From a virus: a stretch of 37,311 nt of DNA. The stretch lies in IMG/VR virus record IMGVR_UViG_3300027970_000072, positions 1-37,311 of that record; one strand, 5' to 3'. The notes beneath the pieces are model-generated. The model made no database searches, had not been told where the DNA came from, and worked only from the letters and a program-made list of their open reading frames with translations. This document shows, one piece after another, positions 1 to 37,311 of this stretch. The position numbers and the translations under genes were made by a program. The first letter of the stretch is position 1. Each line of letters begins with the position of its first letter.

Positions 1-392
1 TTTCCTGTAGATCCTTGATACATTCCTATTTCGAAAGATCCTCCAGTTGCACCACTTGCACCTTGAGGTCCTGTTAAATTTGTTCCTGAATTAACCCAAG
101 ATGTAGAACCAATACTCCAATAATAAACTTGACCTGTTGCACTAATCCAAAAATCAAAATCCTTAAGAGCTCCATAATTAGGTCCATGATCAGCAGTAGG
201 AGCAGTTGTTCCTACTTGCCAATGATCTCCTCTTTCTCCTTGAGGTCCAGGTATTCCAGGAACTCCTATAGGACCTAGAGGTCCTTGAGGACCTCCTCCA
301 GCTAAAATAAGTTGATCGAAGTTAAAATTTATTTTCTCTAGTGCTTCCGATAAAGGATCCGAAGGAAATAATTCCTTAATTACTATTGGCAT
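1..392 (-). CDS. Collagen-like tail fibre protein, N-terminal part (cut by window edge)
   Basis: The reading frame opens at ATG (392-390) and stays open for 130 codons to the window edge, so the C-terminus is missing. Residues 1-30 form a short helix containing EALEKINFNFDQ, like the anchor of many small phage fibres; the 189-residue protein at 10943 has a similar start. Residues 33-56 are Gly-X-Y triplets with Pro (GPQ, GPL, GPI and so on), a collagen-like trimeric stalk. A globular part with WQVGTTAP and DFWISATGQVYYW follows, then a second short Gly-X-Y stretch (GPQGASGATGG). The start lies 11 bases after the stop of the 1602-residue gene. A virion fibre role is inferred from the collagen stalk and the neighbours; no receptor domain is seen in the part present. 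Confidence 0.75.
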   Translation of the reverse strand, partial: MPIVIKELFPSDPLSEALEKINFNFDQLILAGGGPQGPLGPIGVPGIPGPQGERGDHWQVGTTAPTADHGPNYGALKDFDFWISATGQVYYWSIGSTSWVNSGTNLTGPQGASGATGGSFEIGMYQGSTG

Positions 393-403
393 TATTTACG
401 TAT

Positions 404-3400
404 TTATTTTTTCTCAAGTACAACTGTTATCGATATTGAGGTTCTTTTATCTTTAGGTACTGTATATATCACCTTAAAATTAAGTCCACCACTTTCATCA
501 ATGATAACTTTGAAATTCTTGCTTTTTAGATATCCGTTTTGAATTTTTTGGATATCTGTTAAATTTATAGCTATTTGTGGAAGATCATTTACGCCTTTAG
601 AAGGAAGCCAAGTCTTCTCCCAAAGGATAACTTCTTTAATTGCATATCTTTGAAATATATTTTCTTGTATATAAGTTTTTATGTCATCATCTAATATAAG
701 ATCACCGAATGAATAATTTGGATCGATAAATTTATAGAATTCCACACCAAATCCGTCAGTTATTAACCAATCAGATAAAGATTTCGTAACTAATATACTA
801 AGATCTAATTCTGTTTTTGATGAAGTAATTATTCTTTTTTCTATTATTCCAGAATTTATATTTTGTAATGACCCAGCATCTATAACATCTTGTGATGTAG
901 ATATTCCTAAAGGAAATGTTTCTAATCGTATTTCAGTCGGAATAGAAATTGCTTTAGATGCAAAGAATGATTTTTCTTCTTTAGGTTCTCTAGTTCCTAT
1001 TACATTTTCAAAAATGTTATTTTTGATGTATTTTTTGTAGTAAAAAGGATCCCAATTAGATCGGAATACATAAAAATCTGAGAAATCAATTGATACGTCA
1101 CCTATTAAAGGATATATGAATCTCTCTGAATTCGTATTAAGATTATTAGATAAAATAATGTTAGGATTTTCTGTGTTTACTTTATTGAAATATAAATTCT
1201 TAATCTTACCTAAATTATTGTCTTTGATCCAAGCTAATTCAGTAAGTATTTGTATATTGAAATAATCTAATCCTTCTAACTTAAGATCATTCATATCAAC
1301 GAATTGAAAGATATTTTTCCATCTAGGCGTATAATTTCCTCTATATCTTACTATCGGATTAAAAGAAATTCGATCTAAAGATCCGATCGTATATCCTAGA
1401 ATAGATTGATTTTGTTGGGAATCCAAAGACGTTTTCCTAAGAGCTTCTCTTTTTAGGTAAGATGATTTAATTGGATAATCCGGTCTTACTAAAGAAATAA
1501 CAAAAGTATTTTCCTCGATTAATCCTGTTTTTGAAACCGAAATATATCGAATCTCATTATCTCCAAGATTTATTGAAGATTGAATAGTCGAGAAAGATAT
1601 TGAATCAATTAAAGATCTATAAGCATTATAACCGCCTGCATCATAAATAGGATTTGTTTCTAAAGGTGAATTTCTTAAAGCAGTAAACGGTTGCCAAGTA
1701 ATAGAAAGTAAAGTTGATAAATTATATGTTCCGTTCGGTGTAGCAGGATTTGGTAATAGAGGTAATCCACTTATTGAAGTACACTTAAATGTATTTGCTG
1801 TTATGTCGTAAATATCATTGAAGATATATGTGAGTGAATTAGCTGAAACTGAAATTGTATTATAACTACCGTTTTCATTTTGTGTAATTTCTGAAGTAAG
1901 ATTAGGTAAATTTCCAACATTATCAATACCCATTATCACTTCAAAATAAGATCCATTATCTATCCAATCGACTATTTTTCCAGAAATTGGATTGTCTTTA
2001 TATTCTAAATCTCCAGCATTAAGCTGAAATTTATCATCAACAGTATAAAGTAATGATCTATCTATAAATTGGTGTATCTCTGAAGTATTCGTATCTTCAT
2101 ATTGAAATAGAAGATCTGAGAAATCACATTGAATAATCAGAGTTATTGATTTCCATTTATCATTTTTTATAACAGTAATCTGAGATCCTGCATTACCATA
2201 AGTAAGAACAGCAGAAAATTTGTAATTGTTATATTTTTCGTTATAGACGTATTTAAGAGAATCTCGATTATAATTAATTGAACTAAATTCCGATCGATCT
2301 AAAACCTCAACTTTAATTCCTCTAAAAAGAGTTTCTGTGGCCTTTGAATTAGAGGATCCACTAAATAGTGAATACTTAAAATCCCTAGGTATCGCTAATC
2401 CATCTACGGTTTCTCTAGTGAAATATGATAAGAAATAATCTTCTTCGATCGAAAGTAAATTAGCTGAAGCTCCACTAGCTCCAGTAAGACCTAAATATGT
2501 GGAAGTAGATCCAGGCGATCCAATAATAGGAAGATCTGGGAAATAAAGATCGTTATCAAAATACGAAAATGATTCTAGCTTCTGATTAAAATCCATATAA
2601 GGCGGATATTTCTGTAAGTAATACCACTCATGAGTAAAGAATTTAGTCGTCTTTTCTACTTGATCAAAATCCGGAGAAAAGTTATTATATCCCATTGCTT
2701 GATCCACGTTTAGTCGATATCCATTTTCTCTAACGTCGGTTGATTCATTATCATATACCCATTTGTTTATGAATGGAACTACTCTAGAAGAAAGAGCTAA
2801 TTGAGTAACATAATTTTCTTTGAGACGATCATATTCATTAACAACAGGATCTACAGTATCATTTAGATCATCTTGATATCCAATAAGAGATTGAAATCCT
2901 CCATTTTGAACAAAGGGGGAAGTAGGTCCTATTAGTTGATATATGAATGATTGTGAAGTGGGTCCTAAAGTCGGATAATTGAAAGTAGGTATATTTCCAG
3001 TTCCTCCTGTACCACTGATATACCAATCATAAAGTCCAGAAGGTGAAGAATCAGCATCTTTTTTATAATCCGTATTATTGAAATCAAAATCAAAATCTTT
3101 TATAGGGAAAATAGAAAGATATCCATTAGAATTCAACGCTTTCTTATAAAGTGATAATTTGCTAGAAGATCCAAATTCAATCTTCTGTTTATTGTCAATG
3201 AGATTAATTACATAGTATTTATCATAGTTTTTGAACCCTATAATTTCTCCATTATCGTTATAGATTGGTTCGTCTAGATAAAGACCATAATCATCTGTTG
3301 TATTATATCCAGAAGTAGTCTTAATAAAAATATCATCAATAGGATCTATGAATTCTTGAATATATTTTCTCTCTATTATTGCTCTTGATTCCGATTGATT

Positions 3401-5212
3401 ATTACCTCCTTCGAAATTAGATATTAATAATTTTCCTGCTGAAATAGGACTTAATGCTATAGGTGAAGATTGATATGTTAATGTCGATTGTTCATCAATA
3501 AATTCATTTGAAAGTAAGAAAGGGAATATAGAAGCATCACTAAATAAAGATATTTTTAATTTGTTCCAATTCTCGGAATTAATTCTAGCAAAGATTAAAA
3601 TCTCTCCATTGATATAAAAAGATTGAAATGCTTGAATCTCGTTAGAATAATTTTGTATCTGATTTATTGATGCAACTATAGCAATAGAAATATCTTTCAA
3701 AGTTCCATTAGTACTAAAAGTTAATCCACTTATAGTTCCTGAAGGAAGAGTAGAATTTCCTTTTACTGTGTGATTATCTATATAAGGAGATTCTTTTGGA
3801 TTCGTCCAATCCGTATATTGTACTCTAATTTCATCACCGTCGTTTGGTGCAGAAATTAACTTAAATGCAATAGCCGGTCTACCCTTTACGTCAGTTTTTA
3901 TGGAAGGAATATAGGTAAAAGGCGATTCAAATCCACTAAAATTTTTCCAATTTACCGTTTTATTCTTAATTCTCAAATAATCTGTATCGGATGTATTAGT
4001 AAGTGGATTTAATGTTGACCAATTAGTAACATTATCGATCGAATAGAAATTACTATTTCGATCTTTAACATAACCAAATCTAACATTTTGAAGTTCTGAC
4101 CAAGTCATCAAACGTCCTGAATAAGGTCCAGAAGCTCCAATTTGTGGATATATTTTTATTCCATTTACGTTATATTGAATATCATCTTTAACAGAAGTAG
4201 AAACACCAATAACCTTTTCATTCGATTGTGGAGTTTGTGTTTGTTCATTGAATCTGTCATCAAAAAGTCGATCTTTACTAATTTCAAATTTACCTAATTC
4301 GACTTCACTAACGTAAAGACCAAAATATCTACCAAATGTATATTCTATTTGTTCTTCATCATCAAATAGAAATTCCATATTAAGAAGATTAGCACAAATA
4401 ACACTATTTCTTTTGAATCCGTCAGTTATAAAATCTTCTGATTCTATAAAAGTCTTATCAATTAGTGTATAATCTAAATAGATATCAGAACCAATAGATC
4501 CAAATCCACCTTTTCTATATGATATTCCATTCCAATAAGAATTTTCCCCTTTATTCAATGAAGAATAAAAAGGTGATTCCGGAAAACTAGGATCATTTAC
4601 GTGATTTCTAATATATTTACCAATTTCAGTCTTATCAGTCAAATCAAATTTCTTGATTATTCTTGCTTTCTTTAATACATTATCAAAGAAATTAGAAGGA
4701 TCTTCTACTAATGTATTAAGTAGAGGATTTGTATCTAGATTTGTTGTAGAATATGGTAAAGAATTAAAAGTAACAGGATCGTCCATCTTGAAAATTAAGA
4801 AATAATCAGGAATAGAATCTTTCTCGACCCAAATTGGTGCAAAGAGAGAGTATTCTTCGGAATATAAACGACTGTTTTTAGGGTACATACCATATCCATA
4901 AGTGAAATCGTATTGCTTATTGAATCTATCTTTTACGGATGTTGAGGGATCTTCTTCAAAAATACTGTATGCGATATCTTCTGGTAGAGTTCTACTACCT
5001 TGAGAAAAAAATCTTCTTAAATCGAAAGAATATGATCCGTTACCACTAACTTCAAAACCTTTGTATATTGATTTACTTAAAAGTGGATTTGCGTCAATAG
5101 TCTCTAAATAGATTCTATTCTTTGAATCGGCAATTATTTTTATATTAGTAGTTAGCTTAGGATTTGTTCTAAGTAATCCGAAGGAACTTCTTTTAAGTAT
5201 TTGATTAGGCAT
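404..5212 (-). CDS. Very large tail/baseplate structural protein (1602 aa)
   Basis: The start is ATG at 5212, 19 bases after the preceding gene, with an A/T-rich leader and no Shine-Dalgarno. The protein is soluble-looking, with no signal peptide or membrane segment, and is rich in Asn, Ser, Tyr and beta-strand-like stretches. Several Gly-rich loops of the form GPTS, GTGGTG and GASGAS occur (residues about 740-790 and 900-920). The N-terminus (residues 1-70) has the look of a conserved anchoring domain: LLRTNPKLTTNIKII followed by YLETIDANPLLS. I do not recognise a named family. Size, position after the wedge genes and composition fit a peripheral baseplate or long tail-fibre component. That role is inferred from context only. 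Confidence 0.6.
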   Translation of the reverse strand: MPNQILKRSSFGLLRTNPKLTTNIKIIADSKNRIYLETIDANPLLSKSIYKGFEVSGNGSYSFDLRRFFSQGSRTLPEDIAYSIFEEDPSTSVKDRFNKQYDFTYGYGMYPKNSRLYSEEYSLFAPIWVEKDSIPDYFLIFKMDDPVTFNSLPYSTTNLDTNPLLNTLVEDPSNFFDNVLKKARIIKKFDLTDKTEIGKYIRNHVNDPSFPESPFYSSLNKGENSYWNGISYRKGGFGSIGSDIYLDYTLIDKTFIESEDFITDGFKRNSVICANLLNMEFLFDDEEQIEYTFGRYFGLYVSEVELGKFEISKDRLFDDRFNEQTQTPQSNEKVIGVSTSVKDDIQYNVNGIKIYPQIGASGPYSGRLMTWSELQNVRFGYVKDRNSNFYSIDNVTNWSTLNPLTNTSDTDYLRIKNKTVNWKNFSGFESPFTYIPSIKTDVKGRPAIAFKLISAPNDGDEIRVQYTDWTNPKESPYIDNHTVKGNSTLPSGTISGLTFSTNGTLKDISIAIVASINQIQNYSNEIQAFQSFYINGEILIFARINSENWNKLKISLFSDASIFPFLLSNEFIDEQSTLTYQSSPIALSPISAGKLLISNFEGGNNQSESRAIIERKYIQEFIDPIDDIFIKTTSGYNTTDDYGLYLDEPIYNDNGEIIGFKNYDKYYVINLIDNKQKIEFGSSSKLSLYKKALNSNGYLSIFPIKDFDFDFNNTDYKKDADSSPSGLYDWYISGTGGTGNIPTFNYPTLGPTSQSFIYQLIGPTSPFVQNGGFQSLIGYQDDLNDTVDPVVNEYDRLKENYVTQLALSSRVVPFINKWVYDNESTDVRENGYRLNVDQAMGYNNFSPDFDQVEKTTKFFTHEWYYLQKYPPYMDFNQKLESFSYFDNDLYFPDLPIIGSPGSTSTYLGLTGASGASANLLSIEEDYFLSYFTRETVDGLAIPRDFKYSLFSGSSNSKATETLFRGIKVEVLDRSEFSSINYNRDSLKYVYNEKYNNYKFSAVLTYGNAGSQITVIKNDKWKSITLIIQCDFSDLLFQYEDTNTSEIHQFIDRSLLYTVDDKFQLNAGDLEYKDNPISGKIVDWIDNGSYFEVIMGIDNVGNLPNLTSEITQNENGSYNTISVSANSLTYIFNDIYDITANTFKCTSISGLPLLPNPATPNGTYNLSTLLSITWQPFTALRNSPLETNPIYDAGGYNAYRSLIDSISFSTIQSSINLGDNEIRYISVSKTGLIEENTFVISLVRPDYPIKSSYLKREALRKTSLDSQQNQSILGYTIGSLDRISFNPIVRYRGNYTPRWKNIFQFVDMNDLKLEGLDYFNIQILTELAWIKDNNLGKIKNLYFNKVNTENPNIILSNNLNTNSERFIYPLIGDVSIDFSDFYVFRSNWDPFYYKKYIKNNIFENVIGTREPKEEKSFFASKAISIPTEIRLETFPLGISTSQDVIDAGSLQNINSGIIEKRIITSSKTELDLSILVTKSLSDWLITDGFGVEFYKFIDPNYSFGDLILDDDIKTYIQENIFQRYAIKEVILWEKTWLPSKGVNDLPQIAINLTDIQKIQNGYLKSKNFKVIIDESGGLNFKVIYTVPKDKRTSISITVVLEKK

Positions 5213-5231
5213 CTCATTTCAATTATTTATT

Positions 5232-8200
5232 CTATCTATTCGAATCTCCACCTTTGGTACCTCTAAGCTGTACAGGAGTTTCGTTCCTAGTAGTTCTAGG
5301 TGTTATTGACTTGATTGTTTTATTCAAATCATCCAATGCAGTATCGAATGTTCTAGAAGGAAGATCTTTTCCAACGATAGTTCTAGAATAATATCTAGCT
5401 GTTACCTCTATATCAAAAGAAAACCTTTCTTTATTGATTGGATTGCTGTATATATCGAAACCTATTTTCTTTGTGTAAACTAAATTAGCATTTTTAGAAA
5501 AGTTTCTAACTCCAGAAATGTTACCAATACCTACATTTCCAACTCCAAAATAATCTGTCATTCTATATTGGAAAGTAATAGGAATAGTTATTGCTTGTTC
5601 TTCACCAAAAGTAATTCTTCTAACTGATAGGGAATCTGATCCATCAACAACTATATCCGAATGTGAAGTAGGATTCATAAACAAATAACAACCAACGGAT
5701 TTAGGTCCTAGAAGATATTGATCATTTACATCAAAAGCTATTTTAGCGTATCGATCTCCTGTTCCACCTACACCTTCAAAAAATAAAGGAGTTTGATATA
5801 GAGATCCAGTAGAACCAGAAATAACATTTCCTAAAATAGAATTTCTTACATCTAAATTAGCAGCTGAATTAGGATCTGATTCAAGATTCCAATCATCTAT
5901 AGCAGGATGATCGATATGAATAAGAATTGTATCATCATAATCGTTAATTACGGATCCATCTAATAAAGGAATCACGTTCGAAATTGTTGTAGGTCCAGTT
6001 AAAGATCCTTTCCAAATAAAATCAGATGCAGAAGATCCAATACCAGCAGTAGATGATATAGCATCTTGTATAGTAAGATCATTTATCCATTCTAAATCAT
6101 CGATATTAGAAGCAAAATAAGGCGAAGAATTAGAAGTTTGAGAAAATGCATCAATAACACCATTTGTAGCTCCACTAACAGCACCATAAAGATTAGATTT
6201 GCCATCAATAGAAACATATCTAGAAGAAATAAATTCACCAAGAACTTGAGAAGATTGTTGTGGAAGTTCCCTAACAAATCCATAAGAAGATACATCATCT
6301 AATGAAGGATTAGAAAGTCCTAAAGGAACTCGATCATATCTTCTCGTTAAATTATAATCTGTGTCGTTTGAATTGTAAGCTGTTCCACCTGACCAAGATT
6401 CATTAGCTTTATAAATTCGATTTCCCCAATATCTAGCATACATTTCAAGAGAACTTGCGGAATCATTAAACATTTTAACAAAATAATTCTTAGAAATAAT
6501 TGCACCTTTTTTAACTGTTCTTTGTGCAACCTCATCCTTATAATTTCCAGCAAAAAGTTTCAACGTTGTATTAGATTGAACTTGATATTCTGTTCCAGCT
6601 TCGTCGATTACTCTAACAACAAGAACACCTCTCGAAGCTTCTAATAATGCAGTCAATCTAGCGATTTCTGAATCCATTGCTATTAGCTTATCAAAAAGAG
6701 CAATAACATTTTGTTCAGGAGATAAGAATCCAGAAGAAATTTCGGTTGATGGATGAGCAAAGAATTTTCCATTTTGTTCGAATTGATTTGCAACGTGTTT
6801 CTTTATACCTAATGCATCAAGATCTTGTTGTAGCTCAACTCTTACTTTCTCATCATTTGCTTCGGAAAGAATAGATCCGGCATCTGGAGAAGATTCGAAT
6901 TCTGGAGGAAATTCTATTTTCATAATTTCTGAAAATTCAGATTCCTTAGGGGATACTGGCCATCCAGATTCAGAAAGAGATTTAATTCTAAATTCTACAG
7001 ATTCACCAAATGAGATTGGAATATCTACCGAATTTATATTAACTGAATCAGCATTTTCTAGATCTTCAATAGCCCAAGTTACTTGACCTGTTGTAGGGTC
7101 GGTTTTTCTTTGTCTTACTTCAGATCGAACTTCTACCCAAGTAGAAAAAGTTCCTCTACGAGTTTGTCCGTCCTGATCCAAGAAATTGATTTGTTCAGGT
7201 TGATTAGCTCCACCTTCTTTACTTAAATATCTATATTGTACAATAAATTGTACAACTTCTTGAGGGGATGTTCTATCCGAGGATTTTGCAATAGGCATAG
7301 GGAAGAATCCTCTAATTCTATATTTAGGCGTAAGTTGATCAACCGAATTAGAAACTCCAATAGTATTAATATCATCAATAGTAGAAGAAAAGAGAGACGA
7401 AAGGGAATCTCTTTGATTGATCAAAGTACTTAATTGATTTTGATCAGTTTCTTTTAATTGCTGAGATGCGTATTGCGTAGTTTGAATCTTCGATCTAAGT
7501 TCTTTAATAGATTTATCCGTTGATCTTAGATCCGATTGAATTCTTTGTTTATCCGATTGGAGTTTTTTCAAATCCGAAAGAACAGAATTGTCTGTTAGGT
7601 GTTGATTAACCTGAACAACTTTGAAATTCTCTACATTCAAATCCGGAGAATCTGGTTCGATACCTAAAGAAGTAGGAATTACTCCATCTTTAGCTATTGA
7701 ATAAAGATAAGATCCAAAATCAACAACCTCATTTTGATAATATGTGCTAAGTGCAATATCTTCACCAACATCATTTTTAGTTTTTAGGTCTGATGTATAG
7801 AATCCAACACCAGGAGACCAATTTACAGCTGAAATTTTAGAATCCGGATCAATAGGTTTAATGAAGACAACGGTATATTCATCGAATCCTATATTAACAT
7901 TTACATTAACAGGAGATTCATCAGCTGAATAAATTGAGAATATATTGGTTCCGATTGTAATAGGATCTGCACCTTCAATTAATCTAACACCTACAGTTCT
8001 CGTAGAAGATTCGATTTGTGTAATCTCATATCGAGTATTTTGTCTTCCCGAATTAACGATAAGGGAATCTCCAATTTTAAGAGATTGTGTTCCTAAAAAT
8101 TCAGATTGTGAATCGTTATAAGTTAAAGAATCAAGTTGAACTCTAATAACTCTTTTTGAATAATTAACATTATCAATTTGTTCAGTAACTGTATCGTCAG

Positions 8201-8855
8201 TAATTTTTGTTACTGCAAAGTTACCAAAATATCTTAATGATCTAGGAGGTAAAGGAACTACGTCTTGATCTAAGAAGTAGGTTATTCCATTAGCAATAAG
8301 AACCTTAGCGAAATTTTCATATTGAATGTCTGCTTTACTTAAGAAGTTATTGTTAAATGATTGTTTTTGTGCATCACTATTTATATTTAGAATATAACGA
8401 GAAACTTCGACGTTTTCGGTGTTGTATTTAACTTGATCGCCTAAATTAAAAGAAACATAAAGAAGAGGATTCAAAAAAGATTCAAAAAACCAATTTTCTT
8501 TTGTGTTAAAAGAAATAGGAACTGGCATAGATTTAATATCTGCAGCTTCTCTTTGAAAATTACTAACTAGGATTTTTCTAAAAGATCCATCCGAAAGTCT
8601 AACTGAAGATTCGGTTTCACCTATTCCTGCAATGGATTTAACATCTGATTCCAGACGAGTAAGTTGATCTTTAATAGCTCCGAAAGAAGGAACCTGAACA
8701 GATTGAATTACGCCATTAGCATCCAATACAGGCATTTCAATAGTGTCTGATTTAGAAGATACCAAATCAGATACCTTAGAGATAATCTGATATGAATTGT
8801 TCTGTAACCTTAAGAGGTCGTTTAATAGTGTTGTTAGTGAGTATTTAGTATCCAT
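5232..8855 (-). CDS. Large tail/baseplate protein with coiled coils and FN3-like domain (1207 aa)
   Basis: ATG at 8855 lies directly after the 689-residue gene. Residues about 424-495 form a long coiled coil (repeated Leu/Ile with Lys, Gln, Ser and Asp), and a shorter one lies at 715-742. Between them, residues about 510-650 look like a fibronectin-III-type beta sandwich, with FIVQYRYLS, TWVEVRSEV and SVEFRIKSLSESGWP. The C-terminal 400 residues are beta-rich and hold short GPT and GSTG loops. A coiled coil next to FN3-like modules is common in elongated phage tail proteins. An adaptor or fibre role is likely, but no specific T4 counterpart can be named from sequence alone. Confidence 0.6.
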   Translation of the reverse strand: MDTKYSLTTLLNDLLRLQNNSYQIISKVSDLVSSKSDTIEMPVLDANGVIQSVQVPSFGAIKDQLTRLESDVKSIAGIGETESSVRLSDGSFRKILVSNFQREAADIKSMPVPISFNTKENWFFESFLNPLLYVSFNLGDQVKYNTENVEVSRYILNINSDAQKQSFNNNFLSKADIQYENFAKVLIANGITYFLDQDVVPLPPRSLRYFGNFAVTKITDDTVTEQIDNVNYSKRVIRVQLDSLTYNDSQSEFLGTQSLKIGDSLIVNSGRQNTRYEITQIESSTRTVGVRLIEGADPITIGTNIFSIYSADESPVNVNVNIGFDEYTVVFIKPIDPDSKISAVNWSPGVGFYTSDLKTKNDVGEDIALSTYYQNEVVDFGSYLYSIAKDGVIPTSLGIEPDSPDLNVENFKVVQVNQHLTDNSVLSDLKKLQSDKQRIQSDLRSTDKSIKELRSKIQTTQYASQQLKETDQNQLSTLINQRDSLSSLFSSTIDDINTIGVSNSVDQLTPKYRIRGFFPMPIAKSSDRTSPQEVVQFIVQYRYLSKEGGANQPEQINFLDQDGQTRRGTFSTWVEVRSEVRQRKTDPTTGQVTWAIEDLENADSVNINSVDIPISFGESVEFRIKSLSESGWPVSPKESEFSEIMKIEFPPEFESSPDAGSILSEANDEKVRVELQQDLDALGIKKHVANQFEQNGKFFAHPSTEISSGFLSPEQNVIALFDKLIAMDSEIARLTALLEASRGVLVVRVIDEAGTEYQVQSNTTLKLFAGNYKDEVAQRTVKKGAIISKNYFVKMFNDSASSLEMYARYWGNRIYKANESWSGGTAYNSNDTDYNLTRRYDRVPLGLSNPSLDDVSSYGFVRELPQQSSQVLGEFISSRYVSIDGKSNLYGAVSGATNGVIDAFSQTSNSSPYFASNIDDLEWINDLTIQDAISSTAGIGSSASDFIWKGSLTGPTTISNVIPLLDGSVINDYDDTILIHIDHPAIDDWNLESDPNSAANLDVRNSILGNVISGSTGSLYQTPLFFEGVGGTGDRYAKIAFDVNDQYLLGPKSVGCYLFMNPTSHSDIVVDGSDSLSVRRITFGEEQAITIPITFQYRMTDYFGVGNVGIGNISGVRNFSKNANLVYTKKIGFDIYSNPINKERFSFDIEVTARYYSRTIVGKDLPSRTFDTALDDLNKTIKSITPRTTRNETPVQLRGTKGGDSNR

Positions 8856-8856
8856 G

Positions 8857-10926
8857 TTATCTTATTACGTCTACGTTAAATAGATATTGATTTTCGTCTG
8901 TGCAGTAAATTTCAAATATAGGTCTATCAGAAAGTAACATTGCAGGAGAAATAATAGTCATTATTTTTCCATAAGTTCCATTACCTAAAGCATTTTGTGA
9001 ATCTGTTCTGAATATGATATTGAAACCGCCATTATTTATTTTCTCATTAAAAACAAATTTAAGCATTTGTCCATTCTTCCATCTAACATTTTTATCGTCT
9101 ATATTTATATACACAGTATCAGCGAAAGTTTCAATTCCTGTTACAGGATCTGGGTTTTGATTAGTTTGTCTAAATGAATTTGTAAATGTTCCTAATACAA
9201 GAATGTTATTATCAACAAGATTTGTAGTTGCATAATTTTGTCCGTTACTCGTAGTAGTTTCGATATTATTAGATGAATTACCACATAACATAAAGTTGTT
9301 ATAAGCCTGAGTACGATTAATTATTTTTACTTGATTAGGAACTGATTTATCAAGTAGAATACCATCCCCTCCTTTAAGAACATCTGTGTTGTAAGTTAAA
9401 TTAGTTGATAAATTTCCAGAGACGATCAAATTGATATTATCTGCATTCATATTAATCAAATCGAGTAAAGTTGTACTTGATTGAAAAGCTAATTGAGCAT
9501 TATTCAAAGAAGATTCTAAAGCGGATAATCTTTGAGAAAGTCCCGTGATATCACCCTGTGAGAAATAGTATTGTTGTAAAGCCGATATTTGTTGCTTAAT
9601 TTCAATAATCTGTAGATTTTGAGATAAGAACATTTCAGCAGCTTCTTGCATTCTCGTTGAAGCATCAATGAATAGATCCATTGAGAATGTGTTATAATCA
9701 TTAATGATAGTTTCAACACCTACATTATCAGCAGAAGTATCGAATTTAACATTCAATTTCAAACCGTATCCGTTACCGTTAAGTTTCGTAATTTTATTAG
9801 GTTTATATTTATCGAATCTTTTAAGGTAAGATGGTGCTGATACTTGATTAACATAATCGTCTAAAACAAGAATTCCATATAGGTTTCTTGCTCGATCCAT
9901 AGGATTTGATGAACTATAAACGTCATAATAAACGAGTGCGGCATTGAATGCGAAATCCCCAGAAGCATCAGAAGCATTGAATTCTGATATTAAAGAGATA
10001 TTTGGATCATCTACAATCGGTTTATATGAATCAGCATCAGTATCAAGAATAATTCCGTCCATTCCAGAAAGTAGAACAGGTTTTAGAGATAATGCAGTTG
10101 CTGCTGCATAAAGAGAAGTATTTGTAGGATTTCCAAAAGTTCCTTCTGAAAGATATGCATCTATAACATCATTATCATAATAAGCTATCATCGAAAGTCC
10201 AGTAGGGTGAACGGATCCGGCATTTCTTCCTTCGAGATAAACGTTACCGTTGCTCCATTGTCTACCTGGAGCATAATTAGAATCTTGGTATGTTTTGAAT
10301 AGTACAAGAGGTGTATTACCGTGTGTTACAGGAACATTAAGATAAACTTCGCTATATGAATGACCATCCCTTGAAACGGAATTGACAATATCAACATCCC
10401 CTATATATTTAACAACTCGCTTATAGAAAGTAGATTGATCTTCTTCGGTGAATCTATTTGTAACTGTTGATTCAGCAGCAGTAGCAGTTCTGAATCGCAT
10501 AGCATTTATGTTAGCCATCCACTTCCAAAATAATCTTTCTGAAGTTGACCATTTTTGACTCATATCATAAGCCTGAGCTAGATTATTACTTCCGTCTAAA
10601 ATTAGCTGTTCTAAATTCAAAACGTAATTTTGAAAAGATTGTGCTAGATTTATGTTATTATCAGAATTAATATCAGCTGAAGGAACTGATGAATTTGGAT
10701 ACGATGTAGGACCGGGACTATTTAATACACCTAAAGCTTCCCATACGATGTAATTTTGATTTGACGTAGGAGTTGCAACGTCAGGGATATCTAATAAGGC
10801 GAATTTAGAGAATACAAATCTAGCATCGTCATCAGTAAATGTTTTTGAAATATCATTTGATGCCGAAGTAAATGTGTAAAACGTTCCACCTTGGACTCTT
10901 AACGCATTAATTAGCGGAGTTGCCAT
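8857..10926 (-). CDS. Putative baseplate/tail fibre structural protein (689 aa)
   Basis: ATG at 10926 lies 16 bases after the 189-residue gene and is preceded by an A/T-only leader. The N-terminus (residues 1-60) has a short helix-strand pattern with FTFTSASNDISKTFTDDDARFVF-like content. Residues about 415-490 are a predicted coiled coil with heptad-like Leu and Gln (EIKQQISALQQYYF, LSQRLSALESSLNNAQ). The C-terminal 190 residues are beta-rich, ending FEIYCTDENQYLFNVDVIR. No family is recognised. The central coiled coil followed by a beta-rich tip and the place in the tail cluster suggest a trimeric tail-surface protein; this is inference. Confidence 0.55.
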   Translation of the reverse strand: MATPLINALRVQGGTFYTFTSASNDISKTFTDDDARFVFSKFALLDIPDVATPTSNQNYIVWEALGVLNSPGPTSYPNSSVPSADINSDNNINLAQSFQNYVLNLEQLILDGSNNLAQAYDMSQKWSTSERLFWKWMANINAMRFRTATAAESTVTNRFTEEDQSTFYKRVVKYIGDVDIVNSVSRDGHSYSEVYLNVPVTHGNTPLVLFKTYQDSNYAPGRQWSNGNVYLEGRNAGSVHPTGLSMIAYYDNDVIDAYLSEGTFGNPTNTSLYAAATALSLKPVLLSGMDGIILDTDADSYKPIVDDPNISLISEFNASDASGDFAFNAALVYYDVYSSSNPMDRARNLYGILVLDDYVNQVSAPSYLKRFDKYKPNKITKLNGNGYGLKLNVKFDTSADNVGVETIINDYNTFSMDLFIDASTRMQEAAEMFLSQNLQIIEIKQQISALQQYYFSQGDITGLSQRLSALESSLNNAQLAFQSSTTLLDLINMNADNINLIVSGNLSTNLTYNTDVLKGGDGILLDKSVPNQVKIINRTQAYNNFMLCGNSSNNIETTTSNGQNYATTNLVDNNILVLGTFTNSFRQTNQNPDPVTGIETFADTVYINIDDKNVRWKNGQMLKFVFNEKINNGGFNIIFRTDSQNALGNGTYGKIMTIISPAMLLSDRPIFEIYCTDENQYLFNVDVIR

Positions 10927-10942
10927 TCAATTATTTTTATTT

Positions 10943-11512
10943 TTATGATAAAATTGCCCAGTTACTACCACCAGCAGTTGCACTAGATCCAGTACATCCT
11001 ACAAAAGCATTTAATGTTAAATCGTATACGATAGATCCTTCAAGAGGACTTACGATAGAATTAATATCCGCAGTAGTCATTCTAGGTAATGTCATATAAC
11101 CAACAGGTCCTGAAGCAGTTGGTCCTGTAACTCCACTACCGGAAAAGTTGATAGTTGGAATAGATCCAGAAACTGCATAGGTTTTAGTTAATTTTTCAAA
11201 ATAAATAGAATTAGTCCCTGCACCAATTTGTAGATAATTGTTTGCACCTATAACGACATTTCCTGCACCTACAGCTACATTCCCAGATATAACATTAATA
11301 CCACCACTAACAGATCCTCTAACAATAAGATCTTCAGTTTCCATATCATTATTACTCCCGTATCCGTAGTTATTTATTTTTCCTGTTGCAATGTCAATAA
11401 TGCTCAATACATCGTTTAATGCCTCCTTAATTGTATTAAAGTTGTCATTAAGGGTAATCCTTGAAGCCGATACTGAATCTGTTCCGTTCAATGTTGTTGT
11501 TGTGATTGCCAT
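10943..11512 (-). CDS. Small fibre-like structural protein (189 aa)
   Basis: ATG at 11512 follows the 1271-residue gene by one base. The N-terminal 50 residues include SRITLNDNFNTIKEALND, the helix typical of small phage fibres that pack as trimers at their base. Residues about 70-120 alternate Gly and Val or Ile (GNVAVGAGNVVIGANN), as in repeated beta-strand shafts. The C-terminal part holds GPTASGPVG and a short tip ending SNWAILS, similar in style to exchangeable fibre tips. It is probably a short tail fibre or fibre-base adaptor. The exact partner is unknown. Confidence 0.55.
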   Translation of the reverse strand: MAITTTTLNGTDSVSASRITLNDNFNTIKEALNDVLSIIDIATGKINNYGYGSNNDMETEDLIVRGSVSGGINVISGNVAVGAGNVVIGANNYLQIGAGTNSIYFEKLTKTYAVSGSIPTINFSGSGVTGPTASGPVGYMTLPRMTTADINSIVSPLEGSIVYDLTLNAFVGCTGSSATAGGSNWAILS

Positions 11513-11513
11513 G

Positions 11514-14500
11514 TTAAATTATTTTTATTATTTCTTTTTTTGTTACTGATTTCTTATTACCGTTTGTATCTTCTAGCTCAAGTGAAACGGTGTAACTACC
11601 CTTTTCGTTGAACATATAGGAGAAATACTTATTATTGTAGTATATATCCGTGAAGTTCGAATCTCCTTCTTTTGTAAGTTTCCATTTAGGATTCTTCTTT
11701 CCGTTTATTACAGAGTTATCATATGTGAAATTAACCACTGTACATAGAGGTAAATTTTGTGCATATTTAAGAATTCTTACTTCATCCCATGTTGGATTTT
11801 TAATTATTGATCTACCATACGAAGTTCCAATAATATCTACAAATTCAACTGTTGTTTCACTTGGACTAGTAAATGCTTTTGAGATAGCTTGAATTTTTAT
11901 CTCGCTAGGAGTTATAGAGGAAGTTGTAGGTCCTGTAGCTCCTGAATATCCTAGAACAAGGTTGTATTGAAAATTATTTATTCCATCTACTCCTTGAGCA
12001 GTAGGTCCGTTAAGTTCATCAGCTAAATCCATTAAAGAAGTTGATCCAATTAAATAAGGAGAACTCATTCCATTTATTAATATGCTACCTGTCGGTCCTA
12101 GAGACTCAATCTTATAAATTTCAAAATGTGTAGGGATATCACCGACATATCCAAAATAAACAGTCTCATACGATTTATTATCTCCTGTTGCACCATCCAA
12201 TTTAATTTTGTGTCTTCCTCCTCGATCGAAGTCTTTAGAAACTGATCGAATATAAGGAATTAATTGATAGTTGCTATCATAATCTTCATTGTAATAATAG
12301 ATGAAATCATTTAAGAAAGGATGATTTATTCCATCAAAAGGCATTATTTGATTAAGTTCCTTTACTATTGATAACATATTATCCGCAGTAGATCCTATAA
12401 GTCCTGTTATCTCATAAGAATCAACAACATCGATTATGTAGACCCAATTTGTTCCGTCATATTGATATGTTCTTCTATTTGCATTAGAAACAATAATATC
12501 CCCAGTAGATCCAGTAGATCCTGTAGCTCCTGTAGCTCCTGTATAACCAGTGGGTCCTTGTTCATAATGAACATCGATAGAATTAACATCTAGAATTGTA
12601 TTTCCTTTAGTCATAAATATATGAGCAGTAGGACCTGTTACATTCTTAATTTCCCATTGAGTTATTTTAGTTCCTATTCCATCCCACCAAAGATGATAAA
12701 GATCATCCCATTTTGGAAGAAGACTCATCAAATTATATGTGTAAGGGAATCTATCAACTAGAGGATTGTTTGAAGGATCCGTGATTGTTTTGTAAAATTC
12801 AGATGAGTCTAGAGAATTATAACTCATATCTGCCATATCAATTGATTCATTTGGGTGTAAAGGAAGATCCCAAGTAGATGCATATTCGTCCCAAGTTAAT
12901 AGAGGTTTAAGAGGTGTTATTCCATTCAATGGAGGGGGCGGAATAAAATCTAACTGTACATCGTATTTTCTTGTGTTTAATTTATAATCGAGTTCTCTGA
13001 ATTGATACCATCCGATAAAGTCAGATTCTTTCATTTTAACTTCAATCATATCTTCATTAATTAAGAAAGATTTCGTATTATAACTATCCCACATGTAAAG
13101 TTCTACTTTATAGAATCCTACATAAGGGAGGATCACAGGATAATTATCTCCATCTTCTATTCCAATTTTTCCACTATCAAAAGAGAAAGCAGGAGTATCA
13201 TCAGCAACCTTAGTTATAATCCATTGCATTTCGTAATATCCATAATAACCAAGGCTTTGCCAACTGTAATTGAATTGAGAAGGAAACAAAGTAGGAAAGC
13301 CTGTTGCTCCGACGTATATAGGATTACTCGTTGATCCTGGAGATGACGTCCAACCTGAGATAGTTTGAGATAAATTAAAAGATCCATATAGAGTTCCACT
13401 AGTGGGTCCAACTAGATCGATTTGATTGAAGGTTACATTAGCATCATCCCAATTAATATCGAAAGTTTTATTGTTAAGTGTGATTGGATATCCAATTGGA
13501 ATATCTTCGTCGTCGTTTAATTGTCTTATTGGTATATTTGCTTTATCAAAATAACCTAAGAAACAATCAGCAAAATAACTTATAGGTGCACCTGAGGCTC
13601 CAAAAGAGCCTGAAGGTCCAGTCGAAACGTTTATAGAGGCTGCGGTTCCTCCACCACCTGATATTGTCGGAACTGTATATTGTATAGTTGCCTGTGGGAA
13701 AGATCCTGAAGTATTACTCATCCAAGTAACATAAATTGATCCATCACCTATTGCTTCTTTTTGTACAATTCTAATAGTTCCTGAATCACCTCCTTCTTGA
13801 TATATCGTAAAATTAGATCCAACATATGAATCATCCCTAAGAGATTTAATAATCAAATCTGCTACTTCTGAATCAGTATATATGTATTTCCCTGTATTTG
13901 GATCTCTTTCAATTACCGTATCTACTGTTGCAGTTGTTCCTGTAGGAATATAAAAAACAAATCTAAAAGTTTGAACTGTATCTAAAGGTGTAGGCATTCC
14001 ACCTACATTAATCCCATTAGGATTAAGTGTTACATACCAGGAAAGAATGTTTGTTTGGCCTCCTATTGTTAGGTCTGGACCTACTGGACATCCGAAGAAA
14101 TTTAAGTATCTTAGATCTTGTAAGAATCCGGAAGGTGAAGGAAGAACTTCGAATGAAGGCTTAAGTCCCAATTCGATTTTATCAATTCTATATTGATCGT
14201 TCCATACATTTGTATCGTATTTAGCAAAGTAAACTGCTTCACCTATAATATCAACAATTTTAGCATTTACAGGCAAGAAATAATTTTGAAGTTTTTTCTT
14301 TAATGCGAAGATTTTAATCAAAATTTCTTGAGGTGTGTATGAAAAAACTTCTTCGACTATAGGAATTCCATCATCATCATAATCTCCTGATTCTATTGTT
14401 ATGTCATAATAAAGACCGAATTTATTAGTTTTCTTATAAATTTTACTCGGAATGAGAGACGTATTATTGAAATTTGCATCTTTAGTAAAAACATCGGATA

Positions 14501-15329
14501 TGTTCATTTGTTTGAATTTACCGAAATAAACACTTTCAGAATCAACATTTAACCAGTATTCTTTCATTCTTAGATTTTGATAACCGAAGAATTTAATGAT
14601 ATTTATGAGAGCTTTATAAGATCCTAAGTAAGGATATATGTTAGAATACTCAAGTAACATTTCCTTTCTCTTCTTATTGAATAAAGACCAATTCGTTTTT
14701 ATTTCATTAACATCCGATTCATCAAAAATCGATTCATCTTGTGGTAAAAGATCTCCTCCTAAAGCAGCTAACCAATCTCTTAAACGTTGATCTTCTTCTT
14801 CACCTTCGCCATATAAAAGAATTTCAGCAAATATATTATCATCTGCGTCTTTGATAAAAACAACTGAACTATAACCCCTTTCAGTCATTGGAGAAAATCC
14901 AAGATTTACTTGAATTGGAACTGAATTAATAGTTGTTACCTCTTTTATTCCATCTTTAACTCCTGTAGTTCCTATCGAATACGCAACAGAATCGAAATTA
15001 TATTCCATAGAATACGACTTAGTCAAAGTATTTGCAGTTGCACCTAAATCAAAATCATAAAGGAACATTTCTGTTATAGGATTTGTAGATGTAAAATAAG
15101 CAGTAGCTCCGTTGCTAGGGAGTGAAGTAGATCCTATAGGATATACATACTCATAAGATTGCGAAGAAGAATTATACACCTCTTCCATGATATACAATTG
15201 GAAATCTTCAATAAGACCTTCTGATACGGTATTGAAATCTATACGACCAACCCATTTATCACTTGCTTCAAGGTATTCGAAATTGCAGTATTCACCTTTT
15301 TTATTGAAAAAGTTTAGATATTTGTACAT
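11514..15329 (-). CDS. gp7/gpI-like baseplate wedge protein with collagen and PKD-like modules (1271 aa)
   Basis: ATG at 15329 lies right after the 82-residue ORF and downstream of the gp6-like gene, the position of gene 7 in T4 and of gpI in P2. Residues about 180-390 carry the tail-protein-I-like signature: RLRDWLAALGGDLLP, then LLEYSNIYPYLGSYKAL, then IIKFFGYQNLRMKEYW. Residues 925-943 are Gly-X-Thr/Tyr/Ser triplets, a short collagen-like insert. Two PKD/Ig-like modules end in GFYKVELYMWDSYN and KGSYTVSLELEDTNGN; the second forms the C-terminus (about 1195-1271). The N-terminal region should bind the gp6-like wedge and the C-terminal modules should face outward. Family membership is a motif-based judgement. 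Confidence 0.55.
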   Translation of the reverse strand: MYKYLNFFNKKGEYCNFEYLEASDKWVGRIDFNTVSEGLIEDFQLYIMEEVYNSSSQSYEYVYPIGSTSLPSNGATAYFTSTNPITEMFLYDFDLGATANTLTKSYSMEYNFDSVAYSIGTTGVKDGIKEVTTINSVPIQVNLGFSPMTERGYSSVVFIKDADDNIFAEILLYGEGEEEDQRLRDWLAALGGDLLPQDESIFDESDVNEIKTNWSLFNKKRKEMLLEYSNIYPYLGSYKALINIIKFFGYQNLRMKEYWLNVDSESVYFGKFKQMNISDVFTKDANFNNTSLIPSKIYKKTNKFGLYYDITIESGDYDDDGIPIVEEVFSYTPQEILIKIFALKKKLQNYFLPVNAKIVDIIGEAVYFAKYDTNVWNDQYRIDKIELGLKPSFEVLPSPSGFLQDLRYLNFFGCPVGPDLTIGGQTNILSWYVTLNPNGINVGGMPTPLDTVQTFRFVFYIPTGTTATVDTVIERDPNTGKYIYTDSEVADLIIKSLRDDSYVGSNFTIYQEGGDSGTIRIVQKEAIGDGSIYVTWMSNTSGSFPQATIQYTVPTISGGGGTAASINVSTGPSGSFGASGAPISYFADCFLGYFDKANIPIRQLNDDEDIPIGYPITLNNKTFDINWDDANVTFNQIDLVGPTSGTLYGSFNLSQTISGWTSSPGSTSNPIYVGATGFPTLFPSQFNYSWQSLGYYGYYEMQWIITKVADDTPAFSFDSGKIGIEDGDNYPVILPYVGFYKVELYMWDSYNTKSFLINEDMIEVKMKESDFIGWYQFRELDYKLNTRKYDVQLDFIPPPPLNGITPLKPLLTWDEYASTWDLPLHPNESIDMADMSYNSLDSSEFYKTITDPSNNPLVDRFPYTYNLMSLLPKWDDLYHLWWDGIGTKITQWEIKNVTGPTAHIFMTKGNTILDVNSIDVHYEQGPTGYTGATGATGSTGSTGDIIVSNANRRTYQYDGTNWVYIIDVVDSYEITGLIGSTADNMLSIVKELNQIMPFDGINHPFLNDFIYYYNEDYDSNYQLIPYIRSVSKDFDRGGRHKIKLDGATGDNKSYETVYFGYVGDIPTHFEIYKIESLGPTGSILINGMSSPYLIGSTSLMDLADELNGPTAQGVDGINNFQYNLVLGYSGATGPTTSSITPSEIKIQAISKAFTSPSETTVEFVDIIGTSYGRSIIKNPTWDEVRILKYAQNLPLCTVVNFTYDNSVINGKKNPKWKLTKEGDSNFTDIYYNNKYFSYMFNEKGSYTVSLELEDTNGNKKSVTKKEIIKII
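12501..12557 (-). repeat. Short collagen-like Gly-X-Y insert within the wedge protein
   Basis: Nineteen residues (925-943 of the 1271-residue protein) read as uninterrupted Gly-X-Y triplets with Thr, Tyr, Ala and Ser at X and Y. The DNA shows near-repeats of the plus-strand unit cctgtagct and agtagatcc, consistent with growth by slippage. Confidence 0.75.
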
Positions 15330-15330
15330 T

Positions 15331-15579
15331 TTATAGATTTATGCTTCCGTCGTTTTTATCTAGTGTGTAATTGTTATAAAATTGAATAGCTTTAACTGAA
15401 TCTGTCATTTCAATAAAATAAGGCTCGATTCTATTAAGAAATCCATCCATTCCAGGATTACCAAACATTCGATTTGAAAAGAATTTATTAATCATCCCTT
15501 CAGATCTATAATCATAACCCGTATCTTTTATCTTATCGTTAGATTGATATATTTTTGTGTATACTGAATCTTTATACAT
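15331..15579 (-). CDS. Small protein between gp6-like and gp7-like genes (82 aa)
   Basis: The start ATG overlaps the stop codon of the gp6-like gene by one base (TAATG), a sign of translational coupling, and the next gene begins one base after its stop. The product is acidic to neutral, with no signal or membrane segment; it holds RMFGNPGMDGFLNRIEPYF and ends DKNDGSINL. I do not recognise a family. Its fixed place between two wedge genes suggests a minor baseplate wedge component or assembly factor. Length and tight coupling make it a real gene. Confidence 0.55.
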   Translation of the reverse strand: MYKDSVYTKIYQSNDKIKDTGYDYRSEGMINKFFSNRMFGNPGMDGFLNRIEPYFIEMTDSVKAIQFYNNYTLDKNDGSINL

Positions 15580-17345
15580 TATTTAAGTGCTGTTTTATTT
15601 GCATTCATTTGTTTAATAGCTATTGTCTCTTTTATGACTTCTTTAACAATTATATTCACTGATGAATAAGTTGAATCGCTTAATCCATCTTCAAAATAAT
15701 TACCGAATCGATCATACCAACCCCCTCTCATAACTGGCATTTCATTTTTACCTATAACAATATCGCCAAAATCATCTAATCCGATATTAGGATCGGTATT
15801 GGTAGGAACTAAAACTTTTACTTCCTGTACAGTTTTTATTCCTCTTACTCCATCGAAACTTTCTATTTTTTTGAAGTAATATCCATCGATTATAGCCTTC
15901 TCATTAACTTCTGAGATAAAAGAAAGATTAACAGAATCGATTCCTTTTATGTTTTCTAAAATTGCTATCAAATCCGATTTTGGAATTTTATCTCTTCTTT
16001 TTACTCTTAGAAGATAATCTGTTATTTGAGTTGTAACTTCGTTTGATACGGAAACAGGATTGGAAGTATCATAAATTCTAAGAAAAACATTCATAACATA
16101 TTTAGTAAGAATGGGATTTATTATTGATAGCTCAGAAGATATGATTTGTTGGCCTGAAGAATTAATATATCTATAAAGTGCAGCTTTTTCATCTTCATCT
16201 AGATAGAAATTAATAAGATTTGTTGTAAAATAATCTGAATTTTTTTGGAGTCTTTTTTCGATGTTTGGAATTAAAAAAAGATAGATAACGTTATCATCAT
16301 CGATATATTCATCATCATAGGTTGTATAAGCATCAACATACGAGTAATTGAATCTCGAAAAGAAATTTACATAATTTTCTGGATTAGCTAAAACAAAAGA
16401 TCTACTTGTTTTAGGAGCTATTAGCTTAGTTAATTCAGGGGATTCAGCATCTGCTCCAAGAACTATTGTTTTGTTTATAGTAATGTTAATGTATTCATTT
16501 GGATCTAATTCTTCACCTGTATTTGTGTATAAAGGATCTGCCCATTTCCATGTAATATCATCAGTTTTACCGAATACGTTACCACCAAATCCGTCCGTTG
16601 TTATGTATTCCACTGTTATATTAGCACCTCTATTAGGAATAGTTCCAAAATCTCGATTTCCAAAATAAATATCGATACCATCAGTCAGTCCAGTTTTAAC
16701 CATACATTGTTTACTGCCTTTAGTCATATCATAAAGTGAATCGACTATTTCATATGGGTCGCCGTTTACAGTTATTTTTATATTTTCATTATCAATTTCT
16801 TTCTTTGCTAAAATACTGAAAGATTGAAGTTCTAATCCTGTTCCTGTCTTTGTTTGTTGTTCCAAAGATCCCTGAATAATTTTTAGAGGAATGAAAGACC
16901 TTTCTGATTTTTTTATCTTTATATTATCCATATCATTAGAAATCCTAATAATATAAGGAAGGCCATTATAATCACAAATTATTACAGTTTTGTCAGGTAT
17001 GGTAGCATAAGAGAAATTAACTTCGGATATTGAAGGTTTCCATTTTACATTTATAGTTCCTTCAGCAGAAATAGATCTAGTTGGGTTATGTCCTGCAAGT
17101 CTAGCAAATCCATATATAGATCGCCTTTTTGTTGCAGTGTAGATATTTAATTCGACTAATGAATCTTCTAAATAGAGGAAAATTAACTGAACGAAATTTT
17201 GCATTACTACTAAAATTTGTCCATATGGAGAAGCTGCTGAGAATATATCCCCAGTTTGATTATAGGTTTCTACAAGATAATTTTTTATTTGTAGAAATAT
17301 CTCTCCGAATTTAAGTTTATTGGGTCTTAGAATGTTATTGCTCAT
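15579..17345 (-). CDS. Baseplate wedge protein, gp6/Baseplate_J-like (588 aa)
   Basis: This is the inner wedge protein that forms the ring around the tail hub in contractile tails. Residues about 60-105 show the family-style N-terminus: a helix with LYLEDSLVELNIYTAT, then KRRSIYGFARLAGHNP, then SAEGTINVKW. A middle beta-rich part follows, with DGIDIYFGNRDFGTIPNRG and TVEYITTDGFGGN, the nucleus of gpJ/gp6-type domains. The C-terminal part holds RVKRRDKIPKSDLIAILENIKGIDSVNLSF, typical of the segment that packs against its neighbour. Length is close to T4 gp6. It follows the gp25-like gene by one base, the canonical gp25-gp6 order. Confidence 0.82.
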   Translation of the reverse strand: MSNNILRPNKLKFGEIFLQIKNYLVETYNQTGDIFSAASPYGQILVVMQNFVQLIFLYLEDSLVELNIYTATKRRSIYGFARLAGHNPTRSISAEGTINVKWKPSISEVNFSYATIPDKTVIICDYNGLPYIIRISNDMDNIKIKKSERSFIPLKIIQGSLEQQTKTGTGLELQSFSILAKKEIDNENIKITVNGDPYEIVDSLYDMTKGSKQCMVKTGLTDGIDIYFGNRDFGTIPNRGANITVEYITTDGFGGNVFGKTDDITWKWADPLYTNTGEELDPNEYINITINKTIVLGADAESPELTKLIAPKTSRSFVLANPENYVNFFSRFNYSYVDAYTTYDDEYIDDDNVIYLFLIPNIEKRLQKNSDYFTTNLINFYLDEDEKAALYRYINSSGQQIISSELSIINPILTKYVMNVFLRIYDTSNPVSVSNEVTTQITDYLLRVKRRDKIPKSDLIAILENIKGIDSVNLSFISEVNEKAIIDGYYFKKIESFDGVRGIKTVQEVKVLVPTNTDPNIGLDDFGDIVIGKNEMPVMRGGWYDRFGNYFEDGLSDSTYSSVNIIVKEVIKETIAIKQMNANKTALK

Positions 17346-17347
17346 CT

Positions 17348-17746
17348 TTATACATTAAGTGATATTTGTGAATCAGGATTAGGGGATGCGGCAATTCCTA
17401 AAACTGACCTCCCATCAACTTCTATGTCAACTAAAATCGAATCAGAGATATCCCCCCTGATGAAATTGACATTTACATTGAAAGGAATAGCAAGTTGACT
17501 ATTAGTGCAAAATCTTCTAACCTGTGACATTATGTCGTTTTTTATTGTTCCTACTGTTATATATGGATTCCATAGATATCCTTCAAGATTACATCCTAAT
17601 TCAGGCTCGCCTAGAACTTCTCCAGGGATTGTAGTCAAACACATTTCTATCATTTGAACAAAATTACTAATGTCATCTTCTACTTCTAGAAAATTAGCAT
17701 TGTAATTTGGGTCTTGTGGCAGTCTCAAATAGATATCCAAAGCCAT
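17348..17746 (-). CDS. Baseplate wedge protein, gp25/GpW-like (132 aa)
   Basis: The length and motifs match the gp25-like wedge family, which joins the inner baseplate to the sheath. Residues 41-60 contain PGEVLGEPELGCNLEGYLW, the family E-P-x-x-G-x-x-L signature. A helix (IKNDIMSQVRRFC) and the strand pair FNVNVNFIRGD and SILVDIEVDG follow. The gene begins at ATG 17746 after the longest spacer in the tail cluster (68 bases), which may hold a promoter. The gp6-like gene comes directly after it, as in most contractile tails. Confidence 0.85.
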   Translation of the reverse strand: MALDIYLRLPQDPNYNANFLEVEDDISNFVQMIEMCLTTIPGEVLGEPELGCNLEGYLWNPYITVGTIKNDIMSQVRRFCTNSQLAIPFNVNVNFIRGDISDSILVDIEVDGRSVLGIAASPNPDSQISLNV

Positions 17747-17814
17747 ATATAGTATATTATTATTTTATTATTTTAGTTCACTAGAGGTCATCTTAATGTT
17801 ACTCTTGATCAAAT
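17747..17814 (-). other. Spacer upstream of the gp25-like gene
   Basis: This is a 68-base gene-free spacer, the longest within the tail genes. It is A/T-rich near the gp25-like start, with no Shine-Dalgarno. The only internal frame is a 7-codon one, which I do not regard as a gene. Leader and promoter function is the most likely content. Confidence 0.5.
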
Positions 17815-17842
17815 CTATGATCCCCCTGATGTAAAGAAGAAA
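17810..17842 (-). promoter_or_regulatory. Possible Bacteroidota-type promoter before the gp25-like gene
   Basis: On the minus strand, TAGATTTG (17817-17810) matches the TAnnTTTG -7 element known from Bacteroidota. TTTC, one mismatch from TTTG, lies 21 bases upstream, within the accepted spacing to the -33 element. It overlaps the end of the upstream gene, so a chance match is quite possible. Confidence 0.25.
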
Positions 17843-18600
17843 TCCATTCCTTCGTCAGCTTTAATTTCTTCTTCTATTTTTGTTATCTCATCAGTTCCTT
17901 CAGTTCGAATCAAATCATAATTAATTGTTATATTTCCAGGTAAATTAAAAGCAAATGTACCTAGAATTCTTGAAAGTTGCACCTTACATTTAGCAACAAC
18001 ATATCGATAGAATATCTCATCAGCAAAAAGAAATTCAAATGGAAGTTTTATATATGCTTGACAAACACAATCTCTATCAGGAGTTTCTCCTGAAAAGAAT
18101 AACTTATGAGAATTACGATTATAATTATAACTTACAGTGTGATTGATTATGTGATTCGCTAAATCTAACCAAGATAAATTAAGTACATAATACATCATGT
18201 TTTCTGTTCCCTGTCCGATAGAAACTGAATCAGATAGAAATAAACGTTCAACACCAAAGTCACCTGTACCATCGAAAGAGTAAGTTCTACCGAAATCTTC
18301 TCTCATTTTTTTAACAGCAAAAATAGAAAATACACATTCCGGAACAGTAACTGTTCGACTCTTCTTAAATTCATCGGATTGAAACATTGTTTTTGGAATA
18401 ATAACAAATCTCTCTTCCACGGCATCTTCGTATTTTTTATAGAACCATTCAGAAGAAAATTTAATAATTCTCTCAATCTCTTTAACAGGAACAGTAAATG
18501 GCAATGCACAAGCAACAGATATTTCCTGTTGTACTAAAGCGATAAATTCGTCAGTTGTATAGGGTTGACCATTTTCACATTTATCATATTCAAAACTCAT
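17815..18600 (-). CDS. Putative neck / head-tail connector structural protein (261 aa)
   Basis: The ATG overlaps the stop of the upstream gene as ATGA. The N-terminal 60 residues are helical (DEFIALVQQEISVACALPF, IERIIKFSSEWFYKKYEDA) and the middle is beta-rich. The last 60 residues hold YRYVVAKCKVQLSRILGTF, LPGNITINYD and then EGTDEITKIEEEIK. A helix, a LPG-x-x-(T/S)-I-N strand and a Glu-rich helix make a pattern I associate with T4-type neck or tail-completion proteins. This is a tentative reading from pattern memory, without an alignment. Its place beside wedge genes would also allow a baseplate role. Confidence 0.4.
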   Translation of the reverse strand: MSFEYDKCENGQPYTTDEFIALVQQEISVACALPFTVPVKEIERIIKFSSEWFYKKYEDAVEERFVIIPKTMFQSDEFKKSRTVTVPECVFSIFAVKKMREDFGRTYSFDGTGDFGVERLFLSDSVSIGQGTENMMYYVLNLSWLDLANHIINHTVSYNYNRNSHKLFFSGETPDRDCVCQAYIKLPFEFLFADEIFYRYVVAKCKVQLSRILGTFAFNLPGNITINYDLIRTEGTDEITKIEEEIKADEGMDFFFTSGGS

Positions 18601-19964
18601 GGCTTAATATATTTTTTCGTAGGAATTATTACAGTATCACCAGCAACAAAATACCCAGGTTTTAATCTTTCATATTGAATAACTGTAGTATTTTTACTTA
18701 TTTCAGCAAAGATTCCTAGTTTACCTTTATAAAAAACTCCACCGTTCATTTTAGCATTTAATACAGAATTCATACCATCAACATCTGTATTATTTAACAC
18801 AATTGTTCTATTTGCCATGGAATTGATTAGTAAACATCTATTAACCACAGAATCTAAATAAATGTTACATTCTATTAATCGACAATCAGTAATTTCACAA
18901 TCATAAAAAACACAATTTTGAAAATTACCATATTGAATCTTACAATTTACAAATTCAATATCTTTGATAGTTCCTGTAGATTTAATCTCACCATCTCTTA
19001 TTTGTAAAGCTGAAAGCGTCGTATCATAATTCATTTCTAATTCATTATCCTTGAATTTTGCTGAAATTAAGAAATCATAGATCCTATCCCTAAGAACAGA
19101 ATAATAATAATCTAGAGTTTTTGGATTTTCTAATAAATCTACTGTGAAATTAACTTTTGGAAATTTTTGTTTGAATACAGCGTAATCTAAATAGGATTCT
19201 CTTATTTTATTTTGTTTCAAAATAAGTTTTTCAAAATTTAGGATATTTTCTTTTGTGTATTGAGATCTAAATGTAGAATTCCACGAAACAACACAAAATT
19301 CACTAATTATGTCGAGTATTTCAGTAGGTTTCTTTTCATATTCCTTACCTCCTATATATTGAAGTCTAAGGAATCCTTCTGTTAAAAGTTCGAAATTTAC
19401 TCCACATTCTTTTGTATCTGGAACCGAATAAAATTTAGGATCTACTACAGATTCTTCTTTAGGAACAAATCTTTGATTAATATCAAATTTCTGAATACTC
19501 TTAGTATTGAATCCATATTTTCTAGATGGAAATGCTTTATAAACAGCATCTTCATTAAATTCTAGAATGAATTTTAGTTTATCAATTTTTTCAACAGAGA
19601 TTCCCTTGAAAAATAGAGTTCCTTTGAATGGTCCTGCTTCTTTATCGATAAATTTAATATCAACAAAGAAGTTATTATTTTTTTCTGTGAATCCATTTCT
19701 TTCAATCCACGAAAAAAGATTAAGACAAATAAGTCTAGAATCTCTGTACGTGAGGAATGTAGTTTCCAAACGATAAACTCCATCATCTCCTCGACTTATG
19801 TTAGCATTATAAGATCCAGGTACATCGGTTGAAACTTTTCGTTTCAATGCTTTGGATAACCCCTTTAATACATTAGAAGGAGTCATATCAGAATTAAATT
19901 CCGATATGATTCTCACTAAAGTGTTTTCAAATAATGGGGAATATGATAGACTATCGAATTTCAA
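18597..19964 (-). CDS. Structural protein with C-terminal pentapeptide-type repeats (455 aa)
   Basis: No ATG exists between the upstream in-frame stop (19989-19991) and TTG at 19964; the next in-frame ATG would remove 26 residues that look folded, so TTG is the likely start. Residues about 334-395 repeat every five residues with a central Phe, Leu, Ile or Val and often Cys or Asn (FVNCK, IQYGN, FQNCV, FYDCE, ITDCR, LIECN), which predicts a right-handed quadrilateral beta-helix. The N-terminal half, with YRLETTFLTYRDSR and ERNGFTEKNNNFF, faintly resembles amidoligase-like proteins of large myoviruses. The His-x-Asn expected there is absent (FFVDIKF), so I do not call it an enzyme. Context suggests a baseplate-associated protein. 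Confidence 0.5.
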   Translation of the reverse strand: MKFDSLSYSPLFENTLVRIISEFNSDMTPSNVLKGLSKALKRKVSTDVPGSYNANISRGDDGVYRLETTFLTYRDSRLICLNLFSWIERNGFTEKNNNFFVDIKFIDKEAGPFKGTLFFKGISVEKIDKLKFILEFNEDAVYKAFPSRKYGFNTKSIQKFDINQRFVPKEESVVDPKFYSVPDTKECGVNFELLTEGFLRLQYIGGKEYEKKPTEILDIISEFCVVSWNSTFRSQYTKENILNFEKLILKQNKIRESYLDYAVFKQKFPKVNFTVDLLENPKTLDYYYSVLRDRIYDFLISAKFKDNELEMNYDTTLSALQIRDGEIKSTGTIKDIEFVNCKIQYGNFQNCVFYDCEITDCRLIECNIYLDSVVNRCLLINSMANRTIVLNNTDVDGMNSVLNAKMNGGVFYKGKLGIFAEISKNTTVIQYERLKPGYFVAGDTVIIPTKKYIKP

Positions 19965-19997
19965 TGTAACCTTCTTTTTTCTATATATTCAAGTTAA

Positions 19998-21173
19998 TTA
20001 CATAGTAAAGTCGACTTTCTTAGATTCTTTGTCTATTTTTACTATTTTTACCTCTATTTCTTGACCTACCTCAAATTCATCATTTTCGTCTAGATGTGAT
20101 TTGTGTAAGAGACCTACGATTTTTGGTTCGATTTCAACGAAGATTCCGTATCGAACAACTCTTTTAACTTTACCTGTTACAATAGATGGAATCTTAAAAC
20201 GATTTTCTATATCGTCCCATGCATTGATTTGTGGTTCAGGTAATGATTGACTCAAAACAATTTTATCATTATCAATGATTTCCGAAACATAGAATTTAAT
20301 CGAATCTCCAGCTTTAATTCTACGATTTTCGAAATCATCCATTGAATCACTAGAAATATCTTTCTTAGCAATTAGACCAGTCAAACATTCGTTGAATTCT
20401 ACAAAGACGCCGTGTTTACTAACTCCCGTTACAAAACCTGTGTATTCAGTTGCAAACTGTAAAGATTTAATGCTTTGTGGGATGAGAGTTTTAAGATAAT
20501 CTCTATGAGAAACAACAATATAATCTTTCTCTTTCGAGTAATTAATTGGAACTACGTAGATATTTTTACCTATTAATGAATCGAAGTTAACCAACTTATT
20601 CATACCACCAAGCGAACCTGGCATAAAGCAACTAATTCCGTCGATATCAACGAAATAACCTCCATGAATAAGTTCTTTAACTGTAGCAGCATAAGCGACT
20701 GGATCGCCGACAGATGCCATAATTTCATCTTTCTTCTTAGATAGGATATTTTTAGAATATGAAGCTTGAATAGATAATGAATGTCTAGTTGGAACTTTCG
20801 AAACTCTTTCGATAAGAACCTCAATAGGGAATCCTTCTTGAATATATTTTAAGTAAGATGGATCCTCTTTAGAAAGATCTAACATAGCATCTTCTCTCCA
20901 ATTAACATCGATAATAGCAAATTCTTCACCGACCGATAGAACTTTACCATTAACAACTGAACCTTCTAATGGTTCTTTTAGATCTAGTGTTTTACCATAA
21001 TACTGCTCATAAAGATCTTGTGCATATGGCAAATGACAGTAAACTTTACTTTTATCACCAGAATGTTTTTTGATTGATTTGTTTTGTTTTAATTTTGGTG
21101 AATCAGCCTCATAGGAAATCCAATCAAATCCGGGAATACCTTCAGTTCGTAATTCTTTTTGTAATCTTGACAT
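19998..21173 (-). CDS. Ribosomal protein S1-like protein with four S1 RNA-binding domains (391 aa)
   Basis: Four S1/OB-fold repeats are visible, at about residues 69-137, 157-224, 240-310 and 330-391. The last two carry the classical G-x-V-x-x-V-x-x-(Y/H)-G-(V/I)-F-V-E signature: GFVTGVSKHGVFVEF and GKVKRVVRYGIFVEI. Each has the later G-L-(I/L) strand and the G-(D/Q)-x-(I/E)-x-x-x-V end. The 68-residue N-terminal extension is basic. Bacterial S1 binds the 30S subunit and mRNA leaders, and viral S1 homologues are known in large phages. The gene sits inside the tail operon, with 30 bases before its ATG. It could favour translation of phage mRNAs that lack Shine-Dalgarno sites, which is inference. 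Confidence 0.85.
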   Translation of the reverse strand: MSRLQKELRTEGIPGFDWISYEADSPKLKQNKSIKKHSGDKSKVYCHLPYAQDLYEQYYGKTLDLKEPLEGSVVNGKVLSVGEEFAIIDVNWREDAMLDLSKEDPSYLKYIQEGFPIEVLIERVSKVPTRHSLSIQASYSKNILSKKKDEIMASVGDPVAYAATVKELIHGGYFVDIDGISCFMPGSLGGMNKLVNFDSLIGKNIYVVPINYSKEKDYIVVSHRDYLKTLIPQSIKSLQFATEYTGFVTGVSKHGVFVEFNECLTGLIAKKDISSDSMDDFENRRIKAGDSIKFYVSEIIDNDKIVLSQSLPEPQINAWDDIENRFKIPSIVTGKVKRVVRYGIFVEIEPKIVGLLHKSHLDENDEFEVGQEIEVKIVKIDKESKKVDFTM

Positions 21174-21203
21174 TTATTTTTATTTTAAGGGGTTATTAAA
21201 TTA

Positions 21204-21701
21204 TTAAGAGAGTCCTCCATTGAGGATAGGATTAAGCGGGTCTCCTGTTATAGGGAGAGGTAGTGCATTTGGTATAGCGGCCGGACCAGCACCTTGAGCA
21301 ACAAGTCCAGGTGGTATTGTAACTTTTACAATTGCTTTTTTAAGATAAGCATCTACTTCATCTGAAATAACTTTTGCGAGAATAGGTGCAATATCCGAAG
21401 ACATCCATTCGCATATGGAATCTGATATAGCATTTGACCATTCATTCGCTGTTATTTTTTTAACTAAAGCTTTAGCAACTACCTGAGAAGCAACATTATC
21501 TGAGGTTCCTGCACCTACTACCATAGAAGCATTCGATATATTTCCAAGTGCTTTTGTTATACTTACAGCTGATGTTTTAACGCCTAATAAAGCTCCGCCG
21601 TCTAGATTTTTACGAAGGGAAGTCTTTACGGAATCTTTTTTTAATTCAGTTTTTAGAGTATTTTCTAATGCTGTTTTTAATGTGGATTTAATTAGTGCCA
21701 T
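21204..21701 (-). CDS. Unknown protein next to the tail spike (165 aa)
   Basis: The gene begins two bases after the stop of the gp5-like spike gene. Its first 30 residues are a Lys-rich amphipathic helix of repeated LKTALENTLKTELKK type. The middle alternates small residues and helices (NISNASMVVGAGTSDNVASQVVAKALVKK), and the C-terminal 35 residues are rich in Pro, Gly and Ala. No membrane segment or catalytic motif is seen. I recognise no family. Its fixed place behind the spike suggests a small hub or spike accessory, or a chaperone for spike assembly. Confidence 0.5.
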   Translation of the reverse strand: MALIKSTLKTALENTLKTELKKDSVKTSLRKNLDGGALLGVKTSAVSITKALGNISNASMVVGAGTSDNVASQVVAKALVKKITANEWSNAISDSICEWMSSDIAPILAKVISDEVDAYLKKAIVKVTIPPGLVAQGAGPAAIPNALPLPITGDPLNPILNGGLS

Positions 21702-21703
21702 AT

Positions 21704-22471
21704 TTATTTAGTTACTACTTTCATTTGACTTAATTCTGCAGATGTCATTGGTGAAATTGGAGGACTTGTAGGAGCACCTAAATTTCCGACATGTGTATGA
21801 GAATTGAATAGGGTCATAAATTTATTTCCGAGAATAACTTTCTCGGTTGCTCCCTTTCCTAATTCGATAGTACTCGCATGATCGATGATAACATCTTTAG
21901 CTTTCACGTTTACAGCTTTATCAGTAGTTATATTAATATCATTCTTTTGTGTGATATTCATGGTTCCGTCGTCCAAAATCTCTACTTTACTATCACCAGA
22001 AGCAGTTTGAATTAGAACAGATTTATCATTTTTTATATTGATTTGTGTCTGTTGATAATCGAACATAAGTCCTTTAGCTTCAGTAAAGAAGATTTTTACG
22101 GCACCGGCAGTCACGGTATCATAAACTATTATATGCGCGTTTTCGTAAGAGTTTCCTATTTCTTCCTTAACTTCAACAGATATTTTTTGATTAAAGAAGT
22201 ATTCAGGATGATATATGTTTCCGTTATCAAATCGAATAGAAACAATAGATCCTACTTTAGGAACCGAAAAGAAACCACCTCCTGAATCAGATCCTCCAGT
22301 GTTACTTGTACCTGGATAAGCCCACGGAATATCATCATTTGGAATTTCATCGAATTTACCAAAGACTTTTACTTTAGCTCTACCTATTTTAAGAGGGTCC
22401 GCAACATCAACAACTTCACCTAACCAGGCAGTTGAATCTAAATCGTCTTTCCAATAGTTCTTTAAAGGCAT
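21704..22471 (-). CDS. Central tail spike, gp5/gpV/VgrG-like, without lysozyme domain (255 aa)
   Basis: This protein tips the tail tube and pierces the host envelope. Residues about 12-100 are the OB-fold typical of gp5, gpV and VgrG proteins: WLGEVVDVADPLKIGRAKVKVFG, then VPKVGSIVSIRFDNGN. Residues about 110-215 are short beta-strands repeating like a trimeric beta-helix (INIKNDKSVLIQT, MNITQKNDINITTDK, VNVKAKDVIIDH). The end has SHTHVGNLGAPTSPP (His225 and His227), similar to the metal-binding His-x-His spike tips of gpV-like proteins. T4 gp5 has a lysozyme domain between OB-fold and helix; here none is present, so murein hydrolysis must come from another protein. Confidence 0.85.
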   Translation of the reverse strand: MPLKNYWKDDLDSTAWLGEVVDVADPLKIGRAKVKVFGKFDEIPNDDIPWAYPGTSNTGGSDSGGGFFSVPKVGSIVSIRFDNGNIYHPEYFFNQKISVEVKEEIGNSYENAHIIVYDTVTAGAVKIFFTEAKGLMFDYQQTQINIKNDKSVLIQTASGDSKVEILDDGTMNITQKNDINITTDKAVNVKAKDVIIDHASTIELGKGATEKVILGNKFMTLFNSHTHVGNLGAPTSPPISPMTSAELSQMKVVTK

Positions 22472-22493
22472 ACTCTATTTATATGTAATTTAC

Positions 22494-23987
22494 TTAATCA
22501 TTATTCAATGAAGCGGAACCTTCTCCATAATTTCCTGTAGTAGGATCAACATCATTTTCATTACTCAAAGAAGGAACGAAATCATCAAAGAATTTAGCTT
22601 TCCCAAATTCATTACTATTATTACTTAATGAAGGATTTTCGGGAGAAGATCCTTGAGTCGTTGCTTTAGATGAATTTTTTTTGTTTAGTAAGGATGAATT
22701 TCTTCCTACTCCATCACCAGAAGAAGATTCGAAAGTTGTAAGAGGATTATCTGCAAATCCATTTTCTTGATCTTTAGTGTTATTATCCTTTGAAGAATTT
22801 TTACCTATTTCATTTACTAAAGATATAGCTCCACTAACTCCTCCATTTACTAATGATGATACTGCACCTGCAGGATTGAATCCATATACATTACCTAAAA
22901 ATAAATTGTTTAATGTGCTAGAAAGAACTTGTTGGAGTTGTGACATTCCTTGAGCTATTGCACCATTTATATAAGGTCCAGCAGCATCCGGAACATTTTG
23001 AAGTAGACTAGGCTTATCTAAAGCGAGACCATCTAAAGAACTAACAATAAAGTCAGTAACCTTTTTATCATGATGAAATCTGTATATGTTATCTTCACCG
23101 ACATTTCTATAACTAAATGCTATTTTTTGAGCTTTAAGTACAAAGTCTTTATTTGATACACTTGCTACTGTTCCGTTTGATTCATCCGGTAAAAATTCAC
23201 AATACTCAAAATTGAAAAGTATTCTAGAAATACTATCATTTATAACATCCGATTTTTTGTCCATTAATCCACCTAATGCACCTTTGAATCCTTCTTCTTT
23301 TGCACCAGATATGATATTACCTATAACACTATTATCCACAGGGTCTGGACCGAAGTACTTATCCATTTCATTCTTACCTTGCTTCAAGATATTTGGAATC
23401 ATTGCTTCTGCAGCTGCACCATATTGAGACATAGAGAAAGGGAACCCCCATTTATTAAATGATCTACCTTCATAAACATAAACTGAAGCTTTAAACATTC
23501 TAAGATTAAGAGGAACAATTTCCCGTCTATTTGGCCAATCAAAGCAGGCTTTTCGATATAAGTCCATAAGAGCAGTCATTCTCATATCAACGGATTCATC
23601 TAAGCAATTTATGATTATTTTTCTATCAGCCGAAAGAATAGGTTTGAAAGCTGGATCTTGATAAAGGTGTTTCCATGCTTCATCTAATCCCTCGATTGAT
23701 TGAAAAAACCAAGGTGTTTTTTGATTTATTTTCTTAAAAAGCTGTATGAATTTAATAAGATATTCAGCTTTTGAATTATAACCTCTGTTGATCAGATATC
23801 GTAGAGCAGTATTAGGCAGATCTAATTCCGATAGAAGTCCACATCCAGGTTGATCAAATAAGAAGAAAAATTTGAATCCTAAATATGTTGGATCTTGATA
23901 TCGTAAAAAAGGATCAGTTTCATAATACATATTAGTCTTCTTAAAAGTATTCATTGCCGGATCGGCATATCTTGTAAAAGCTGGCAT
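22494..23987 (-). CDS. Putative tube- or hub-associated structural protein (497 aa)
   Basis: ATG at 23987 lies 15 bases after the hub gene. Residues 25-65 hold YLGFKFFFLFDQPGCGLLS. Residues 157-176 (PLNLRMFKASVYVYEGRSF) and 252-266 (SISRILFNFEYCEFLP) look like two long strands of a tail-tube-type sheet. The last 100 residues are low-complexity Ser and Asn and are probably disordered. Position between the gp27-like hub and the spike, and the tube-like strands, suggest a role like T4 gp48/gp54 tube-initiation proteins. That is inferred; I cannot show homology to either. Confidence 0.45.
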   Translation of the reverse strand: MPAFTRYADPAMNTFKKTNMYYETDPFLRYQDPTYLGFKFFFLFDQPGCGLLSELDLPNTALRYLINRGYNSKAEYLIKFIQLFKKINQKTPWFFQSIEGLDEAWKHLYQDPAFKPILSADRKIIINCLDESVDMRMTALMDLYRKACFDWPNRREIVPLNLRMFKASVYVYEGRSFNKWGFPFSMSQYGAAAEAMIPNILKQGKNEMDKYFGPDPVDNSVIGNIISGAKEEGFKGALGGLMDKKSDVINDSISRILFNFEYCEFLPDESNGTVASVSNKDFVLKAQKIAFSYRNVGEDNIYRFHHDKKVTDFIVSSLDGLALDKPSLLQNVPDAAGPYINGAIAQGMSQLQQVLSSTLNNLFLGNVYGFNPAGAVSSLVNGGVSGAISLVNEIGKNSSKDNNTKDQENGFADNPLTTFESSSGDGVGRNSSLLNKKNSSKATTQGSSPENPSLSNNSNEFGKAKFFDDFVPSLSNENDVDPTTGNYGEGSASLNND

Positions 23988-24002
23988 ATTTAGTCTTTAT
24001 TT

Positions 24003-25628
24003 TTATCCTTGTTGTGAATGTTTAGCTGGTATAGGCCATTCTCTTCTTATTAAAGTTAATCTCTGTTTTACACCAGAACCAGTTACGTATGTAAATTTCA
24101 TATCAGCAATAACATAATAACCACTTAAAAATTCATTTTTTATTTGATCTTGAACTTCAGGTTGAGGTCCATTAGTAGGATCCGGTTTACTTTTTTCATT
24201 AGAAGATACATTACCAGCTCCTGCGAACATCCCTGTTTGTGTGTTTGGATCTTTTGTTCCTTCAGATTCACCTAAAGCTTTATCTCTAGTTTGCATATTT
24301 GCAGCATTTTGATTAACTGAAGATTCATAAATTATCACAGGAATCCTTTGATATTTATACAAATAATGATTCATTCCAGCTAAATCTACAATTAATCTAG
24401 TTTTCTTAAGTTCTTCTAGATTTTGATGATTAAGAACTTGAGCGTAGCAATAATTATCATGAACATTACCGCCATAAGAGTTTCCTCCTTGTTTACCCAT
24501 CCATTTATACCTGGATTCTTTTAAGTAAAGCGGTTTTGGAAAATTAGGCGGACCATCAGCCTTTCGACCCTTTAGAAGTCTAAAGTTTTCTTCTGATCCT
24601 TTCGTAGTAAAAGGATCTACGAATGCTTTTTGATATTCAATATCTTCTTCTTCTATATTTAACCATTGAGCATATCGAAGATAACCATTATTTAACCAAA
24701 CAGAACCTGAATTATTTTCAAAATTATATGCCTCAATGAATACATTTTTACCTGCCATATTATTCAAATTAGTAAGAACTAAACTACCTTTAATACCATC
24801 TTTATCATTTCTCTCGTCTCCTCCTACTGCAAGAGCACCAGAAGTAGGAAATGCATCAGATATATTAACATCTTCAGTTTTATCTTCTAGAGAAAATTGT
24901 TTATTAACATTAACTAAACAAAGATAGTAATAAGGATCTAAATACCAATCAAAAAAAGAATCTTCGTCTTTATATGTAGAAGAAGTCGTTTCATTAACAA
25001 AAGTTTCATAAGTTTCCGCTGGAATAATTCTTTTCATTTTATCATCAGTTGATGTTTCATTAGAAGCAAATCCTAGACCGATATCTTCACAAACATCCAT
25101 TAGGTGTTCAAATGATGTATTCTCTGGATATGACTTAAAAGTTTCCGAGAAGAATCTATGTATTTTCATAGATCCTACTATAAAATAAGACTTATTAACA
25201 GGATCTCCTAGAATCCTTACTATGTTAAAATCTATTCTTATAGGTTTTTGATTGTCTGCATCTCCGGGTCTAATGTAAATAGAAATAACATCTCCGTCTA
25301 TAGGAGCACCAATAGAGAAGTGATTAGCTTTGTCGACAAAATTCATTAATAATTTAGGAATGGAATCGCTCAAATCTATTTCGAAATCTTCGATCTCGTT
25401 TTCTGCTAAGATTAAGGAATTTATCGCAATAATAGGCATAGCAGAACCTGCTCTAGAAGAAGTTTTTGTATCTAAAGGACGGATATTACCTTGATATGTG
25501 TCTTTGGCTTCTTTAGACTCTGTATCTGTTATAAAAATTTCGTCTAAAACTATCTTGCCTTGAGAAGTTGCTCCTAATTTAAAGCTCGGTTCAATTATAG
25601 AGACTATAGATCTTTCATATGTACTCAT
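24003..25628 (-). CDS. Baseplate hub protein, gp27/gpD-like (541 aa)
   Basis: The gene overlaps its upstream neighbour by four bases (ATGA). Hub proteins of this type form the ring that holds the spike and continues the tail tube. Residues about 80-165 hold the paired strands of the first barrel (EDFEIDLSDSIPKLLMNF, GDVISIYIRPGD, KSYFIVGSMKIHRFF). Residues 171-244 hold the hub-domain helix and strand (TSFEHLMDVCEDIGLGF, DEDSFFDWYLDPYYYLCL). The C-terminal strand pair (about 500-535) ends KQRLTLIRREWP. Neighbours (gp53/LysM-like before, spike after) fit exactly the hub slot. The family call rests on pattern and order. Confidence 0.6.
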   Translation of the reverse strand: MSTYERSIVSIIEPSFKLGATSQGKIVLDEIFITDTESKEAKDTYQGNIRPLDTKTSSRAGSAMPIIAINSLILAENEIEDFEIDLSDSIPKLLMNFVDKANHFSIGAPIDGDVISIYIRPGDADNQKPIRIDFNIVRILGDPVNKSYFIVGSMKIHRFFSETFKSYPENTSFEHLMDVCEDIGLGFASNETSTDDKMKRIIPAETYETFVNETTSSTYKDEDSFFDWYLDPYYYLCLVNVNKQFSLEDKTEDVNISDAFPTSGALAVGGDERNDKDGIKGSLVLTNLNNMAGKNVFIEAYNFENNSGSVWLNNGYLRYAQWLNIEEEDIEYQKAFVDPFTTKGSEENFRLLKGRKADGPPNFPKPLYLKESRYKWMGKQGGNSYGGNVHDNYCYAQVLNHQNLEELKKTRLIVDLAGMNHYLYKYQRIPVIIYESSVNQNAANMQTRDKALGESEGTKDPNTQTGMFAGAGNVSSNEKSKPDPTNGPQPEVQDQIKNEFLSGYYVIADMKFTYVTGSGVKQRLTLIRREWPIPAKHSQQG

Positions 25629-26185
25629 TGTGTAGTATCGTTAGAAGTAGGAAATCTCGGACTCGAAACAGAAGGAGCAAATATCAATCTGTTACCGTCT
25701 GTACTAAACGGAACTTCTCCTGGCCTTAAAAGATTAGTCGGTTTTGGTTCGACTGATCCATTTTTTCTCTTAGCAGAAAGCTTAGAAAGTTGTTTCATTC
25801 TTTCTATATCTTTTTTACTAGCTCTAGTTGGATCTAGAAACAGAGCTTTAGTGTCCCTTATTAATTTCGAATTCCTATTTATTTTTTTATATGATTTTTG
25901 TAGAGTAGATTCTTTAGGAATAATTATTACATCATAAAGTTGCATCGAGAAGGGATTAGATATTTGATTGAATTTTAGAAATGCGTCTAGATAATCTAAA
26001 TTTCTATAATTTTCCCATACAATTAGATCCGGTCTACATAGGTGTTTTTCTTCTAAGAGGATAACACTCTTAATGATAAAATCGCTCGAGATGTAATTCA
26101 CTTCAAGATTAAGTTCGAGAAAGTCTATCATAGTTACACCATCTCTAATCATTTCATCCTTTAAGTCTATAAGTTTTAAGTACAT
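25625..26185 (-). CDS. Baseplate wedge protein, gp53-like with LysM-like segment (186 aa)
   Basis: Residues 51-92 read RPDLIVWENYRNLDYLDAFL, then KFNQISNPFSMQLYDVIIIP. This R-P-D-x-(I/L) ... D/E-Y ... N-x-I-x-(N/D)-P-F ... D-(V/I) ... I-P order is the LysM-like pattern of gp53 and tail X-type proteins in contractile phages, where it links hub and wedges. The C-terminal 90 residues are basic and probably extended (KKINRNSKL, KRKNGSVEPKP). It lies in the LysM-then-hub order, overlapping the hub gene by ATGA, which supports the call. Confidence 0.6.
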   Translation of the reverse strand: MYLKLIDLKDEMIRDGVTMIDFLELNLEVNYISSDFIIKSVILLEEKHLCRPDLIVWENYRNLDYLDAFLKFNQISNPFSMQLYDVIIIPKESTLQKSYKKINRNSKLIRDTKALFLDPTRASKKDIERMKQLSKLSAKRKNGSVEPKPTNLLRPGEVPFSTDGNRLIFAPSVSSPRFPTSNDTTQ

Positions 26186-26198
26186 ATCTTCAATTTTA

Positions 26199-28469
26199 TT
26201 AAAAAATTCCTTGAGCTGATTGAGCTAACAATTCATGAACGTTTTTGTGATTCGGAAATCTTTCTAATAACATGTTTACTGCTTCTTCTGCATCTTTAGG
26301 ATCCACTTGTTTATGTTTAGCTTGAGCAGAACTACTTTTGAATTTTGATTTAGTTCCTTTATTTTTTTTATTTCCTGGATATTTTTCAGCTGGACTCAAT
26401 GTCGTGTAAGTTCTTCCTCCTCTATGGAACATTGACATCATATCTGAACGATCTCTAGGTCTAGCCGGTTTTAAAGTACAAGTAACCGTTAATTTCGTGG
26501 GGAAATCGTCAGCACCTAAAGCACCATGTAAATGATATTCAGATTTTTCTAGAATCAAGTTTCCAATAGAAACTATAGGATTTGCAGGATTACCAACCAT
26601 AACGTGCCATTCACCGGTTTCTTCACCTGTAAGTAATGAATTTACTGCCTGAGCACCTGCAGCTCCTCCACCTCCTTGAGCACCATCCATAGCACCACCC
26701 ATGATATTAGACATCATGTTTCCGCCTATACCTTTAGCAGCATTAGCAATTCCTTCTAGAGTAAGACCTTCACCTCCCGTGAATTCTTTAATTCGGGTTC
26801 CTATATTATCTGTTAGAGATTTGAAATAACCCATATAATCACCAGCCATTAATTTAGCTGGATCACCCAAAGGTCCAACAGTTTTAGAGGATTCCCCTGC
26901 TCCACCACCTCCACCGAAGTGACGTATATCTCCACCCCAAAATTCACCTCTATTAGCCGTCATAACAAAGACGTTGGAAAGTAAATCGATCATAGCTACT
27001 TTTGGATTTATTCCGTCTATAGATCGAAGTTCATATTCAAATTTAAGAGTAAATTCTTGTTCAAAAAGAAGTCCTTTATCTCTCATCATCATTGTCTTAA
27101 TAACATCAAGAGGACCATAAACAACGTTTTTATTAGCATAAGGATCATTACCAGATCCACCGTTATTATTTGTCTTATCCGTAAATGCTCCTGGAGGAGA
27201 ACCTGGAGGTTTTTGTGTGATCCACGAAACAGCTTTAATTGCACTCCCTAAACCACCACCGATAGCAGCACCTTCATTTCCTTGTTTAGTTTTATTATGT
27301 GAAATTAATCCATTTGATACGTATGTATGAGCATCTCCAATTTCTATAATCATAACTTCACCAAAACCGATTGCTTTAATAGAAGTTATCATTTGATTTC
27401 CAGAGATTCCTTTTATTAGATCGCCTGCTTCAAGATCATGAGACTTCTTCCAATTACCGAAAGAATCCATAAATTTATGTGTAGTGGAAACGACTATATT
27501 TGATCCATCTCTAAATTCGATAGAAACTTTAGGTTGTGTAGTTCTTTCGATGTGAATAACAGGGAATCTACCCCATTTCCTTGTATATTCATGTAAAGTC
27601 CAAACTGTATCACCAACTTTAAGTTTTCCTGCTTTTATAGATAGTTTATCATTTATCATAATAGGCGTTTCAGGATCCGGACACCCACTACCACCTGAAA
27701 GGGTTTGAACTTCAGATTCCAGCTCTGTCCATTTCATAGAAGAAGTAAATTTAAGACCAACAGCCTCCCATGTATTAGCTTCACCATCAACCCAAGTAAT
27801 CAATCTAGAAATATCCGGAACAACAATCTTTTGCCAATCTAAAAGATCGTCTGTAATAGGTTGAGAAAATCTCCTCAAAGTAACCATATAATTATTAGGA
27901 ACAACTCCATAATTCTTACACCAAAGAAAATCTTCCCATGCATATTCAACTGCATTAGTTCCGATTCTCGGATCGCCAGATCCAGCATTACACCAATTTA
28001 TTAAATTTCTTGCAGTTGGATTTTCCAGAACATTTGTTAATCCTTCAGCTGGACCCATTGAAGATCCTAATGAGGCAGGAGTAGCTCCTGATTCAGCAGC
28101 CTCCATATCAGCAAGTGTTAATCCTGCATTTTGGGGTGGTGGTGCGGATCCTAAATCCTGAGGTTTGATTAGATCTCCAAGACGATTAGGTTTATCTATG
28201 TAAGGTTCCGGATTAGGACCTAAAGTTAATGAATTATAATAAAAAAGAGAATATCTATTGAATATGGATTGAGTCGCTTTTCTAGGAGAAGGATTCTTTG
28301 TAGTAAGAGATCCGTCAGATTTTATTCCTGTAACTCCCTTCGGTAAAGGTATATTAATCAAATTATCAGGATTCTGATCATAGAAACTCTGTAGGTAGGA
28401 TTCATCATTATTAGATGAAAGATCGTAATATGAATTTTCTCTACCAGTAAAACTTTGAATAGTCGCCAT
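26199..28469 (-). CDS. Tail tube-like structural protein interrupted by an intein-like Hint domain (756 aa)
   Basis: Residues 150-262 and 393-560 together seem to form one domain: LINWCNAGSGDPRIGT, DFLWCKNYGVVPNNYMVTLRRFSQP, then after the insert GLLFEQEFTLKFEYELRSIDG. A further beta-rich domain spans about 610-700 (EWHVMVGNPANPIVSIGNLIL, PTKLTVTCTLKPARPRDRSD). The C-terminus is basic. The pattern of an N-P-I-(V/I)-x-(I/V)-x-N-L segment with a preceding W-H-V-x-x-G-N is common in tube and tube-initiator proteins of contractile phages. The 130-residue insert at 263-392 is a Hint domain placed in a Gly/Ser-rich loop. The protein starts the hub gene block. A tube or tube-initiator role is inferred. 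Confidence 0.5.
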   Translation of the reverse strand: MATIQSFTGRENSYYDLSSNNDESYLQSFYDQNPDNLINIPLPKGVTGIKSDGSLTTKNPSPRKATQSIFNRYSLFYYNSLTLGPNPEPYIDKPNRLGDLIKPQDLGSAPPPQNAGLTLADMEAAESGATPASLGSSMGPAEGLTNVLENPTARNLINWCNAGSGDPRIGTNAVEYAWEDFLWCKNYGVVPNNYMVTLRRFSQPITDDLLDWQKIVVPDISRLITWVDGEANTWEAVGLKFTSSMKWTELESEVQTLSGGSGCPDPETPIMINDKLSIKAGKLKVGDTVWTLHEYTRKWGRFPVIHIERTTQPKVSIEFRDGSNIVVSTTHKFMDSFGNWKKSHDLEAGDLIKGISGNQMITSIKAIGFGEVMIIEIGDAHTYVSNGLISHNKTKQGNEGAAIGGGLGSAIKAVSWITQKPPGSPPGAFTDKTNNNGGSGNDPYANKNVVYGPLDVIKTMMMRDKGLLFEQEFTLKFEYELRSIDGINPKVAMIDLLSNVFVMTANRGEFWGGDIRHFGGGGGAGESSKTVGPLGDPAKLMAGDYMGYFKSLTDNIGTRIKEFTGGEGLTLEGIANAAKGIGGNMMSNIMGGAMDGAQGGGGAAGAQAVNSLLTGEETGEWHVMVGNPANPIVSIGNLILEKSEYHLHGALGADDFPTKLTVTCTLKPARPRDRSDMMSMFHRGGRTYTTLSPAEKYPGNKKNKGTKSKFKSSSAQAKHKQVDPKDAEEAVNMLLERFPNHKNVHELLAQSAQGIF
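27294..27683 (-). other. Intein-like Hint domain (bacterial-intein-like type, no endonuclease)
   Basis: Residues 263-392 of the 756-residue protein. Block A begins at Cys263 (GCPDPETPI). Block B is VVSTTHKF, with His331 and Ser328 where Thr is usual. A late block reads EVMIIEIGDAHTYVSNGLIS, and the domain ends His391-Asn392, the C-terminal cleavage pair. The next residue is Lys393, not Cys, Ser or Thr, so standard splicing lacks its second nucleophile. At 130 residues there is no room for a homing endonuclease. This matches BIL-type domains, which can cleave at either end and may splice poorly. Confidence 0.82.
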
Positions 28470-28494
28470 AATAAGATATTATTTTTTCTATATA

Positions 28495-29040
28495 TCAAAT
28501 ATACGAAAGAAACTCGTCAAAATCTTTCGAATCTGTAAATTTATCCGAAAACGATCTTTTTATTCTTTCATTATATTCAATACCAGATTGAATTTTTAGA
28601 GGACCTTCATATAAAGATCTCATGGTCGATTCTTTAACCAATCTCAGATGTTTTAATATGAGATATTCTTCAATTTTATTGAAAAGTGAAGACATCTCGA
28701 TTTTAGTTCTGTTAACAAAATTAGATTCGACGCAAAATCTATGTGTACATTCATCTAAAAACCAAGATTCCATCTCATTCACATTTTTGAATTTTGGAAT
28801 AGCAAAATGTTTAGGTTTGTCTCCAAATTTCAAGAGAAAAGGTTTACCAACGAAATGTTCTTTAAGGAAATTTATGTTATCGTAGAATTTGATTAGCTTA
28901 ATAGAATAAAAAGGAATATCTTCTTGAAAATGGATATCTTCAACAATACCCTTAATTGGAATTATAGTTTCCGGATCTTGTGATGAATAAATTATAGCAT
29001 GACATATTGATTTTTTATCTAGTAGATCAGACTTTATCAT
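28495..29040 (-). CDS. Unknown protein upstream of the tube-like gene (181 aa)
   Basis: The start ATG lies inside the end of the preceding gene (14-base overlap), and the stop is 25 bases before the tube-like gene. The first 90 residues look beta-rich (CHAIIYSSQDPETIIPI, FYSIKLIKFYD, PFLLKFGDKPKHF). The C-terminal 90 are helical and charged (ESWFLDECTHRFCVES, KIEEYLILKHLRLVKES, DKFTDSKDFDEFLSYI). In T4, small hub-assembly genes (26, 28, 51) lie near gene 27, so a baseplate hub assembly role is possible. The sequence itself does not establish it. Confidence 0.5.
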   Translation of the reverse strand: MIKSDLLDKKSICHAIIYSSQDPETIIPIKGIVEDIHFQEDIPFYSIKLIKFYDNINFLKEHFVGKPFLLKFGDKPKHFAIPKFKNVNEMESWFLDECTHRFCVESNFVNRTKIEMSSLFNKIEEYLILKHLRLVKESTMRSLYEGPLKIQSGIEYNERIKRSFSDKFTDSKDFDEFLSYI

Positions 29041-29407
29041 ATTCCATTGTTTGTATACTGTAAAATTTTTCTCGAAATTCTATCTCAGAATCATCAGTAA
29101 CAAGATGATAGTTTATAGGATATTCACAAGAAGAAAAGAGTTTTTTTAATCCGTCAACAAAACCGGAAGTAAGATCTTCTTGATAGAAGAAAAGAAATTC
29201 GCTTTTTTTACATCGAGTAAATGAATTTATTCTCTTTATTATTTGAAATTGAACAATCTCGGGTGAAGGTGGACTTTTGAATACATCGTTATTAGTAAGT
29301 CTTTCTCTAATATCATTATGATTTATGATATCAGAATTTCTTTTCTTTGAAAAATTCTTCTCGAAATTTTCTCTATCGCACTTAACGATGAATACATTTT
29401 TAATCAT
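29027..29407 (-). CDS. Unknown protein (126 aa)
   Basis: It overlaps both neighbours by 8 to 14 bases. It begins with a strand-like MIKNVFIVKCD, has a basic middle (KKRNSDIINHNDIRERLTNND), and ends with FLFFYQEDLTSGF, a helix, and YHLVTDDSEIEF. No P-loop or metal motif is visible. No family is recognised. Coupled translation and normal composition mark it as a real gene. Confidence 0.45.
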   Translation of the reverse strand: MIKNVFIVKCDRENFEKNFSKKRNSDIINHNDIRERLTNNDVFKSPPSPEIVQFQIIKRINSFTRCKKSEFLFFYQEDLTSGFVDGLKKLFSSCEYPINYHLVTDDSEIEFREKFYSIQTMEYDKV

Positions 29408-29750
29408 TTAACTCCTTCTTCAATTCTTTTTTATATTCGTTAAGTTCTTTTATCTCTTCTTTAAGGGATCTAATCTTCTCATTGACTTCTTCTTCTGATG
29501 GCATATAAGAAAGTCCCCATTCGACATCAAAAACGAGTTGTTCCGAATCAAAATTACTTCCAAGATCTAACCCAAGATCTCGTGATATATCAGTTAAGAT
29601 TTCTATTATCTTATCGAAGTATTGTTCAGAATCCTCGTCAACTTCATATACTCTGATTATATCGATCGATTGATCTGCGCCATTGTATTGATTATCTGTT
29701 ATCGTCTTTATGATACCGTTATCAGCATTAGCTAACTGAATTTTAATCAT
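29400..29750 (-). CDS. Unknown protein with C-terminal coiled coil (116 aa)
   Basis: I chose ATG at 29750, 7 bases after the upstream stop, because an in-frame start at 29855 would bury 98 bases of the preceding gene and add a basic stretch that reads as the other frame. The product is acidic, with IDIIRVYEVDEDSEQYFDKI. Its last 35 residues (EEEVNEKIRSLKEEIKELNEY, KKELKKELND) form a Glu/Lys-rich coiled coil. The function is unknown. Confidence 0.5.
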   Translation of the reverse strand: MIKIQLANADNGIIKTITDNQYNGADQSIDIIRVYEVDEDSEQYFDKIIEILTDISRDLGLDLGSNFDSEQLVFDVEWGLSYMPSEEEVNEKIRSLKEEIKELNEYKKELKKELND

Positions 29751-29757
29751 AATAAAC

Positions 29758-30096
29758 TTATTTTTTCTCTTCTTTGTATTCTCTCTCAGCTTCTTTCCAC
29801 GATAAAGGTTGTTCATCAGAACCCCACAAATGAAGAGTTTTAACCCAAATAGCAATATACTTATTTATCTCTTCTTCAGTCTTTCCTTTATCTCGCATAT
29901 TGGAAATAATCTCAGTTTGTCTAGATTCTAGAGTTTCTTCTTCTTTATTTCTAATAGCAGTAGTTTGAGTTTCGATAAGTTGTTTAGCTCTTGAATGTCT
30001 ATTTGCTTTCCATTCTTTATAAGCAGCAATGTTATTTACTTTTAACCAAAGTTCGTAAGATCGTCTTTGTTTTCTCGATTGTGATGTTTGTTTCAT
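29758..30096 (-). CDS. Unknown basic helical protein (112 aa)
   Basis: It starts at ATG 30096, one base after the stop of the 64-residue gene. The N-terminal 60 residues are strongly basic (SRKQRRSYELWLKVNNIAAY, EWKANRHSRAKQL) and the rest is charged and helical (NMRDKGKTEEEINKYIAIWVK, WKEAEREYKEEKK). It could bind nucleic acid or act as a scaffold, but no named motif supports either. The function is unknown. Confidence 0.45.
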   Translation of the reverse strand: MKQTSQSRKQRRSYELWLKVNNIAAYKEWKANRHSRAKQLIETQTTAIRNKEEETLESRQTEIISNMRDKGKTEEEINKYIAIWVKTLHLWGSDEQPLSWKEAEREYKEEKK

Positions 30097-30097
30097 T

Positions 30098-30292
30098 TTA
30101 TTTCTTTTTAGGTTTTACTTCTGATATTCTATAAATTAGTGGTGGTAGCTCTTCTCCATCTTCTTGACACATCTTAATATATTTTATCATGTGTGTTAAG
30201 CTATCTCTTAATTCCTCGATATCCTTTATAGATTCGAATTCTATTTGAAAATTCTTATCGCAATAAGGATTATCCTCCAGTCTGCATTTCAT
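30098..30292 (-). CDS. Small unknown protein (64 aa)
   Basis: ATG at 30292, 21 bases after the 191-residue gene. It contains two Cys in the first 8 residues (MKCRLEDNPYC) and a third at about 42, a short helix (IEELRDSLTHMIKYIKMC) and a basic end (EVKPKKK). It is small and unassigned; tight spacing on both sides supports expression. Confidence 0.4.
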   Translation of the reverse strand: MKCRLEDNPYCDKNFQIEFESIKDIEELRDSLTHMIKYIKMCQEDGEELPPLIYRISEVKPKKK

Positions 30293-30313
30293 TATAGTGA
30301 ATTTTCTTATTAT

Positions 30314-30889
30314 TTATTCACTTTCGATGTCCGGCAATAACTTTTTTATCGATTCCTTGATATTTTCTTTGATAATTTCTTTAATTTCTTCTATTGACAT
30401 TTGACTCAAAGCAAATTCAACAATCTCTTCTATTACCTCTTCTTCATCAAACATCATCATCATAAATTCAATAGCTTTTTCACTAGGGAAATTAAATTCA
30501 AAAGGAATGCTGATATCTTTAAGAGATTTCTTCTTTTGTTTTTCCAGAATTATTCTAATTGGGGATTTTTCTTCAACCAATTGAGGAATTGATTGTTGAT
30601 GTGATATTCCATTAGAAGGATTTGGAGGAGATATAGAATTAGGCGTAGGATTACCCAATAAATTTTCCCATTGAGAAACTTGATTAACTTTAGCCGTTTT
30701 ATTATTGATATACCTAGTATATTCTTGTTCATCAACAGAACTTAATTTCTGATCAACTTCTAATTTTAGAACTGAATTTCCAGATTCAAACCAAATTCTT
30801 TCTTCGTCTTCAGCCAAATATGCTTCAACTACTCCAGTTTCAGGTCCTACATTCCAACGATAGCATTTTTTTACTTCGAATGTTTCCAT
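30314..30889 (-). CDS. Unknown protein with proline-rich linker and acidic helical end (191 aa)
   Basis: Residues 1-75 look like a small beta domain (KCYRWNVGPETGVVEAYLAED, NSVLKLEVDQKL). Residues 76-105 are a Pro/Asn/Ser linker (NPTPNSISPPNPSN). Residues 106-191 begin SPIRIILEKQKKKSLKDISIPF and continue as acidic helices (FMMMMFDEEEVIEEIVEFAL, IEEIKEIIKENIKESI). The C-terminal half could oligomerise or bind a partner. It is the first gene after the glycosyltransferase. No family is recognised. Confidence 0.5.
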   Translation of the reverse strand: METFEVKKCYRWNVGPETGVVEAYLAEDEERIWFESGNSVLKLEVDQKLSSVDEQEYTRYINNKTAKVNQVSQWENLLGNPTPNSISPPNPSNGISHQQSIPQLVEEKSPIRIILEKQKKKSLKDISIPFEFNFPSEKAIEFMMMMFDEEEVIEEIVEFALSQMSIEEIKEIIKENIKESIKKLLPDIESE

Positions 30890-30918
30890 GTAATTTATTA
30901 TTGATATATTATGTAAAA

Positions 30919-30933
30919 AATCTTCTTAAGATT
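30919..30933 (-). terminator. Weak terminator-like hairpin after the glycosyltransferase gene
   Basis: On the minus strand AATCTT-AAG-AAGATT makes a 6-base-pair stem with a 3-base loop, and the T-run continues to 30915. It lies 4 bases beyond the gene's stop codon. The stem is AT-rich, so efficiency would be low. Confidence 0.4.
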
Positions 30934-30936
30934 CAT

Positions 30937-33900
30937 TTACGGATTTTGAATGAATCCAATTCCTCCATATGCACTTAAATTTTCTAAAAATTCAACTTTA
31001 TTTCCTTCTAATTCGTTCCAAAGCTGATCAACTCTACAATTAGCGTTCCTGTGAAATTCTGTATCTTTAATATCATGGAATCCAATCCAACCTCCAGGTT
31101 TAACAAATTCTTTATACATTTCATAATCTTGTTTAACTCCCTCGTAAGTATGATCTCCATCTATGAATAGAAAATCAAGTTTTTCTCCTTCTAATATGCT
31201 AGAAACTCTTTCTTTAATTGATTCATCATGTGAACTACCCCATATAGTTGTTACGTTAGATCCTAAAGATTGAAGATATTCGTCTCTTTCATATTCATTA
31301 TAATCAGGTCTACCGTAAGGTCCGTGTGGAAGATCAACTGAAATTCTAATTCCATCTTCTGATAGCTTACTCCATATTGCAAAAGATCCTCCTTGATCCG
31401 TTCCAATTTCCATAAAGTTTTTGACGCCTTGTGATTTGAAATGTTCTGCAGCTTCGAAAATTTCTTTATGGTTTTGAACCATTCCTAAATCGTAAGATTC
31501 TTGAACGATAACATCAATTGTCTTTTTAGAAACTCTTCCATTTGAATAAAATTCATCGATTGAATTAATAACCTCTTTACCTGTTATATGACGAGAACAT
31601 TCGAATTGTCTAGCAGTTCCTTTATGATCAGGACACCAATTCCAATCTCCTGCATCTAATCTATGTCTATTGAAACATCCATTACAAACTCCACCTTTGA
31701 ATATACGAATAACATTTTCATCCATTGCTTCTGTCATTGGTGTACTAAATCCAGAAATTATAACAGTTGGAACGTTTATTGCCCATGATAACCAACTCAA
31801 TCCACTTCCTATGCCAATAAACATATCAGAATGCTGTAAGTAATTGATTGTACTATTAAGGCTTCTTTCACCATGAATTTTAGTAATGCCTTTAGGGTAT
31901 CTATTTCCCATATAACCATCTTCTTCGAGACTTAGCATTACAACTTTATATCCTTTGCTTAAGAAATAATCAGTAACTTCTTGCCATCCGGTCGGATTGT
32001 TCCAGTATTTCGATTGTGCAGTAGAGTGCATTCCTATACAAACATAAGGTCCTTTAATCGAAGGAATGGAAATTGGTTTAACGATACGAGGTCTAAGTGG
32101 TGTATGTTCAAGACCCAAAATGTCAGTTGATGTTGCTTGCATCGGAATAGTTTTGAAATCTCTAGGGTTCAAATATGAATTAAATTCAGTACCGTTATAG
32201 AACCAACCTATTAAGTAAGTTACATAAACACCTTCAATTCGCTGACCGGGTTTAATGAATCGAAGATTTGGATAATTTGATTCAAAAAGTTCGTTTTTGA
32301 AAGTACTAACATAAACTTTACATTCATGTTTTTTCTGAAATTCTTCGATATGAGCAAACCAAGCGATTGAATCCCCTAAAGATTTAGATTCCATAGAGAT
32401 TTTAACCCTTTTACCTTTTAGATCCATTTTATGTTCTTCTACATCTCCAGTTATAAGATCGGTTATTCTTATTAACCAATCAACATAGTATTTTATCGAA
32501 CATGAGGTCCAATAATTCAATCCTATATTAGACAAATAAAGAACTTTACTGTTTTGATTATCAATAAATTCTACTTTGTAGGAACCTATTCCTCTACCTA
32601 AAATTTCTACTTTAGGACCGTTATTAAAGTTGATATTTATTTTCTTTTCTATCGATTCAAATCCAATTTCTTCCATCCAATCTTTACTATTTAGATTACT
32701 ATTTGCAATCTTTGTTGTCAAATCATATTTTCTACGTTCACCGTAGTCAGGTAAATTAACTGAGAATCCAACTTCTAACATAGAATTAGGAATACTTAAG
32801 AGTACCATCGGCTTTTGTCTAGGATCGGAAATAAATTCAGATTGTTTTCCTGCATATTCAATAACAAATTTAAGTGGTTCTTCGCGAGAACCTAAAGCAC
32901 ATAGAATATATTCTCCTGTTTGATTTTCTTTTGTGAGGTATAGATAGCTAGGATTTTTTGATTTCGTTTTGATTAGAGGGTATGTAGGTAGAACATAAGA
33001 ATTTAAGCAATTTTTATCTTTGATATCTTTTATAGAACCGAGTGAGATGGTTAATCCGGATTCTGTAAATGCTTTATGTAAAAAATCTTCAAGGATAACA
33101 ATTCCAGGGAATGAAAAATAATCTTGTTTCGAATTGAATTTTTCTAGACTTTTAAGAATAAGATCTGTTTTTCCAGAAAAAAATCCAGAATTAAGAGAAT
33201 CTTCTCCAGGGTTCCAATTGTATGAGAATATATCCGAATCGTTTAATTTGATAGAGTGATTTTCTAAAACTGAAGAATCTTTTATGATATAATCATAATT
33301 AACGAAATGAACTCTTTCATATTTATTAATACTAGCTATAGAAAGACCATTTTTTATAAGCTTAAGGGCAGCATATCCATGATTGAAATCGAATGAATAT
33401 GAAAGACTAAATTCATTATATTTGATGTAATGAACAGGAACTGTATTAGATAAAGATGTATATTCCTCTGAAAAAACAATAGGATTTTCTTTATCGAAAA
33501 CAACATAATCAGCTATATCGTGAATTCTTTTTGAAACAGGAATATGAGAAGAAACTATTACTGGATATCCTTGTCTCTTCAAAGACAAAATAGATAACCT
33601 AAGAAGTTCCTCTTTCTCGTCACTATCAGCATGAGACATAACAACTGTTGCATCCTTTTTTGTTGAATGTGTTATCTCATATTCGCTTACATTAAGTAAC
33701 TCTAGATAAGCTCTATTGGCAACATTCTCCCATGAGAATCTAGTTCTAATTTCTTCTTTATCCGATTCTGCTTTTGATTTGTGTTGGTAATAATTTTCAA
33801 AAACATCTTTCATTTTTATTCCCAGATCTGTAAAATCAGGTTCCGCATAAAGTCCTGGTGTATTTCCAGCAAAACCTAAATCCGCACCTATAGAAGCAGG

Positions 33901-34854
33901 AAGTTCCTTTTCAATTGAAACTGGAATCCCTTTACCACTAGCAAATTCTAGCTGAGCACCCCAATTTGAATAAATCGAAGGTGTTCCAGAAGCCATTGCT
34001 TCAATGAGTGGTATATTCCAACCTTCGCTTCTTGCACAACTTAAGAAAACATGACCTCTTTTTATGTAAGTAACATAATCTTCCCTTGAAAGAAAATGTT
34101 TAACTCGGATTCTTTCGTCTGTATATCCATAATGAGATAATCTTTCTTCAGTTGAGCTCATTCCATCAATTGAGAATGGATTATCTGCACTAAGAATTAG
34201 ATCGACTGGTTCATTTTGATTGAAAGTTTCTGTAAAAGTTTTAAGTATTTCTGGAACGGATTTTCTATAATCCCATCGACCAAAGAAAACAAATTTGAAT
34301 CTTCCATCTTCTAATTCTGGAATTTCTGAAGTTATTTCATCATGACAAAATTCATCATTAACTCCTTCATTTACAACAAATACTCTATGAGAAGGATAAC
34401 CTTGTTCGATTATCATATTTCTATGCCATTCAGTTACAACCCAAACGAAATCGAATTTAAGAAGTTGATTGAAGAAACCCTCTTCTAATTTCGTGCTTTC
34501 CCAAACCGTAAAAGCAATTTTAGTAGGTGAATCATATTCTTGATAAAAATACTTATGATGCATGTCCATAAGAACGATATCGACATCTGCTTCAAAACCT
34601 TCAGATTTATTAACCCAAGGGAGATTAGGAAATGAATGAGTGATTGGAAAATCTTCTTCACCTTTAGGTGTTCCTAAAGTTATAGTATCAATTAACGAGA
34701 AATCTTCTCCGTTTAAGTATTCCGGATTAGAATCCCATGTGTAATTTCTTACTCTTAAATCTACGTGCTTTGAAAATTCTCTAAAGAAAGATCTTGCGTG
34801 TGCAGAAAATCCAGTTGTTCCTAGGTAGCAGGTGTGTGCTCTAACTTTTATCAT
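30937..34854 (-). CDS. Multidomain glycosyltransferase / O-heptosyltransferase-like / methyltransferase fusion (1305 aa)
   Basis: Domains in order. Residues 1-395 form a GT4-family retaining glycosyltransferase, with FGRWDYRKSVPEILKTF and the E-x7-E motif at Glu277 and Glu285 (SEGWNIPLIEAMASG). Residues about 402-640 look like a GT-A-type transferase (VVMSHADSDEKEELLRLSIL, then VSSHIPV and DYVVFDKENP, with NYDYII as possible sugar-nucleotide site). Residues 640-815 are beta-rich. Residues about 815-1105 resemble GT9 and TibC-type O-heptosyltransferases (SLGDSIAW, GMHSTAQSKYWN, FIGIGSGLSWLSWA), with Cys1057, 1060, 1074 and 1086 spaced like an iron finger. Residues about 1125-1305 are a class I SAM methyltransferase (MEIGTDQGGSF, DFLFIDGDHTYEG). 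No membrane segment. It probably modifies virion or host surface glycans; the target is unknown. Confidence 0.78.
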   Translation of the reverse strand: MIKVRAHTCYLGTTGFSAHARSFFREFSKHVDLRVRNYTWDSNPEYLNGEDFSLIDTITLGTPKGEEDFPITHSFPNLPWVNKSEGFEADVDIVLMDMHHKYFYQEYDSPTKIAFTVWESTKLEEGFFNQLLKFDFVWVVTEWHRNMIIEQGYPSHRVFVVNEGVNDEFCHDEITSEIPELEDGRFKFVFFGRWDYRKSVPEILKTFTETFNQNEPVDLILSADNPFSIDGMSSTEERLSHYGYTDERIRVKHFLSREDYVTYIKRGHVFLSCARSEGWNIPLIEAMASGTPSIYSNWGAQLEFASGKGIPVSIEKELPASIGADLGFAGNTPGLYAEPDFTDLGIKMKDVFENYYQHKSKAESDKEEIRTRFSWENVANRAYLELLNVSEYEITHSTKKDATVVMSHADSDEKEELLRLSILSLKRQGYPVIVSSHIPVSKRIHDIADYVVFDKENPIVFSEEYTSLSNTVPVHYIKYNEFSLSYSFDFNHGYAALKLIKNGLSIASINKYERVHFVNYDYIIKDSSVLENHSIKLNDSDIFSYNWNPGEDSLNSGFFSGKTDLILKSLEKFNSKQDYFSFPGIVILEDFLHKAFTESGLTISLGSIKDIKDKNCLNSYVLPTYPLIKTKSKNPSYLYLTKENQTGEYILCALGSREEPLKFVIEYAGKQSEFISDPRQKPMVLLSIPNSMLEVGFSVNLPDYGERRKYDLTTKIANSNLNSKDWMEEIGFESIEKKININFNNGPKVEILGRGIGSYKVEFIDNQNSKVLYLSNIGLNYWTSCSIKYYVDWLIRITDLITGDVEEHKMDLKGKRVKISMESKSLGDSIAWFAHIEEFQKKHECKVYVSTFKNELFESNYPNLRFIKPGQRIEGVYVTYLIGWFYNGTEFNSYLNPRDFKTIPMQATSTDILGLEHTPLRPRIVKPISIPSIKGPYVCIGMHSTAQSKYWNNPTGWQEVTDYFLSKGYKVVMLSLEEDGYMGNRYPKGITKIHGERSLNSTINYLQHSDMFIGIGSGLSWLSWAINVPTVIISGFSTPMTEAMDENVIRIFKGGVCNGCFNRHRLDAGDWNWCPDHKGTARQFECSRHITGKEVINSIDEFYSNGRVSKKTIDVIVQESYDLGMVQNHKEIFEAAEHFKSQGVKNFMEIGTDQGGSFAIWSKLSEDGIRISVDLPHGPYGRPDYNEYERDEYLQSLGSNVTTIWGSSHDESIKERVSSILEGEKLDFLFIDGDHTYEGVKQDYEMYKEFVKPGGWIGFHDIKDTEFHRNANCRVDQLWNELEGNKVEFLENLSAYGGIGFIQNP

Positions 34855-34868
34855 TTATATTATATGAA

Positions 34869-34888
34869 TAAAAACGATTAAGTTTTTA
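34869..34888. terminator. Weak symmetrical hairpin between the tandem paralogs and the glycosyltransferase gene
   Basis: TAAAAAC-GATTAA-GTTTTTA gives a 7-base-pair AT-rich stem with T-runs on both strands, so it could act in either direction. It lies 4 bases beyond the stop of the 173-residue gene and 15 bases before the next ATG. Confidence 0.35.
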
Positions 34889-34892
34889 ATTA

Positions 34893-35414
34893 TTATCCGT
34901 TTGATGCTTTTATCCATTGGCAAGTTAAATTATCAGAAGTACTAACAACAGAACCTGCCACAATTAAATATTGATTAGTCGTCCAATTTATTAATAAAGT
35001 AGAAAATCCTGTTGTATAGTTAACAACACCAATATCATCTCTCGCATCAATACTTGAATTAATCGCTATTGTTGCATTTCCTGTTCCTGCTGCAACATTT
35101 ATTGCCAATCTTCTATATAACTGAGAGGCTCTTGTTGCTGCGACTATACCTGAACTAGTGTTTTTTGCTATTAAAATTGCCCCTATTAAACTTGCAGAAG
35201 TGTTAATATAAAAATATTGACCAAAAATGTTATTTGTTGCCGATTTTGAAATACACGTTTCTATTGTAACAATATCATCAGCAACAAATGTGTTCGCCGG
35301 TATTAAAATAGAATGAATTAAAGTTATAGATGCGGAGTTTACACTTCCCGTTGGTGTAGTAGATGTAACTACTGCGTATTTTTTTCCTACATTAAATCCG
35401 TCTATTTTAGCCAT
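34893..35414 (-). CDS. Fibre-tip or receptor-binding-like protein, tandem paralog 1 (173 aa)
   Basis: This is one of three paralogs. It begins MAKIDGFN, has LIPANTFVADDIV at about 35-48, and ends NWTTNQYLIVAGS ... DNLTCQWIKASNG. Strands alternate with polar loops throughout, and there are no helices of note, so a jelly-roll or similar beta sandwich is likely. It overlaps the next paralog by 8 bases. Small beta sandwiches at the end of tail-fibre operons often act as receptor-binding or decoration proteins. That function is inferred from position and fold pattern, without a recognised family. Confidence 0.5.
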   Translation of the reverse strand: MAKIDGFNVGKKYAVVTSTTPTGSVNSASITLIHSILIPANTFVADDIVTIETCISKSATNNIFGQYFYINTSASLIGAILIAKNTSSGIVAATRASQLYRRLAINVAAGTGNATIAINSSIDARDDIGVVNYTTGFSTLLINWTTNQYLIVAGSVVSTSDNLTCQWIKASNG

Positions 35415-35925
35415 TTGTTATTCTTATCCATTGACAGTTTATGTTATCCGATGCGTTGTCAACATCACCTGCTAATACAATATAACTATCTATCGTCCAA
35501 TTTATTGCCAAAGAACTTGGGGTTGTGGTTAAAGCGGAATTTACTACATAATCTGCATTAACATCTACAGTATTCAACAATACATTAGTCCCATTTCCTG
35601 AACCATCTGACACCATAATACTAAGCCTTCTTACAAAAAGTATTGCGGTTATGGTTGCCGCAACACCTATGTTTTCGGCAATTTGAACCGGAGTTGTCAA
35701 ATCGTCAGTATTGTTCCAATATAATCTTACATTTGAAACTGCGTTAGTTCCTGTTTTTTTTACAAAAGATTCAAGTTTAACGACATCAGATGTCTTAAAT
35801 GTATTCGCAGGAACAAAAATAGAACCCAACTTAACTTCTGTTAACGAAGATGTGGTTGATTGAGGCGTTGTCAAACTTATTGTTTGAAACGGGTTATACA
35901 TATTAAATCCGTTAATTTTTGTCAT
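35407..35925 (-). CDS. Fibre-tip or receptor-binding-like protein, tandem paralog 2 (172 aa)
   Basis: It starts MTKINGFNMYNPF and shares with paralogs 1 and 3 the VPANTF motif, the RLYWNNTDDLTTPVQIA segment (with paralog 3, as NLYWNETDDLTTPIQL), a RRLSI strand and the NWTIDSYIVLAGD strand near the end; it closes with DNINCQWIRITNG as in paralog 1. It overlaps the 87-residue ORF by ATGA. Beta-rich, with no signal or membrane part. It is nearer paralog 3 in the middle and nearer paralog 1 at the end, which fits mosaic exchange. Confidence 0.52.
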   Translation of the reverse strand: MTKINGFNMYNPFQTISLTTPQSTTSSLTEVKLGSIFVPANTFKTSDVVKLESFVKKTGTNAVSNVRLYWNNTDDLTTPVQIAENIGVAATITAILFVRRLSIMVSDGSGNGTNVLLNTVDVNADYVVNSALTTTPSSLAINWTIDSYIVLAGDVDNASDNINCQWIRITNG

Positions 35926-36185
35926 TTCAGGTCGTATACATAATTTATAAAGTCTTGAGAAACTAAAAATGAAATACTATTAATAGTGATATCTCTAACT
36001 TTGAAAAAAATAATGTTTCCGTCAAGTTCAATTGAAACGTCTTCGTCATTATTTGTAAAATAACCTTTTTGACCATTTTCATCCTCCATTAAAAATGTTA
36101 AAGTTCTCGGAATATCTAAAAAAGAAGACCCCTCTGAATCAATTTTTTTAACTAATGTGTTTCCTTTTTTTTCTAAATGTATCAT
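35922..36185 (-). CDS. Small unrelated protein between paralogs 2 and 3 (87 aa)
   Basis: ATG at 36185 is 4 bases after paralog 3, and its stop overlaps paralog 2 as ATGA. It reads as beta-rich (KKGNTLVKKIDS, RTLTFLMEDENGQKGYFTNND, VSIELDGNIIFFKVRDITI) with no motif I recognise. It lacks the M-x-K-I-x-G-F-N start of its neighbours. It may be a tail-fibre adaptor or chaperone; the function is unknown. Confidence 0.45.
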   Translation of the reverse strand: MIHLEKKGNTLVKKIDSEGSSFLDIPRTLTFLMEDENGQKGYFTNNDEDVSIELDGNIIFFKVRDITINSISFLVSQDFINYVYDLK

Positions 36186-36189
36186 ATTT

Positions 36190-36696
36190 TTAATTACTTA
36201 CTTTTAAGAATTCTGTTCTAATTCCTGTTCCAACCCCACAAAAACCGGCGACTATTATGTATGAATCCACTGTCCAATTTAGTGCGACGGTAGATAAAAC
36301 AAAAGTCGCCGACGCAAAATCCGCGTCAAGTCCATTTGCTACCCCATAAATTTTAGAACCATTTCCTGTCCCGTCTGCAACAATTATCGATAACCTTCTA
36401 TTTTGACCGTAAAATTTACTTGTGTTATTTAGTGACCTTGTGGTTAATTGTATCGGTGTTGTCAAATCATCGGTTTCGTTCCAGTATAAATTTGTTGTGT
36501 TGGTCGATGTTGTAGAACCTGTTAGTCTATATTGCCATTCTATATGTAAGATATCACCAGCAGTAAAAGTATTTGCAGGAACATAAACAGATGTAATTTT
36601 AGTTGTTGACGCCGCATTGACAACGGAACTTGGCATTCCGTTTGTTAAAACAACTTGTTTATTATTATAAAAATTAAATCCGTTAATTTTACTCAT
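36190..36696 (-). CDS. Fibre-tip or receptor-binding-like protein, tandem paralog 3 (168 aa)
   Basis: It starts MSKINGFNFYNN and has YVPANTFTAGDIL, NLYWNETDDLTTPIQL, RRLSIIVADGTGNGS and NWTVDSYIIVAG. Its C-terminus (RTEFLKVSN) differs from the CQWI ends of paralogs 1 and 2. It starts 4 bases after the fibre-like gene at 36701, so the two are probably translated together. It is likely a beta sandwich on the virion surface. Host recognition is inferred only. Confidence 0.5.
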   Translation of the reverse strand: MSKINGFNFYNNKQVVLTNGMPSSVVNAASTTKITSVYVPANTFTAGDILHIEWQYRLTGSTTSTNTTNLYWNETDDLTTPIQLTTRSLNNTSKFYGQNRRLSIIVADGTGNGSKIYGVANGLDADFASATFVLSTVALNWTVDSYIIVAGFCGVGTGIRTEFLKVSN

Positions 36697-36700
36697 ATAA

Positions 36701-37311
36701 TTAAATTTCTACCCATGTATTATCAGGACTAAAATAGATAATTTCATTTGTTCCGTCTATACTATAACCGATTATTCTAATCACATCACCACTACCTGAT
36801 GGTGCTGTTGTTGTTACTCCTCCTCCTGCGGTTGTTGAAACATATACAATATCACCTGTAGTTGTTGAAAATCCTGAATTTATAATATATCCTCTAACTA
36901 ACATACCCTCAGACGGGGAAGAACCAAGAGCAAATGCTAACATTCCTGTTGAGGACGATGTTGAATCGGCATCAGCTGCCGACCAACCACCTAAGGCGTC
37001 CAAATAATATAAATCCCCTGCCGTTAATGTACCACTACCAAATGTTACAATATCACCATAACCACTAACAGAAGAAGTTAATTCAGCTGTTGGGTCATGA
37101 ACAAATCTATAATCTCCAAGAACGTCGAGCTTTGTGGATGGTGAAATACCAATTCCTACCGCATCATTTGTGGCACTAACACTGAGAAGGTTGGCATCGG
37201 ACCCTCCCTTGATGAGGAAGTCCGATGATGAGTTTTGTGAATCATTAAAAATTGAAGAGCCTTGCGAAGTTATGATTGCATAGTTGCTACCACCATCTTT
37301 TGTCTCTACCT
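36701..37311 (-). CDS. Tail-fibre-like protein, C-terminal part (cut by window edge)
   Basis: The frame is open from 36701 to the window edge with no stop, so the gene begins outside the window. A TTG at 37003 would be a false start, because coding sequence of normal quality continues upstream of it. The upstream part includes SSDFLIKGGSDANLLSVSA followed by DAVGIGISPSTKLDVLGDY, the V-G-I-G-x-S-P-x-x-K-L-x-V motif common in long phage tail fibres. The C-terminus is beta-rich (GMLVRGYIINSGFSTTTGDI, VIRIIGYSIDGTNEIIYFSP) and ends NTWVEI. Probably a long fibre or fibre adaptor. Confidence 0.7.
   Translation of the reverse strand, partial: VETKDGGSNYAIITSQGSSIFNDSQNSSSDFLIKGGSDANLLSVSATNDAVGIGISPSTKLDVLGDYRFVHDPTAELTSSVSGYGDIVTFGSGTLTAGDLYYLDALGGWSAADADSTSSSTGMLAFALGSSPSEGMLVRGYIINSGFSTTTGDIVYVSTTAGGGVTTTAPSGSGDVIRIIGYSIDGTNEIIYFSPDNTWVEI

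Follow-up and report, generated by a model that had tools for sequence, protein, structure and literature searches.

A fused phage glycosyltransferase/methyltransferase with a TibC-like domain and its association with collagen-like Gly-[Ser/Thr]-Ser fibres

The window, by which we mean the whole 37,311-nucleotide stretch of viral DNA analysed, contains one long reading frame in which glycosyltransferase and methyltransferase domains follow each other, close to the truncated end of a fibre gene. This raises the question of what such an enzyme would build, and on which protein or surface. Baseplate and head-tail genes are also present in the window, supporting its assignment to a phage.

Domain organization of the 1305-residue protein

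The initial annotation had placed all domains in a single frame of 1305 residues, and this is what we find, with the following layout:

30937-34854, minus strand: multidomain glycosyltransferase/methyltransferase gene, a single ATG-initiated frame of 1305 amino acids
33670-34854, minus strand: GT4-type domain (GT-B), residues 1-395, from Pfam, phrog_2170 and the E-x7-E motif at 277-285
32995-33651, minus strand: GT-A-fold domain, residues 402-620, from alignment, AlphaFold and Foldseek
32650-32994, minus strand: beta-rich linker domain, residues 621-735, from the secondary structure of the AlphaFold model
31546-32649, minus strand: TibC-like O-heptosyltransferase-type domain, residues 736-1103, from TIGR04414, 4rap and fold
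31597-31686, minus strand: iron-finger segment with Cys1057, Cys1060, Cys1074 and Cys1086, from the TibC residue map
31069-31410, minus strand: class I SAM-dependent O-methyltransferase domain (Methyltransf_24), residues 1149-1262, from Pfam and fold

The amino-terminal domain exceeds the gathering scores of PF00534 (40 bits) and PF13692 (38 bits) and matches phrog_2170 (E=6e-29); its E-x7-E motif reads EGWNIPLIE, starting at Glu277, in line with the GT4 domain proposed earlier. The second glycosyltransferase domain (402-620) matched no Pfam or NCBIfam family. Its GT-A-like character, also proposed earlier, is borne out by the AlphaFold model of residues 396-735 (pLDDT 86), which has a GT-A fold, and by Foldseek matches to glycogenin, COLGALT1 and LH3 (probability 1.00, TM 0.33-0.5). 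The residues invariant in the alignment of this domain are Asn/Ala/Tyr-Asp/Tyr/Glu, with Tyr-Asp at 520-521, making NYD at 519-521 a candidate DxD-like metal motif. At the carboxy-terminus, the predicted SAM-binding methyltransferase is confirmed by a Methyltransf_24 score of 60 bits for residues 1149-1262 (cut-off 26, E=4e-16), by the sequence EIGTDQGG at 1149 and by a Rossmann model matching the O-methyltransferase folds TrmR, COMT and SafC in the PDB (TMt about 0.6).

The domain between the linker and the methyltransferase is TibC-like. Residues 736-1100 score 308.5 bits with TIGR04414 (curated cut-off 200, E=6e-92), residues 739-1103 match the TibC structure 4rap by sequence (E=5e-64), and the predicted model of the domain matches 4rap by fold (E=1e-34, 378 columns, TMt 0.85, rmsd 3.1). 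As in TibC, an N-terminal beta-barrel is followed by a GT-B part. The family and fold suggested for residues 815-1105 thus stand, but the domain starts near residue 736, the barrel being included. In the residue map, Asp828, Thr945, Lys949 and Trp1021 correspond to TibC D110, T226, K230 and W305, with Thr1002 at the R286 position and Gly1016 at that of P300. In TibC, D110 is the base and T226, K230 and W305 are donor residues, W305 contacting the heptose O4 (PMC4358343). The equivalents of D110, K230 and W305 are kept in all 55 phage domains, T226 being T or S. The four cysteines first noticed as a cluster are positioned exactly as described, align one-to-one with TibC Cys339, Cys342, Cys358 and Cys370, and are likewise kept in 55 of 55 phage domains; they form an iron finger, predicted to bind iron. 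An LPS core heptosyltransferase identity was rejected, LPS models scoring 26 bits versus 308 for TIGR04414. In the tree, the domain lies within a large, mostly phage clade that is sister to the autotransporter heptosyltransferases (SH-aLRT 100). Homology and fold support the label of TibC-type enzyme; the tree places the domain outside the autotransporter enzyme clade.

All four parts also share one frame in contigs L002, L003, L004 and L006, and three of the four do so in L005/L018; the fusion is therefore not an assembly artefact. Relatives show the arrangements GT4-GTA-TibC-MT, GT4-TibC, [GT4-MT]+[TibC] and [GT4-FkbM MT]+[MT-GTA-TibC], as fused or adjacent genes. The idea of a single assembly-line enzyme fits the one-frame fusions, but many relatives divide the same toolkit between separate neighbouring genes.

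Association with Gly-[Ser/Thr]-Ser repeat proteins

Upstream of the enzyme gene, the window contains:

36701-37309, minus strand: C-terminal end of a fibre protein truncated at the contig edge, from identity to collagen-like ORFs of relatives
34893-36696, minus strand: four small ORFs (173, 172, 87 and 168 amino acids) between fibre and enzyme, clusters c26 and c42

Collagen-like ORFs of G001, G002 and G004 share 46-51% identity with the fibre end over their C-terminal part, ahead of which they have 81-102 Gly-[Ser/Thr]-Ser triplets. The window, holding only this C-terminal end, contains no such repeat, and the fibre end found no match in L409 (55 kb, with an identical baseplate gene). The small ORFs are Ser/Thr-rich where measured, two of them are paralogues, and clusters c26 and c42 are common to the window, L002 and L005; they are probable fibre accessory proteins.

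In nearly every fused-type locus, Gly-x-y triplets form runs of 35-149, most of them rich in Ser/Thr; the isolate Microcystis phage Mel-JY01 has both a GT4-GTA-TibC fusion and a 149-triplet repeat. When 50 fibre-bearing phage records were chosen solely by the (Gly-[S/T]-[S/T])n pattern, 21 had a TIGR04414 match over the cut-off, versus 0/44 Pro-rich (GPX) collagen records, a control unmatched in base composition and lineage (Fisher p=1.5e-7), and 0/30 records picked by a random AT-rich pattern (p=1e-5). These two controls led us to reject a by-product of any collagen-like phage as the explanation. For a lineage-matched control, relatives of the window's baseplate protein were sought, of which only five turned up in the collection. 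The 14 alignable TibC domains from fibre-bearing records are diverse, with a median pairwise identity of 39%. The repeats have 87% Ser at position Y, 87% Thr/Ser at position X and about 1% Pro. Of the 50 fibre-bearing records, 29 lack a TIGR04414 match, and the repeat was not detected in TibC-like records G010, G011, G144 and G145, though fragments make up most of the records.

The association recurs in bacteria. Of the seven nearest bacterial relatives, five directly adjoin a gene for a secreted (Gly-Thr-Ser/Ala)n protein, and in a sixth case, L203, the distance to a repeat fibre is 1.1 kb; the corresponding count for canonical loci is 0 of 52. Pairs of the enzyme with a small secreted (Gly-Thr-Ser)n protein occur in the genomes of methanotrophs, Methylobacter among them, and of Polaromonas, and are an independent replicate, in cells, of the phage association. 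Across these sets, the TibC-like clade tracks giant collagen-like Gly-[Ser/Thr]-Ser fibres. We regard this as new: a search of open-licence papers found none on GTSGSSG-type phage repeats, nor did the literature searched give any link between heptosyltransferases, collagen and phages.

TibC itself modifies the TIGR04415 beta-helix acceptor repeats of autotransporters. Such repeats were absent from all 16 enzyme-carrying records searched, many of them fragments, with a positive E. coli control, and an acceptor with autotransporter-type strand-loop-strand repeats was rejected. The suggestion that the phage glycosylates its own fibres has good support in homology, fold and genomic association, albeit with an acceptor of another type: the likely one is the Gly-[Ser/Thr]-Ser collagen-like fibre whose end sits at the window edge.

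Proposed function, sugar donor and alternative targets

We consider it probable that the protein is an O-glycosyltransferase decorating the phage's own collagen-like fibre with a heptose-like sugar, followed by extension and methylation. From domain content and genomic context we infer its activity, acceptor, sugar, order of addition and a product that would coat the virion, as follows. A cytoplasmic enzyme with several active sites would act on the newly made tail or virion fibre chain. Before or during trimerisation of the fibre, the TibC-like domain would add the first sugar, most likely heptose from a nucleotide-diphosphate donor, to Ser/Thr hydroxyls of the Gly-[Ser/Thr]-Ser repeats. The other two glycosyltransferase domains, GT-A and GT4, would then lengthen the glycan with further sugars, and the C-terminal domain would cap it by O-methylation. 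Such a glycan would probably stabilise the proline-free repeat, shield the fibre or tune adsorption.

The nature of the donor is a matter on which the evidence divides. TibC Arg286, highly conserved in the BAHT family, contacts the adenine of ADP-heptose (PMC4358343). Arg occupies this position in 58/58 canonical bacterial domains, 3/55 phage domains and 0/7 near-bacterial ones; its loss in 52 of 55 phage domains, including that of the window, implies that ADP-heptose may not be the donor. With Gly1016 replacing Pro300 in the donor site, no HldE-domain-II-like gene in either the window or the complete Microcystis phage Mel-JY01 genome, and Kdo8P-synthase, Gmd and aminotransferase genes in the fused-type phage G004, there is an appreciable, if less than even, chance that the fibre is glycosylated as proposed but with a non-heptose NDP-sugar, a variant overlapping our preferred explanation. 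Heptose is favoured by the conserved D110, K230 and W305 equivalents and by the genes that follow many stand-alone enzymes: in 25 of 57 stand-alone loci the enzyme is directly followed by a member of an HldE-domain-II-like nucleotidyltransferase cluster (TIGR02199 E=9e-26 and 6e-29 for the two members tested, below the NCBIfam curated cut-offs), and an HldE-domain-I-like kinase cluster is also represented in 18 stand-alone loci (TIGR02198 E=7e-26 for the one member tested, again below the curated cut-off). A universal phage heptose pathway was rejected, TIGR02199-like genes occurring in only 6/37 records and GmhA-like genes in 2/27. Rather doubtfully, the mostly phage-borne clade might be a dedicated system for proline-free fibres, transferring heptose from a non-ADP (perhaps CDP) donor, made partly by phage HldE-like enzymes, to repeat Ser/Thr and so replacing stabilisation by proline/hydroxyproline, with methanotrophs and relatives keeping a minimal two-gene chromosomal version.

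The target may also be sought elsewhere. Phage glycosyltransferases near tail fibres are often read as altering the host surface, for example in pelagimyophages (PMC7029224), and an enzyme acting on LPS, capsule or a host protein could serve superinfection exclusion, its link to fibres reflecting a shared host-interaction region. A match to Glyco_transf_9, a family that includes LPS heptosyltransferases, and the sugar genes of G004 agree with this. We nevertheless think it unlikely, given the low LPS-model scores, the TibC-specific barrel and iron finger, and an association with Gly-[Ser/Thr]-Ser proteins that does not extend to collagen-like ones in general and recurs as two-gene pairs in bacteria. 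Less likely still is modification of another virion or neighbouring protein, either one of the 34893-36696 ORFs or a non-repeat tail protein, with an indirect link to the repeat; small Ser/Thr-rich proteins do lie between fibre and enzyme and several TibC-like records show no repeat, but what the bacterial pairs and the pattern-only scan share is the repeat, not the small proteins.

Relation to known systems

The enzyme resembles TibC/AAH (BAHT, TIGR04414; PMC4358343) in score, fold, barrel, catalytic Asp, the Thr/Lys/Trp set and the four cysteines. It differs in lacking the Arg286 and Pro300 equivalents, in its mostly phage-borne sister clade, in the fusion of the window enzyme to two glycosyltransferases and a methyltransferase, and in being tied to Gly-[Ser/Thr]-Ser fibres instead of TIGR04415 repeats. 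The collagen-like proteins BclA of Bacillus and BclA3 of Clostridioides difficile, the latter with SgtA, have dedicated glycosyltransferases that glycosylate them (PMC8968730, PMC7157674). A collagen-like protein is the predicted target here too, but the spore-surface proteins have Pro-containing GPT repeats, unlike phage fibres with their near-absence of Pro. To our knowledge, the BclA/BclA3 glycosyltransferases are not TibC-like. Mycobacteriophages such as Che8 decorate their particles with their own glycosyltransferases (Freeman 2023, as cited in PMC12619734 and PMC11256854); in the available text of these citing papers it is capsid and tail tube that are glycosylated, unlike the collagen-like fibre proposed here, and no TibC-like enzyme is mentioned. 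The tail fibres of E. coli prophages share collagen-like repeats with the fibres of the phage records described here (EPclA; PMC3368898). Recombinant EPclA was not glycosylated (PMC3368898), whereas in the present fibres Ser or Thr fills about 87% of the X and Y positions.

For many glycosyltransferases of uncultured phages, usually interpreted as enzymes that modify LPS or DNA, this provides a testable hypothesis for acceptor and donor, for which the two-gene bacterial pairs of enzyme and (Gly-Thr-Ser)n protein are compact bench models. If true, iron-finger O-heptosyltransferases would extend from bacterial adhesins to viral fibres, explaining how collagen-like fibres that run to hundreds of triplets without proline could be stabilised or shielded.

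Domain composition of the enzyme

The window is a linear IMG/VR virus record of 37,311 bases that encodes baseplate-wedge and hub-lysozyme proteins and a head-tail adaptor. Two of its features are central here:

30937-34854, minus strand: multidomain enzyme, 1305 amino acids, uninterrupted in a single frame
36701-37309, minus strand: C-terminal end of a fibre, running off the contig; the repeat fibres of loci L002, L003 and L005 share 46-51% identity with it in their C-terminal part

The initial annotation proposed two glycosyltransferases, a TibC-like domain and a methyltransferase in this one frame; the uninterrupted reading frame and the profile and fold matches bear this out. PF00534 and PF13692 score above cut-off for the GT4 domain, with the predicted E-x7-E motif at residues 277-285. 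Residues 396-735 match no Pfam or NCBIfam family; their AlphaFold model (pLDDT 86) matches GT-A enzymes in the PDB at probability 1.00, in agreement with the GT-A-like domain suspected there, but with TM-scores of only 0.33-0.5, so that as far as it goes the region may be assigned as a GT-A fold glycosyltransferase and no finer. The TibC-like part is unusually clear, with 308.5 bits over residues 736-1100 for TIGR04414, the profile of the bacterial autotransporter heptosyltransferase (BAHT) family, and a match to the TibC structure (PDB 4rap) at E=5e-64. The four cysteines singled out earlier align with all the iron-finger cysteines of TibC (PMC4358343). The methyltransferase domain lies C-terminal to it. 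Since the model of residues 736-1305 (pLDDT 87) matches TibC (E=1e-34) and, in its C-terminal part, O-methyltransferases, the two folds set beforehand as tests of the proposal were both found at fold level.

The fusion is real and modular. The same four-part protein occurs in four further contigs (L002, L003, L004, L006); GT4, GT-A and TibC-like domains are joined in L005 and L018, and with a long intervening stretch in L007 and the Microcystis phage isolate Mel-JY01 (L082), while L068 combines GT4 with TibC-like and L009 and L017 GT-A with TibC-like domains. At 57 loci the TibC-like gene stands alone (about 385 residues), preceded by a gene of about 725 residues, overlapping in at least 45, which encodes GT4 and Methyltransf_24 in the tested representative (L043). 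The recurrence of this toolkit, fused or split, favours a single pathway.

A conserved phage operon (GT4-methyltransferase, TibC-like, HldE-II-like nucleotidyltransferase and, in some, HldE-I-like kinase; L043 5776-9490, L078 5806-10241, L074 5794-10226 and similar) lies upstream of a homologue of the large terminase gene of Mel-JY01, at a distance of a few genes. At L017, a radical SAM protein (6889-7962; twitch family, NF033640) is encoded directly upstream of a GT4-FkbM/TibC-like gene pair. In the window, a 756-residue frame (26199-28469, minus) has weak intein/HINT matches around residues 261-387, where an intein may interrupt a phage structural protein, and a frame amid the baseplate genes (19998-21173, minus) matches the S1 RNA-binding domain three times (PF00575, E=7e-33).

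Donor site and sugar donor

Judged from their sequences, the phage TibC-like domains and their closest cellular relatives (near-bacterial) form a distinct clade: an 88-domain tree, made by a quick method and with one long branch, separates these 45 from 43 canonical autotransporter-type domains (SH-aLRT 100). Asp110, Lys230, Trp305 and the four cysteines (TibC numbering) are retained in all 55 distinct phage domains. Arg286 of TibC hydrogen-bonds adenine N1, its replacement abolishing or largely diminishing activity (PMC4358343), and Pro300 contributes to stereoselectivity. Position 286 is arginine in every canonical domain (58/58), against just 3/55 phage domains and 0/7 near-bacterial ones; position 300 is Gly or Ser in phage and near-bacterial domains. 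The window enzyme has Thr1002 and Gly1016 at these positions. Such substitutions suggest that nucleotide recognition has changed in the clade. The three arginine-retaining domains of the first set (L018, L068 and L021 7268-8452) are possibly still ADP-heptose users. Because neither of two defining BAHT features tested, Arg286 and the TIGR04415 autotransporter acceptor repeats (none in 16 records), was found, we class the window protein as TibC-like and not as a BAHT member.

The gene that follows the enzyme is a member of a 129-residue HldE-domain-II-like nucleotidyltransferase cluster in 25 of the 57 stand-alone loci, and 18 also hold an HldE-domain-I-like kinase; none of the HldE-like members tested reaches the curated cut-offs, and the nucleotidyltransferase is similar to CTP:glycerol-3-phosphate enzymes as well. 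HldE-II-like genes are present neither in the window (incomplete) nor in Mel-JY01 (complete), and both phages would draw sugar nucleotides from their hosts. The favoured donor sugar for the family is thus heptose, which is a candidate for the window protein. The fused-type phage of L005 carries a cassette (L468, G004:37500-55000) with genes for Kdo8P synthase, a KpsF-like (Kdo) isomerase, GDP-mannose dehydratase Gmd, an RfbH/PseC-like aminotransferase, an AroB-like phospholyase, and GmhA-like and HldE-II-like proteins.

The candidate acceptor

Giant fibres with long Gly-[Ser/Thr]-Ser runs are encoded near the fused-type enzymes; over 1483 triplets, the second position is Thr (46%) or Ser (41%), the third Ser (87%), and Pro makes up about 1%. 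To avoid circularity, IMG/VR was scanned for (Gly-[S/T]-[S/T])13 by DNA pattern alone, and 50 of the records obtained, each 20 kb or longer, were searched with TIGR04414. Matches above the curated cut-off were obtained in 21/50, versus 0/44 control records picked by a Gly-Pro-x pattern (Fisher p=1.5e-7) and 0/30 picked by an arbitrary 16-mer (1e-5). Among 14 alignable TibC domains of the pattern-selected records, median pairwise identity is 39% and none exceeds 66%, which argues that the association is not confined to one lineage. The repeat is present in 32/36 enzyme-positive records tested; as 21 of these were chosen by the repeat itself, the informative subset is 11/15, versus 0/19 random records. 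For stand-alone loci it occurs elsewhere in the genome, in 4/12 records (G013, G015, G146, G149), which include the three longest (136, 169 and 271 kb). Uninterrupted Gly-x-y runs in phage contigs reach 929 (L190) and 785 triplets (L105), with 81-85% Ser/Thr at both variable positions.

The strongest argument that the repeat, rather than some other phage protein, may be the acceptor comes from cells. Seven nearest cellular relatives were taken from 84,980 species genomes; five (Methylomicrobium, two Methylobacter, a Methylococcaceae MAG and a Polaromonas MAG) directly adjoin a gene whose product is small, either secreted or a lipoprotein, and carries 12-37 (Gly-Thr-Ser/Ala) triplets. A sixth, phage-like locus in a Rickettsiaceae MAG (L203) has a repeat fibre of 871 residues. 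Such runs are found at 0/52 canonical loci (Fisher 4e-6 for 5/7, 1.6e-7 for 6/7). The chromosomal two-gene pairs of enzyme and (Gly-Thr-Ser/Ala)n protein (L205-L209) offer a compact bench model.

No long run of Gly-[Ser/Thr]-Ser triplets occurs within the window itself; its fibre end, upstream of the enzyme gene, suggests that the phage probably has such a repeat fibre. A second, Pro-type collagen-like stretch of 8 Gly-x-y triplets (3-392, minus) lies in a frame cut by the other contig end. Record IMGVR_UViG_3300028553_000034 (G110, locus L409) has a 100% identical baseplate protein and no match to the fibre end; it may represent the same phage carrying another fibre, or else be incomplete.

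A possible route to glycosylated fibres

Phage self-glycosylation, glycosylated collagen-like proteins and TibC-type enzymes are already known; a search of open-licence literature, from which most subscription papers are absent, turned up no description of their combination, of the TibC-like clade or of its link to the acceptor. Building on the parts, folds, catalytic residues and associations demonstrated here, the TibC-like domain would glycosylate repeat Ser/Thr residues in the cytoplasm, the GT-A and GT4 domains would extend the glycan and the methyltransferase would cap it. TibC likewise acts before export. Collagen-like BclA is thought to be helped by glycosylation (PMC8968730). For these phages, the likely value of fibre glycosylation would be stabilising proline-free repeats, shielding, or the tuning of adsorption.
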